64,000 bases of DNA, taken from assembly GCA_022385755.1 (NCBI GenBank), contig MU278355.1:748974-812973 (forward strand), written 5' to 3'. The first letter of the stretch is position 1. Each line of letters opens with the position of its first letter. The notes under the pieces are model-generated. The model saw nothing but the letters and a program-made list of their open reading frames with translations, did no database searches and had not been told where the DNA came from. The position numbers and the translations under genes are program-made. Source of the stretch: Trametopsis cervina (taxonomy: Eukaryota; Basidiomycota; Agaricomycetes; Polyporales; Irpicaceae). Below are positions 1 through 64,000 of this stretch, piece by piece.

Positions 1-150
1 CTCCTCCACGTCATCCAATACTGCATCCGGCCCATTCACAGGAGCCAAAATCATCAATCCAACCAATTTCGCCGAAATAGAGTTGTCAGCCACCATTACT
101 CCCAACCACTTCAAGACTCGCAATGCCAATAGAACCGCACGCCTAAGCAT
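1..150 (-). other. Possible 5' coding segment of a gene leaving the left edge
   Basis: The minus strand from an ATG at 148-150 stays open for 50 codons to the window edge, with a hydrophobic first part (LLALRVLKWLGVMV) followed by an acidic end. A good splice acceptor (gattccag) lies directly before the ATG, so this could instead be an internal exon. The product is not recognised. It may equally be a chance open frame; the rest of the leader up to 276 shows nothing else on this strand. Confidence 0.2.
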
Positions 151-276
151 CTGGAATCTTTTGGTTCATGAGAGTAACGCCTTCAAGTTATCAGTGATCC
201 CCACGGATATCAGTACACGCCTCTTCCATTAGCACAACCACCACCACCACCGCCTTCAACGCTACGAGCGTAATAC

Positions 277-3200
277 ATGCCTCCTTGGTTGTCTCACCAG
301 CGTATTCAGTGGAATGACCGTCTCTCTCGATGGGGATCGTATGCTAAGGCACATTTGAACTTTTATCGTATTCATATTATCTTCTTGTGAGCGAGGATCG
401 TTCTCTTTCAGCTGTCCAAACACTAACTGCATACACAGCACGTTCACCCCTCTTATATGCTCCGGAATTTTCTACGCAAGCAATGGATCCACGAAAATCT
501 CTTACATTGATTCGCTCTTCAATTGTGTCAGCGCGGTGACAGTATGTGGCCTTGCGACGGTGGACTTGAGCTCTTTGACCCCATGGCAGCAAGTCATTCT
601 TTTCGTACAAATGTGTGTAGGGAGTCCGGTACGTCACCCTGTGGCTGTATACCCTGTAGATCGTCGTTAATCACGGGCCAACTCAGGTCGTCGTATCATG
701 GGTCATGGTTTACGTACGACGCGGGATGTTCTCGAATAAATTCCGAAACGCGGTCAAGGCCGAAATTGCTCGTCGAGTGGAAGAGAAGGTTCAAGAACCC
801 GTTGAGGTAAACATCCTACCATGGTGGAAAAGGGCCGCCCGGCTATTCATTGGTTCAAGATTGTCTACTATCCAAGAATCCAGTGACAGCACGGACAATG
901 TGCTGGCTGAGCACCAACGTGGGCGGTCTGGCGCCAGTGGTCGTGTACGGCCAGACATGATTCGGCGGATGGACGACGCTCCGAAGCTCATTAATCCGAG
1001 TGGCAACATCAGCGAACATCAGGATGCGAGGGTGCGAGCCCAAGCGGATGGGGGGACTGCCGAGAAGGGACTCTCCTCAGCAGCCCAAAGCGTCTCTGAT
1101 GCCACTGAGGCAGAGTTGACACGGGAAATGGACGAGGTGGAGTCTGACGATAGCATTGCGCGGGAAAAGTGAGTGTATAGGCGGGTTTATTAAGGGAGCG
1201 ATTATTGACAGTGGTTCGGCAGGCGTGCAAACGAGGATGAAGACCATGGTGCAAACCCTCGCAGCAGTTTGATGAACGGTACATGTGTTTGATGTGCTTC
1301 TGAGGTCTCTATACTTATATCAACCCCAGACCGCCCCCTCATAAACCGTTTCAGGGCACGTAACGGAGAAGGCATACCCCGTACCCAGACTATTGAATTC
1401 GCGCCCACCATTAGACCAGGGCGCGATGTAGACCAGATGGCCGGAGAAACCATCAACGAAGTCGAGTCGAGCAAGCATCTGCGTAAGTCTGTGCAAGCAG
1501 CTTCTGTTGCTACGATTAGGCTCATCTCTGTTTAGAATCGCCAAGAGATATCTCGATGCAGCGGACTACGACGATTCCTCGCACTGCTACGATCCCGCGG
1601 ACTTTTACAATGCCACGAACAGGCACCATCCAGCGTACCGGCACGATGCCCAGGACAGAGACGATGCACACGTATCGCTCGCAGAGGACAAAGCATCGTG
1701 GATTCGGCGGGTTTCCTATGCCGCACGAGATCCTATCCAGAATGTTCAATTACTGGTTCCCGAATTTGAAGCGCAACCTGACGAGGACAGTGACGATACC
1801 GCACACGCAGACGATCACCTCGCATAACGCTGGTAGCGTTATTCCGGGTGCGAAGCCGGTGTCGTACATCTCGTTCGAGGCTGTTGTTGGGCGCAATTCT
1901 GATTTCAAGCAACTGACCCGCGAGGAGCTGGAGGAAATCGGCGGGGTCGAATACCGTGGCTTGAATGCTTTGCTGTGGATCGTTGGCGGCGTATGTTTTG
2001 CCTTGGTCAACTCACGTAACGATATACTGACAAGTAAAACAGTACCATATCGGAACGCAGCTCATCGCGTATATCGTGATTGCACCGTACATGTCAATAT
2101 CGCGTTGGCACAAAGACTTCGTACCTCCAGCTCTACACAAATTTGTTTCTCCTGCCTGGTATGTCTACCACCAGTGAAAAATCGCGCTGGTCAAAATTGA
2201 CCTCTATCAGGTTCTCATTATTCCAAGTCGTATCTGCATACACTAACACCGGCATGTCGCTGGAGGACACTTCGATGGTCCCCTTCCAGCGAGCATACCC
2301 TATGATAGTCTGTCTCATATTCCTTATATTAGCTGGAAACACTGCTTTTGTACGTTCATCTTTCCTGGTTACTTGAACCTCGTACTGATCGCATGTCTAC
2401 TGATAGCCTATATTGTGAGTACCCTCAATATCTGCAAGCGTATCATACCGTTGAATGCCTGAACGTTCTGTTAGCTTGCGCTTTCTCATGTAAGTCCGTT
2501 TCTTTCAGCAAGCGCTGGTGTTAACCTCGCACGCCAGCTGGACAATTAGCAAAATCGTTCCGAAAGGTTCACGCCTCAAGGAGACACTGCATTTTCTTTT
2601 AGATCACCCACGACGCTGCTTCATTTATTTATTTCCTTCCCATCAAACCTGGTTTCTGCTCATAATAGTCGTCATTCTAAAGTACGTATTCCTTCACCGT
2701 ATGCCCTTGTGCCGTATTCATCTCCTTGTTCATCCTTACAGTCTAACCGACTGGTTCTTCTTCTTGGTGCTTGATATCGGCAATCCCGCGATCCAGGATA
2801 TCCCGGCTGGCGTACGCGTCCTCATAGGTCTGTTGCAAGCCACTGCAGTACGAGCATCTGGGTTCGGCACTGTAGTTCTGTCCGCCCTCGCTCCTGCCGT
2901 CAAGTGAGCTAATACATTACACTCTTGTGTCCCTTTGCTCATGTCTCGTAATCAGAGTTTTATATGTTCTCATGATGTATGTCAGCGTATGTGAGTGACT
3001 CTTTCTGATACTCACTTACTACACGCTAAATTTATACTCCAGATCCCATCGCTATGAGGTATGTGGTAGTAATGTGCGCGAACGCCCCAACGTTAGCCCC
3101 CTAATTGCGCTCATAGCGTACGATCAACGAACGTGTACGAGGAGAAATCGCTAGGAGTATTTGAAGAAGATGATGATACGATCCCGGAGGAAGAGTTTAC

Positions 3201-3952
3201 CACGCCTGGGAATCGCGCGACGATATGGAGTCGGTACCTAGCAATGCACATGCGGCGGCAGCTGTCGTTCGGTGAGTTCGATACCTGGATGCGTTTGAAG
3301 CATGTACTCAGTCAGCTCTTTTCAGACATGTGGTGGTTGGGCTTGGCTCTCTTCCTTGTCTGCATTATTGAGGTCGGTATGATGGGCATAGCTTACTGTT
3401 CCGGAGCTCACACGCCGTGCCTACAGAAAGACAACATCGACAAGGCTGATAATGCCACATGGTTCAATATCTTCGTCATAAGTCAGTCTACGTCTTTATC
3501 GACCATGAGTGCATCTGACCATTGTTTATAGTTTTCGAACTCGTCTCAGCCTACGGAACTGTCGGCCTGTCACTGGGAGTGCCGTACGTGAGTACCATGT
3601 TATTCCTCCGTCCGAACCACCGTTGAACTGGCCACTCCTCCAGGCCAACTACTCCTTCTCCGGCGCTCTTCGCCCGCTATCAAAACTCATCGTATGTGCC
3701 GTCATGCTTCGCGGACGACACCGTGGACTCCCCGTTGCCATTGACCGTGCTGTCATCTTACCGTTCGAGTTTCGTGACGAAAATGATAGTAGCCAACTCG
3801 GCGAGGAGGGGGTCAGCATGAGAAGGACGTTTACTCAACAGTCGCGCCGGTCGCATCAACGCGAATCCTTCGACAGAGGCCTGAATAGCATGCAGCGGCG
3901 TTCATGGAGGTCGAGCAGCGCGGACAGTGGCAATGCTCAAAGACGTAGTTAA
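277..3952 (+). CDS. TRK1: Trk-type high-affinity potassium transporter
   Basis: Plasma-membrane K+ uptake protein of the fungal Trk/TrkH superfamily. The start at 277 leads into an N-terminus rich in aromatic residues (LNFYRIHIIFF). Exon 1 ends at 386, exon 2 is 439-628 and exon 3 opens at 687; joining them gives the first pore unit, with the family signature YIDSLFNCVSAVTVCGLATV. A long hydrophilic cytosolic loop follows (about 700-1840), containing tandem TIPRT-like hexapeptides. Then come FEAVVGRNSDFKQLT and GGVEYRGLNALLWIV, NTGMSLEDTSMVPF, TDWFFFLVLDIGNPAI and the last pore region with SAYGTVGLSLGVP. The gene ends in a basic Ser/Arg-rich tail; TAA is at 3950-3952. At least eight short introns are needed. 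It is convergent with eIF4G. Family assignment is firm; individual boundaries in the loop are less certain. Confidence 0.9.
1556..1672 (+). repeat. 18-bp tandem repeat coding (x-T-I/M-P-R-T)n in the Trk loop
   Basis: Six consecutive 18-bp units encode variants of T-I-P-R-T-x (TIPRT, TIPRT, TMPRT, TIQRT, TMPRT, TMHT) inside the cytosolic loop of the Trk transporter. Synonymous positions differ between units, so the peptide pattern is better conserved than the DNA. A degenerate seventh copy (TRTVTIPHTQTIT) lies about 120 bp downstream in the same frame. Confidence 0.75.
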
Positions 3953-4340
3953 GCCCCCTGGTTCGCATGCTTGATAATACCCTAGATTACGGACTGTTCC
4001 CGCATTTCATAGAGTTTCAGGGATTTGAGTTGTCCATGAGATGTACCCTGTATCATCAATATTTAGTCACATCTATAGAGTTACAACCATTGTCCATGTA
4101 CAAGTATCTTAGCAGCGCGCAATATAGTGAAGTTCAGGATGGTCTTAATAAAATCAGACTGGTGCACAGAATAGTACAAAAATATCGTATCGTGCAGTAC
4201 CGTGCTGGGTGATAAGTACACGCTTGCCAGGAGATGAACAGAGCGAAATAATTATGCGATGCGAGTGACGAACGACAATGAATGAATAAAACGATGATGC
4301 AATGAAGAGCAAGAAGAAGAGATCAGAGTGAATAGAATGC
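3953..4340. other. Convergent 3' intergenic region
   Basis: About 390 bp between the stop codons of the Trk gene (+) and eIF4G (-). It presumably holds both 3' untranslated regions. No open frame with coding character or structured RNA is seen. Confidence 0.5.
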
Positions 4341-7300
4341 CTACGACGTCAGGAGAGTGAGCATCTTGTCACTGTCCATAGACTTCCCAGCCAGGCGCTC
4401 CCGACGTTCCTCATCCGTGTCGAGACCGGCACCTTTCAGGAGCTTAACGAAGAATTCGAAGGCCTTAGGGACGTCAATGGCGATGTCGTCGATCATCTCA
4501 GCCGCTGGGGTGAAGCCTTGCTCAAATGAGGCCGCAGAGCAGAGGTTCTTATTGGAGGCGCGGGAGAAGACGTCTGCAATAAGTTTAACCACTTCTTCTT
4601 TGGCTTCAAGAGCATGCATGACGAATTTGTCGACAAGGAGATGATGGTGCTCGGCGGGAAGTTTGGTAAAGTACTCTTCAGCCTCATCCACGTTACGGGC
4701 GCTAAGGAGCTCCTTCAGATCCTCAGCGATCTGCTGGTTGGCCTGGTCTTCGGACATAGATACTGCAGCTGTAGCGGACTGTGATGCGCTGTCTGCACCT
4801 TCATCGTCGGAACCAGCAACAGAGGCAGCGGGTGTCTCTTCAGACTTCGGAACCGTACGCGGTTGCAGAACCAGCTTCCTTCGAACAGTAGGGGCAGCGA
4901 CTTCTGGAGCGCCAGCCGAACCAAGGTCAACACTAGGTTTACGGCTTGGAGGCCTACTCGACTTCGCCGCCGGTGCTTGTATTTCACTAACAAGCTCCGG
5001 GTTCTGACTGAGCATAGAGAACATGTTGCCGCCGCGAGAGATGGTAGAATCGCGTTTGCCCTTCTCCTTGTTAGCGAAGACACCGCTGGGACCGAACGTC
5101 ATGGGGGCCGTCTTGCTGATCTTTCCGAAGTTCGAGAGATCTCCAGCCTTAGGTGGAGGGCGGGGTTGTGATCCACCGCCAGCAACAGCCCAACCATCAG
5201 CTCCTGTTTGACCCTCACCACGCTCACCGCCGCGCCTTGAACCACCCCGTGACATACTCAGCGTGCGCTGATATGACTCCTTCTCGATGGCAGCTTTCTC
5301 TTTCGCCGCCTGAAGTGCAGTACTTTGTTAGTATAAACGAGGGCTTGGAAGCGAAGGTGTACTCACAGCTTCGTGTACAGCTGCAATCGTGGTCGGGGCT
5401 GCAGTCGCATTACGGGGGACCCAACCACGCTCACGCAGTTCAATCACATCCTACCGATTTGTTTAGCTGATGATTTAAACCGTATATAATAACACATACC
5501 TGTAACATGAATTGCATGCGCGAGTTGACATTGTTGCTCTTGCAGAGCTCCTTCATGCGCGAGAAATACACGTCCATATGCGCCCGAGCCTTCAAATTGT
5601 CCAGTAATGCGCCGACAGTGCTGAGCAGTTTGCACAAGCTCTCGATCTCTTCTTCCTCCGGATTGGCGACGTTGCCGAGAAGCTTTTTGACACACTCGTG
5701 CATGATACGCTCCGTCAACATCTGCAACTTGAACAGTTCTCCGATGAACTTGATCAAACCGAGTCCCTGACGCTTGGCCTTCTGAGCAGCGTAATATTCT
5801 TCCGAATACAAGGCAATCTCGTCCTCAGCGCCACCCTCCGCCGCGGCCTTAGCAGCCTGATCTTCTGAAGCCTTGGTCGCAGCCGCCGCAGCAGTGGTCT
5901 CTTTTGAAGCCCATCCACGCTCAAAGTCCTCCTGACAGCGGTTGAGAAGATACTTGCGGAATAGATGACCACCGGTTATGTGCTTGCCCTCGCTGTTTCG
6001 GATCCCGTCGTCTTGCACCTTGGGGCTGATTTGCTCCATCATCTTTCGGCAAAGGCGGGCATACATCTCGGACCAGGCAGCTTCATCGGTTGCCTTCTCG
6101 AATACCAGTTTGATGACTTGAATAAGAGTCCTGCCATCCTTCTCCTTCTCCGACTTGTTTGCCCATGTGATGATCTGATCGGATATAGAGTCGAACCTCT
6201 CCATAGTGAGCTTGTTCAGCAATGACTTGACCTTCCTCTCGACAACCTCCGGAGATTCCTCGTTAACAGCAACAGGTTTCTTGCTGATACTGTTAGGCGT
6301 CCAGCGGTTGGCAGAGACTTCCAGGGGAGCGACAGGTTCAAGACCGCCAACTAGAGCAGGCGTCGTGTTAAAGGAGGACTGCGACGTATTCGTATTGCCA
6401 CGTTTCTCTCCACGCTTGCTGCGAGTACGGTTACTAGCCATCGGTACACCGCCTGGACCACCCTGACTATTTGATCGGGACATAGGCTGCGGTCGGCCAA
6501 AGGGCAACCCGGGGGCGGGCCCTCCTGACATCGAAGTCGAACGGCTAGACATTGCGAACCGTTCGTCACTCGACATCTTGGCATTAGACGGCGTTGAGAA
6601 TTGACCCATAGTAAAGCTACCGGAGGGCTTGCCACCCATAGAAATACCAAGCCCATGCGAGGCTTGACGGGGTGCGTTCGAGGTCGGGGGACCCATACCC
6701 GCGCTTATTGACGCCTGACGCCTTCCGGAATTTCCTCTAGACATAGGGTAATTCTGGTCCGCAGGTTCAAGACCAATAGCATCCAAAGGTGGCAGCGAGT
6801 CCGGCTTCTCTTTACAGACCGCCATGAACTGGAGGAGGAAATCACGATCATATCTGTTGAAGCATAATCAGACTGAGCAAGTCATGTTGAGAGGGGCAGT
6901 TCCGCACCTGAACTTCCCGTCCTTTGCATTCATGTTCAGCTCTACCTTGGGGCTCTTGATCCCTTCAGGATAGTCCACACGGTTGATATCGTCGATGATG
7001 CGTGCGGACGCAAGCGCGGAAGGCAGACCAGGCGCAATAGGACCTTTCGTACCGGACAGATCGAGGGGACCGGGACGCTTCCTGTCAAGTGTGGTATCTA
7101 GGCGCAACGGTGGCCTGTCCGAGACTTTGTCCCGGCCTTCCTCCTTCTCAGCGGCCTCATCAACCTCACCTTCCTCAGGTTCGGTTTTAGCGTTGGATGT
7201 AGGAGAAGCTGGCACAGGTGAAGTAGAGACAGCAGCTGCCTCCGCCTCTTTGGCGGCAAGGTCGTTTCGTGCTTTCTCCTCCTGTTCCCTCTTCGCTATC

Positions 7301-9416
7301 TCCTCCTGTTCCTTCCTGAGCCGCTCTTTCTCTTCTTGCTCCTTCGCTAAACGGTCCCTTTCTTCTTCCTCCGCTTTCCGTCTCTTTTCCCTTTCTTCCT
7401 CCTCTCTCTGCAACCTCTCCTTCTCCTCCTGCTCCTTCCGGCGCCGAGCCTCCTCAGCTTCTTCAACTTCTTTTTGCTTCCGCTCTTCCTCTTCCTTCAG
7501 TTTACGCTCTTCCTCTTCCTTCTCTTTCTGAATCCGCTCCTGCTCTTCACGTGCAGCTCTCTCCTCAGCCTCCTTCTTTGCTTTCTCTTGTTCCTCCTTC
7601 TCCTTTTTAACTCGTTCCTCTTCAGCGATCCTCTGGTTTTTGGCTTCTTCCGTCTCCATACGCACGAGCTTCCTGGCGGGCGAGTTGGGAACTATAGGCG
7701 ATTGGAAGCCAGAAATACTACTCTGGGACGAATGCTTCTTAAGAGCGACGAGATCAACTTCAAGGCCGCGATCATTCTTAATGATTACTTTTCCACGAGC
7801 AGGCACAAATGGCTTCGCATTCCGATCCATTGTAGCCGCTGCGCTAGAATTATTTGATGAAGCAGGCGTAGGAGGAGGAGGAGGTGAGGTGACAGAATGA
7901 AGGTTGGCTGGATGTAGGTGGGGTGAAGGCATGGGTGCGGGTGAAGGGACGGCAGGAGTCAAGTTAGGAGTGCCAGGAGCGTGGAGATTGGCTGGTGGAT
8001 GGCGAGGGGACATGGGCATCCCTGTCTGGGGGTGCTGGTGAGGTTGATGTGGAGATGGCTGGGGCATGCCGGGTGTATGCGGATGTTGACCAGGTTGTAC
8101 AACATGTGAGGGTACGTGCCAAGGGCTGGGGGTGTACATGTATTCTGGTGGAACACTTGTATAGCCATACTGTAGAACATATTAGTCGCTATCACAATCA
8201 GCGTTGCTCCGACTTACGTAGTACGGCCAGGGAACTGGTTGGCTGGGAGGCATAGGAGGAGGCGCTGCGGCATGCGGTGGGCCCATACGCGGGCTCGACA
8301 TGTTTGCAGACAACGGTGTGGGTGGTGCAACGGGGGTACCAGGCGGGCCCTGTGGTCGGCCGTTCACACCCACTGGCGAAGTGCCGTTTGGTGTTGGACG
8401 TGAATAGACAGGGGATCGTGGGGGGCCATTCGGATTGTTGCCATTGGATTGCGGCCGCAGACCGTTTGGGACAAAAGTCGGAGGGAAAGAGTGACCAGGA
8501 AAATGTGCCGATTGCGGTGTGTGTGAAGATGATGCATGGGAAGTTGAGCCGTGCTGAGGTAAAGGAGCAGGTCTCATGGACGGAGAGGGAGAAGGAATAG
8601 GGTCCGATGGCTGTGAAGCTGAGGGAGATGCAGACCCACTGCTGTTAGTCATAAAGAGGCTTTTGACATCGAAGGTGCGCTTCGTTGAGGATGATGGCAC
8701 GGATGATTTTACTGTCGATGAGACGGATGCTGATGCTGATGCTGGCTGCTTGCCATTTACAGCTGATAAATCCGTCGGTGTCGCAGTGACAGTGCCAAAT
8801 GTTTTCGGTATTTCTGTCTTGATAGGAGGGACAGAAGCGGGGGAGGAAGATATCGTGGCAGATGCATCGTCTATGGAGCCGAATGTCACCGGGGAACCTA
8901 AATCATATAACACATGAATGAGTACATCTGACGTCGGATGACGGAAAAAAATCATGAAAATCGATTTTGTAGCACCGGATGACAGCGCAGCCTTGCAACG
9001 AGCTTGCATCATACCGTTACTATTACCTCGTGTGAAAACGGCACATGTACTGGGATGCCAGTAACGGCATGGACAGCGTTCGCAATCGAAGTGAACAACA
9101 TCTTCGAGGCGATACACCGCCTTGGAGTCATGCCCGTCGCTCACAGACACCGTTCACAGACTCGCAGAGAGTACGTACCTGATTTGGGGGCGCCTACGGG
9201 ACTCCTGGCTCCTGCAACACCATCCTTGAAAGCGACTCCATGTCCAAGATAACTGGGTCTTCTAGAATGTGATGGGGCGACGGGAGTAGTCGGTGCGGGA
9301 GACTGTGATCTTGGTGAGGGCGCGGCAGACGTGTTCGGCGGACCCCTTGCCCAAGCAGACTGTTGCGGGAGCGGCGTCGAGAGCTTCGGTGCAGTTGCAG
9401 CAGAAGATTTGCTCAT
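4341..9416 (-). CDS. TIF4631: Translation initiation factor eIF4G
   Basis: Scaffold of the cap-binding complex, joining eIF4E, eIF4A and mRNA. Six exons fit (9416-9179, 8897-8218, 8169-6908, 6853-5500, 5450-5367, 5309-4341) and sum to 4587 nt, an intact 1528-aa frame. The ATG at 9414-9416 opens a Ser/Pro-rich N-terminus (MSKSSAATAPKL); a Pro/His-rich segment follows. A charged Glu/Lys/Arg-rich stretch of about 150 residues (7260-7660) comes next. The eIF4E-binding motif YDRDFLLQF (YxxxxL-phi) is formed exactly at the 6908/6853 exon junction. The MIF4G domain begins near NRWTPNSIS (about 6300) and runs to about 5500. The last exon carries the C-terminal MA3 domain (EDQANQQIAEDLKELL onward). 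The first intron (8898-9178, 281 nt) is unusually long for this window. Confidence 0.95.
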
Positions 9417-10190
9417 TCTATCCAAGTCATTGCAAAGAAATGGTCAGGTAAAAAAGGCTCTTCGGCTGCTAGTGCGACAAGGGACGTACGAATTATTGTG
9501 ATTGAGCTTGGCGATTTGAGAGATAAACGTGCAGTCGCGTGAAGGTCGGTCGTAAAAGATGACCTGCCTGCAGGCGAACGAATGGTCGCGAGTGGTGTGT
9601 AAGAATAAAATGCAGTAAATGAGGACGCTGGATGAAGCAGCGATCCGTCACAGAGTCTTGTCCTCGTCGTGGACGGCTGCAGACAAGGATGAGCACTACT
9701 TTTCGCAACAAAAAATCAGGCGCGGGGAAATCAGACCCCGTGCACCTTGGCATCGGTCTCTCCTAGTACCACCGACGCTCGGGGTCCCCCTCGGAACCGT
9801 GGTTGACATCACCACACTGACTCCTTGCGGTGGCCACGGTGCATATCTAACGATATTCCGTACGTATTACATTATTCCGTGCGGCCGGCGTTGGATACAA
9901 AAATACAAATTGTTGCTTAAGCTTAGCAGTGCATTTCGTGAAAGTCGACACAACTGGTTGTAATCGGGATTAAAACTTGACTACGTAGCTGACACTCATA
10001 CAAAATCAAGTCGTGTTGAACGCAACGGTTGCAGCGGCATAGAGAGATATCGGTAATTAAATACACAGCATTCAGAGTAAATGATACGATGGCTTCACAG
10101 TAGAGGGAAAGTTGCGGAACACATATGTTGATCGTTGCTCGGTTCAGTTCTCCAATCATCCGTATAAAACCGTTCACGGAACGCAACTCA
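9417..10190. other. Intergenic region upstream of eIF4G
   Basis: Holds the eIF4G promoter and leader (minus strand) and the 3' flank of the next minus-strand gene. Open frames here are short and lack recognisable protein character. Confidence 0.4.
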
Positions 10191-12453
10191 TCACAGCTTC
10201 GCTTTGTCATCTTCTCTCAGCCGCGCATTAACCATGCTCTCATCTGGGGGTCAAGTAGTAAGCCTTAACTCCTATGAACCAGAAAGACAGAAATACTCAC
10301 AGTTGGCATGATAGAGTTTGTCATCCGGTACAGCGACAATATGTTGGTGGATGGAGGATGCATCAACCATATCTCTTGTGACGTCTTTGAGAGTAGGCGC
10401 GCCAATTAACCGCATATTCATTTCGAACTCATCCTGTCGAGGTGAAAAGTCAGTCCTATTATCAACATGTCGGTGGGCGTACTCACACGTAGAATTTGCA
10501 GCGCCTTATCCACGCCGTCCTCACCGTAAGTCGAGAACGCATAGAGGAACGGTCGACCAACGCCCACTTAATAAGCTGTGAGTCTTTGACCTCGGGTGGC
10601 ATGCAGAAGATGCGTACCTGCAGTTGCACCGAGCGCGATAGCTTTGATGACGTCCGTGGCCCTACGTACGCCACCATCAACAAAGAGCTGGAATCTTTCG
10701 TTGGGGAATTGAATGTTCCGTTTCTCTTTCAGCTTATCGACAACTTCAACCAGCACTTCAATGCCAGAGCGAGCAAAGTCGAGTTGACGGCCACCGTGAT
10801 TTGAGAGAACCACACCAGCAATGCCATGGTCGTACGCCTCAAGAGCGTCTTCCCAACATTGCACGCCCTTAAGGATCAGGGGCATTTTGGTGATGCTCTT
10901 GAACCATTTCAAGTCATCCCAACATAATCCAGGGTCTATGAATGACTTCCGCCAATGGAGATAAGATTGATGATGTTGGATGCAAGGTTAAGTGACTTAC
11001 ACTGATGGCGCGTGCAGCACCCTGTGAACGATCCATCTTCTGATTGTTTTTATCCATCTCGTCCGGCTCTTCGGCCTCGAATTTCTGGCGCATGTCCTAG
11101 ATACGGCCCGGTGCAGTTAGTACAACCGCCACAAAAGATACCACTTGTTATCTCTACCTTCTCACGTCGACCAAGCTGAGGAGCATCCACCGTAATGAAC
11201 AGTCCCTTGATGCCACGCTTTTCGGCATGCCGCACAAACTTCTCCGTGATCTTCCTGTCCTTATTGACGTACAGTTGGAGAAATTGAGACTGCCCAGGCT
11301 TGGCCGCGTCGACAATTTCGTCAAACGAACAAGATGCAAGAGTTGGGATCTGCGGAACAGTAAGCCAAGGTGTTGGAGGCGTCCCAACTTCTTCGTACCA
11401 TTTGTATGACGCCATGCGTTGCAGCCGCGCGTGTCAAGTTGAGCTCTCCATCTGGATGTCCGAGCTTGCCCAACGCCGTCGCGGTCTGAAAGAGGCGTTA
11501 ATCCGACATTGTGTCAAAAGCCATGCCGGACTTACAATATATAGAGGCATGCTAGACGCTTGACCCAGTATTTTCGTTGAGAAATCGACCTGCGTAACGT
11601 TGCGCATGACGCGTGGGCGGAACCATATGCGATGGTAGGCAGCATGATTCTCTCGAATGGTGATTTCGTCGTCGGCAGCCGAGCTGTAATATGCCCAGGA
11701 CTTCTCACTCATCACCTGGCGGGCGATGGCCTGTCACGACAATGACGTCAGCATAGTCATGCGCGAGCATGCGTGAACAGCATACCTCGAAATCGTGCAA
11801 GTTCAAAATTTCGGAGAGCAATGGACGGTGGTTGTAGCGTTCGAGGCGAGCTTTCTCCTCATCCTTGACCACAACTTCGACCTTCTCGACTGTGTTGAGA
11901 TCTACAGACCCCAGCCTAGGTAGCGGCATGCATTTAGCACCGGACAGAGTAGCAGCAATAAATGGGTCACATACTGCTTATCGAGTGGTAGGTTCTTCTC
12001 AATAGCATCAGGAGGGTGGATAGGGTCATATTCAGCCCTAACGCGACCAATTAGGAGTAGTTCACAGGGATGGCTGGAGTGTAAACGTACGTTGCGTCCT
12101 TGCCAGCATACTTCAGAATAATCTTCGAGCCACCTGGATAAGGCCGTTAACCTATGGTAGTGGGGCGCGAGCGTAGCCACGTACCTGGGTGATCTACAAA
12201 CAGCCGTCCAGTTAGTTCAATAGAGTATACAACATTGCAATGAGACACACCAGGTAGGAACTCCGTGACATCGTATACCTTGCCTGCATAGATAACGTCA
12301 GCGTACAAGTACACCCGCGGTGGGCATAACGATATAGCCCCGCACTACCGCTGACACCCCATCAGTCTACTCACCATGTACAATGATCCAACAGCTCTCC
12401 CTGGAGTTATGTACCGCAACTTCTTTGCCTGTATAGACCTTTGCGTGAGACAT
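10191..12453 (-). CDS. Flavocytochrome-b2-like FMN dehydrogenase, copy A (lactate or glyoxylate dehydrogenase type), C-terminal AKL
   Basis: FMN-dependent 2-hydroxy-acid dehydrogenase with an N-terminal cytochrome b5 domain. The start at 12453 opens directly with the b5 domain ([34 protein letters not shown], second-ligand region PIHPPDAI). The FMN barrel follows: [33 protein letters not shown], and the active-site SNHGGRQLD with the catalytic His and Arg, then [15 protein letters not shown]. The heme-ligand segment sits on a 9-nt microexon (12185-12193). There is no mitochondrial presequence. The last exon ends in Ala-Lys-Leu (stop at 10191), a PTS1-type peroxisomal signal. Roughly 500 aa over many short exons. 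Substrate cannot be read from sequence: yeast CYB2 oxidises L-lactate, while similar flavocytochromes of wood-rot fungi are known as glyoxylate dehydrogenases. Confidence 0.87.
12185..12193 (-). other. 9-nt microexon carrying the heme-ligand HPG codons
   Basis: Minus-strand sequence ATCACCCAG is flanked by an upstream acceptor (tttgtag) and a donor (gtacgt). Joining ...CCTG + ATCACCCAG + GTGGC... gives P-D-H-P-G-G, the b5 heme-binding motif; skipping it removes D-H-P in frame. The paralogue at 16588-18546 has the same motif within a normal-sized exon. Confidence 0.75.
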
Positions 12454-12996
12454 GGTGGAAGACTGACGGCGCGTGCAACCCAAACTACGACGAGGTTCAG
12501 ATGAAGGAGTACCTTGAACAATGTAATCCCGGGATGCTTAAACTGGATTCAGTAGACACCGGAATTGCGTAGGAGAACAGGTGGGCGGGGGCCCGTCTGT
12601 CCCGTGATCCATGGCACGTGATTGAAATTCGGCACACTCGGGTCTAAATAAGGGAAGCGTCGTTATTCTCTGTCAAAATTGACGAGTTCTGATTGGACAA
12701 TCGGACATATCGCCTTCTCGACGCTCAATATCTGTGCGCATGAGGTAAATATTCTACGAAGCGAAGGCATATTGAGGTTCGCGGCACGATTACTCACCTT
12801 CTTTTGCATAAAGAGTATCATTTCGAGCGGGAGCGGACTACCGAGAACTTCTTAGGGGGCCATGAGTTTAGTAATCCTTTGTTGTACATATGGTTGAATG
12901 TCTAGTATACAACAAACATGCGACGAGAATGATCTATAGCAGCCTTAAAACCCGTAATATGTGTCTAAAGAATGGGACCATGGTAGCATAATGTAT
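12454..12996. other. Intergenic region, promoter of flavocytochrome copy A
   Basis: About 540 bp between two genes on the same strand. It contains no convincing coding frame; the promoter of copy A must lie here. Confidence 0.4.
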
Positions 12997-14345
12997 CTAC
13001 ACGACCTCGAACGCTTTGCCGCCTGCTCGCGCGTCGAGTGTGATCACCTCGTTGAGACCTATGGTATGTTTAGACAATGGACTAACAGACCATAGCAAAA
13101 TGACTCACCCATCACTTCGAAGAACGCCTTCGGGTCCATCCCCTGGGCGGAGGTGTAGTCTGTGCCGGTCTTCTTCAAGGAACGCATAGCAGCGCGGATG
13201 CCGTGGACAGCAGCAACACACGAAACAAGTGAGAAGACTGGAACATTCCGTTAACCAAGGTGCAAAGATGAACCATATAGAAGTACATACTGATGATCTT
13301 CGCGCCAAGAGCTTCAGCCTCCTGGGTTGTGAACGACGGTGTGAGTCCGCCGGAGATGACATTAACAAGGACGGGCTTGGGAGCAAGAGCCGCAACAGTT
13401 GAGGTCAAGAGCTCGGCGGTCTTGACACCCTCGATAAAGCAGACATCAGCACCCGCATCGGCAGCGAGCTTGAGGCGGATGATTGCCTCCTCCATGCCGA
13501 GGACCTGGGCGGAGTCTGTGCGGCCAATAACAACCTACGGCGCGCCTGCTCAATTTTTCATTCATACCCAGTAGTAGAAATCACTCACGAAGTCAGAGCC
13601 GCCGGGGACGGAGTCACGGGCGATAACAGCAGCGCGAATGCGCGTGATGAATTCCTCACGAGAGACGACTTGCTTGCCCATCAAGTGGCCGCATCGCTTC
13701 GTCTGTACTTGGTCCTCGATGTGACATGCAGCGAGGCCGGCACGGATGTACTTGGTGACGGTACGCGCGACCATCGACGGTCCACCAAAACTATCCAGAA
13801 TATTAGAACCGTTTTACAGAATTTGGTATAGCGTGAGGGCTTACCCGGTGTCAGCATCGGCGATGACAGGAACCGTAGGATCAAGCGAAGCATGCATAGC
13901 ACCCGCTTCCACGAAATCGTTCAGGGTGGCAATGGCAAGATCGGGCATCCCAAGACGAGAGGCGGTAGTGGCTGCACCACTCTGATACAAGCAATCGAAA
14001 CCAGCCTCGAGAGCGCAGCGTGCGCTGATGCCATCACATATACCAGGAGCAACCTATGGGTCGTATTTCAGTCCATGGCTGCACTAATCAGTGAAGTCGT
14101 AGAGTACGTACCACAATCCCGGGCCTGGCGAGCATTTGACGGAGGCGAGTAGCCGGGTTCAGGGATAAGGGGCCCTCAAGGAAGTTCTTAGGGTCCAAGC
14201 GAGGGTTGTAGTACACATTTGAGTGGCGGGGAGCTTCATCTGTATCCATAGAGTGAACGGAAGAAGACGAAGACGTGGGGACCTCGACGATGGTCGGGAC
14301 AGGCACCACGGGCTCAGAGGAACCGAACAATTCCAAACCAGGCAT
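12997..14345 (-). CDS. Isocitrate lyase/PEP mutase family enzyme (oxaloacetate acetylhydrolase or 2-methylisocitrate lyase type)
   Basis: C-C bond lyase or hydrolase of the ICL/PEPM superfamily, a Mg2+-dependent TIM barrel. The ATG at 14343-14345 starts a Ser/Pro-rich leader (MPGLELFGSSEPVVPVP), then RLRQMLARPGIV, APGICDGISARCALEAGFD, YQSGAATTASRLGMPD, the metal-binding IADADTGFGG, and the catalytic-loop motif QTKRCGHLMGK with its active-site Cys. VVIGRTDSAQ, LAADAGADVCFIEG and LVNVISGGLTPSF follow. The last exon encodes LNEVITLDARAGGKAFEVV and stops at 12997-12999. About five introns. In fungi, near relatives include oxaloacetate acetylhydrolase (oxaloacetate to oxalate and acetate) and methylisocitrate lyase; sequence alone does not decide between them. 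It sits 0.5 kb upstream of flavocytochrome copy A on the same strand. Confidence 0.85.
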
Positions 14346-16587
14346 GTCAGAGAGTTGTATGAGTGAGTTGGGAACGTGGAGGTGAAGAGAGTGCTAGGCT
14401 GAGAGCTCTGGAGGGAGAGTTGAAAGCTGAGTGGGGAAATAGTGGCCTCAGATTCGTCGTATTTAAGCACTTCATGTTTAGAGGCATATCGCGCGATTTC
14501 GCCGTTGGCCAGTTTGGGAGCTCCCAGCAAGGTCACCAGCGCGCCCACCGAGAATTTTCTTCACAAGACACTCTTACGTTCTTGACAGATGCATCGACGG
14601 AACACGATGAATGGCTCCGCAAATTGTCTTCTACCGAAGATTCTTTCAGGACAGGCTTGGCTCTGTAGCAAATCGAGCAGTTGGCAATGGAGTTGAGGCG
14701 GGGATAGAGGTAGCGGAGCTGCGCAACCAGCTGGGCGCAACGTACTGGGAAGTTCTCTTCTGCGATTCGATTGACATCCGGAAGAGAGTTACAGGCATAG
14801 GCATAGTGTTTTGCTTGGCAAGATAGCCTATCGACGCGCTGTGCAGCTAAAACGCAAAATGGTTAACCATGTAAAGATATACACTCACCTTTCCCAAGAA
14901 AGAGGCTTAGTCTCGCCCACGGATCCCACTCTGTGCCAGGGCGCAGGTCGGTACCCAGTATCACCTACCGCCCAGACCGGCGTTAGATCGGACGGTCCAC
15001 CCACCATCCGTAATGGCACTGTAGTATCCACGGGGAGCCGGTCGCACCTTCAAGAGCATGTTCTAGGCCAGACTCAATCACACAGCCGGTTGAGAAGTGA
15101 TTAAAAGCAGATGAAATTTGGTGGTCGTCTCCCTCTAACGGAATGCCAAGCATAAGGAAGATTCACCGTAGCGTGTACGAGGATCCTTCTGGTTGTATAT
15201 GTGCCTTCAAGAACCGTGCGGTTAGACCCAGCAACCGAGAAACGGAGCATGTAAGATATGCGGAATGGACGTACGTGATTATCCTGGTGACCCACGAGTG
15301 ACCACGCCAAGAGGGTCTCGCTCGTACTCGACGAGAGAACACGCATGGGCCTGACCTCACCGACGACTACTGGTCGTCGTTCGAGGGAGATAGAAGAGGA
15401 AGCAGGGGGACCTGCGACGGCCAGCCTCCCCTCTCTGTATTATGGACGTTTACAGACAAGGGTCACGTAGCAGTGCTAGTTCCGCTCTGTCAACGGAAGC
15501 TTGACTGCTAACCCGGCTTCGATAAACTACCTGAATATTCATCATGAGTAACGTCAAGTACACTCTACGCGAGTAGATGGAGACCATTCCGTGCGCAGGT
15601 AATACACTCAATGGGATGTCGTGAGCAGTTTTTCCATAGTGGATCAGAGTGAGCCCACTTCTGTGCTTCGAGATAGTCTGGGAGTGACCCGTTTCACAGA
15701 GCCGTACTCAGGATTTGTCATTCTTTGGTCGCGACGCGTGCGATCACGTGTTACTCCTCCATAGGTTCTAGCCACCGCGATAATGCATACTTGTGCAGAC
15801 TACTACTACTACATCAACGACGGCCGCCTTAAAGTAGTTCTATGACAAAATCCCGATGGGTATGCGTTCAGACCTCTATCCGACCCGACGTAACTCATAT
15901 CATCTACGGCAGCTGCTCAATCATAATAGTCGGGGTAAGAGCTCGTCGCTGACGATATACTCCGGGCCAAGACAAATCGACGCACTTCTATGGTCTCAAG
16001 CTCTGTCAATCAAGGATTGTATGCTGTGCGATCCTCAGACATTGAGTGGCTCAGAGCCTTCTGCCAATCGTGTTTAAAGATATTCGTCAGATCGGCGTTA
16101 GACAGGACACAGCTTGCACGGTGCGTCGAGATAGTCATCTACCTCATGCTGGACATAGAGCTGACATCTAGCACCGCAGCTATCCCCTATTACTGAGAAT
16201 AGACGGCGTCTGGATCACAACCACACACGCGAGGACGCGATATCGAGTAAGGACTCTCGGGGAGCAGCCTCGTCTCTTGAATACCATGGGACGGCCATGA
16301 GCCTCTGAGTTCCCCACGGCACACCACAGCATGTCCAAGCGGTCTAACCCCGATCTGAACATGTCTCCGCTACCACCGGGGGCAGCCTCACTCATTCTAT
16401 CAGGAGCATATGCGATCCGCGCACTGTTCACGATAGCGCACTCCCTCCGTTGAGATAATGCGAACGCGGGCTCCGTTCCTCCGCAATGTATACATAAGGC
16501 AAAATAAGGCTCTTATGGCCTCTGTGTCCTCTTTCACCTGAACATACCACACTATCCGTCTACACCCTTCCACCTCCTCCTCGTGAA
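14346..16587. other. Long intergenic region between divergent genes
   Basis: The 2.2 kb between the PEP-mutase-family gene (-) and flavocytochrome copy B (+) is the longest gap in the window. All open frames are below about 100 codons, lack conserved motifs and cannot be joined by good splice sites. It presumably contains both promoters; no clear transposon ends or repeats were seen. Confidence 0.45.
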
Positions 16588-18546
16588 ATGTCTGACATTA
16601 AGGTTCTATCTGGCCCGCAAGTCGCGGAGCACAGCAGCAGGGATAGCTGCTGGATTATCGTTCACGGTCAGCCAATCACAGCTCGTTTATCTGTTCTCGC
16701 TCATGCTCAAAGTCCGCTCTGTATAGGCAAAGTGTACGATGTCACCGAGTTCCTCGATGAACATCCCGGTGGTGCGCGCATCATCCTAAAATACGCTGGC
16801 AAGGATGCGACGTAAGAAGGCCAACTCTTTAGCGGTATATAGCGACTGAATGTACCTCCTCTACAGCGAAGCATATGAACCGATTCACCCTCCCGATGCT
16901 ATCACCACCAACCTTCCCGTTTCAAAACAGTAAGCTTCCCCTCGCGCCCTTTCCTCAATAATTACTAACGTGGACATTGACTTTATTCAGCCTTGGCGTG
17001 ATCGATGCCAGCACCATTGTCAAAGTCATCAAGGAAGTCACCGAAGAAGAGAAACAGCGCCAGGCAGCACTCGCCGCCCGCCCGCCTGTAGAGAACATCC
17101 TGAACTTGCACGACTTCGAGGTCATTGCCAAGGCTGTGATCCCGCCGAAGGCCTGGGCATACTACTCCTCCGCATCCGACGACGAGATCACTATCCGCGA
17201 GAACAGACTTGCATTCCAGAGGGTGTGGTTCCGACCTCGTATTCTCCGGGACGTATCTTCTGTCGACTGGTCGACCAAGATACTCGGACGCAAGTCGAGC
17301 CTCCCTCTTTACATCGTAAGCAAGGTAGTTTTTCTAGCAATATATGTATACTCATGGCTTCGTTTAGTCTGCTACTGCTCTCGGCAAGCTTGGTCACCCA
17401 GAAGGTGAACTCACCATCACCCGTGCCTCCGCCAAGCACGGTGTCATTCAAATGGTACATCTCTATCCCCGTGGAGTGTCTCCATTCATCTCATATATCT
17501 CCGTATTAGATTGCTACCCTCGCTTCGTGTTCTTTCGACGAGATCATCGATGCCGCTGTGCCGGGCCAGGAGTTCTTCGTCCAGCTCTACGTCAACCGCG
17601 ACCGCGAGATCACACGGAAATACGTACAACATGCCGAGAAGCGTGGCGTCAAGGGTCTGTTCATCACAGTGGATGCTCCTCAGCTCGGCCGTCGTGAGAA
17701 GGATATGCGCATGAAGCAGGTCGACGAGTCTGCTTCCGCAGAGGTGCAGAAGGGCCATGAGGTCAAGAAGGATCAGGGTGTAGCCAGGGCTATCAGCGTA
17801 AGTTGTGTTCATGTAGTCCACGAAACCCAGAGAACTCACCTGCGCTGTGACAGTCTTTCATCGACCCCAGCCTCTCATGGAAGGATATCCCCTGGTTCCG
17901 CAGCATCACTAAGAGTAAGCCACGGCACCACATCTAGACGAGCTCAAATATTTACATCCTGTTCTCAGTGCCTATCATCCTCAAGGGTATCTCCACCGCT
18001 GAAGACGCCATTCTCGCATACGAATCAGGCGTCCAAGGTATCGTCCTCTCCAACCACGGTGGTCGCCAACTCGACACCGCCCGCTCCGGCCTGGAAGTCC
18101 TCGTCGAGGTCGTCGCCGCGCTCCGGCTCAAGGGCTACTTCCCCGACCCGCGTTTCGAGATCTTCGTCGACGGAGGTGTCCGCCGCGCGTCTGATGTCCT
18201 CAAGGCGATCGCACTGGGTGCGAAGGCCGTCGGTGTTGGCCGTGCGTTCCTGTACTCGTTTTGCGCGTACGGACAGGAGGGTGTGGAGCGCGCGATCCAG
18301 ATATTCCGGGACGAGTTCGAGATGAACATGAGGCTGTTGGGAGCGCGCACGATCGACGAGCTTGTACCGGAGATGGTGGACGCCAGTGGGCTCAGCCAGC
18401 ACATCGTCACGGTTCCCAGAGATAACCTCTTCGAGTCCACTTGTGAGTGTTATTCTCTCGGCTTTCAGCTTCGGAGCATCTACTGATCATCGTTGTGTGT
18501 AGACCAACCATTGACGATCACGCAGCTCAACACGAGCAAGCTCTAG
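16588..18546 (+). CDS. Flavocytochrome-b2-like FMN dehydrogenase, copy B, C-terminal SKL
   Basis: Paralogue of the gene at 10191-12453, with the same order: cytochrome b5 domain ([25 protein letters not shown]; second-ligand region PIHPPDAI) and FMN dehydrogenase domain ([76 protein letters not shown]). The ATG at 16588 opens [19 protein letters not shown] with no mitochondrial presequence. The last intron (about 18444-18502) restores the frame to a C-terminus [11 protein letters not shown], a canonical PTS1. Exons are fewer and larger than in copy A, and synonymous sites are richer in C and G (for example 17960-18420), suggesting higher expression. Convert-substrate candidates are L-lactate, glyoxylate or glycolate. 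Confidence 0.9.
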
Positions 18547-19089
18547 AGCGTAGACTTCCTGCTGGTTGCTGCCCTGTGTTCGGACTTTCGTGGTCATAGA
18601 ATGTCTCATCGATGCACCTTATTATGTTTGCTTAACTTGTATTGTATGTAATTACCCTCCGGTTTGATGAATCCTAGTGTTTTGTGAGCAAATACGCGCA
18701 TCTGTCCGTGTGAGTGCTGCGTGCATATGACGTGCGGGTATACGTCGATGGATAATGCACAAACGGCCAGTACCTTTCATAGAGTTTACGAGGATTGCGT
18801 TAGAGGTAAACCATACATGTACAGAATAGCACAAAATGAATTCGCAGAATGGTGCCACACAAACAAGGCCTGTGATATGTACTGTTCACTGCTCACTACA
18901 AATGTTCTGTATCCGGCAATTTCAAACCACAATGCGTTCCGCCTACATAGAATCAAGAAACACATCCAACCTAGTATCGTCGATGCTTATATGGCTTCCA
19001 CCACGAACTATAGCCAACTACTTAAGAGTGTTACTATGAAACTACCTACTTCATAGATCCTTGCTTCGAGAGTCTATCTAGCAGGACTA
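18547..19089. other. 3' intergenic region
   Basis: Between the convergent ends of flavocytochrome copy B and the first tandem paralogue. No supported gene; open frames are short and AT-rich. Confidence 0.4.
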
Positions 19090-19695
19090 CTAGTACTCCC
19101 ATTGGTAGCGTGGTCGCCACCACCTTGGTTCATGCCCTGCAGATTTGACGATCTCGGACACTTGTGTTTGCGTGTATACCGGATCCACCGGCCAGGTGAG
19201 GTCGTTTAGCACCAAGACGAACTTGTAGGACCTCGGTTTGTCGTCGTGCACACATGCGTATTGGAGTGTTCGGATTCCCGTCTGGTATCTGAGATGAACA
19301 ATTATCTCGCTCACACCGACAGCAGATCTGTTCGAAACACCACCAAATGGATACTGTTGTAGCACCTCATGGCTCTGATAGTAATCTCGCGACCAGTTCG
19401 CCTTGAGCTCACAGCCAAAGATGGTTTTTCCATCTCCAGGATCATCAGGAATTTGGTATTCGGGCGACGGTTCAACAACAAGATCCTGACTGAAGGAGCC
19501 GTTGGGTGCGCATCGGTTCATCTGCCATAGTACATAACGTCAGATAATGATCACCCCAAAAGCGTCAAAGAGACGCACCAATTCATAAAACTGTTCAGTA
19601 GTCATTCTGGGTAGACGCTTCTCAAATAGCCATAGTGGGTCAGGGAAAATGGCGCGGTAGTCTAGAGGCAATGAGAAAGTGAGCGTGGAGCTCAT
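19090..19695 (-). CDS. Unrecognised tandem paralogue A (182 aa)
   Basis: Two exons (19695-19579 and 19521-19090) give an intact 182-aa protein. Exon 1 begins MSSTLTFSLPLD and contains FPDPLWLFEKRLP; exon 2 contains SFSQD, FGCELKANW, EVLQQY, HLRYQTGIRTLQYA, LVLNDLTWPV and ends RWWRPRYQWEY. The 57-nt intron uses a gtgcgt donor. No signal peptide or membrane helix, so it is probably cytosolic or nuclear. It is the most diverged of three tandem copies and has a short acidic insertion (VEPSPEYQIPDDPGDG) where the others read DYESESPRYKLP. The family is not recognised and no function is proposed. Confidence 0.7.
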
Positions 19696-19737
19696 TTCCC
19701 TCGAGGTTGAGGCCGGTGGTAGATGTCGAGATCAAGA

Positions 19738-20530
19738 GTTAACCTTCTTGGCGAGTTTACGAAGGGACAGAAGTCACATGACGTTTTATCGTATTAAGTA
19801 CGCGACGTCCCGGAACACTAGAGCTAACTGCCACAGGAAACTACCCGCTTCATAAATCCTTGTCTCGAGAGTCTATACAGCAGGACTACTAGAACTCCCA
19901 TCTGTAAATTGGTCCCCACCACCTGGGTGCATTTCCTGCGGATTTGATGATCTCGGACACTTGTGCTTGCGAATAATTCGGGACCACTGGCCAGGTGAGG
20001 TCGTTTAACACCAAGACGAGCCTGCAAGCCTTCGTATCGCTGTCGCGCACACATGCATATTGTAGCATTCGCATTCCTGTCTGGTATCTGAGATGAACGA
20101 TTATCTCATCCACACTGACAACATTCTTGTTCGAAACAGCACTGAATCGGTACTGTTGTAGCACCTCGTGGCTGTCATAATACTCTCGCAACCAGTTCTC
20201 CTTGAGCTCACAGCCGTAGATGGTATCGTCGTTACCAGAATCACCAGGAAGCTTGTACCTGGGCGATTCCGACTCATAATCTTGACTGAAGGAGCCAAGA
20301 GGTGCCCATTTATTTATCTGACATAGTACATAATGTCACATAATGGTCACCCCGAAACCATCATAGAGACTCACCAACGCATAAACCTGGTCAATGGGCA
20401 ATTTGGGCAGACGGTCCTCAAATACCCACTTCGAGTGAGGGAAATAGGAGGATAAGTCTAATGGCAGCGAGAAAGTGCTCATTTCGCTTGAGGATGAGGC
20501 CGGTGGTAGATGTCAAGGAGGACAGATATA
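19738..20530. repeat. Tandem segmental duplication, unit B
   Basis: DNA of this stretch, including the downstream flank (gtcccggaacactagagct, caggaaactacccgcttcat), the gene and about 50 bp upstream of its start, is repeated at about 20905-21690. A more diverged related unit lies at 19030-19735. The unit is roughly 0.8 kb and about 370 bp of unrelated DNA separates units B and C. Confidence 0.7.
19889..20482 (-). CDS. Unrecognised tandem paralogue B (178 aa)
   Basis: Exons 20482-20375 and 20317-19889 give 178 aa with the same layout as paralogue A: MSTFSLPLDLSSYFPHSKW, FEDRLPKLP, then GSFSQD, IYGCELKENW, EYYDSHEVLQQYRFSAVSNK, HLRYQTGMRMLQYA, LVLNDLTWPV and RWWGPIYRWEF. It is very close to paralogue C, including the intron and both flanks. 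Frames are intact in all copies while non-coding flanks carry small differences, which argues that the protein is maintained. Confidence 0.72.
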
Positions 20531-20904
20531 CGGCCGACCTTATAGGCATCGACTGATGGCCCTTAAATACGAACCTCAGAGCTTCCTTGATGAGCGGCGA
20601 TGCTGGGTTAGAATATTAATCGTCAAAGGTTTCGCATCTCGCATATGTTGCATCCTATTCCAAAAGGCGTGCGTTTTGCAAGATGACACGGTTAGCGCAA
20701 GAAACGAGGAACGAGGAACCAGCATCACCTTACACATCACTCGTTCGTAATTGTAGTGACATGCATCGATGAGGCTGGTGTTAGAAGGTATCTAACTTCT
20801 AACAAAGATAAGGAGTCTGCATGCTGAGCCCGCTGGAAGTAGCCTATACCTGACCGCATCCATTCTGGCTCTCAATACATGCTGGAGGTGCGCAGATCAG
20901 GAGC

Positions 20905-21690
20905 CTAACGTTATTGGTGAGTTTACAAAGGGACAGAAGTCACATGAGGTCTTATTGTATCAAGTACGCAACGTCCCGGAACACTAGAGCTAAATGCCAC
21001 AGGAAACTACCCGCTTCATAAATCCTTATCTCGAGAGTCCATACAGCAGGACTACTACAACTGCCATCTGTAAATTGGCCCCCACCACCTTGGTTCATTT
21101 CCTGTGAATTTGCTGATCTCGGACACTTGTGCTTGCGAATACTTCGGGATCACTGGCCAGGTGAGGTCGTTTAACACCAAGACGAACGTGCGAGCCTTCG
21201 TATTGCTGTCCTGCACATATGCATATTGGAGCATTCGCATTCCTGTCTGGTATCTGAGATGAACGATTATCTCATCCACACTGACAACATTCTTGTTCGA
21301 AACAGCACTGAATCGGTACTGTTGTAGCACCTCGTGGCTGTCATAATACTCTCGCAACCAGTTCTCCTTGAGCTCACAGCCGTAGATGGTATCGTCGTTA
21401 CCAGAATCATCAGGAAATTCGTATCTGGGCGATTCCGACTCAGAATCTTGACTGAAGGAGCCGGTAGGTGCCCATTTATTTATCTGACATAGTACATAAT
21501 GTCACATAATGGTCACCCCGAAACCATCATAGAGACTCACCAATTTATCAATCCGGTCAGCAGGCAATATGGGCAGACGGTCCTCAAATATCCACATCGG
21601 GCAAGGGAAAATGGAGGATAGGTCTAATGGCAACGAGAAAGTGCTCATTTCGCTTGAGGATGAGGCGTGTGGTAGAAGGGTTTGAACGAG
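20905..21690. repeat. Tandem segmental duplication, unit C
   Basis: Partner of the 19738-20530 unit; similarity extends through both flanks and the intron, so the duplication is recent or kept alike by gene conversion. Confidence 0.7.
21055..21648 (-). CDS. Unrecognised tandem paralogue C (178 aa)
   Basis: Exons 21648-21541 and 21483-21055 give 178 aa. Differences from copy B are mostly substitutions (for example SSIFPCPMWIFEDRLPILP, YVQDSNTKART) with no frame change. The intron is essentially identical to that of copy B. Upstream and downstream DNA is also duplicated: the block with gacagaagtcacatga before copy C (about 20930) matches the one before copy B's 3' end (about 19765). Confidence 0.72.
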
Positions 21691-21884
21691 GACAGAGTGC
21701 CGAGTGAGTCTGTATATGCGTGGCACAGTAGCAGTGCAAGTTGAGACTCGCTTTCACAGTGCCGGATCGACTGTCATCCGGCCCTCCGTGGTCAGAGATT
21801 AGTACGAATACTTGTGTCACGTTTATCAGCACGTCACCTTATGTCACTGTTGTATATTACTACGATGATATTCAAACGAAGCTC

Positions 21885-22045
21885 ACATATGTTGTTTACT
21901 ATTCGTGAAAAAGACAGTGCTGGGCGTCATATTCCGCTCAACGTGCTTACTCGGATCTTCCACTCTAGGCGAGGAGAATAGGCCAGTTAGAGGCGTTGGA
22001 TTACATTCCTACTGGAATAGTTCAAGAGAATGGCACTGAATGTGA
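21885..22045 (-). pseudogene. Relic of a second S28 peptidase gene
   Basis: This stretch aligns by eye with part of the neighbouring S28 gene at about 22743-22895 (shared blocks: ccattcgtgaa/actattcgtgaa, ggcgtcat, attcctactggaatagttcaagagaa against attcctgctggaacagctcaagagaa). Frame is lost, and no other part of the gene is recognisable around it, so it is a decayed fragment of a tandem duplicate. Confidence 0.6.
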
Positions 22046-22298
22046 CCAAATCGGACACGGGACCGGACAGGGGACGCGCAGAGACCCGTGCTTCATGCAT
22101 GCAGTGGAGACAGCGTTCAAATAACGGTCGTGATAAGTATTTATAGTGAGCGTACGGGTCTCTAGTAATGAACCGGATTGGATCTCGGCCCACCTTCACA
22201 GCTTGAGTGCTTGAGAGCGAAGCCGTAGTCGGAATACGTTTGATACCAAGTACTCCTGTATGCATCCCCAAGGTTGCCTATGCGTTTTAGCCAAAGGA

Positions 22299-24490
22299 TC
22301 ACCCAGTCAACGGACCCTGCTGCCCATCTTCATCCTTAGTCCGACCAAAGCAGGGCAGCCACTCGTCCAGAGCCATCTCAAACAGTCCTAGCCCGGAATA
22401 GAACGGCTCTTCTGCCACAGGACTGTAAAACCCGACCGTCTTGAAGTCCGTATGGTTCGAGTCGGGAGTGAGCAACACACGCAGGTCTGATACGTGGACC
22501 ATGTTCGCGTGCGTCATCCCGAAGAATGCTGGAAATGCGGGAGCCTGGTTGCATCTGTTGAACATGTCCTTTTAAGAATATATATTTTGACAGGTATAGC
22601 GAGACATACCCGGGAACTGCAGTAGAGGGGGTCCGACCTGGCGCGTTGTCCTCGATAGACGCTAGGCCCATCGTCCTCCAAGGATCAACTGGTCAAAAGG
22701 ACAGTTAGTTTCATAATACAATGGCGGTTTGCAACAAAGGGTACGCACATTCGCCATTCGTGAAGAAGACGTTACTGGGTGTCATGTTCCACCCACCGTA
22801 CTTATTCACGTTTTCCACCCTGGGCGCGGCCGGTAGGCCGTGCGGAAACGTCGCGTTGCATTCCTGCTGGAACAGCTCAAGAGAACGGAACGACGTTTCG
22901 ATTGAGAGTGGGTTGTTTGCATCACCGCGCTGGTAAAAGCCTGTAAGGTTACATCAGTCACTGATCAGTTGAAGATTGAGGTGATGCTCACCGTACTCGG
23001 AGCAGTATTGCCACATCCATGACATGTCTGTCACGGGGTCGTCCGGCGACCCTGGTATCGAATCATAATCAATTTGAACCAGACCAGTCAGAAATGCGTC
23101 AAACGCGGTTTCTACCCCATGTGCGGCCGCCAACCCATACTCGGTAGGCATGACTGTAAAGTTCTGTGTTTCTAGTATATTGCAGAAGGGCAGTAAGGAG
23201 GCATCAAAGCCGTAGTACTACCCAGCAATATTATCAGAGACATGCAAGCGTAGATAACCTGGGGACCGACCTGGTAGAAGTTCAACGGATCCATGAGTAT
23301 CTCTGCCGCAGCGACATTGCTTGTCGCAGCAGCTTTTGACTCGGAGACACTGGCGTTCAGGTTGGGCCCGCTCGCTCGAGCCTCCAGTAGCCGCTGCTTC
23401 ATTGTTGTTCGTGCTGTTACGTCTTCACCACTCAAGGTATCATCGACGTATTTTGTTACTGCGACCCAATCCGCCGAACAGTTCCGCGTCAGACTGCGCT
23501 CAGCCGCCTTGTAATAGGCCGCCATATCCACTTGGGCATGAACAGGGGCCGAGGACGCCCAGACGGCATAGATCGTGGATGGATTCCGCTGGCGTATCAG
23601 CGCCCCTCGAATCCCGGGATAGGATCCACCGATCCAGATCCAGGGTGTGGTGGAAGGATGCAAAGACATGTTGTGAAGACTGGAGTTCTCGGGGATCGGT
23701 TTCGCGAGCTGGGATGCAATATGGGGCGTTAATTTCAGTGAATTAGCGAAGACCACGACATCCTCTAGAGCTTGCTCGGTATTCAAGAATTTCCATTGGT
23801 CGGCTGTGGTGTTTTCCTGCGCAGGGGAAATAACGTCACAACAGAAACTGCGTCGGTATCACTGTTTGGGAAGAGGGCAACACATAGGGCACTAACGTTT
23901 ACAGGAAAGGGGAGCGAATCACCGTAGAAACGATGCTCCCATAGAAGAGCCAGGCCGTGAAATCGTTTTGCAAGCCTCATGGTGGCGGACAGGCCATGAT
24001 ACTCCTGTGAAAAACATTTCTCAACAACACTGCCAAAGTGGGTCTATTCACGTACCTGAAGATAATATGGTAGGAGGGGCTCGGCGTTCTGCTCGCCAGA
24101 ATCGAACACTAACACCAGTAAGCTGTCGGCAACCGCCTGACTAGATGAAGCGAAGTTGATTGGTACGTACGGAAGACGGGCCCGCCAGGTTCGTAGTAAG
24201 TTGCATTGATCCAGTAGCGGTTTTTGAAAGTCCCGCTTGTATTTCCAAAATGGTCTATGGGCATCTTAGCATCCGAATGTGTGACCACAAGTCAGCAAAG
24301 CATTATCTATGACTCCTGTATGAAACTGACGTACATCGAAGAATTGCGGGTCATTCGGAAGTGTACCGGGATCCTCAGTGAGAACGGGCGGAAGCAGTCC
24401 AGCACGAGGCCCAAGACGTTGCATTGCAAAGGCAAAAAACGGCTGCCCGATTATTGGTAGCAGCAACCATAGCCAGGAGGTGGACAGCAT
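22299..24490 (-). CDS. Secreted serine peptidase of family S28 (prolyl carboxypeptidase-like)
   Basis: Extracellular serine peptidase of the Pro-Xaa carboxypeptidase/dipeptidyl-peptidase II family, likely used to scavenge proline-containing peptides. The ATG at 24488-24490 starts a clear signal peptide (MLSTSWLWLLLPIIGQPFFA). Seen in order: HFGN-type region after the first introns, RYWINATYY, EHRFYGDSLPFPV, LEDVVVFANSL, the nucleophile motif WIWIGGSYPGIRGALIR, AVWASSAPVHAQVDM, N-glycosylation sequons, then VDPWRTMGLASIED near the C-terminus, the region of the catalytic Asp. It ends SGLGLFEMALDEWLPCFGR plus a short hydrophilic tail (stop at 22299). About eight short introns are needed. The catalytic His was not pinned down. 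Confidence 0.87.
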
Positions 24491-26041
24491 GGTTGAGGGA
24501 TGTTGAGGCGACCAGCTGGATCAACACCACCGTACATGAGATATAAATGTAAGACAACGCCGATAAGACGATAAGCTCACATGGGCTACGGTGGCTCATA
24601 TGACAGCAAGAGAAGCCTGAGCGGCGGGACGAGGGCTGCCGTTGGGACGAGCACAACCGCACAATCTGTGGTCAACGTGAATGCACGCACATGTGAACGA
24701 CACATGTTCAAGAAGACACAAAAGCGTTGATATGTGTGAGACACTATGGCCTACTGTAGCGGCCCAAAATGATCAACTAACTTTCTGCCAAATTGAAACA
24801 ACTATATTTTGCTGACCTCTTATTCCGTTTGCGTTACAGGTCTCGGCAGGAAAGCACTCGCACTGTTTGAGCTCAGGTGGCCCCGGATACACAATACGCC
24901 TAGGCCTGAAGAGCCGAAAGGTGACCTGCTATACTACGAATGAAGAGCTGCATTTCATTTGGGATATCCTCGTGGCTGAGGGGAAGTGATTGGAGGTCGA
25001 CGTCAACCGAACCGACGTCGCACTTGAATTTAGAAGGCGCCCAAATGCATTGTGCAGGCGATTGGAACGCTCGTTATAACCTTGAACTCTTCAAAAAAGT
25101 ACACCGCATATCTCTGCATCCTCACAAATTTCATAGTCACGTAACGCAGTTTTGAAAGTCAGCGTCATCTCGCTAAGATCATTATGTTCAAGACAGTGGT
25201 CCGGGTGTGTCTCATGTGTGTCCAGTTGGGTGGCGACCAAGCATAGCTCCTACCTCAGTAACACAAGTATGTGAGAAGTGGAGAGATGGGCGATATACCA
25301 CCCCGAGTTGCAGCAACACAAGGAGGGCGGACTGCATGACTCTGTGATAATGGGCGTTTTCTGTGCTTGAGATTGGTATGTCAAATATCCACAGATGTCG
25401 GTCACGAATACTGACTATTCATGTTGCTTGTAGCTTAATAAATCTGCCTATGATTGTAGTGAAACGTCTAGGGAGTCGTGCCGCACCGCTGTACGCCTAC
25501 ATTACTTCAGAAAACAGTAACTCGGCCGTTTGACTGCGAACTCAGGACTGAGGAGCACTGGTCGTGTGCGTGGAATCATGGACGACATTCGCAAGCAGTT
25601 CTACAGCAGCACAGTTTTATTCACCGCACATGCGAGTCAATGGCAAGTGATAAACACCGCTGGTCCTGTAATCTGCTTATTGCTTTCCCAGCCTTTGAGA
25701 CAGGCATACCACTTACCGGACTCTGCCCGCACGGGGCTTTTATAGGCTTTCCTGGGGTATTGGTATGTTCGTATACAGCAGGTCCCGACTTGGTCTTCGT
25801 CTTCAGGTATGAGTAGCCTTTTGATGCCGACAGACTGGTGCGGATTTGTGATAACCGCCGCACGCTGTGTAACATGTAGCACCGTGAGTGTAACCTTAAG
25901 TTGAACTGTAGGAAACGCCATCGATAACAAGAACCTGCAGCTCAACTTCCAACAAGTACCTGAGCATGCTTTTGCCAGCTACAAACGACACGGTAGGCGT
26001 CAGCGAATAGCTTAGACAGCGTGCTAATAGGCAGCGAACAG
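24491..26041. other. Intergenic region between divergent genes
   Basis: 1.55 kb between the S28 peptidase start (-) and the DUF6699-like gene (+). Open frames are short, and none shows signal peptide, domain motif or joinable exons. It could contain 5' untranslated exons of the DUF6699-like gene. Confidence 0.35.
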
Positions 26042-26657
26042 ATGTTTCATTCCTTGAATGATTACGACAACTATGCCCAGTTTCCCGGTATTATCGTACC
26101 CCAGCCTATCTTTACACCGCCGGCCGGTTTCACTCCAGGCCCATCCATCCCATTCTCTGTTCAAGGGATACCTGGCATTCGATTAGAGGATGCGATAAGC
26201 GGACAGTTGTCTAACCTCGACAATCGCCTTGCCAGGCCAGTACTACGTCCTGTGCCTCGCATAACTCTGAGAATCATGGTGAGTGTGTGCACTTCCCAAC
26301 CGTCCAACCCATGTTGCTAACTGCATTCTCAAACAAGTGGCCCGGTTACTCCAGTTGGACTCACGAGAGTATTACAGTTCGCCATCATGGCCCAAGCTCA
26401 ACCGCATTCAGCATGGAAGAACTCGCCAGAGTGATGAGCACACGCATTCAAGGATTCTATACTGTGCGTATATACTTCTAAACCACCTTATTCAGAGCTC
26501 TTGTCTGAGGCGTGGCCAGGAAATGGCGAACACTAATAACACTGAACCTCAATGGAACTTGCGCCTTCTGCCGTTCAACCGTCTATACCTTATAGAATTG
26601 CGCCACATTTCTCCAGGAAGTTGGCAACCGGTAATTTGCGTCAATTTGGGGTTGTAG
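26042..26657 (+). CDS. DUF6699-like basidiomycete protein
   Basis: Three exons (26042-26278, 26338-26463, 26496-26657) join to an intact 174-aa protein. The N-terminus is Pro-rich with aromatic residues (FPGIIVPQPIFTPPAGFTP). The second half carries the pattern I associate with DUF6699: RITLRIMWPGYSSW across the first splice junction, SITVRHH, SMEELARVMSTRIQGFY, and RLLPFNRLYLIELRHISPG followed by SWQPVI. Function of the family is unknown; it is abundant in Agaricomycetes. The GTG/ATG region at 26021-26044 allows a slightly longer N-terminus, and further 5' exons cannot be excluded. Confidence 0.65.
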
Positions 26658-27248
26658 CCCTCAACTCCCCCTAGAACGTTCACTGAATGAGTCTGGGACT
26701 AGCGGCTGAAGCCGCTGTGACAGTGTTACATATGATCGTGGAAGGCCAGCGGGAGTCATTGAAGGGAAATTTTCACGGTACTAGTGCATGTCTCGATGAG
26801 CAGTATGATTACTTGTACCTCTGGACGGATTTTATGGGCGTGTCAATGGCTACTCATGATCAATGTTATTGATGTTACTGTTTTATTTCCTATGAGAGCT
26901 GGAATGCACCGTGCGATGGGTCATCTAAACGATCGGCTGCGTGCCCTCGGCTGGTGCTTTGACAGCATCACGTATTATTTTTCGGGAACGTACAGTATTT
27001 GCGTCGTGTGGACAATATTTATGGTATCTGCTTGTTGGCATGAGCACAATATAACGGGAGAATTCTAATATCCTAGTGAGAGCATGCCGATAGTGTGAGG
27101 CATCTCATAAGTCCGAGCCCAGAAGGAAGCTGTTTGCCAGCAGCGGTGAACAAGATAAACATACTACCAAAGCAAGATAATGACGGGGTAGACGCATGAA
27201 TGTGAATGAGGGGTCCCAGCAACGAAACATCAACCGCGAAAGCGTGTG
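26658..27248. other. 3' intergenic region
   Basis: About 590 bp between convergent genes. A 61-codon and a 94-codon open frame on the plus strand lack motifs and are regarded as chance. Confidence 0.35.
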
Positions 27249-29734
27249 TTACCATTTGATCCACTCCCCGTACATGTTGGGCCGTTCACCACGGATGTAG
27301 GCCTCGAACGTCCGTTTAATGACTGTAGACCAGTCCAAGTCACGCTTGTCATCCTCTATGCGCTCCTCTTCCAAGGTGGGAAGTTTTGTCATAGTCTCTC
27401 CTGTCAGAGACTCTCGGGCTTTGCGTTCGCCTTGCGCAAACCGCGGTCCTAGGTCGGGGAAATTCCTCGCCGGATCAAAGGGCTTCCACCTAAGAAAAAT
27501 GAGACAAGACACGAAGGCTTTACAATCATAATACGAACCAGAAATTATGGAAGTGGTATGAATATGCACCCTTGAAGAAGCCATCGATACCGAGGGCTTG
27601 AGGAGCAGCGCCTGACTGTGAGGGAGTCTCGAAGAAGTTGGAAAACCTGTGAGAGATCTGTTAGAAAACAATGCCGAAAGATATGTAATGAAGTGGTGAC
27701 TGACTCAGTGAAGTATGGTTGAGGTGGTCTGTCTCTTTGGTACTGTTCTGTGTTCAGCCACGCAGAATCGAATAGCGCATCGGGAAGGCGGAGCAGAAGA
27801 CCCTCCAGATATGCATCCTTCGTGTACTGAGATACACTCATGGGATGGAAGTCAAGACCGTTCTTCAGTGCCGTGCGGAAGAGGAATGTACCCAATGCAG
27901 AGTTGCGGTTCATGCGGAGGACGGCAGTGTTATACTTCTCCAGCCGAGACCATCGGTACGCGAAAGCTCCCCTCCAGCCCCACAGTTCTTCCCAATCACG
28001 CAGCAATATTGTGTCCGCATCGAGATAGATGCCGCCGAAGCGGTGGCAGAGGACGAAACGCGCCATATCCGAGAGAATGACGGACAACCGGTCGTATGAC
28101 GAAGCTGACGTGGAACCAACCCTGTTGACCTTGTCGTCGGTATCCTTACCCTTCGTGGGAGACGGTACTGGGGCTGCAACGGCACCATCGTCGCCCTCAT
28201 CGTCGTCTGCAGACTCCGTTTTCGCTTCGTCCTTGACCTCTTCCTTCTGTTGTGGAACCTTCTCGACATATCCGCCGGAGTTGAACAAGCTGTCACGTAG
28301 AGCTCGCCATTCATCCTTTAGCTCAGGGATACCGTCCAATTGCTCAGTGGTGTTCCAGAGTTTGAATTGAATGACGTCCTTGAATCGTGGGTGAAGGAAA
28401 GGTGATGCCCAGGGGCTGGACTTCAACTGCTCGTACATGTCTCGCACGGCAGATGGGTTTGGTATAGAAGCAGCAGGTCCAGGATTGATCCAAAGCCAGA
28501 ATTTGGGTCGGCAGACTTTGGGATCGGGATGCTCGTCATCATGATGCAGACCAAGGTTTTGCGTGTACAAGAAGGACATCAGCGCGAGATAGGGCTTGTC
28601 TGTGAATGGTCCAGTCCAGAACATGTGATATATCCGTGGGTTATCCTCTGAACAAACGTTAGACTGGTCCTTGTAGGGCACGTATTGAATCGGCGGAGAC
28701 AAATCAAGATGGGGTTCCCATTCCACACCGCGCTTCTTAGGCAGGTCGCGAGCGGGATCGATTTCTCCAGCAGCCTTCAGGAGGAATGGCTTGACAGAGG
28801 CTGGTGAGTCCGTTACGTTCGGAGCACTGTCCTCGAGATAGATGTATTTCCACTTGTCCATATTCCCCCTCCTGACACGCGCTCCCAAGTCCAAACCACC
28901 GCCATGTCTAAGGACCTCCAGACAATCACGAACATACTAGAACAAATTTAGTATCAGCGACAAAAGACCAGTGCGCCACCTCAAGCGCACCTTGTTCTCC
29001 GAAAAATCACAGTGCTCCATAATAATATCTAAGTCCGCAACGCTGCCAGGTACCGGCCGAGGAGGGTATGCAACATTAGGCGGACGGTTTGTGAGGTCTA
29101 AGTATACACGTTTGGGGCCAATACCATCCGTGTCCGTCGCAATGGGCCCTCGGAATCGCGAAGGAACGGAGGCCGACCTGTTTGCAGGTAGTGCGGGATT
29201 TTGCAACGACTGACGAAGACCAATGGGTGTAGGTACTAAGATATAAAGTTAAGACTGCTCCCGAAAACTGTAACAGTAGCACGACGTACTTCGACGGCTG
29301 CTTGGATAGTGTCCTGCCGAAACCTCCCACTCCCAAATCTTCTGCAAGTCCTCGCGCCGGTAAACCAACGTTGACGGGTCAGGAAACGGCGTGGGCCAAG
29401 ATTGGTCGTCCGTGCCGAATCGTCTGTGCAAAGCAAAGACAATGTAGAAGAGCAAGACGAATCCAATTGTCAGGATAGCCGGCCCTCGCCGCCTCCCAAA
29501 TCTATGCACACTACTCTGGTGCAGTCTCGGAAGATTGGGGAGCATGAATCTCAATCTCCGGGTACGAACTCCAGGTATTGGGACGGATACCGGTGTAAGC
29601 CATCCTCCTGCCTGCGAGTGTGAATGCCGGTGTCGTTTCTCCATGACGGCTGAGTTATATGTGGGCAGCGCATTGCCATTGTGTGACTTCTCCACGAGGC
29701 CGTTCGTACGACCAAGGTAGATCGACGACGCCAT
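27249..29734 (-). CDS. Glycosyltransferase family 32-like type II membrane protein
   Basis: Likely Golgi glycosyltransferase with a DXD sugar-nucleotide site. The start at 29734 gives a basic cytosolic tail, then one membrane anchor (ILTIGFVLLFYIVFALHRRF). The lumenal part contains PPRPVPGSVADLDIIMEHCD, YIYLEDSAPNVTDSP, RIYHMFWTGPFTDKPY, FWLWINPGPAAS, and the catalytic core SDMARFVLCHRFGGIYLDAD followed by TILLRDWEELWGW, where D-A-D is the metal-binding DXD. Later segments include TAVLRMNRNSALGTFLF and HFHNFWWKPFDPARNFPDLG. An acidic, Ser-rich insertion (about 28100-28250, EGDDG) interrupts the core. About five introns. Related to OCH1/alpha-1,4-glycosyltransferase folds; donor and acceptor are unknown. 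Confidence 0.83.
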
Positions 29735-30105
29735 GTATTAGCTGCCAGACAGCGTATCCAGGATTGTAGACGTGGTCGACGACGTGAAGGTAGAGACAAA
29801 ATCCGTGTCAGGCGCTTGTTTTACTCTGCACGCGACAGAACAGAGCTTCCGCTAAGCGGGCACGCGAATTGTAGGCGGTCGAGAATACGAGGACGTGGAG
29901 AGGTAGTTTGTTGGATAGCCGAAAGATTCTATGCGGTCAAGAAGAAAGGAAGGCTGTGAGATGGGAGACGAGCAACTGCTGGCAGCTTGAACCGGAGAGA
30001 TTGACGCCAAATATCAATGCAGAGGCGTACAGCGTCTCGCTCTCACTCACACGCAACGACTGTCCCGCCGTTTGGCATTGCAGCGCTACGAGCTAGTCTA
30101 TCGAG
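29735..30105. other. Divergent promoter region
   Basis: About 370 bp between the GT32-like gene (-) and the steroid-reductase-like gene (+), expected to hold both promoters. No coding potential. Confidence 0.4.
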
Positions 30106-31150
30106 ATGGTGCTAAAAGCAGAGATAGTACAGGTTACAAATCTGTACAATGGTAGGTCCTTTTACACCGAGAGGCCATCGTCATACGATTCTACTCACCG
30201 TTTGTTTCCCGCAGTGGTGAAGAACTGGTTTGCAATCGCATGCTGCGTCGTAGGCCCCGTCACCTTCTTCATCGACGCGCCATTCGGTCGTTTCACGCCG
30301 AAGGACCAGAACAGTTTACTGTATGTAGACGGTGAGTAGCGAAAATTGCGCGAACGTGTGCCGTGTTGACACGGGCAGCTGCTGTATGCTAGCTCGCAAG
30401 GCGTGGATGGTCATGGAAAGTGCTTCACTCATCACTATCGCATTCACGTACCTCACATCCCCGCTGTCCTTCGCAAACTATGGGCACCCTCCAGAACTTT
30501 CACTGTCCAATCCTTCCACTATCCTGGCCGGTCTGTTCACCATTCATTACATTAACCGTGCGCTCATCTCCCCGGTACGGACACCCTCACGAAACAAGTT
30601 CAACATCTGCATTCCATTACTCGCGCTTTCATTCACTATGACCAATGGAACCCTTATGGGCTCCTACCTTTCCTCACCGGACGCACAAAGATTCCTATCA
30701 GGAGCGCTCTCGAGACCGCTCTTCTGGTTCGGTGTAGGACTCTGGGCATTTGGATTCGCAGGCAACATTTTGCATGACGAAGTCCTGTTCAATATCCGAA
30801 GAAATGCGAAGGCCAAAGGGAAGGCAAAGGCAGAAGATGAAGATGAAGATGAGGACGACAACAACGGGAAAAACAAGCAGCAACATTATGCCATACCTTA
30901 CGGATATCTTTACTCGGTCATATCATACCCCAATTACTTCTGCGAGTGGCTCGAGTGGCTGGGCTTTGCGCTAGCAGCCGCCCCGTTACCCTCGTTGACA
31001 TCTATTGCCTCATTCCAGCCTCCCTGGATTTTTCTGCTCTCCGAGGTTGCCGTGATGTTGCCCAGAGCATACAGGGGACACAAATGGTATCATGACCGTT
31101 TCCCAGATTATCCCAAAGAACGCAAAGCCATCATTCCCTTTGTCATCTAG
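30106..31150 (+). CDS. Steroid 5-alpha-reductase-like membrane oxidoreductase
   Basis: NADPH-dependent 3-oxo-5-alpha-steroid 4-dehydrogenase family (SRD5A1/DET2-like), an ER multi-pass membrane enzyme. A short first exon (MVLKAEIVQVTNLYN) splices at a gtaggt donor into VVKNWFAIACCVVGPVTFFI, DAPFGRFTP, then KAWMVMESASLITIAF, AGLFTIHYINRALISPVR, NGTLMGSYLSS and FGFAGNILHDEVLFNIRR. The conserved C-terminal NADPH region reads YSVISYPNYFCEWLEWLGFA and ends with GHKWYHDRFPDYPKERKAI. An acidic/basic low-complexity insert of about 30 residues (KAKAEDEDEDEDDNNGKNK) lies in the loop before the C-terminal helices. In fungi such enzymes may act on sterol or lipid enones; the substrate is unknown. Confidence 0.87.
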
Positions 31151-31227
31151 ACTCCTATAATTATATAACCAATGGACATTGGTGCGTAGTGTAGCAGAAA
31201 TATATCTAGTGCCGTCCATGATCTGGC

Positions 31228-32102
31228 TCAAGGTTTTGCGCCGTAGCGGGCCTTACGACCAATGTCGAAAGGAACGTACTTGTATTTGATCATATGCCTG
31301 AGAGAGACTATTAGTGCTGCAAGTAATAAAAAAAACATCCGTGCACGTACTGAATCTGTCTCCGCATTGTCAGAGCGAAGAGTACGAAGAAGTAAACGAC
31401 CAAGATTGGCCAGTAAACCGGGACATCAAACGCCTGGGACAGAGTGCAGAAGAGTGCAATCAGGGTCGCACGAGTAGAGGATAGCCTGCAATGGAGGACA
31501 TATTTCAATAAAAACGACCAGGAATATGGGACAAGCCGTACCAGAACTGCCACTCAGGCAACCGACGGACGAACGGCCTGAATTCGTCATCTCGTTGAGA
31601 TGGAAGCGGGCTCATTTCTTCGCCACCCTCCTCAATTTCATCAGCCATCAAGTCCTCCTGGAGTGACGGGTCGAACTTCGGTTGCAGAAAAGCAAGGAGC
31701 AGGTTCAGAAGGTATATAGCATGTGCATCTAGAAGAACAGTCAAAAGTGATCGCGCCAATGGAACAGGCGCAACATACAGCATACTAAGTTGGAGAACAT
31801 CACCCTCAGTTTATATACTATGCTCATAGGTATATTGAAACTCACCAATGTACCACTACGAGGATGACCGACCGGTACGTCTATTAGTCGAGATACTTCC
31901 CCAATCTGCAGAGGAAACTCACCCCTTGTGATAATACAATTCGGAGCATAAACACAAATAGCACGCCGAGTGTGCCTAGCCAGCGGTATAAAACGAAAGG
32001 TGTGATCCTGTCCAATAAATGCTGGTATTGCCTTTGGAACTTCGTGTACTGGACAGAAATTGGCTGGAAAGGCGTATCGTTCGCTGGTTCCGAATTCATC
32101 AT
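31228..32102 (-). CDS. RER1: RER1, ER membrane-protein retrieval receptor
   Basis: Golgi four-helix membrane receptor that returns ER membrane proteins via COPI. The start is one of two adjacent ATGs (32102 or 32099): [20 protein letters not shown], then [16 protein letters not shown], the first membrane hairpin, [19 protein letters not shown] and the invariant [15 protein letters not shown]. The second hairpin follows ([31 protein letters not shown]). The last junction joins ATTCA to GCATATG to give [18 protein letters not shown], and the gene ends RKARYGAKP with stop at 31228-31230. Length (about 200 aa) and C-terminus match the family. It is 77 bp from, and convergent with, the steroid-reductase-like gene. 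Confidence 0.93.
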
Positions 32103-32458
32103 GTCGTAATGCCGAAAGAACCGAGATATAGTACCGGAGGACGACGGTGCACGCGCGATGCTGCAACGGTGGAGAAGGTGTTGACGACTCTGTGAGGCGC
32201 AGTCGACATTTGCCACATCTCCAGTACGTGTTCAGTCGCCGATCAAACAATTGTGACGGGGAAGGCCATATAATTAGGCGGAGAGTGAAAAACGTCAGGT
32301 GAGCGTTAGACGGCCCGCTATGGCAGTCACATTCATGTCCTTTGTTGCAGTGTCCGACGAAAAGCAACACAAATGTCTCAAGGATATCTACAATCACCTG
32401 TGCATGACTTCATCTGACTATTGCGACCATTTCTTGCGGAACTCCGTTCAGTTCCACC

Positions 32459-33497
32459 ATGGACAAGGTGACAGTGATGAGCTTACACGTCCTACAGCAA
32501 CTTGAGCGACACCGAAAGCATGGAGGAACGAATACACCCCTCTTCGTTGCTGTCCAAGGCCCACAAGGGAGCGGGAAGACCTTCCTCACCTCACGCCTGC
32601 GTGATGTTCTCTCTTCGCCCCCTCATTCCCTCTCGGTCACTGTTCTCTCCATAGACGATCTATACCTTCCCCATGCTGGACTTGTTGCCGTCGCGCAGGC
32701 TAATCCCCAAAACAGGTTGCTTCAAGGGCGCGGCCAGCCTGGGACTCATGATGTACCCCTTGGAACACACATTCTTGAGCATCTTAAGCATGTCAACACA
32801 CTCCAGCCTGATGACCCCAAAGCTGTAGTCTCAATTCCCAGTTTTGACAAGAGCTTGTTCAACGGGGAAGGGGATCGCATTGAGACTGGGCATATTGTAC
32901 GTCCACCTGTTGACGTTGTGGTCTTGGAGGGGTGGTGCGTTGGATTCTACCCGTCGACACCTGGAGAGATCACGCGAAGGTGGGAGCTGCCCGTGCCCGG
33001 GCTCGGAGAAGACTTCTTCGGTATGCGAGGGTTCAGGAAAGAAGATGTGCTGGAGGTGAACGAGAAATTAAAGGAGCTCTCGCAGTGGTGGTCTTTCTTC
33101 GGCACCTTCATTCAGGTTTGTACTACACGTGTGGCTTAGAAGATTGCTGCTCACATTGAACGATCAGATTAAGCCGGATGAGACACATCCCTACGAGTAT
33201 ATATACAAATGGCGACTGCAGCAGGAGCACAACATGAAAATGTTAAATGGAGGGCAGGGGATGACGGATACCCAGGTTGAGAAGTAAGAGAATTCGGCTA
33301 CCTCGCCTCCTAGAACGCCACTTATGTTGTGCAGATTTGTAGACCGGTACATTCCCGGCTATGTGTTTTTCGGCGATGGGATCCTAAGGGGCGTCGTTAC
33401 TGAAGACGGGCAACAGTTGCCCCCACCATGGCTGGGAAATGGATTGTGTGTTCAGATTGGAGAAGAAAGGGAAACCATCAGTGTCAGTAACTTTTGA
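32459..33497 (+). CDS. Tda10/glycerate-kinase-like P-loop ATPase
   Basis: Probable ATP-dependent small-molecule kinase of the fungal Tda10 (YGR205W)/plant D-glycerate 3-kinase group. The ATG at 32459 is followed by a Walker A motif FVAVQGPQGSGKTFLTSRL, then VLSIDDLYLPH, RGQPGTHDVPLG, IPSFDKSLFNGEGDR, VVVLEGWCVGFYP and WSFFGTFIQ. Two introns (donors after 33114 and 33285) join IKPDETHPYEYIYKWRLQQE and EKFVDRYIPGYVFFGDGIL, giving about 305 aa with TGA at 33495-33497. Its promoter is shared with RER1 (356-bp gap). Metabolic link to glyoxylate/glycerate is possible but not shown. Confidence 0.85.
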
Positions 33498-34083
33498 CTG
33501 CAGGAGGAGTTACCTCGCGTATGTATGGTCGATATTACCTGACATCTGATATTTTGTTCACTGACGTACCACCATGCTAGATCTGTACCAATCACAATGT
33601 GCAATGAAGGAGTTCCTATCTACCCCATGCCAGGACGGAAGTTCGTAATAATCGATACGTCATTCGCACTGAGATTAGAGGAGTGACCAGGTAGAGAATG
33701 CCCGAATCGTTATTAATCTCCAGGCACTGCAGCCCTGCATTCATTTGCATTTGCGGACCTGTACCGGTTGCCCGACAGCCTGTCAAGTTTAGAGATATGC
33801 CCTGTTGTCGGTGCGTACATCCTCGCCAACGGCACATAGCCTGCTGATCACAGTATGCCAATCTCAGCCGCAGTTTATCCACTAGTCCTGTCAACGCCCC
33901 TCAGCACTGCGCGCGTGAGCATCGTGCATGACTCGCCAACATCGTTGGCCGCTGTGCCGTGAGGTTCCTGTTGTCCTCCAGATATCGAGAAATAGCCAGC
34001 CAGCCGCTTATGAGTTGCGCGAAATCGACAACGGTGGTTTTGTGCCTGCCACACGCTGCGCCACCTACGCTGGGACAGACTAG
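33498..34083. other. Intergenic region
   Basis: Nearly 600 bp of 3' flank and upstream DNA before the small secreted-peptide gene; no supported gene. Confidence 0.35.
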
Positions 34084-34090
34084 TATATAA
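34084..34090 (+). promoter_or_regulatory. TATA box of the small secreted cysteine-rich gene
   Basis: TATATAA lies about 60 bp before a likely 5'-UTR intron (about 34152-34216, gtacgt...cttcag) and 145 bp before the chosen start codon. Confidence 0.4.
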
Positions 34091-34228
34091 GGTCTGTCTT
34101 TTTGATTGAATACAGAGCTCATCAGGCTTTCCCCCAACAATCCGAGGTCGCAGGTACGTCAGATTTCCTGTATTGTCACCATGTAGCGTCTCATCATTAA
34201 CATGTTCGCTTCAGTTCAACCGTTCGCC

Positions 34229-34478
34229 ATGCATATCCCCGCTTTTATAAGCCTATTCTTCATGGCTGCACTCGTGTCTGCCAGTCCCGCGCCTCTGGAG
34301 GAACTCTCTCGACGACAATGCTTGTCAGAAGGTACGCGCTGCTACGGCACCTTCCAAAGCTGCTGCGCAGGCCTGCGGTGCCAATATATTCCTGCCATTA
34401 ATACTGGGGTGAGTTATATCAGGACACTGTGCAATTGATTTGAACTCACCATACGTGCAGTACTGTACACCATCATAA
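34229..34478 (+). CDS. Small secreted cysteine-rich peptide with knottin-like spacing
   Basis: Two exons (34229-34408, 34461-34478) give 65 aa. The second ATG at 34229 was chosen because the earlier in-frame ATG at 34202 lies in a likely 5'-UTR intron. A signal peptide (MHIPAFISLFFMAALVSA) is followed by a short propeptide ending in Arg-Arg, a Kex2 site, and a predicted mature peptide of 36 residues starting Q-C. Its six cysteines follow C-x6-C-x6-CC-x4-C-x10-C, the order of inhibitor-cystine-knot peptides. The last Cys comes from the tiny second exon, so splicing is essential for the fold. Role unknown: it could be antimicrobial, an inhibitor or a signal; nothing in the sequence shows toxicity. 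Confidence 0.7.
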
Positions 34479-34860
34479 GCCTGCTTTGCGCAGGGCGGAT
34501 ATATATAGTGCGTTGGAAAGCAGAATTCATTCAATGTGGTCGTTGTACATGAGAAATCAGCACTTTCGATGTCGTGAGAAGCTAAGCCATGAAAGCAGTG
34601 GAACGTCCAAAAAGTGAACTGTCCTGAAGTAACAGGGAGGATTACAGCAAGGTAACAAGAAGATAAAAACACAATAAAAACGTCTTTCGCCCTTACTCTC
34701 GCAAGCCTACGAGAGTTGTTGCTCGTCGGAGCACGATCGCATAAATTTCGTGGCCAATCGGCCGTTCGTGAGAATAGCTGTAATGTAGGTGAATGAGAGG
34801 TATTGGTGCAAGCAGAATTAAGGACTCACTCGTGAACTGATCTTGGTATCCGCCATACCC
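34479..34860. other. 3' intergenic region
   Basis: 380 bp between convergent genes, without recognisable features. Confidence 0.35.
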
Positions 34861-35727
34861 TCATCCATGATATCCATCTTCATACCATCCATACTTTCTT
34901 CTGATCCCGCAACACCTACAGGCCACCGCGCTCAGGGAAATGACACCCAACCAACTCAGAGCCACAGCGGCGACTATCATCCACACTCCGTCCCCAAAAG
35001 TGACTACCAGAAGTCCATTGAGGGCACTCTGTAGCCTGTTTCCTGCTATGATTTTCAGGGCTAAGTCCGCCGCGAGAACGACGCTGCCCACAACCGCCGC
35101 AAGGATACCGGTGATGAGAGCGAGGATCGTGAAGTACTGCGAGCGCAAGAACAGTGAGAAAAACACAGTGAGAAGGGATAGACCAGCGGAGACGGGGTGT
35201 AGGACAAGCAGAACGGTGAGGGCTTTGACAAGGGAAGTCGTAACGGACGTGGGGTATCCCGACAACGCGAGGATGTCAGGAGGGATATCGTAGCCTAGCT
35301 TTGGGCTGGTACACTCTCCGTTGTTGGTGAGAATAGTCGGCGCGTTCAACACGCTACTGGCACAGAAGCCCCAAACACCAAACCGGAAGTTCGTCGCGAT
35401 GGATGTTTCGGGTTGCCCGGGCTGCGTAGCAAAGTTGAGTTGGAATAGGTAGATTGGCTTAATGACCGGCAGGGAGAGCGCAACGAGGAGATATAGGACG
35501 AACGCAGCAATGAGGACAAAGAATGAGATCCCAGCGGCACAGCGATACCTATGTGTGCTGTGCATGCGGTAACGAAAGTCGAAGCAGGGACAGATATACC
35601 GCCAACGTGAACGATGGCGGCGGTGTCGGTGTCGGTGTCGATGGGAGTCATCACTGTAGTGTCTGTGATGACTGCGGTGGTGGTCTCTGTATGGTTCCCC
35701 TTCCTCTTCAATGATGATTTGCGGCAT
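34861..35727 (-). CDS. SUR7/PalI-like four-helix membrane protein with His-rich N-terminus
   Basis: A single exon encodes 288 aa. The N-terminal 45 residues are acidic then very rich in His and Arg (HRHRHRHRRHRSRW). The first membrane helix (AAGISFFVLIAAFVLYLLVA) is followed by an extracellular loop with VWGFCASS, which resembles the W-G-x-C element of SUR7/PalI proteins, and a second Cys further on. Three more helices follow (VLLVLHPVSAGLSLLTVFF, TILALITGILAAVVGSVVLA, MIVAAVALSWLGVISL), then a Cys-rich juxtamembrane end. Such proteins act in eisosomes or pH sensing at the plasma membrane; that role is inferred from fold only. Confidence 0.72.
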   Translation of the reverse strand: MPQIIIEEEGEPYRDHHRSHHRHYSDDSHRHRHRHRRHRSRWRYICPCFDFRYRMHSTHRYRCAAGISFFVLIAAFVLYLLVALSLPVIKPIYLFQLNFATQPGQPETSIATNFRFGVWGFCASSVLNAPTILTNNGECTSPKLGYDIPPDILALSGYPTSVTTSLVKALTVLLVLHPVSAGLSLLTVFFSLFLRSQYFTILALITGILAAVVGSVVLAADLALKIIAGNRLQSALNGLLVVTFGDGVWMIVAAVALSWLGVISLSAVACRCCGIRRKYGWYEDGYHG

Positions 35728-36165
35728 GTTCGTTTCCTTGGAGTTGTAGGTCCAGGTCTCTCGTAAAGTTGAACAGTTGAACGTGATTTAGGCGTCTGAA
35801 CGGAGGGTATCGCTTTGATAACGGTATAAATATATACTCAGCCGCTTTGAGTGGCCCGTTCACTCACCAATTCCGGAGTGCAGTATAGGGGATAGTAGGA
35901 GGGAGGAAGCCTGAGAAACGAACCGCGAGAGCTGAAGTCACACCATTACTGAATCCAACATTCAACTTGCCGGGATGTGATGGGCGGAGCGCTCAATAAC
36001 ATCGTCTGTTGATGCGCCTGATGCGCCTTATCATCTTGTCATCTTGCTCACTCACCGACAGTACAGTCGCCACACCCGAGTGGGAGTGCAGTCTTGCGAC
36101 CGTCCGTGACAGTTGGCGCGTCTTCAGACAGATCGACTAAGCATTTTATCTGGTCGACTCTGAAC
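35728..36165. other. Divergent promoter region
   Basis: About 440 bp between the SUR7-like gene (-) and the TRAPPC11 gene (+). It contains TATA-like sequence (ataaatatata, about 35825) for the minus-strand gene and no coding frame. Confidence 0.4.
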
Positions 36166-39100
36166 ATGAACTCGTATCCTCCAGAGCTGCTGGCGCAGCT
36201 AAACCCGGTTATGTTCGTTGCAGGATTAGGACCACCGCCGCCTCCCACTGCGCCCCAATCTCCTGCGCCGAAACAGCAAGACCCGTTCGCGTTGCTAGGA
36301 AGTCGCTTGAAAGACGCGTTGCTTATGCAAAAGAAAGTTGCTATATGGCAGCCGGACAAGAGCAAGACCTTTCAGGTTGTCCTCGTTGATCCAGTGCGTC
36401 TTTACTCCTTCATTGTACCTCCCGCTCCTCTACTCCGTTCAGCTACTCGTAGTGTATTCCTGACGTCGTTAACAGTTGCGTTACAGGATGTGCGCTTTCC
36501 ACCTCGCAAGATGCCACCCTCGGAGGATCAACAATTCCTACCCACTCATTCACCACTATCACCTTTAACTCCGTCTTCGCCTCTGCATCCTGATGGTCTT
36601 ATTGCACCGATATGGATAAGAAAACATACAACTCTTGTTCCCTCGGTCTTTGTTCTGTTCAAGCGCATTTATGAGTACCCTCGTACTGGAGCTACATCTC
36701 CGTTAGAGGCACCGGATCCTGAACATGACCGCGACCGCGAAGTAGAGGAGAAACGCAGAGATACAGAGTTGTCTGCCGAAATCGCGCATCGAAAGAAAGC
36801 CACGAATGAAAGGGCGATCAAGCTCACAGTCGTTTTGATGGCCAGTCGGAAGCTTCTGGGTAAGAGCGCGTTTGGCAGACGTATGGTATGTTCATATCAT
36901 CTTCTACAGATGACTCAACCCTGGATGCTCGTCTTACTTATATCCGTCGACAAAGTGGATTGGACCCCCGAGCGGCGTTATTTGTCCTGAGTCCTGTATC
37001 CCAAACAGAGATAGGTGACTTCGTCCGCAGGTAATGTTGAATGCGACGTCTCCTGTCCTTTCATTGATTGCGGTGCGCATAGTCTACAGGAAGCCTTATG
37101 GGAACCCGCCGTAGAATATTACACGAACCATTCCAAGCGTGTGCGGCGCAAGCGCAACAGGCATTCTCAGGCGAACTCGACGTATCCGATACCCACGACG
37201 CCTTCAACTCCTGTTGCGCGTCCGCTCAGACCAGAAGGCTGGACTGTTCGGTATGAGTACAAAATGGCTTGTTTTGCGGAGTTCAGAGGTGAGGACGAAG
37301 TTGCGCTGAAGTGAGTGGATATCTACCCTGCAGCCCTAAAAGACGTTTAACTGCTTTTGTTAGGCATTATCATGATGCGTATGCGAACCTACATATTATG
37401 TTCGGCTCGACGGCAATCCTACCGCCTAGGACCAAACGGTGGGCAGAGGCGAAAGTACTCGCAGATTGCATCAGCGTGAAGGTATGTACTATAGCAGGTC
37501 ACATACGCAGGTACTAAGTTGAAGATAGATCTGTAAATTATACCTTTACAACAACGAGCATTCATTAGCTCTTTCACATCACTCGATGCATATGCGTAAA
37601 TTTGCAGATCTTTCGCGCGGCTGGGGCATTGGCGAGGAGACTTTCGAGTTTTGGAGCTGGCTGGCGAGACAGTGAGGACAAATCCCGCTCAATGAGAACA
37701 TCCCACTTATTTTTCATTCAGACACCGCGTCTTTGCAGAGCTACTGGAGCAAGGAACACGATCAACGTTGACCATACCGACTTATCTGCCCTCTTCGTCT
37801 TCTGCTGCATCTACGGTTGTTGCTCAGGCGGCGGATGCTCAACGCAGCGTTGTGGAGATGGAATCTCTGCGCACTCTTGGGCTCAATCCTACCCAGGCAC
37901 TCCAACATCCTGGTTTCTATTACTTTATGGCTGCTCGCTGTACAGAATATCGCAGAGCTCGCTTTCTGACGGCACTCGAAAATGAGGTGTGTTCTCACTC
38001 TGAGCTTCTGTCGATGTGCTGAAGTCTTACGGCGATTAGGGTCCAAATACTGCGTCGGCTCCAGGATTCGTGAATGAGAGCAAGGTGGATCATTTGACAA
38101 TCATTTTAGAGGTACGTCTTTCGGATGTTATTAGTTTCACATTCGTTCACTCACATCCGGTTCCAGCTTTATACTCGTTCGTATGAGCTGTTCAAAAAGT
38201 ACAGTCCATCTTCTGGCACGAATCTAGGCAGACAGACATTGTGGATAGCATACCGCATTGCACGGACATATCATGACTCAGGGAAATTTGACATGGCCGT
38301 GAAGTCAGATACCAGCACTTTTTATCGTTACATCCATGACTTATGTTTCTGTAGATTCTTCGAGCGAATTGCCAAGACTTACCGGCGGGAGAATTGGGAT
38401 ACGATGCTGCGTCCACTTCTGACAACGTGGTATGCGTGTGCTCAACAGCTTGGTGACATGGAGCTGGGTGTACAGCTATTAGTTGAAATGCTAGCGCATG
38501 GTACGTTGTTGCTATACCATTTATTCCGAATCGATCCTTCATGGTATATCAGGGGCCACGGCAGACGAAGACGAACCGGATGCGATACAAGAAGATTTAT
38601 TGGCTGTACTCAAAGTGCGTTTACTCTCTTGCAATAGTATCGCACTCAGCTTAATTCCACTCTAGAGCACAGTGCCGTCAAACCCGGACACGCCTTTGGT
38701 CGTAGATTTGAGCGACGGCGAACCTTTGCGTACGTGTTCTAGCCTTCAGCCTCTTCTGACTCTGACGCGGCGTAGTCGATTACTCCGTGATATTCTGGGC
38801 GCCGGAGGTTAAGATAGATGAACGAGCCGTATACCAAATCGTTCTGACAGCCCCGCCCAACATCTATATCTCTTCCCTGCCTTTCGCTTCCCTCGCTGTC
38901 TACCTCAGAGAAGACAGCCCTCCGATTCTCATTCGACATGTACAAGGAGAGTTACCGGCGGGCAATGTTCAGCAGGTTCGTTTGGGACATGTGGACTACT
39001 CGGCACTCCCTGCGGCAAGTGTAGAGCTTGAGGCCAACCTGCGATGGCGTCCCGGTGGTTCCTTGGTTCTGACAGGCAGCTTGTCCTCCGCCAGCCCTCT

Positions 39101-40939
39101 GACTATATCGGTGAGTTTTATGAATGTAGTGGCAGTTAGGTCATATTCAGATTGGGACAGATTGCCAAAGTTGTCTTAACACTCAAAGAAAGCAGTTGGA
39201 CTGTCGAGCTCCCCATCTCATCTCCTACGATACGAGGCGGCCAAATCCCTTCGCCACGCTGGCTTGCTTCAGTTGACCCCCCTAAATTTGTGCCTATCCG
39301 TCGTGACAGTCAGCTGTCTATTTCGAGCGTTAGGTAGGTCCCATGACATCCTCTGCAGTTTAATACTGAGGTAATATGATCTCTACAGCGTCCGATTCCG
39401 GCCACACTCCATACATGTATCACTCTCCCATGCCGAGCCTGCCTGTTTAGGTGAAGAATATCCCATTGTGATAGAGGTCACAAATACGGACAGCAGGGAG
39501 CTCGAGGTGATAGCCGACGCTCTGTTGCAGCCGACAGAGATCGAGGGAGCAGGTATGTCAGCTGTATCTGATGGGGGTTTTGTTCTGAGAAAACGTCTTC
39601 AGTCACAAGTATCAGCTATGACAAAGAGACCTGGTCGAATCTGATAAAAGGGGTTACTTTCGGCAGACTTGCCCCTGGGGTCAGCGCGGTTAGAACGTTG
39701 TACCTCAACAGCAGTGTCGCAGCAGGAGACAGAGTCATAGACTTGTCGATACAGTCGAATAACCTGACATATACCCCGGCTCCAAGTACACCACTTTCAC
39801 CGCTAAGCCCATCGTCGGCACCTGCGGATACTGGCGAAACACTACGCACTCTGGTGGTCCCTACCATTGCTCCTATAATTGCCGAGGACTTGGTGAAATA
39901 CCGACGTAGTACAGCTATGCAACCCGGATTAGCTGAGCTGTCTACATATAGCGACCAATATTGGGATGGAGCGGGGTGTGGGATAGCGATCGTGAGCACT
40001 ACATGGACGTGCGTTGCCCCACATGGTCTTAAGGTCGAAAGTGCAAAGCTAAGCAGAGGGGTGAGTCGATCATACCAGCGAGATGACGCTGCTAATCATC
40101 TTCTAGGATGGGTCGCATGCTAGAGTCTCGGATTGCCTTCTAGACACTGACTCAGAAGACCTTCTCACAGGTATACTACGAAACTCTAGCCACATCCGTG
40201 ATGCACTGCTGACCGGTCCTCATAGAATGGCTTCCGGGAGATCAGTTCAGTGACGAGGCGTCTATCAGCTTTGCGCCGGATCTGGATGGTATTGATATGC
40301 CCATAGCAGGTCCTGGAGTTTATGAGATTACTTGGAGGAGGTAAGATGAGACTACTTTGTGATTTGTCTGAGCGCTGACCGTCGACCAGGATACTCCCCC
40401 ACGGTGAACACGGCCCTTTATCGAGGAGCGTTTTCCAGCTTCCACAACTCCAGCCTCCAGACGATGGTCTCGTTGCTCTTTTGGATGTCCCACCGACTGC
40501 GAAGCTTCATGTTCCCATTTCCATCCGCATGCTAATCCGCAACCGCCGACCCACGCGATCAGCAAATATTGTAGTCCAAGTAGAATTCGATGCATCTGAC
40601 GGATTTGTCCTCGCAGGGCTCCGAGCCGGCCGTATCCCCATCCTTCTCCCTGGCGGCGAAGAGGTCCTTACGTGGAATGCCATCCCCGTTGAATGCGGCT
40701 ACGCCAAGTTACCAAAGATCAAAGTGACCGACCGTCGACAACACGTCGCTCCTTCAACGGGAGCTGGTCCAGAAGTTACCCCGCCAGAAGGAGAGGGAGA
40801 AGTTGTCATCGTCGTAGACGTGCGCTCTGACGAGAGGTCGGCAGCCAGTCCGGAGGTCCCCCAGTCGAGCGTAGATCTCGGCAAGAGGGCGAATCAGGGA
40901 CGCGGCGTCGCGGATATCACTGTGTTGGTTTTACCATGA
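36166..40939 (+). CDS. TRAPP complex subunit TRAPPC11 (foie gras/gryzun family)
   Basis: Subunit of the TRAPP tethering complex in ER-to-Golgi traffic. The start MNSYPPELLAQLNPVMFVAG is the usual N-terminus. A Pro-rich stretch, APIWIRKHTTLVPSVFVLF and RAIKLTVVLMASRKLL follow. The foie-gras domain includes YHDAYANLHIMFG, TKRWAEAKVLADCISVK, FYYFMAARCTEYRRARF, LELYTRSYELFKKY and AYRIARTYHDSGKFDMAVKF. The C-terminal gryzun half is made of beta-sandwich repeats (SVIFWAPEVKIDERAVYQIV, YEITWRRILPHGEHGPLSRS) and the final VPISIRMLIRNRRPTRSANI and VECGYAKLPKIKV. About sixteen short introns are required. No frame-breaking lesion was seen; exact boundaries near 36890-37040 and 40180-40240 are uncertain. 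Confidence 0.88.
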
Positions 40940-41123
40940 TTGAAGAACACAAATTTCTCCGCATGTTCTCGCGAACAGCTGGACTATCATGACCGTAGAT
41001 GTGACATACCCGTATTGTTCAACTCGAATAATGCTGTGCTGACAAAACTTTCCGCAAAATTCAGTATTTATACAACATCTCTCCATTACTCCGGTACATT
41101 TCCATTGCGACCTCTTCACAATT

Positions 41124-42064
41124 TCATGGAATAGGCTTTCCTGCGCGGATAGCCTTCGCCATTTCACTCATAGCCTCATCCCGAAGGTATCTTCCATAGA
41201 TCTCTGCATAATGGGTCTTATCCTGCGTACAGATATTCAGCGTCGCCAGAACTTACGTTTGCAGAGCGACTTACGCTTTGTGTGCGCAAAACGCTGTCGC
41301 GGTTCTCAACCCGCTCGGCGTACTCCTTCCATTTCGGACTCACACCTTCGCGGGTGAACCCCCTGTTCTCCGTGATGATGTAGTCCCTGACGATCCACGG
41401 CGCGACGGCGACGTCCACGAGGCTGAATTCGTTTCCGAGGAAGTAAGGGCCCTCGATCTTGTCCGCGAACGTCTTCAGGTTCTTGTTTAGCTCCTCCAGA
41501 GCATCCCGCTGCTTGTCCGGTTCCTGGGCCTGAATGAGGCGCATGACCCAGGGCACGATTGACTTTGAGACGAAGTCGATCCAGATGCGGGCGTAGGCAC
41601 GGTCTGCGGCATTGGACGGAAGTAGCTTCGGTGTGTGGTTTGGATATTCCTCTTCGAGGAGTTCGCAGAGGATGAGAGACTCGTATAGAGCTTTTCCTTT
41701 GTATTCAATCGCGGGAACTAGGCCCTTCGGATTGATGTCTGTGCAGAGCAAGTTAGCCGTGTACCAGCAGCAGAACAGACACGGCTACTTGCCGAGGAAA
41801 TGCTTCTCTTTCTTGTACGGGTTAACTTCTTTGTACTGGTATGGAATTCCTTTCTCCTCAAGGGTGATCCAGGTCCTTTGGACAAATGGGCAGAACTATG
41901 GGAAGGACCCATGTCAATATCTGGGCACGTCGAGTTGGTAGAGCAGTCGCTTTTACCCATCCCGAGTAAAACACCAGGTCTTGCGGGTCTTGGTGCTTCT
42001 CTACCGTTTTAATTGCATTGCCTGTGGCTACTGGGTGGATATGCTGATCTGGAACGCTGGTCAT
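41124..42064 (-). CDS. Omega-like glutathione S-transferase
   Basis: Cytosolic thiol transferase of the GSTO type. The ATG at 42062-42064 opens MTSVPDQHIHPVATGNAIKT. The first intron (donor gtaaaa) joins ...LVFYSGW to FCPFVQRTWITLEEKGIPY, creating the catalytic-Cys motif W-F-C-P-F. The thioredoxin-fold end is KGLVPAIEYKGKALYES; the helical C-terminal domain holds RIWIDFVSKSIVPWVMRL, GPYFLGNEFSLVDVAVAPW and KWKEYAERVENRDSVLRT. It ends AIRAGKPIP with stop at 41124-41126. A TATA-like run (tatatatata, about 42122) lies near 60 bp upstream of the start. Likely roles are dehydroascorbate or protein deglutathionylation, by family. Confidence 0.88.
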
Positions 42065-42405
42065 GGCTTGTGTGTGAGTATCGATGTAGATGAGATAGTC
42101 CAAGTTACTTGAACCTGGTGGTATATATATATCCCCCAGACTCAATGTTTTTGCGGTTTAGGCAGCTTCCTCGCACCATGATAGTTCCCGAGCGGGCGTT
42201 GATTCCCATCGCTGAGTCCTCTCGCCCTCCATGACGTAATGACGGCGCTCCCCGTTTAGGCAAGCGTAGTGTTCCCAAGATGTTGATCACACCGAGTGTT
42301 CTTTCCAAGATCCATGATTGATACGCTCTTCTACACATACCAAACTTTCTACGAGCACTACAACTAAATGGGTTGCTTCAACGCTCGATTCGCTTAGCTC
42401 AGATC

Positions 42406-43385
42406 TCACTCCATCAACTCCAGCAGCGCCCGGGCAGCGAGTCTCCTCAAGCTATGTACACACAGGGGTGGACTTAATGAACGACAAATGATCGGCAGCA
42501 AACGTTGGAGCTTACCTTACGGGCCTGAGGGCGTGCTCGTGGACCGGCGGGGGTGGCGGGGCGAAGTTGTGGCAGCTCTCCGGAATCGCACCAATGAGTT
42601 GTCCCGAGCATATTAAGTTCACAATACGCTTCGCGTGGGTGTCCCTCAATCTGGAAAATCATTTCAGCAAACGAAACATGTCTGCTATGGATTATCTCTG
42701 CTCGAGATACGCACTGCAAGCCAATGCGGGAGAACGGCGAGACACCCTGAGTGGATTGTTGGAAGCAGTCCGCTGGGATAGTCCCAAGGGGGCCGCTGCA
42801 ACGGTGGTTGACTATGCGCTTCACAGGCCTGTCAGCCAACCTGAAAAAATCATTTCGGTAAACGAGGCATGTCTAATGTGCATGGGGTGCGTTCAAGGTA
42901 CGCACTGCAAGCCAGAGGTCGGCACCGGCCTGGTGGTCACGGTGGCAATGGAACCTGGTGGGAAGCAGTCTTCTGGAATAGGTCCAAGTAAACCGCTGCA
43001 ACGGAGGTTTGGGGCCACGAGGCGCTTCTCGAGCGCGTCTCTCAGCCTGGAAAACCCATGTCAGAAAACGCGGATGCCCGATATGCAGTAGGGTTGCTCA
43101 AGACACGCACTGCAAGCCGATGCCAGAGAACGGCGAGGTAGTCTTAGTGGAACCTTGCGGGAAGCAGTCTGCTGGTATGGTCCCAAGCAAACCACTGCAA
43201 CGGATGTTGACTATGCGCTTCTCCAGAGTGTCCTCACTGGCACTGGCGTGTACAAAGAATACTTGTGAGCCTCGCCATGAGTGGGGGATACCATACTGGA
43301 CTTACACTGGCGTAGACAAAGCAGGCACAACGCCAACTGCCAATACAGCCATGCATGCGGCAAGAGCGGTGAAAGAATAACGCAT
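42406..43385 (-). CDS. Secreted Kex2-processed repeat precursor with four two-cysteine cores, one core per exon
   Basis: Not a family I can name. Six predicted exons (43385-43306, 43242-43111, 43046-42906, 42840-42715, 42650-42516, 42451-42406) total 660 nt, an intact 219-aa frame. Exon 1 is a signal peptide (MRYSFTALAACMAVLAVGVV). Exons 2-5 are homologous: each begins with a linker ending in a dibasic Kex2 site (DTLEKR, DALEKR, DRPVKR, DTHAKR), then a core of about 35-39 residues built on RCSGxLGxIPxDCF. Internal exons are 132, 141, 126 and 135 nt, all multiples of three, and every intron is phase 2. Introns 2-4 are themselves homologous (64, 65, 64 nt; donor gtgcgt). Core 4 is diverged and Pro-rich. 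The gene is expected to release four small peptides, each with one possible disulfide. Confidence 0.72.
42516..43242 (-). repeat. Four tandem exon-intron repeats of the Kex2-repeat gene
   Basis: Units of about 190-205 bp (exon plus following intron) are repeated at 43242-43047, 43046-42841, 42840-42651 and 42650-42516. Both the core-coding parts and the introns (ending ttttccag or ttttttcag) align. The first three share the junction gcac|tgcaagcc (plus strand) at the donor site. Confidence 0.75.
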
Positions 43386-44169
43386 TGTAAAGTGGTTGTG
43401 AGTGGGTAGAGAAATTTGGTGTGTTTATTCGTGAAAGAAACGAAGGATCTAAGAAACAGTCGGGCTGCAAAGCAAAGTGAAATAGATGTAAGCGACTATT
43501 GAACGGACTCAAAAAAGTAGACTTATACGCACCAACCAGTACCTCGACTTGAATGGGTGGGCTGAAAAAGAACAAAGTCCAGCTGAGGTATTCCTGGCGC
43601 ATACTTCGCATGTTATATAGTGGCGAGGTGCATCATAGACGCTAGGCGGTTGAGACATAGTCGAAAAAGCACCCTCGAAACATCACAAATCCTAGTGATT
43701 GCACCGCCTTCAATGCTGCATCCTCCGCTGGTGGGCGGCGATGAGCACTCGATGAGCCTCGTCCCTAGCTTGAAATCAATTCCTGATACCCCGCAGTCGC
43801 CGGTACGTTCAAACGAATCCACGCTCAATCGAGCCTCTCTATGATGCAGCACTGCTTTTGCGCTGGCAGCAAGCAAGTAACTGATGCACGGCTTGCAACA
43901 TACTGTCTGGCCCCTTTGCACTCGGCGGTATCATGGCAATCGTTGCAGCAGTGGTCACTCCGATGGACGGAGTGGAGGCAGGAAACAGGTTGTGAGCGCT
44001 GATTTCAAACAGCGCCCACAGTGCTCTGCCGCCAGCAGTTCAGGACCTTACCGTGAGGTCGTAAAAGAAATAGCCCAGCATACTCCTATCAAACCACGCT
44101 CGTCGGTTCAGCATCAAAGCTGCCGTCCGAAATCATCGGATTACGCACAGGCCGACATTCTCGATTAGA
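43386..44169. other. Divergent promoter region
   Basis: About 780 bp between the Kex2-repeat gene (-) and the PTRHD1-like gene (+). The minus-strand leader close to 43386 is pyrimidine-rich and may hold a 5'-UTR intron ending at tgctttgcag (about 43466). No supported coding sequence. Confidence 0.4.
43613..43619 (-). promoter_or_regulatory. TATA box candidate of the Kex2-repeat gene
   Basis: Minus-strand TATATAA, 228 bp upstream of the start codon. The distance is acceptable if the leader contains the intron suggested by the tgctttgcag acceptor. Confidence 0.35.
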
Positions 44170-44862
44170 ATGTCTGGATTGGCGGAAACCACCCCAATCG
44201 CTGATGCGCCCTCTCTGAGGGAGGCTGAGACTCCCGTGCCACCAGCCGCCAAGGAGTCTCCTTTGACTATGCAAATTATAGTTCGAAGAGACCTCCTCGA
44301 AGTGAGTTGAAGACTTCAGACTTTCTATCACAGTCTGACTTCGTATCTTCGTGACGATAGGCAGAGGGCTGGGGAGTCGGTCCGCTCATGGCGCAAGTAG
44401 CCCATGCTACCGCGGCTGTAAGCCCGCACCCCGTCCTAAAACATTCGCCTTGATAGAGCGCGAGTATACACTACAGGTCCTGCATGAGACTCGTGACCGT
44501 CCCGAAACAATATCGTATTTAGACGATCTAAAGAACATGAGGAAGGTAAGTCTCGGGAGTGCCTAAACTCATAACAAGCATTCTGACGTCAAGGTATGCG
44601 CAGGCTGTTCTGCAGGTACGTATCTATTCGTCACTGGCCTGACGACTGCTGCACAATGTGAATGCCCCTACAGACGACGGACGAAGCGAGTCTCAAGCGC
44701 CTGTCCGACTTGCTCACGAACAGCGCACCACCGATTCCTCATCATTTATGGATAGAGCAGCCGGAGAATGTGCCCACGTGTCTTGCTTTGGCACCCAACC
44801 GCAGGGAGAACAAGATTAAGAAAGCTCTCGACAAGTCGGGGGCCAGGCTCTGGAAGGGCTAG
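44170..44862 (+). CDS. PTRHD1-like peptidyl-tRNA hydrolase (Pth2 fold)
   Basis: Small protein of the Pth2/PTRHD1 family. Exon 1 starts MSGLAETTPIADAPS and ends MQIIVRRDLLE; exon 2 gives AEGWGVGPLMAQVAHATAA, the conserved core with the A-Q-x-x-H-A element. Exon 3 holds VLHETRDRPETISYLDDLKN followed by MRK. A 12-nt microexon (44604-44615, A-V-L-Q) then joins to TTDEASLKRLSDLLTNSAPP, HHLWIEQPENVPTCLALAPN and a basic C-terminus. About 150 aa, normal for PTRHD1. Without the microexon the conserved strand before TTDEASL would lose four residues but keep frame. Hydrolase activity of PTRHD1 members is inferred from fold. Confidence 0.85.
44604..44615 (+). other. 12-nt microexon of the PTRHD1-like gene
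   Basis: GCTGTTCTGCAG is flanked by ...tatgcgcag and gtacgt. It supplies A-V-L-Q between NMRK and TTDEASL, where PTRHD1 relatives have a similar hydrophobic segment. Confidence 0.7.
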
Positions 44863-45040
44863 TTGTTCCTCCGATGGTACTTGAATTGTATACGGGTTCG
44901 TTATTAATTGCTACAAAGATGAGCTTATTCCTACATTTGCGAACAGTCCGATGAAACAGGGTACTCTCGGCTACACATCTCGGTCGGAGGTGTGCCTGAG
45001 GAAGAGCAAGCATTGCCGAATCGCTGGGGGTCTTGATCAA

Positions 45041-45439
45041 TCAGTACATCTCCAGGCTCATTCCGTCGTGGATCTCATAATCGGCCAACGTAATGTGGTC
45101 CTTGTAGATAGTATACCTGGTTGTTAGAAGCACTGTAAGCCCCAATGATATGATGATGATGAAAGCTGCGTAAGAGCGTACCATTTCTTCAGTTGAATCT
45201 TGGAAGGATCCGTCCCCGTTTGCGCAGCAATGAGCTTCTTAAGATCGCCTACGGTGTCGTCTGGACTGCACTTGACACGGACTAGCGTAAGGATATGTGA
45301 GATCCAAGTACACTAAGACACTTCGTGATGAAGTGCTTACCTTTGCGGCCAAGACGGTCATTTGCGATAATCTGCTGGGAAGTCAATATGACAGCAGATA
45401 TCACCCACGAGCGCCTAAGCTTACTTCGATGAGGGCCAT
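45041..45439 (-). CDS. HUB1: Ubiquitin-like protein UBL5/Hub1
   Basis: Ubiquitin-like modifier that binds spliceosome proteins non-covalently and affects splice-site choice. Four exons join to 73 aa: [35 protein letters not shown] followed by [14 protein letters not shown], and [20 protein letters not shown] ending LEMY. Length and the sequence [10 protein letters not shown] are nearly invariant in eukaryotes. The C-terminus ends with a single Tyr instead of the usual Tyr-Tyr and lacks the Gly-Gly of true modifiers, as expected. The first exon codes only five residues. Confidence 0.95.
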
Positions 45440-45975
45440 AGGAATGATCTAGGTCGTATGGGATAAAGCGATGCGATGGATAGACAAGCAGGAGGAGGCG
45501 GGAGGCGAAGACAGATCATAGCAAAGCGCCCAGTATTCGCCATAACACGCCCACGTGATGGTGCACGTGACTGGCACCGCGGTTGATTGCACTTGAATTT
45601 CGACGCGACTCTCTTTTTCCACCCCAGTCAACACTCAATGATGTGGCATATTCTCACATTGTAGAGTGTTCAAATGCACCTCATAAGCACGTCTACCGTA
45701 TTTTAATAGCGTGCAGACCCTAGAATCTATCATTCCGCGCTCAGGAGCATTCGCCACAAGAAACGCCCATGCTGATGTGCCACCAAAACCGAAGACAGCA
45801 GTTTGTGGCAATGCACTGATGACTGACTTGGCTTCGGAAGATCGTTTTCTACAGCCACGTAGCCCGGCCGGAAGTATGCAGAGCGTGTACGTCCTCAATG
45901 TCTATATATATACAATTTCAGTGCTCCTCTTACGCTCTCCTTAGGTGACCGCCACACACCCAGCGTCGCAGAGCA
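45440..45975. other. Divergent promoter region
   Basis: About 535 bp between UBL5 (-) and the MYND-finger gene (+). A TATA-like run (tatatatata, about 45903-45912) precedes the MYND start by about 65 bp. Confidence 0.4.
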
Positions 45976-46906
45976 ATGTCGCCAGCCACGTCCGAATTCG
46001 AGTTTGAGCTCCCCTCCATTCGATGCAGCCGATGTGCGCGACCGCCAGCGCAAGGCCGGGAGCGGGCGATGAAACGCTGCAACACCTGTCTCCTCGTGAC
46101 TTACTGCGTACGTACCCGCAGTATATCGTAACACAAGACGATGTGGCGACGCGTCTGACTCCCTGACCACAGTCACCCAAGTGTCAACGGGCACATATAG
46201 AGCAGCACAATGCGGTATGTTATCCGCCGTCCGACAAGGACCCACACACCGCAGCATGGGGCGTCTCGTTTAAGGACGAGCCTTTTGACTCTAGGGGGAC
46301 TTCCTCGACGCGATGTCTTTCATCTGGGCAGATGCGTGGATGGGTATGTCCCGCTACCGAGCTCATTGGGCTCCCGTTGTATATTGCGCCGGAGGACGGA
46401 ATGAACTACGCCACAAAGAAAGACTTGCAGAGTGTCTGTCATTACCTGATGATGGACCCAGACACTGGTTTCGCTCTGGACAGGTGCGTTGTGGCATATA
46501 GCTATGTTAATTCTGGTCCTTATTCTCCTCCGCCGATAGCTGGTTAACGGATCCCAGACACAAAGAAATCAACGTAAGTAAATACCCTGAATCGAGCCCA
46601 CGCACGTCCCACTGTCCTCGACCGACGCAAGCCCTCCACCGCCTTGCTGACATTGTCCTGGCGCAATAGTACACTGCATTTCATAATGGTAGACATCCCC
46701 TGACGCCGAACACGTTCGAAACCGTCGTTGCGTTTCTCAGGACGATCGTTGAGACTATGGCAGGTCTCTCACCGGCGGATGGCTGGTCACCCATGAGATC
46801 CTTCCTCACACCCCAAGCGTTCCAGCTTTTCTCACGGACATACTGGGCGGAGCAGGAACGAAAAGGTCGCAAAGGTTGGGAAGAGCTTCAGTACCCGCTG
46901 CTATGA
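45976..46906 (+). CDS. MYND-type zinc finger protein
   Basis: The protein starts MSPATSEFEFELPSIRCSRC and contains a complete MYND finger spread over two exons: C-x2-C (CSRC), C-x2-C (CNTC), YC-x3-C (YCSPKC) and H-x3-H-x3-C (HIEQHNAVC). Reading through the gtatgt at about 46213 is needed for the last Cys, so that is not an intron. The rest (AAWGVSFKDEPFDSRG, ELIGLPLYIAPEDGMNYATK, VCHYLMMDPDTGFALDRW, YTAFHNGRHPLTPNTFETVV, FSRTYWAEQERKGRKGWEEL) has no domain I recognise; the PYLL-like end reads QYPLL. Three introns. Probably a protein-interaction finger; partners unknown. Confidence 0.82.
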
Positions 46907-47029
46907 CATCCAGAATGAAAATACATCTCACTGTATCGCTAGTACGTGTATGATTACAACATCGTTATCCAAAATGTAGAGGATAAAGGAAACCTTGATT
47001 CCTGCTCTACGAGCCCTCTAATTCCCAGT

Positions 47030-49363
47030 CTACCAGAAATCGTTCTCAGCAATGAGAGTATTCCAAATGTTGGCGTCCGACGACCACTCCGAGGCCGGAA
47101 GGTTCTCGAAGTCGGTGAAGTTCTTGGAGGTGATGTAATCCTGCAACCACAAATTAGATCTTACTTCTAGGTCGGCGTCTGCTTAGAACACACCTTCTCC
47201 CACTCCTGGTTGGCGTAGTACGAGAACCCTTCTCGGTTCCTATGATGGACACAAATCAATACACGACAGTACCAATGAAAGATATGATCGACCCACTCAA
47301 TAGCCCACGGCTTAACAAGACGGCCACCGAGCTCAAGGGACTCGCTGTTCAGCCATGTAACAAACTGCCTCTCGACAGCTGGAAGAAGAGGGAGGTTAGC
47401 ACAGCTGCAAGCTAATGCTTTTCGGAACTTCGTAAATACTGACCTTGAGACGGGCCGGTACCAAAGAGTCCGCGGAAGTTGTTGTATCGCGTGCTGTTGT
47501 ACTGCTCCCATAGCGTCGCCTCGTTGGGGATACGAGCAGTCCCTTCCCAGATCTTCGCAAAGCCGTATGACTGGTGCTTTCCGGAAGTCCAGGGGCGAAC
47601 TAAGATCATCTCAGTTACCTATCCTAAGCAAGAAGACGTGCCAAGACACTCACCAGTCGTGAAGGCGATCGTAGGATCGGGAATATAGTTGCCCGTCCAG
47701 TACACGTTCCTCCAGTTCCCGCTGCTGAACACGTCGGTAGGTGGCTGTGGTGCCAGTGATTTCGGAGGGTTACCAGGGATGCTGGATGCTCTGTTAGACT
47801 TGGGCTTAATCTGCATAAACCTGATCATACATACTCCTTCAGAAGTTTGAGGAGGAAGGGGTTTGCGCTCTTATATCCAGTGGCCAGGATGATCTACAGA
47901 ACCAGATGTCAGCAAGTCTTCCTATCATGTGATTGGTTACAAAGACCGACCTCATCAATGCCAGTCAGGACTGTGCCGTTCGTCAACTTAACCTTGCCAT
48001 CCTTGATACCGTGGTCTAGAGAAGCCAGCGGCTCAAGGGCAGCGATCGTGGGGATGAACTCAGTCTCCGCGGGGAAGCGACGGAACGAACGACGCTGGAA
48101 TGGGTGCAGCTTCTCCCAATCGTATTTCTATAACGAACTGTTAAAGACATTCAATGTATTTTTCATGCACTGCTGACATACCTTCGTACTAGCGAGGACC
48201 TTCTTGGCATAAGGGGCAATGTCACGAGCGATTTCGGAACCAGAGGTACCGACACCAACGACCAAGACGGTCTAAGACGCGGTTAAGTTCGTAGACAAAA
48301 GACTTTAGTGACCAGAACATACCTTTCCTGAGTACCGCTCAGGGTTTCTGTATGCCCTAGAGTGGTATACACTGAACCCTGCGGGGACGTCCGAAGCCTT
48401 AACCTTGCTCCACTGAATCAATCCGTCAATCTCAGGCACGTGCGGTGTCTGGTATGGTCCGGTGGAGATAACGACAGCATCGAATTCTTCTGTCCACCAA
48501 GTAGCCTTCAGACGGTCGGGCTCCTCGAGACGCTTGATATGGCGGAGAGTCAGTGTCCAGGTGTCACCCTGCTTGCTGATGTTCTCAACGCGAGTAGCGT
48601 AAGAGTGTACAGATGAGTTGTCATTTGCATTCAGCTTGTTGATGGTTGCGTATGCGCGAACATGGGCACCGATTGTGTGTGCGCTGATGACCCACGACTA
48701 AGTGAGAGAGATAAGCCACTGCTCGCTCAGCCTTTCTCATACTTAAGCTTACATGGTCAGGTGGGTATGGCACATCTTCCAATCCAGTGATGACAGCAGG
48801 GGAGTTCGTGTGAAGACTGTTCCAGATCGAACGCGGGTGCCAGTGTTCACGCCAACGCTCATCCAAGGTCAGGCCGTCATCCCCGTCGTTGTAGTACTTT
48901 GTGGCAGGGAGATTTTTGGGAACCCATTTTTCCTGGTCAATGGGAGCATCGCTACAGGGTATCGACAATTCAGCAGTGGTAGGCCATAGTATGATCGACG
49001 ACATACGGATAGGACTCCCGATACGGGACCTCCTCAGAATACAGCCAGTTTCCACCTGGGCCTGGTGCTCTATCGAAGAGCCGCACAGTGAAATTGCGCT
49101 CCTGCAGGGCTGCTGCTGCTTGCAGTCCACCGGGGCCTGGAGATATTAGTTCGTCAATGCGCCTCGTCTGCAGCTAGATGACAAGACATACCAGCACCAA
49201 CTACGGCGACGCGTTTAATTTGCTTCGGAAACACAGTCCATCTGTTCGCGTCGTGTACGCGCTGTTGGGGGCCCTCGTACAAGTCGCCGAGCACGACCTG
49301 GCCAGGGTGCGCGACCGCGCCGGAAACGCCTGCGACGAACGCGACAAGAGATAGGAAGCGCAT
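47030..49363 (-). CDS. Secreted FMO-like flavoprotein monooxygenase
   Basis: FAD/NADPH-dependent oxygenase of the flavin-containing monooxygenase group. The start at 49363 opens with a signal peptide (MRFLSLVAFVAGVSGAVA). The FAD-binding RVAVVGAGPGGLQAAAAL is formed across the first intron, followed by GPGGNWLYSEEVPYRESYPY. WHPRSIWNSLHTNSPAVITG, the FMO-identifying region AGFSVYHSRAYRNPERYSGK, the second Rossmann motif VLVVGVGTSGSEIARDI, and IDEIILATGYKSANPFLLKL are all present. It ends NIWNTLIAENDFW with stop at 47030-47032. About eight introns. A signal peptide on an NADPH-dependent enzyme is odd; it may be lumenal (ER) or a membrane anchor. Substrate unknown. Confidence 0.85.
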
Positions 49364-49905
49364 AGTTGCGGTACCTGCCTGCGCGAGTCCATGCGTAGGC
49401 TGTATATACTATACAGCGGATTACGCGATGATGGATTCGGATTGTGCGAACACGACTGTTCTAAACGGGCTTACCGCCGACGTGTATACGCCATATGTCG
49501 AACTCTAATCAGTAGAGCACGACGCGAAGCGCACGTATTATACATCTTCTGCTGCTTGATATCTGTAAGTGACATGTTAACCACGCACATCTCGTGTTTG
49601 CTCGGTAAGACTTGCCTCTGCTATTGCTGTTGTTTCTGTGAAAACGGGTGCCGCGTCAATAACATGAGGTGCGATAAAGAACGAAGGTTCTCAGCATCGC
49701 AACATCAACGGAGCTTCAATCTCAGAGGTGGTTTATCAAATAGTATTTGCAGGCTTCTCGGCTTGCACTTGCACTCACTTCGTAGTCTGGAAACTTCAAC
49801 TCATGTGCGACTACGACATAATAACGAACATCGTCTAGTACGTTGTAATCGCCGCACAGAACGTGCTGATCTAGAAATACATTTACGGAAGATTCAGTGT
49901 CATCC
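49364..49905. other. Intergenic region
   Basis: 540 bp between two minus-strand genes; includes the FMO-like gene promoter (tgtatatactatacag on the plus strand, about 49400). A plus-strand frame crosses it but looks like chance. Confidence 0.4.
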
Positions 49906-51224
49906 TATGCCGCCTCTTTGAGACCCCACGTAGACCAATGCGCAGCGTTCGCCGCTCCGTACAATTTTAGGCCCCAAGTTATAGCATAATGCTGGAGGAC
50001 GAGTTCCAGTTCTTCCACCTCATCGAGCATTTCCAACTCTGAGATTCTGTCAAGTTGCGGACTCAATAGAATACTTCATTGTATAGGTCGAGAACATACC
50101 GTTCGAGTTCAGCAGGACTGATAACAAATCTCCTAATATCACGCAATGTCTCTGCTTGAGATGCGAAGAAGCCGTGTGCCGTGAACCTGGAAGGTAGGGA
50201 TGCTACATCGGGGAAAGGTTCAGCCCCCGGCAATGTAACATTTCTAGCCTGAGGTGCGAGTTAGCTAGTGTCGGGCACATGACCAATGCCAGGGACGCAC
50301 TTGTAGGTTAGACTTCATCACTCTGCCGAAGGCATCGTTCAAGCCGAACATTTCGTAGACGACAGATCCAAGTACTGTCGGAACACTTGACGTCCCGAAG
50401 TAGTCGACAAACCATTGCAAGAGTGCGCCCGACGAGTCTGGGGTCATGTATACCAGCACGCATTCAAAGAGTAGCAAAGTTGGGAGTTCGGGTGATAGCA
50501 AGGGAGTGTCGCCGGCTGCTGCAGTTTGCACTAACGAGCTCATGGCCTCCGCAGGTGGGAGGCGAAGATCTGCTGGTAGGAGGGTGTACACGGGCGAGTA
50601 TAGCGCTACTCCGCCGCTGCCTGAATGCGCTAGTCAGTCGAAAAGCACACATCTCAGGTGTGAGCGATATTACTTACCCAGCTTTACATCATCTGGCTGT
50701 CCAAGTAACGCGCTCAGATCCTTGCTTTTCTTTATGGCCATGGCTTTCCTCGATGTGTTCTCCGGGAAGTCCATTTCAATGTATCTCGCTAGATGCTGTC
50801 CCCTTGGACTGGACTTGCTAACAGTCAGGCCTGCCAATTAAGCACCAAAGCTGCACATGCAGATCATAGAAACAATACGCACAGCGAGCCGCCAGAACCT
50901 GGTATCGCTCCCCGCACCCAAACTGACAATTTGGCACTTCCGTCCCTCTGCACTCGATAGATCTATCCACTCATGAACGAGTTTATCGATTCCTTCAGAT
51001 CGCACGTATGTGCCAACGTTGATGAGCGGAGGCCGTGAAGGTTGGAGGTGACCACCTCTGGGGAGTAAAGGCCTCACGAATGGGTCGGAAAAGTAGCCCT
51101 TCTGAACAGCGGACCAACGAGCCAGGATCGCGTCGGAGTCAGTTTGACGTATCGCGGCATCTCCTTCTGGGTGCACAGACATTATTCCACCCTGAGTGGG
51201 TTCGTGAAAGCGGGGAGGAAACAT
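49906..51224 (-). CDS. PPM1: Leucine carboxyl methyltransferase (PP2A methyltransferase, LCMT1/PPM1)
   Basis: SAM-dependent enzyme that methylates the C-terminal Leu of protein phosphatase 2A catalytic subunit. The start at 51224 gives MFPPRFHEPTQGG; a second ATG at about 51182 is possible. Seen in order: IRQTDSDAILARWSAVQKGY, FSDPFV, PPLINVGTYVRSEGIDKLVH, the SAM motif CQIVSLGAGSDTRFWRLA, HLARYIEMDFPENTSRKAM, PTLLLFECVLVYMTPDSSGA, and the C-terminal RFTAHGFFASQAETLRDIRR and LQHYAITWGLKLYGAANAAH. Stop at 49906-49908. About six introns. Only 176 bp separate it from the divergent TIM22 gene. Confidence 0.92.
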
Positions 51225-51400
51225 GGTGATTGTGGTCACGAGCTAGAGAGTAGTTGCACAGAGGATGCGAGTCTGGTGCTAGCTCGTAAGCGCCAGCCGT
51301 CAGCATCTTCTTGAGGCAGCCACGACCACTTCGGCAGACCAAGGCGCTGTACAAAATCTCTGCTTTGCAGCTTTACCTAGGGTTTTGAGGTCTCACAGCG

Positions 51401-52131
51401 ATGTCTAATAATCCGCTACCCCTTGTCGCTCCCTTGTTCCCGGTGGGAAAGGAGCCTCTACCGCCAGGCTGGACGGAAGAGGACCGCGACAACGCGATGC
51501 AGGCGAAGAAGTTCCAGAATCTCATGCAAATGGGTATGGAATCTTGCGTAGCAAAGACAGCCATAGCGGGAGTGGGTGGTACGTCTGTTTGTGCATTCTC
51601 GATCCGCATGAGTTAGAATTTCGACCACAAGATGTATGAACAGGGCTGGCCATTGGCGCGTTCTTCTCCCTGATGTCTTCGTCGTTCGCGTACGAGGACC
51701 CGCTAATGCGACAGAACCTGTCGACAACACAAAAAGCGTCCGAAATATTCAAGGAGATGGGGAGGGGGATGTGGCGAAGCGGCAAAGGCTTCGGAAAAGT
51801 CGGCGCTATGTTCGCTGGCATCGAGTGTGTAATAGAATCCGTGAGTTCGAGGATATCTCTGCGGAAGTCGTTGCTGAGTGCGTGCTGCCCCCATACGTAT
51901 GGGACATAGTACCGAGCCAGAAACGATATGGTAAATCCGGTCGCGGCAGGATTCGTAGCAGGCGGCGTCCTCGCTCGGAATGCGGGTCCTCGAGCAGCGT
52001 TCGGCGGAGGGATCGCTTTCGCAGCGTTCTCTGCTGCAATAGATCTTTTCTTACGAAGAGAAACAGCAGAGTGCGTGTTATATCACTTCCAGACCTTTAC
52101 ATACTCAATTGTCTCCTGCAGTGAGGATTAA
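51401..52131 (+). CDS. TIM22: Mitochondrial inner-membrane translocase subunit Tim22
   Basis: Channel subunit for carrier-protein insertion into the mitochondrial inner membrane (Tim17/22/23 fold). The N-terminus reads [38 protein letters not shown] precedes the first intron, then [40 protein letters not shown] and [17 protein letters not shown]. After a third exon [20 protein letters not shown] gives the last helices, and the final intron adds a short acidic end (stop 52129-52131). The two conserved Cys (ESC, IEC) typical of Tim22 are present. About 185 aa, normal. Confidence 0.93.
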
Positions 52132-52658
52132 CGACACAGGTTATTATTATGACATCTAGACCACCTACTATTGTATACCACCTACTCTACTACCTTATAA
52201 TCTCGTCGCAATGCTATCGACAGCTCTCCTCTCTTCCTTACACTCTTCTATGTTTCTATTGCCGCGTCGTCTACCGGGCCAACTCGAGCGAACAACTGCC
52301 TATCCGCGCGTATCCTTCCGACTTTTCCAATACTCCTAATCCGTGCCCATCTCCGAGAACCCCAGTGGAACGCGAGGTCAGCCACGCACCCTCCATCTGT
52401 CGCTGAGACACATCTATTAGTTGACGACGACAGCTGCGCGGCCGCTGCATCAGCGGAAGTGCCCGCGAACTTTGCATTTTCCTGTACTGGTATCATGGCC
52501 CCAACCGCACTTGTGCTTTGACTCCGATCTCGAGGGCCATGTTTCACTGACACAGCTTTGACGTCTATATAAGTGACCCACTGTCGATATCGATACCTCT
52601 CTTTTCCCGCTTCCTCACTCCAACCGCAGACCCCGTTCGTTCCCTTCATTCTTCCGCT
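52132..52658. other. Intergenic region with a core promoter
   Basis: About 530 bp. No supported gene; a 133-codon minus-strand frame overlaps it but has no motifs. Confidence 0.4.
52566..52572 (+). promoter_or_regulatory. TATA box upstream of the 52659 gene
   Basis: TATATAA in the context gacgtctatataagtgac, 87 bp upstream of the start codon, followed by a pyrimidine-rich leader typical of fungal transcription starts. Confidence 0.45.
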
Positions 52659-53344
52659 ATGTCCTGGCAGTGGAATATGGGCTCAGGCCTCCTCAACACC
52701 AGTGCGTTGCGCCTCAGTCCTCTCCAATTGTGGGATGTTTCTCATAGCTGACATTCCACCCGCAGTCCACAACAATAAGATGACGATTCTATTGTCCCAG
52801 GTAGCTACTTCCCACGCTGGTCTGGTCCTTGCGCACTTGGTGAGTCCTTGTGTTCCTAACCGTCCCTCGACAGGTATCCTAACGTCCTGATCGACAGTGC
52901 GGTCTTCCCCTACCATTCGACACGTTCCGCGTCGGCGCCATTTCAGCCTCGTTGCTGCTTCTCCTTTGGTCAGACACGACATCCGATGACGCCGCCTCGC
53001 GCCTCGCTCGCTCGAAGCTCAGAAACTCGGCAGTGCTATTCTTAAGCTTCTCGTATCTTCTCGTGTTCCTCGTAAGTGGTCCCCCGGGTAGTTTGACGAC
53101 CTAAGACGGCGATACTAACGTCAGGCAGTACTTCGCTGCATTCTCGACTCGACCTCTGGCATCGCTCGTGATGTGCATGTGGTACTTGACGAATTCAGGA
53201 ACTAGTGGGGAACATCTCGCGGTTTTCCATCGGTGGCTGTCTCTTATGCGAGGCTTCATCTCGAAATTCGGGTCGTCGCCGGCGCAATCGAACTTCGCCG
53301 AGTATGAAGACCTCAAGGAGAGCAATCGGCCCCGCCCGGTTTAG
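52659..53344 (+). CDS. Unrecognised small multi-pass membrane protein
   Basis: Four exons give about 175 aa: MSWQWNMGSGLLNT, then HNNKMTILLSQVATSHAGLV, CGLPLPFDTFRVGAISASLL followed by LLLWSD, LRNSAVLFLSFSYLLVFL and AAFSTRPLASLVMCMWYLTN. Two to three hydrophobic helices are evident. The C-terminus is hydrophilic (FAEYEDLKESNRPRPV). The third acceptor is taken as ...caggcag to keep frame. I do not recognise the family. It lies on the same strand as TIM22, 0.5 kb downstream. Confidence 0.62.
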
Positions 53345-53667
53345 TCACAATTCTAGACGTATCACCGTCTTCGCTTTCATTGGCCGCTCTAGCAAAGCCC
53401 GCCACACATCTAGCACTTGCCTACACCTCATTTGTACACCATCACGAACATTCTCATCTACCACAGCATTTGTATCAGTTTCGTTCATCCTATCTCTAAC
53501 TTTGTCCTTTTCCTCTCAAGCCTTTCTACCAGCTCACTTATCCAGAATCTGCACGCGTGATTTATTACCTAAGTTTATACGAGCTTCACTATATCTGATA
53601 AGGGCCTACAAGACGTAACAACAGGGAGGTTATATAATTCCAGAGCATAGGCCCGTGAAAATATCAA
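53345..53667. other. Convergent 3' intergenic region
   Basis: About 320 bp of 3' flank for two convergent genes; nothing recognised. Confidence 0.4.
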
Positions 53668-55168
53668 TCATAGCTTAGACTGCGTGCCCTCTCTGCCCCC
53701 TCTTTTCTCCATAGCTTCCTTTGCGAGTCTCCCTATGAGCGGGAATAGCGAAGCATATAGGGGCGCCCGTTCGGAACTGGCCTGTCGGCGGGCATGTCGA
53801 GCTGCAATACCTTGTGTAATCACGGCAAGCTATAGGGCAGCACTGTCAGTCGCACTGTCACGAATAGCTCAGACGTATCATGGCGTACCCGGAACAACAT
53901 CCAACTCCTCACAAAGAGTAATTCGACTATCGGATACGGTTGACCAGTTTCCTTGCAGTATTCTCGTTCAAGGAGCTCGAGAGAGCACGGCGACAGGTCC
54001 GAGTTCTTGAATCCGTCGAGCAAATCTTCGCCCACCTTGGGGTCAACCAACCACGGCTGTGTCAAATTCGCGAAATCCGCGAGCTGTGAATATATCAGCA
54101 CGGGAACCGTGCATGGCAGCGCCCGAACGAAAGAACGCGTACCGGACTACCCAGGGTACACAGCTCCCAATCCAAGATCCCGATCACTCTGTTTTCGGTG
54201 GGGTGGAAGATGAGGTTGTCCAGCTTATAGTCCCCATGGACGATCCGCGAGCCGGTCTTCCGCTCGTCCGGCAGGTTGTTTTTGTACCACTGGATCAGGT
54301 CGTCAAACGCAGGTATAGGCCCTGTCTTCTTGCCTGTATCAATGTCCACGGCTTCTGCCTGTGCTTGCGAAACGCGCGAGAGGGACTTGATTTGACGAGG
54401 GAAATAGGGGGTGGAAGGGGCGAAGGAGGAGAGGCCGATAGCGGCGGGGTCCAAGCGGGAAAGGGATGCAAGTGCACGGACTGCAGATAACCAGCTGTGT
54501 GTGTAAATAAGTGTGCTGTGCCACATTGAGGAATTGAAGTAAGACGTACTATCCAGCTCTTTCCTCCATGGGTACCTCAGGCATCGCCGGGGTCGTGAAT
54601 ATCCTCCCGTCCAAGAACTCCATAATATAGAACGGTGTCCCTATCACACTGCTGTCCTCGCACAATGCTATGGGTTCGGGTATAGGTACCCTGTGCTCCG
54701 GAAGAGTGGCGGGGTTGGTGTTATGCTTGTGGAGAGCTGCAAGCATCTGGTACTCCCGCTCGACCTGGTGAGCCGTCTTGGAGAACAACTGTCCGGCTGG
54801 TTTCTTGCGAAGAACATACTTCTGGGACCTGTAATGCACAGTCAATGACGATTCGTAGGAGCACAACAGGGCAATCGGCATACCTAGCATCGGTCAGAAA
54901 GTAGGTAGGGTTGGACTACGAACCACACCGGTGAGGTTTACACACCAACCAAATACATGATCAGTGCCACTGTACCTGTCCGAACTTGAGCTATAGGTAA
55001 GCATCATGGACAAGTTGTTATGGCACATATACTCACTTTGAACTGCTTCACCGCTACTGGCCCGGAAACCGTTGGCACATGTACTTTGAGATACTTGTTG
55101 AGGTTGTCGACATCAATGTTGGCGCGTACGTCGCCGATCTCGCCGCCAACCTTCTGAGGTGTGGACAT
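53668..55168 (-). CDS. APH-fold phosphotransferase (ACAD10/ACAD11 N-domain-like) with C-terminal SKL
   Basis: Kinase-like protein of the aminoglycoside-phosphotransferase fold, as found fused to acyl-CoA dehydrogenases in ACAD10/11 but free-standing here. The ATG at 55166-55168 opens [20 protein letters not shown]. Seen: [20 protein letters not shown] followed by [10 protein letters not shown] (nucleotide-site Lys and Glu), [20 protein letters not shown], the catalytic loop [16 protein letters not shown], and the metal-binding [20 protein letters not shown]. The last intron (donor gtacgc, acceptor ctatag) restores frame to [20 protein letters not shown] and a C-terminus EGTQSKL, a canonical PTS1, with stop at 53668-53670. 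In ACAD11-type pathways the kinase phosphorylates 4-hydroxyacyl-CoA, so a peroxisomal role in hydroxy-fatty-acid breakdown is a fair inference. Confidence 0.85.
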
Positions 55169-55689
55169 GGTTGTCTGGGACTGAGGGCGTTCCTCGGGAC
55201 TCAGCCATAGAGCATCACGAGCTAGGTTACTGGGAACTGTGGGGATACCGCCTCCGGCTACATGTTCCAAACATGCAAGAGACGCAGCGTACCGAGTTTC
55301 ACATGCACCACACCTACCGTAGCGAGAGACAGTGAGCACGCAACAGCTATAGGTTGTTCTCCAACTTCAATTTTGTGAATTCCTTTCATGTTTTCGATAC
55401 ATTGTGACATGAGGATAGCAAAACAGCAGAGCGGAGAAGCAACAAAAACATATAAATGCTGAGCAGGGGTGGGGGTGTGATAATGCAACTAAAAAGTGAG
55501 CTATGTACGTGCAGAAATAGAGGAATCGTAGCGTAAGGCGATGCGTAGGCGTGAGTGACACTAAGTGCCAGAAATTACTTTTCGAAGTCTATGTGTCGAT
55601 GGTCGTGATATCGGTATGCGTGTCCACGTGAAACGCGATCCAGAAAGCAAGGAGAGACGAGAAAGAGAACGAGGCTGAGAGTAGGACAC
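55169..55689. other. Intergenic region
   Basis: About 520 bp between the Hsp70 3' end and the APH-fold gene start, both on the minus strand. Pyrimidine-rich open frames on the minus strand lack motifs. Confidence 0.4.
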
Positions 55690-57898
55690 TTAGTCCTTCT
55701 TCTCCGTGTTCTCCTCAGCGGGCTTCTCAGACGCTGAGTTCTCAGCCGCACGCTTTTCGTACACCTTCTGGAAGAGACCGAGGGAGGCCTGCTGTGTCTC
55801 GCCGATCTTTTCGCGGATCATGTCGGCATTGACGGACTCATCCGCAGCTTGACCCTTGACAGCAAGAGCACGGAGCTCGGAGACGAGCTTCTCGACCTTC
55901 TCCTTCTCAGCGGCATCGAGCTGGTCTTTAAACTCGTTCATGGCCTTCTCGGTGTCGGCGCAGATCGAGTCAGCCTTGTTGGCCTCCTCGATCACGAGCT
56001 TCCTAGCCTTGTCGGTCTCGGCGTACTTCTCGGACTCCTCAACCATGCGCTCGATATCCTTGTCGCTAAGACCAGACGACGACGCGATGGTCATGGACTG
56101 ATCCTTGCCTGTTGCCTTGTCCTTGGCAGTGACGTGGACGATACCATCTGAAATGTCGTCAGTATTGAAACGCGTCATAGCTACTATTTACTCACCAGCA
56201 TCGATATCGAACGTGATGTCGATCTGAGGAACACCCTTCGGTGCAGGGGGGATACCGACAAGGTTGAAGTTGCCGAGCATCTTGTTGTCCCGGACGAGCT
56301 CACGCTCACCCTGGTAGATCTTGACCTCGATCGCGTTCTGGCCATCGGCGGCCGTCGAGAAGGTTTGGGTCTTCTTCGTCGGGATGGTAGTGTTACGCGT
56401 GATGAGCTTGGTCATGATACCGCCGAGGGTCTCAATACCAAGCGAAAGGGGAGTGACATCGAGGAGAAGAATGTCGGTAACATGGCCGGCAAGCACACCT
56501 CCCTGGATGGAGGCACCGATAGCGACGGCCTCGTCGGGGTTGACACCCTTCGACGGCTCGCGGCCGAAGATTGACTTCACAGTCTCGACAACACGCGGCA
56601 TACGGGTCATACCACCAACGAGAATGACCTCGTTGATCTCGCTAGCCTTGACACCTGCATCGGCCAAAGCCTTCTTGCAAGGGTCAATGGACCGCTGGAT
56701 CAGGGGCGCAACCAGCGACTCGAACTGCGAACGAAGGAGCTTCAAGTTCAAGTGCTTGGCTCCAGAAGCATCCTGAGCAATGAAAGGCAAGTTGATCTCC
56801 GTCTGCGACGTTGACGAGAGCTCAATCTTGGCCTTTTCCGCAGCCTCACGGATTCTCTGGATAGAGATCGTATCCCCACTGATGTCCACACCATGCTCCT
56901 TCTTGATCTCGCCCAGGATATGCTCCACGAGTGCGATGTCGAAATCTTCACCACCAAGGTGAGTGTCACCGTTCGTTGACTTCACCTCGAACACGCCCTT
57001 CTGCATCTCCAGGATAGAGATATCGAAAGTACCCCCGCCAAGATCATAGACAGCAATAACGGAGCTGTCCGCACGATCAAGACCATATGCGAGAGCGGCA
57101 GCGGTAGGCTCGTTAATGACACGGAGGACATCGAGACCAGCTATTTGACCGGCGTCCTTCGTGGCTTGACGTTGTGCGTCGTTGAAGTAAGCAGGCACGG
57201 TGACGACGGCATGGCTACGATAGCCGGTTAGCTGCTAAGAACGAGAAGGGCGACCGGCCACCACTTACTTGACCTTCTTGCTCAAGAACTGCTCCGCAGT
57301 CTCCTTCATTTTCGTAAGAACCATCGAGGAGAGCTCCTCCGGGGACTACACACAAGTGATCAGCTGCCACGTCAATGACGAAGCTTGGTAATATCTTACC
57401 AGGGTTTGGCGCTTGCCGCCATTGTCCACCTCGACAGCTGGCCGTCCGTCAGGTGTTGGGACAACCTTGAACGGCCAGTGCTTCATGTCGTCCTGCACCT
57501 CCTTATCCGAGTGCTTACGACCAATGAGACGCTTGAAGGCGAAGACAGTGTTGGCCGAGTTAACGACCGCCTGACGCTTCGCCGGCAGACCAACCAGACG
57601 TTCGCCGTGCTTGGTGAATGCAACGACGGACGGTGTTGTTCGTGCACCCTCCGCGTTCTCAATCACTCGCGCTGTCTGACCCTCCATTATTGAGACACAA
57701 GAGTTTGTTGTTCCCAAGTCGATACCGACTACAGGGCCTATGGTTGGAACGTCAGACGAGTGAATCAAAGTGCCATGTCATAACCCACTAACCATTAACT
57801 TTTGAGTTCATGTTCCTCGCAATCATGCTGCGGGGAAGAGCTGCATAGTTGCCGCTACGTGAAGCAGCGGTGCGGAGTGAACGGGCAGCAGCGAACAT
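55690..57898 (-). CDS. SSC1: Mitochondrial Hsp70 (Ssc1 type)
   Basis: Matrix chaperone and import motor. The ATG at 57896-57898 opens a mitochondrial presequence rich in Arg, Ser and Ala ([20 protein letters not shown]). An intron follows, then the Hsp70 signatures [60 protein letters not shown] and [20 protein letters not shown]. The substrate-binding domain includes [20 protein letters not shown] and [24 protein letters not shown] sequence across the last intron; the lid ends in an Ala/Glu-rich tail (ENTEKKD). Codon use is strongly C/G-ending, typical of a highly expressed gene. About four introns, roughly 670 aa. Confidence 0.95.
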
Positions 57899-58313
57899 GA
57901 CGACGTGGACGGAAGAAAGGAAAAGGTAAAGGTGACGGTAGGGGATGAGGTGGAAGTCAGGATACGGTGCGCGTTTTCAAGTCGAAAATATTTAGACGCT
58001 CATACGTAAGGGGTCGGCTTTAACCGGCGCGACTCGTGGGAGATTCCATCGAATCTCCCCGAATTCTCATTCCCTCTCGCAAGTCGCGTCCACTATGTCG
58101 CACCAAAATAAAATCGAAGAGTTATGCAGTTAGATAGTACTCGAGCTTCCGCTAACCAACACAAATTTGTAGATGAGGTTAATATATACTTGCTTGTAAA
58201 GAGTGCTAATGTCGAATTCCGCTGTAAATCCCCGGAGCGCCCGTCTGCCGTCAATACGCGTCAGGCGTTTGCGCAGGTGAAGCCTCTTGCCAAACTTCTC
58301 GCTGCCGGACGCG
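57899..58313. other. Divergent promoter region of Hsp70 and TMEM70-like gene
   Basis: About 415 bp shared by two mitochondrial-protein genes. Scattered GAA/TTC triplets occur near 58043-58065 but do not form a canonical heat-shock element. Confidence 0.45.
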
Positions 58314-59285
58314 ATGTCCAGTCATGCCTACCGCCTTCTTCGACGACCGCTGCATACATCGAGCTTGCAAGCATGGCGCAGCCCTCCTCTTCAAATTATA
58401 TTTCGTCCTGTAGTGTCTCTTCCAAAGAGTAGGCTCCTGCAGCCTAAAACCACCTTCGTCCGAAGCCTACAAAGCTCTGCCTCAAGATGGAATGAAGACG
58501 TCCCCGTAGCTGATAAAAACACGGCCAAGGAGATGGCAGACAGAACTGCAGAAGCTGTACTGGCCTCAAAAGAGCCCGAGGCAGAGATCTACTTGGGCCC
58601 GCTCACAAGTACATTCCGTCGGCTCAAGCTATTCTCATTGGGGTCATTGGCCCTCACGTCCATCATGACACCATTCCTCTTCCTTGTCGAGACCGCTTCA
58701 GCGGTTCCGCTGGTTGGACGACTAGCTCTAGCGGGGACAGTCCTCGTGACGAGCTCTGTGTCCACAGCGGTAGTCGGGTGGCTGGGCAAGCCGTACGTGA
58801 CCAAGCTCCGATGGATCCCTGCCGAAACCACCGACGGGCCTAGTGGCAAGCAGGCTCTCATTGCGGAGCTGACTACCGTTACCCTAACGCTGAAGGAGCG
58901 TATCACACGCGTGTACGACACGGCTTTCCTTGTCCCCACAAACAGACCCATGGCGAAGTGGGAGCTTGCGGAAGGCTTCAAACTGCCCGCAAAGGAAGCA
59001 GAAGCGGAGGCTAAGGCTGGAAACCTTCCGCGGGAAGAGACCATTGCTGAGACTCTGGACAAGGAGGGAAACGTTTTAGGACGGTGGATCGTGAAATGGC
59101 AAGCGGACGGGACAGGAGCGTGTCGTCACACGGGAAAAGTAGTACGGTGGGCATCCTATCTGCATTGATTGCATGGGGTACACCAATAAGCAATTTCTTT
59201 CAGATACTTTAGCGTCCACGAGGAGCTGCTGGGGAAGAACATCAGGGAAAGCCGTGCTTTCCTCTCCGAGACCCCGTCAAGTTAG
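58314..59285 (+). CDS. Mitochondrial membrane protein, TMEM70/TMEM186-like
   Basis: The ATG at 58314 begins a clear mitochondrial presequence (MSSHAYRLLRRPLHTSSLQA; many Arg and Ser, no acids). The mature part has EIYLGPLTSTFRRLKLFSLG followed by SLALTSIMTPFLFLVETASA, then GRLALAGTVLVTSSVSTAVV, GWLGKPYVTKLRWIPAET and TVTLTLKERITRVYDT. The pattern of Y-x-G-P-L, two central helices, then K-P-Y-V-T-K-L resembles the TMEM70 family of respiratory-complex assembly factors. The only intron starts with gtgggc after GTAGTACG and joins GKVVR to YFSVHEELLGKNIRESRAFL; stop at 59283-59285. About 305 aa. Family call is by pattern and moderately sure. Confidence 0.68.
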
Positions 59286-59627
59286 CACCGCTGAATTGAC
59301 AGCCGAGTGTTGGTTGTCCACACGTTCAGACACCTGTCGGGGAAGTGGAAGAATGGCTTACTTGAGCGCATGTGCACCATCTCGACTCGGACTTCGCTGT
59401 GGCTATACGGTACTTACACATCGTATTTCTGGCGCTGAATACATTCGGCCTCTGGCCGGTTTTCACAGATTATACCTCGTACGCCGTATAATCATCATCT
59501 TCTTGCGATAGTTGCTCTCGGGCCAGAGATGCGCTCGAATGCTGTCTGATGAACCCTGCATAGAAAAGCGACCTTTCAGCTGGGCCATGTCAGCATTGCT
59601 CCGCTTCCCCACTTTTCATCATCATCT
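59286..59627. other. Intergenic part of the tandem unit
   Basis: Present again, diverged, at about 61447-61806 and partly at 63740-63921, so it is the shared upstream region of the tandem membrane-protein genes. Confidence 0.5.
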
Positions 59628-60752
59628 ATGCAGACTACTGTTATTGACGATAGGGATCCGTCTCTTCTGTATACAGGCCAATGGATCAGAGCCGGCGCCC
59701 CATCTGAGTACAACGCGTGAGTACACTTATATTTTCATATATTTAGAGCAACACTTAGCTATCGGATAGAACGACGCACGGCACCAGGTGGGAAGGGGAC
59801 AAAGTCATTTTCCCGTTCCACGGTGAGTGCTGCATATCAACCGGGTCTTGACCATAATGACTTGAACGTTTCCCGCGCGTAGGAACCTCTGTCCAGGTGA
59901 TAGGTACCATAGCCAACTCAGCAGGAAATGGGGTCCCTACTACCTCGTACACTCTCGACAACGGCCAGGACGTATTGTATATTGCCCCTAACAATACTGG
60001 ACCAATCCTCTATCATCAGACCTTCTTTAAGTCTCCTACGGTGCCCGACGGGGACCATAATCTGACGGTGGCGCTCCGCACAAATGACACAGCCTTTTGG
60101 CTGGACTACTTCCTTGTGACGCAAAACATATCCTCACAGGCCAGTTTCCCCACGACCGTAACGGTCAGTGTGCCCGCCGTCACTGCAAGCGCTACCACCG
60201 CCACGACAGCTATCCCAGGCTCACGCTTGCACCAGCCTGGTGCGCTTGCGGGAATCATCCTGGGTACATTGGGCTTTCTCGCCGCTATGATTGCCGTTAT
60301 ATATCTGTACGTCCGTCGACGCCGCATTCGTGGAGAACCAACGGTCGACGACTATCGCGAGATCGACGCAGGTATTTATCTGGCTTTGGTGGAAGTATAA
60401 CTCTATGCTCAACCAGTTTCTTATAGACTCTCAGCCATCTTTTCCGCCCGCGCAAATGACAGATTACGGACGCGCTTTCCCGCCTGCACAAACGACAGAT
60501 TACGGACGCGCTCCGTATGTCCACACGACCCATCGGAATGGCATCACCAGCGGACCCCAGGATTTGACGATGCTGCGCTCATCCCATCCACAGAACGCTA
60601 CGGCGACAAAGCGTGTTGAACGATACCGAGGCGCAGGGGTGCCTGATCCCCGGTCGACACATTCTGCACAGAGCCTTGACGGTCTAACTGAGAGGTCACT
60701 TGATTCACGTGATATTCTACCTGCATATTCCTCGTTATCAGAGAATATCTAG
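59628..60752 (+). CDS. Membrane protein with beta-sandwich ectodomain, tandem copy 1
   Basis: Typical Agaricomycete single-pass protein. Exon 1 starts MQTTVIDDRDPSLLYTGQW; exon 2 gives TTHGTRWEGDKVIFPFHG; exon 3 has TSVQVIGTIANSAGNGVPTT, APNNTGPILYHQTFFKSP and DGDHNLTVALRTNDTAFWLD. A Thr/Ser/Ala-rich stalk (TVSVPAVTASATTATTA) leads to a membrane helix (GALAGIILGTLGFLAAMIAV) and a stop-transfer RRRR. The last intron joins DYREIDA to a cytosolic tail with a duplicated FPPAQxTDYGRA element and stop at 60750-60752. There is no N-terminal signal peptide, so topology depends on the single helix. Such domains look like carbohydrate-binding jelly rolls; function unknown. Confidence 0.78.
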
Positions 60753-61112
60753 TGAGCAGGTATCCCACAGACGTCGATGAACCCACTATTTCTTGTCTTT
60801 CTCTTGCTTTCCAGGATCCCCACAAAAGCAAGGAACTACTTATCATGTCGCAGCATGCGCTTTGTACGTTGTAGTTATACTTGACATTGCAAGGGCAAAG
60901 GCCTGAATCTAGGGGAACCTACCAATTGTTGTCAGAATGCACATGACACGGTAGAGACAGAGACAATGCGATCACTCACTCAGGAATAATGGTAGGATGT
61001 GCGGTATCATGTGTGGGGTATGCGAGGGGCGTGCACGTCCGCACCTGACAGCCGGTCCGGCTGGTGTAATGCTGTTTCGGGACGCCTGCTACCATCTCCT
61101 GCGTCGACTCAC
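60753..61112. other. Intergenic region between tandem units
   Basis: The first 220 bp match, in diverged form, the region after copy 2 (shared gcatgtgacacggtagaga near 63170). No gene seen. Confidence 0.45.
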
Positions 61113-61446
61113 CTTGTCCCTATAGATAGACCCATGGCGAAGTGGGATCTTGCGGAAGGCTTCAAACTGTCCGCAAAAAGGAGGCAGAAATCTCCCCCGC
61201 GAAGGGACCATTGCTGAGACTCTGGACAAGGAGGAAATCGTCATTGGACAGTGGATAGTGAAATGGCAAGCACAGGAGCGTGTCGTCACACAGGAAAAGT
61301 AGTACGGTGGGCATCCTATCCGCATTTGTTGTATGGGGTACACCAATAAGCAATTCCTTTTAGATACTTTAGCGTCCACGAGGAGCTGCTAGGGAAGAAC
61401 ATCAGGGAAAGCCGCGCTTTCCTCTCCGAGACTCCGTCAAGTTAGC
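61113..61446 (+). pseudogene. Truncated 3' fragment of the TMEM70-like gene
   Basis: The sequence matches the end of the TMEM70-like gene from about 58928 to its stop, including its intron and last exon (shared agacccatggcgaagtggga, gagactctggacaaggagg, gcgtccacgaggagctgct). The 5' part is absent. Small deletions break the frame after KWDLAEGFKLSAK, and CTGCTGGGG has become CTGCTAGGG, a stop in the last exon frame. It is carried along by the tandem duplication and is not a functional gene. Confidence 0.85.
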
Positions 61447-61806
61447 ACCGCTGAATTGACAGACCGAGTGTTGGTTGTCTACACGTTCAGACACCTGTCG
61501 GGGAAGTGGAAGAATGGCTTGCTTGAGCGTATGTGCACCATCCCGACTAGGACTTTGCTGTGGCTATGCGATACTCACATCGTGATTCCGGTGCTGAATG
61601 CGGTTGGCCTCTGGCCGTTTCTTGCTGATTGTACCTTGCATGCAGTATAATCATCTTCTTCTTGCGATAGTTGCTCTCAGTCCAGAGATGTGACCCACTT
61701 CTGTATGATGAACCCCTGCCTCGCTACCCGGTACTGGTGTGTAGAAAAGCGACCTTTCAGCTAGGTCATGTCGGCATTCATTCGCCTCACCACTTCACCT
61801 TCATCC

Positions 61807-62947
61807 ATGCAGACCATTGTCATTGACGATAGGGATCTATCTCTTCTATATACAGGCCAATGGGAACTAGGTGGCGTCTCTTCTGAGTACAACTCGTGAG
61901 TACACTTATCTTTTTATATACTTACAGTAACACTCAGATATCGGTCAGAACGACGCACGGCACTATGTGGGAAGGGGCCACACTTAGATTGCCGTTCCAC
62001 GGTGAGTGCTGCATATCGGTAGGTCTCATCATACTGACGTGAAGATTTTCGGCACACAGGAACCTCTGTCCAGGTGATAGGTACCATTGGTGGCTGGGAT
62101 GGAGCTGGGATTCCTGCTACATCATACATTCTCGATGATGACCCGGTCGTCTTCTATGTTGCTCCTAACAACACGGGGCCAGCGCTCTATCATCAGACCT
62201 TCTTCGCATCTCCTACGATACCCGACGGGGACCATAATCTGACGGTGACGCTCCGCTCAAATGCTGGAACCTATTGGCTGGACTACCTCCTTGTAACGCA
62301 AAACACCTCCTCGTTGGCCATCTTACATTCAACTGTAACGGTCAGTCTACCTGCCGTCACCGCAAGCGCTACCACCGCTACGACAGCTACCGAAAACGCC
62401 AGTAATACTGCAGAGTCTCAGAGTACTGGTTCATTCTTGCATCAGCCTGCTGTGCTTGTAGGAATTACCCTATGTATAGTGGGATTTCTTGCTGCCATGA
62501 TTGCCATTGTATGCATGTGCGTCCGTCGACGTCGTGCCCGTGGAGAGCCAACGGTCGACGACTATCGCGAGATCGACGCAGGTATTTATCTAACTTTGGG
62601 GGAAGTATAACTCTATGCTCAACCAGTTTCTTATAGACTCTCAGCCATCTTTTCCGCCCGCGCAAACGACAGATTACGGACGCGCTTTCCCGCCTGCACA
62701 AACGACAGATAACGGACACGCTTCGTATGTCCACACGACCCATCGGAATAGCGTCGTCAGTGGAGCCCAGGATTTGACGATGATGAGCTCGTCCCATCCA
62801 CGGAATGTTACGGTGACGAAGGGTGTTGGACGATACCGAGGCGGAGGGGTGCTTGGTCCCCAGTCGACGCATTCTGCACAGAGCCTTGACGGTCTGACCG
62901 ATAGATCACTTGGTTCTCGTGATATCTTACCTGCATATTCCTCGTGA
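61807..62947 (+). CDS. Membrane protein with beta-sandwich ectodomain, tandem copy 2
   Basis: Same four-exon structure as copy 1: MQTIVIDDRDLSLLYTGQWE; TTHGTMWEGATLRLPFHG; TSVQVIGTIGGWDGAGIPAT, APNNTGPALYHQTFFASP and DGDHNLTVTLRSNAGTYWLD; stalk with an extra insertion (ENASNTAESQSTGS); helix VLVGITLCIVGFLAAMIAIV; RRRRARGEPTVDDYREIDA. The cytosolic tail keeps the duplicated FPPAQTTDYGRA/TTDNGHA element but stops seven codons earlier than copy 1 (TGA 62945-62947). Substitutions concentrate in the ectodomain loops while the tail is nearly identical, suggesting diversification of the outer domain. Confidence 0.78.
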
Positions 62948-63921
62948 TTGGAGAATATATAGTCTTGGCAGCTACCTGCGAAATGTCGATGAATCCATCG
63001 TTTCTTGCCTTTCTAATGTCTTCTATGATCCATACGAAATAAAAGATGTAACTAAACTTGTATTCTTTCTGGTCACTACAGAGCATGTGTTTTTACAGGA
63101 AAACCTACACAGTCATACTTGACGCACCAAGGTCTAAATGTAGGAAATATAAGTATTGTCGTCCGTACGCATGTGACACGGTAGAGATTCAGACTACACA
63201 GCTACATGCTCTGGACTCAGGTTTAGCCAGGTAGCAGTGTTTGGCCACCCCTCCGGCATCGACAACTACTCGAGTTTTGGGCATGGAACACTTTCTAGTG
63301 GATGGACGCATCATGTAGCTATCTCTACATATAGCTTTTATGGAGTTTGCATGAGGAACAGTCGTACTAGACATGAATCATTGTGGATAAGGACCTTTGG
63401 CATCCAATCCCTTGGGAAAATGCCTCGGCACGTCATGCTAGGAAATCATATTCCGACCCGGCATGACATCGGCCACTGCATGCGTGATTCAGCTCCGATC
63501 AAAAGGCACACCCGAAGGCCTGCACCCGCAGTCCCCGCGATCATGTTGGCTTGCAACTTCACGTTGTCTTACCGGAAACGCTCAGCAGCTCGTCCCTCCT
63601 CGTCTTAAATCGCAGCAAAGTATATTATACAAGTTGAGAAGTGTGGCAGTCATCAAGTACCAGTTTTAATGCGAAAGGGATATTTGACGCGGCGCCAAAG
63701 TGGCTAAACCTGAGTCTACCCATCGTAATTCTGGTGCAGCATACATTCGGCCTCTGGCCGGTTGGTTATACCTTGTACGCCCCATGATCATCGTCTTGCG
63801 ATAGTTGCACTCAGTCCAGAGATGTGAACAAATCCTGTCTGATGATCCCCTGCACAGAAAATCGACCTTTAAGCTGGGTCATATCGGCGTTCATCCGCTT
63901 CACTACTTTCTACCTTTATCT
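62948..63921. other. Intergenic region before copy 3
   Basis: Begins with DNA shared with the 3' flank of copy 1. The middle (about 63200-63690) is not obviously repeated and has only short open frames, the longest 123 codons without motifs. From about 63740 it matches the upstream region of copies 1 and 2 (cattcggcctctggccggtt). Confidence 0.45.
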
Positions 63922-64000
63922 ATGCAGACTATTCTTGTTGACGATACCGATCCGTCTGTTCTCTATACAGGTAAATGGGTAAGAGATGGCGTCTCCTCTG
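63922..64000 (+). CDS. Membrane protein tandem copy 3, 5' end only
   Basis: MQTILVDDTDPSVLYTGKW and following residues match exon 1 of copies 1 and 2 at the expected distance from the shared upstream block. The gene runs off the window, so its integrity is unknown. Confidence 0.72.
   Translation, partial: MQTILVDDTDPSVLYTGKWVRDGVSS

Follow-up and report, generated by a model that had tools for sequence, protein, structure and literature searches.

What kind of product is specified by a run of small, look-alike exons in the basidiomycete Trametopsis cervina is the question raised by positions 42406–43385 of a 64,000-nucleotide stretch of contig MU278355.1 (GenBank assembly GCA_022385755.1, positions 748,974 to 812,973), referred to below as the window. 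The best reading, to which we give a probability of about 0.72, is that the DNA encodes a secreted Kex2-processed repeat protein (KEP) with each module in its own exon, the gene having arisen by tandem duplication of exon and intron together. KEP surveys seek repeats within predicted proteins; where each repeat sits in a small exon of its own, as here, the precursor is recovered only if all six exons are called correctly, so that such genes are easily missed and may be under-counted. With this locus it is also simple to ask whether gaining, losing or skipping exons lets fungi change the set of peptides they make, a possibility raised for animals, and its two-cysteine peptides add a further family, with no relative found in the searches made.

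Gene architecture and repeat modules

Rebuilt from the sequence, the gene lies on the minus strand (the strand was left unnamed in the earlier note on this DNA), with its ATG at 43385 and its stop codon ending at 42406; coordinates below follow the reading direction. Six exons of 80, 132, 141, 126, 135 and 46 nt are joined into a spliced frame of 660 nt encoding 219 residues, with a terminal stop only, and are separated by five GT–AG introns of 63–65 nt. This model agrees with what had been described from the letters alone, namely a signal-peptide exon, four homologous internal exons that are each a multiple of three, a short last exon, introns uniformly in phase 2, and a 660-nt sum leaving one clean frame.

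Exon 1 (43385–43306) holds the start codon and, on the splice model and hydropathy, a predicted signal peptide (MRYSFTALAACMAVLAVGVVPALS-TPV), the N-terminal hydrophobic stretch ending in A-L-S. The four modules follow in exon 2 (43242–43111; K-R to C-F stretch 43220–43161), exon 3 (43046–42906; 43027–42962), exon 4 (42840–42715; 42821–42762) and exon 5 (42650–42516), the most diverged, in which the corresponding stretch runs from K-R to C-H (42631–42569). The short exon 6 (42451–42406) encodes an R-R site, the fifth dibasic site of the precursor, starting at residue 207 (SLRRLAARALLELME), and a C terminus reading LELME before the stop.

Intron 1 (43305–43243, 63 nt, GTAAGT...CAG) and intron 5 (42515–42452, 64 nt, GTAAGC...TAG) lack homology to the three between them, intron 2 (43110–43047, 64 nt), intron 3 (42905–42841, 65 nt) and intron 4 (42714–42651, 64 nt), all of which open with GTGCGT, a donor compatible with the GTRNGT usual in basidiomycetes. 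The short motifs CTGAC, CCGAA and CTGAA start 18, 18 and 17 nt from the ends of introns 2, 3 and 4, respectively, with CTCAC at 27 nt in intron 1 and weaker candidates only, at 30 and 44 nt, in intron 5. The introns differ in length by single bases, whereas exons 2–5 are multiples of three, and all 16 subsets of exons 2–5 are in frame from exon 1 through exon 6.

Alignment of exons 2–5 gives 13 invariant columns, among them K-R, an asparagine, both cysteines, the S-G after the first cysteine and I-P, and the other three modules are 65, 69 and 45% identical to the first. Modules 1–3 have a C-x10-C spacing of the cysteines and module 4 (ICSGQLIGAIPESCH) a C-x11-C spacing; module 4 also lacks the arginine before the first cysteine and the phenylalanine after the second, so that it departs from the RCSGxLGxIPxDCF-type core that had been assigned to all four exons. 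The lone tyrosine of the protein is residue 3, within the predicted signal peptide, leaving the cores free of tyrosine. An AlphaFold prediction for module 1 alone, run on the single sequence, was of low confidence (pLDDT 61, pTM 0.29).

Duplication history and coding constraint

Introns 2, 3 and 4 align with one another at pairwise scores of 25.5, 25.5 and 26.0, against maxima of 10.5, 15.0 and 15.0 in 300 shuffles per pair with the splice ends kept, confirming the homology reported earlier; the seven pairs involving intron 1 or 5 score within their shuffles. A likeness confined to introns 2–4 is what would be expected had each exon been duplicated in tandem together with the intron behind it, the likely history here, and direct repeats of 61–78 nt do span both exon and intron DNA. 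Whole-module dS is 0.52–0.83 among exons 2–4 and 1.8–3.8 for pairs with exon 5, values from which the copies are judged to be old (dS 0.5 or more). With no module pair near-identical, recent or ongoing unequal exchange or conversion is unsupported: the unequal exchange proposed in the earlier note may explain the origin of the array, while recent gain or homogenisation has left no sign in these distances.

The order of duplication is less distinct. Sites backing the splits 24/35, 23/45 and 25/34 (exon numbers) number 8, 4 and 0, and 24/35 has the best likelihood; its lead is 3.7 and 4.0 log units for whole modules, but only 1.0 when the first 93 alignment columns are used. A two-exon block duplication was considered as a source of this pattern and judged too weak to claim; sister copies 2 and 4 would give the same split.

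Base composition and substitution pattern both bear on whether the array is coding. The GC3 of the gene (0.664) is close to that of HSP70 (0.661), SUR7 (0.617) and GST (0.707) frames in the same window, with a GC content of 0.478 in the introns and 0.512 in the upstream flank. For exon pairs 2–3, 2–4 and 3–4, the K-R to C-F stretch gives dN values of 0.09, 0.09 and 0.14 and dS values of 0.82, 0.64 and 0.82; comparisons with exon 5 give a dN of 0.37–0.42 with dS saturated. When the observed base changes were placed at random (1000 randomisations; 108 tests over six frames, with p uncorrected and pairs not independent), amino-acid differences in the sense frame fell below random placement in all six pairs, both for the whole module (p 0.001–0.027) and for the K-R to C-F stretch (p 0.001–0.024). 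The tail behind that stretch is under little constraint, with one pair in six below 0.05. The excess of third positions among variable core columns is not significant (13/29, p 0.13), and gaps between modules are whole codons by construction of the protein-guided alignment. Judged from these comparisons, the stretch from K-R through the two cysteines is under purifying selection, and both GC3 and the constraint indicate that the sense frame is the coding one.

An antisense open frame of 199 residues also crosses the gene (42492–43091, plus strand); a Pfam scan of it gave no match, and mild constraint is visible in one antisense frame (-1), with differences below random in three of six module pairs (p 0.01 or less).

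Were the gene mis-modelled or silent, the module duplication would be real and the locus decaying or otherwise spliced; the divergence of the modules and the antisense frame over the same DNA fit such a history, yet the start, the stop, the five splice pairs and the reading frame have all survived a dS of 0.5 or more, and GC3 and constraint favour the sense frame, which makes it distinctly unlikely.

Predicted processing and splicing of the precursor

For a Kex2-processed repeat protein, the expected features are an N-terminal signal peptide, recognised here by hydropathy and the A-L-S end only, and a set of similar motifs, three at the least, adjoining Kex2 sites; the sequence provides four such motifs. 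The precursor would enter the endoplasmic reticulum via its signal peptide, one disulfide would form in each module, Kex2 would cleave after K-R and perhaps also at the R-R of residue 207, and Kex1 would remove the basic residues, so that four related peptides would be secreted. As no dibasic site lies between the second cysteine and the next module, dibasic cleavage should yield peptides of about 38–45 residues; the predicted products after trimming measure 41, 45, 40 and 38 residues with two cysteines each, the last becoming 51 residues if R-R is left uncut. The four short disulfide peptides envisaged in the earlier note are in keeping with this type of precursor, 'short' being the inexact part. 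Since constraint is concentrated in the first ~20 residues from K-R, activity probably resides in the loop, the tail serving as a spacer or forming a loosely held end. By analogy with KEPs at large, the peptides may face outward, as signals or in interactions with other organisms. The genome contains one Kex2-type P_proprotein match, whose six-frame reading has two internal stops, perhaps introns.

A competing account holds that the product is a small secreted protein with four disulfide loops that acts whole, for example in multivalent binding, its K-R sites being uncut or cut once. The long post-loop tails, which carry no second dibasic site, would suit it, and K-R conservation is visible only among the four modules, because no homologue was found in which K-R could be seen to be kept where the rest changes. 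This account is nevertheless unlikely: K-R, noted earlier for each of the four exons, is invariant in all four modules and holds four of the five lysines of the precursor, two of the sites read LEKR, a classical Kex2 context, and the tails are as barely constrained as spacers should be.

With its middle exons all in phase, the proposed KEP gene could alter the number and mix of its peptides whenever a whole exon is duplicated, lost or skipped, while the frame stays intact. It is doubtful, if conceivable, that such changes are made at the level of splicing, the symmetric cassette exons being kept or skipped, or the message ending in a retained intron 2 or 3, to yield different peptide mixtures from one locus. 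Retention of intron 2 or 3 is predicted to add C-V-S or C-V-P before a stop, that of intron 4 to shift the frame, and that of intron 1 or 5 to end translation immediately or one residue later. If peptide output were controlled in this way, a retained intron 2 or 3 would supply a third cysteine, and a disulfide peptide family restricted to one lineage would follow a scheme like that suggested for frog skin-peptide genes, for which no fungal example is known; the added cysteine may be no more than a by-product of the CA/GTGCGT junction.

Known precursors, relatives and surroundings

The locus resembles fungal KEPs, as characterised in the portions available of PMC9769878, PMC7329392 and PMC6339444, in its signal peptide, its repeated motifs (at least three) next to dibasic sites, its small size and its fast divergence. 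A minimum of three motifs is the criterion given in the consulted part of PMC6339444, where a class of peptide motifs of 25–50 residues is also described, and introns are possible in KEP genes according to the available part of PMC9769878, in which Coprinopsis KEPs were expressed in Pichia pastoris. Unlike the KEPs described in those portions, each repeat here has an exon and an intron of its own, together with a conserved C-x10/11-C. The terms 'exon' and 'splic-' are absent from the main texts of the three papers, and one repeat per exon in a fungus was not found in the open-access literature under KEP or Kex2 combined with exon or intron terms. Multi-peptide precursors being common in fungi, it is the one-peptide-per-exon layout that is unusual.

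The earlier note did not recognise the combination of exon-by-exon cores with two conserved cysteines; two cysteines per core are not in themselves unique among KEPs: the sections available of PMC6339444 attribute them to some ascomycete alpha-type pheromones and to one KEP of the basidiomycete yeast Trichosporon oleaginosus. The likeness to the two-cysteine alpha-type pheromone precursors extends to the Kex2 repeats (PMC6339444, in part). It does not extend to the peptides themselves, as the pheromones fall in a class of 9–24 residues, with C-x6-C in the examples printed in the part consulted of that paper, compared with a predicted 38–45 residues, C-x10/11-C and no tryptophan here; nor does a Ste13-type XA or XP come right after K-R, the module sites reading KR-IV or KR-LV.

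The nearest layout found in print, in the portion available of PMC3899252, is that of the caerulein and magainin genes of pipid frogs, in which tandemly duplicated exons likewise contribute a battery of peptides to one secreted precursor, and whose peptide output, in the authors' suggestion, may be controlled in part by alternative splicing. The frog genes are those of an animal and their duplicated unit comprises exons 2 and 3 together, so the comparison is offered as an analogy, with no sequence link claimed. The SP7-like repeat effectors of arbuscular-mycorrhizal fungi were also considered and set aside, the part available of PMC11333574 describing one conserved intron before the first repeat and not an exon per repeat.

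Relatives were sought at several levels. No Pfam family scored above its cut-off in the spliced protein; a Ribosomal_S13_N match (E 0.0048, 17.4 against a cut-off of 25.4 bits) was taken as chance. In a protein-collection search, none of 2361 candidates for the whole precursor, and none of 21 for the module alignment, reached an E of 10 or less, and a profile search of solved structures returned four sequences at that level, the best at 0.58, which were set aside. As a control of coverage, the neighbouring SUR7-like frame retrieved 69 proteins, including those of the Polyporales Cytidiella melzeri, Irpex rosettiformis and Phlebia brevispora, so that fungi are represented in the collection; its nearest named proteins are from Cytidiella, Irpex, Phlebia, Phanerochaete and Phlebiopsis, which makes a phlebioid affinity within the Polyporales probable. 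The absence of relatives is weak evidence, because the search needs shared exact words and the gene models of others. KEPs often lack homologues, 2560 of 7878 being without one in the figures given in the available part of PMC7329392. Searches of the fungus's own genome hit this locus alone (one DNA match, five by the precursor, four by the module), and no further copy of the module occurs in the window, where matches outside the locus have an E of 0.13 or worse.

Basidiomycete CaaX pheromone precursors end in a C-terminal CaaX, a feature that the LELME terminus of the present precursor lacks.

Pfam scans covered 20 of the window's 44 open frames of at least 150 residues, together with 10 shorter ones from the 43.6–49.4 kb interval. 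The neighbours so named are GST, Foie-gras/Gryzun-type (TRAPP) pieces, SUR7, APH, HSP70 and a steroid-dehydrogenase-type frame; UstYa is absent from these 30 frames. That result bears on a ustiloxin-like (dikaritin) kinship, dikaritin precursors being among the known Kex2-processed repeat proteins listed in the earlier note; on this reading, a RiPP precursor would have its cores cyclised by UstYa-type oxidases. Such a precursor would share the signal peptide and the Kex2-type repeats, and at least five UstYa matches do exist in this genome, although those found lie on contigs C1, C11 and C18 and the window on C8, and no UstYa (DUF3328) gene was seen nearby in the frames scanned. The cores are moreover without tyrosine, so that the EDYXI-type core of ustiloxins and phomopsins (as given in the portion available of PMC6339444) does not appear, and a precursor of dikaritin type is very improbable.

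Two further frames of the window are of minor note. At 48308–49408 (minus strand), frame pieces were read by eye as a secreted oxidoreductase (MRFLSLVAFVAGVSG, later VAVVGAGMS), and those pieces that were scanned had no Pfam match at 0.01; at 46670–46903 (plus strand), a DUF255/Thioredox_DsbH match is weak (E 0.00014), its 22.3 bits falling short of the family cut-off of 27. Elsewhere in the genome, the UstYa matches, at least five in number, occur at C1:888669-890303, C18:502119-508294 and C11:427862-428203, a pair of them inside 2 kb on C1 and another pair inside 7 kb on C18, and these groups are possible dikaritin-type clusters of this fungus.
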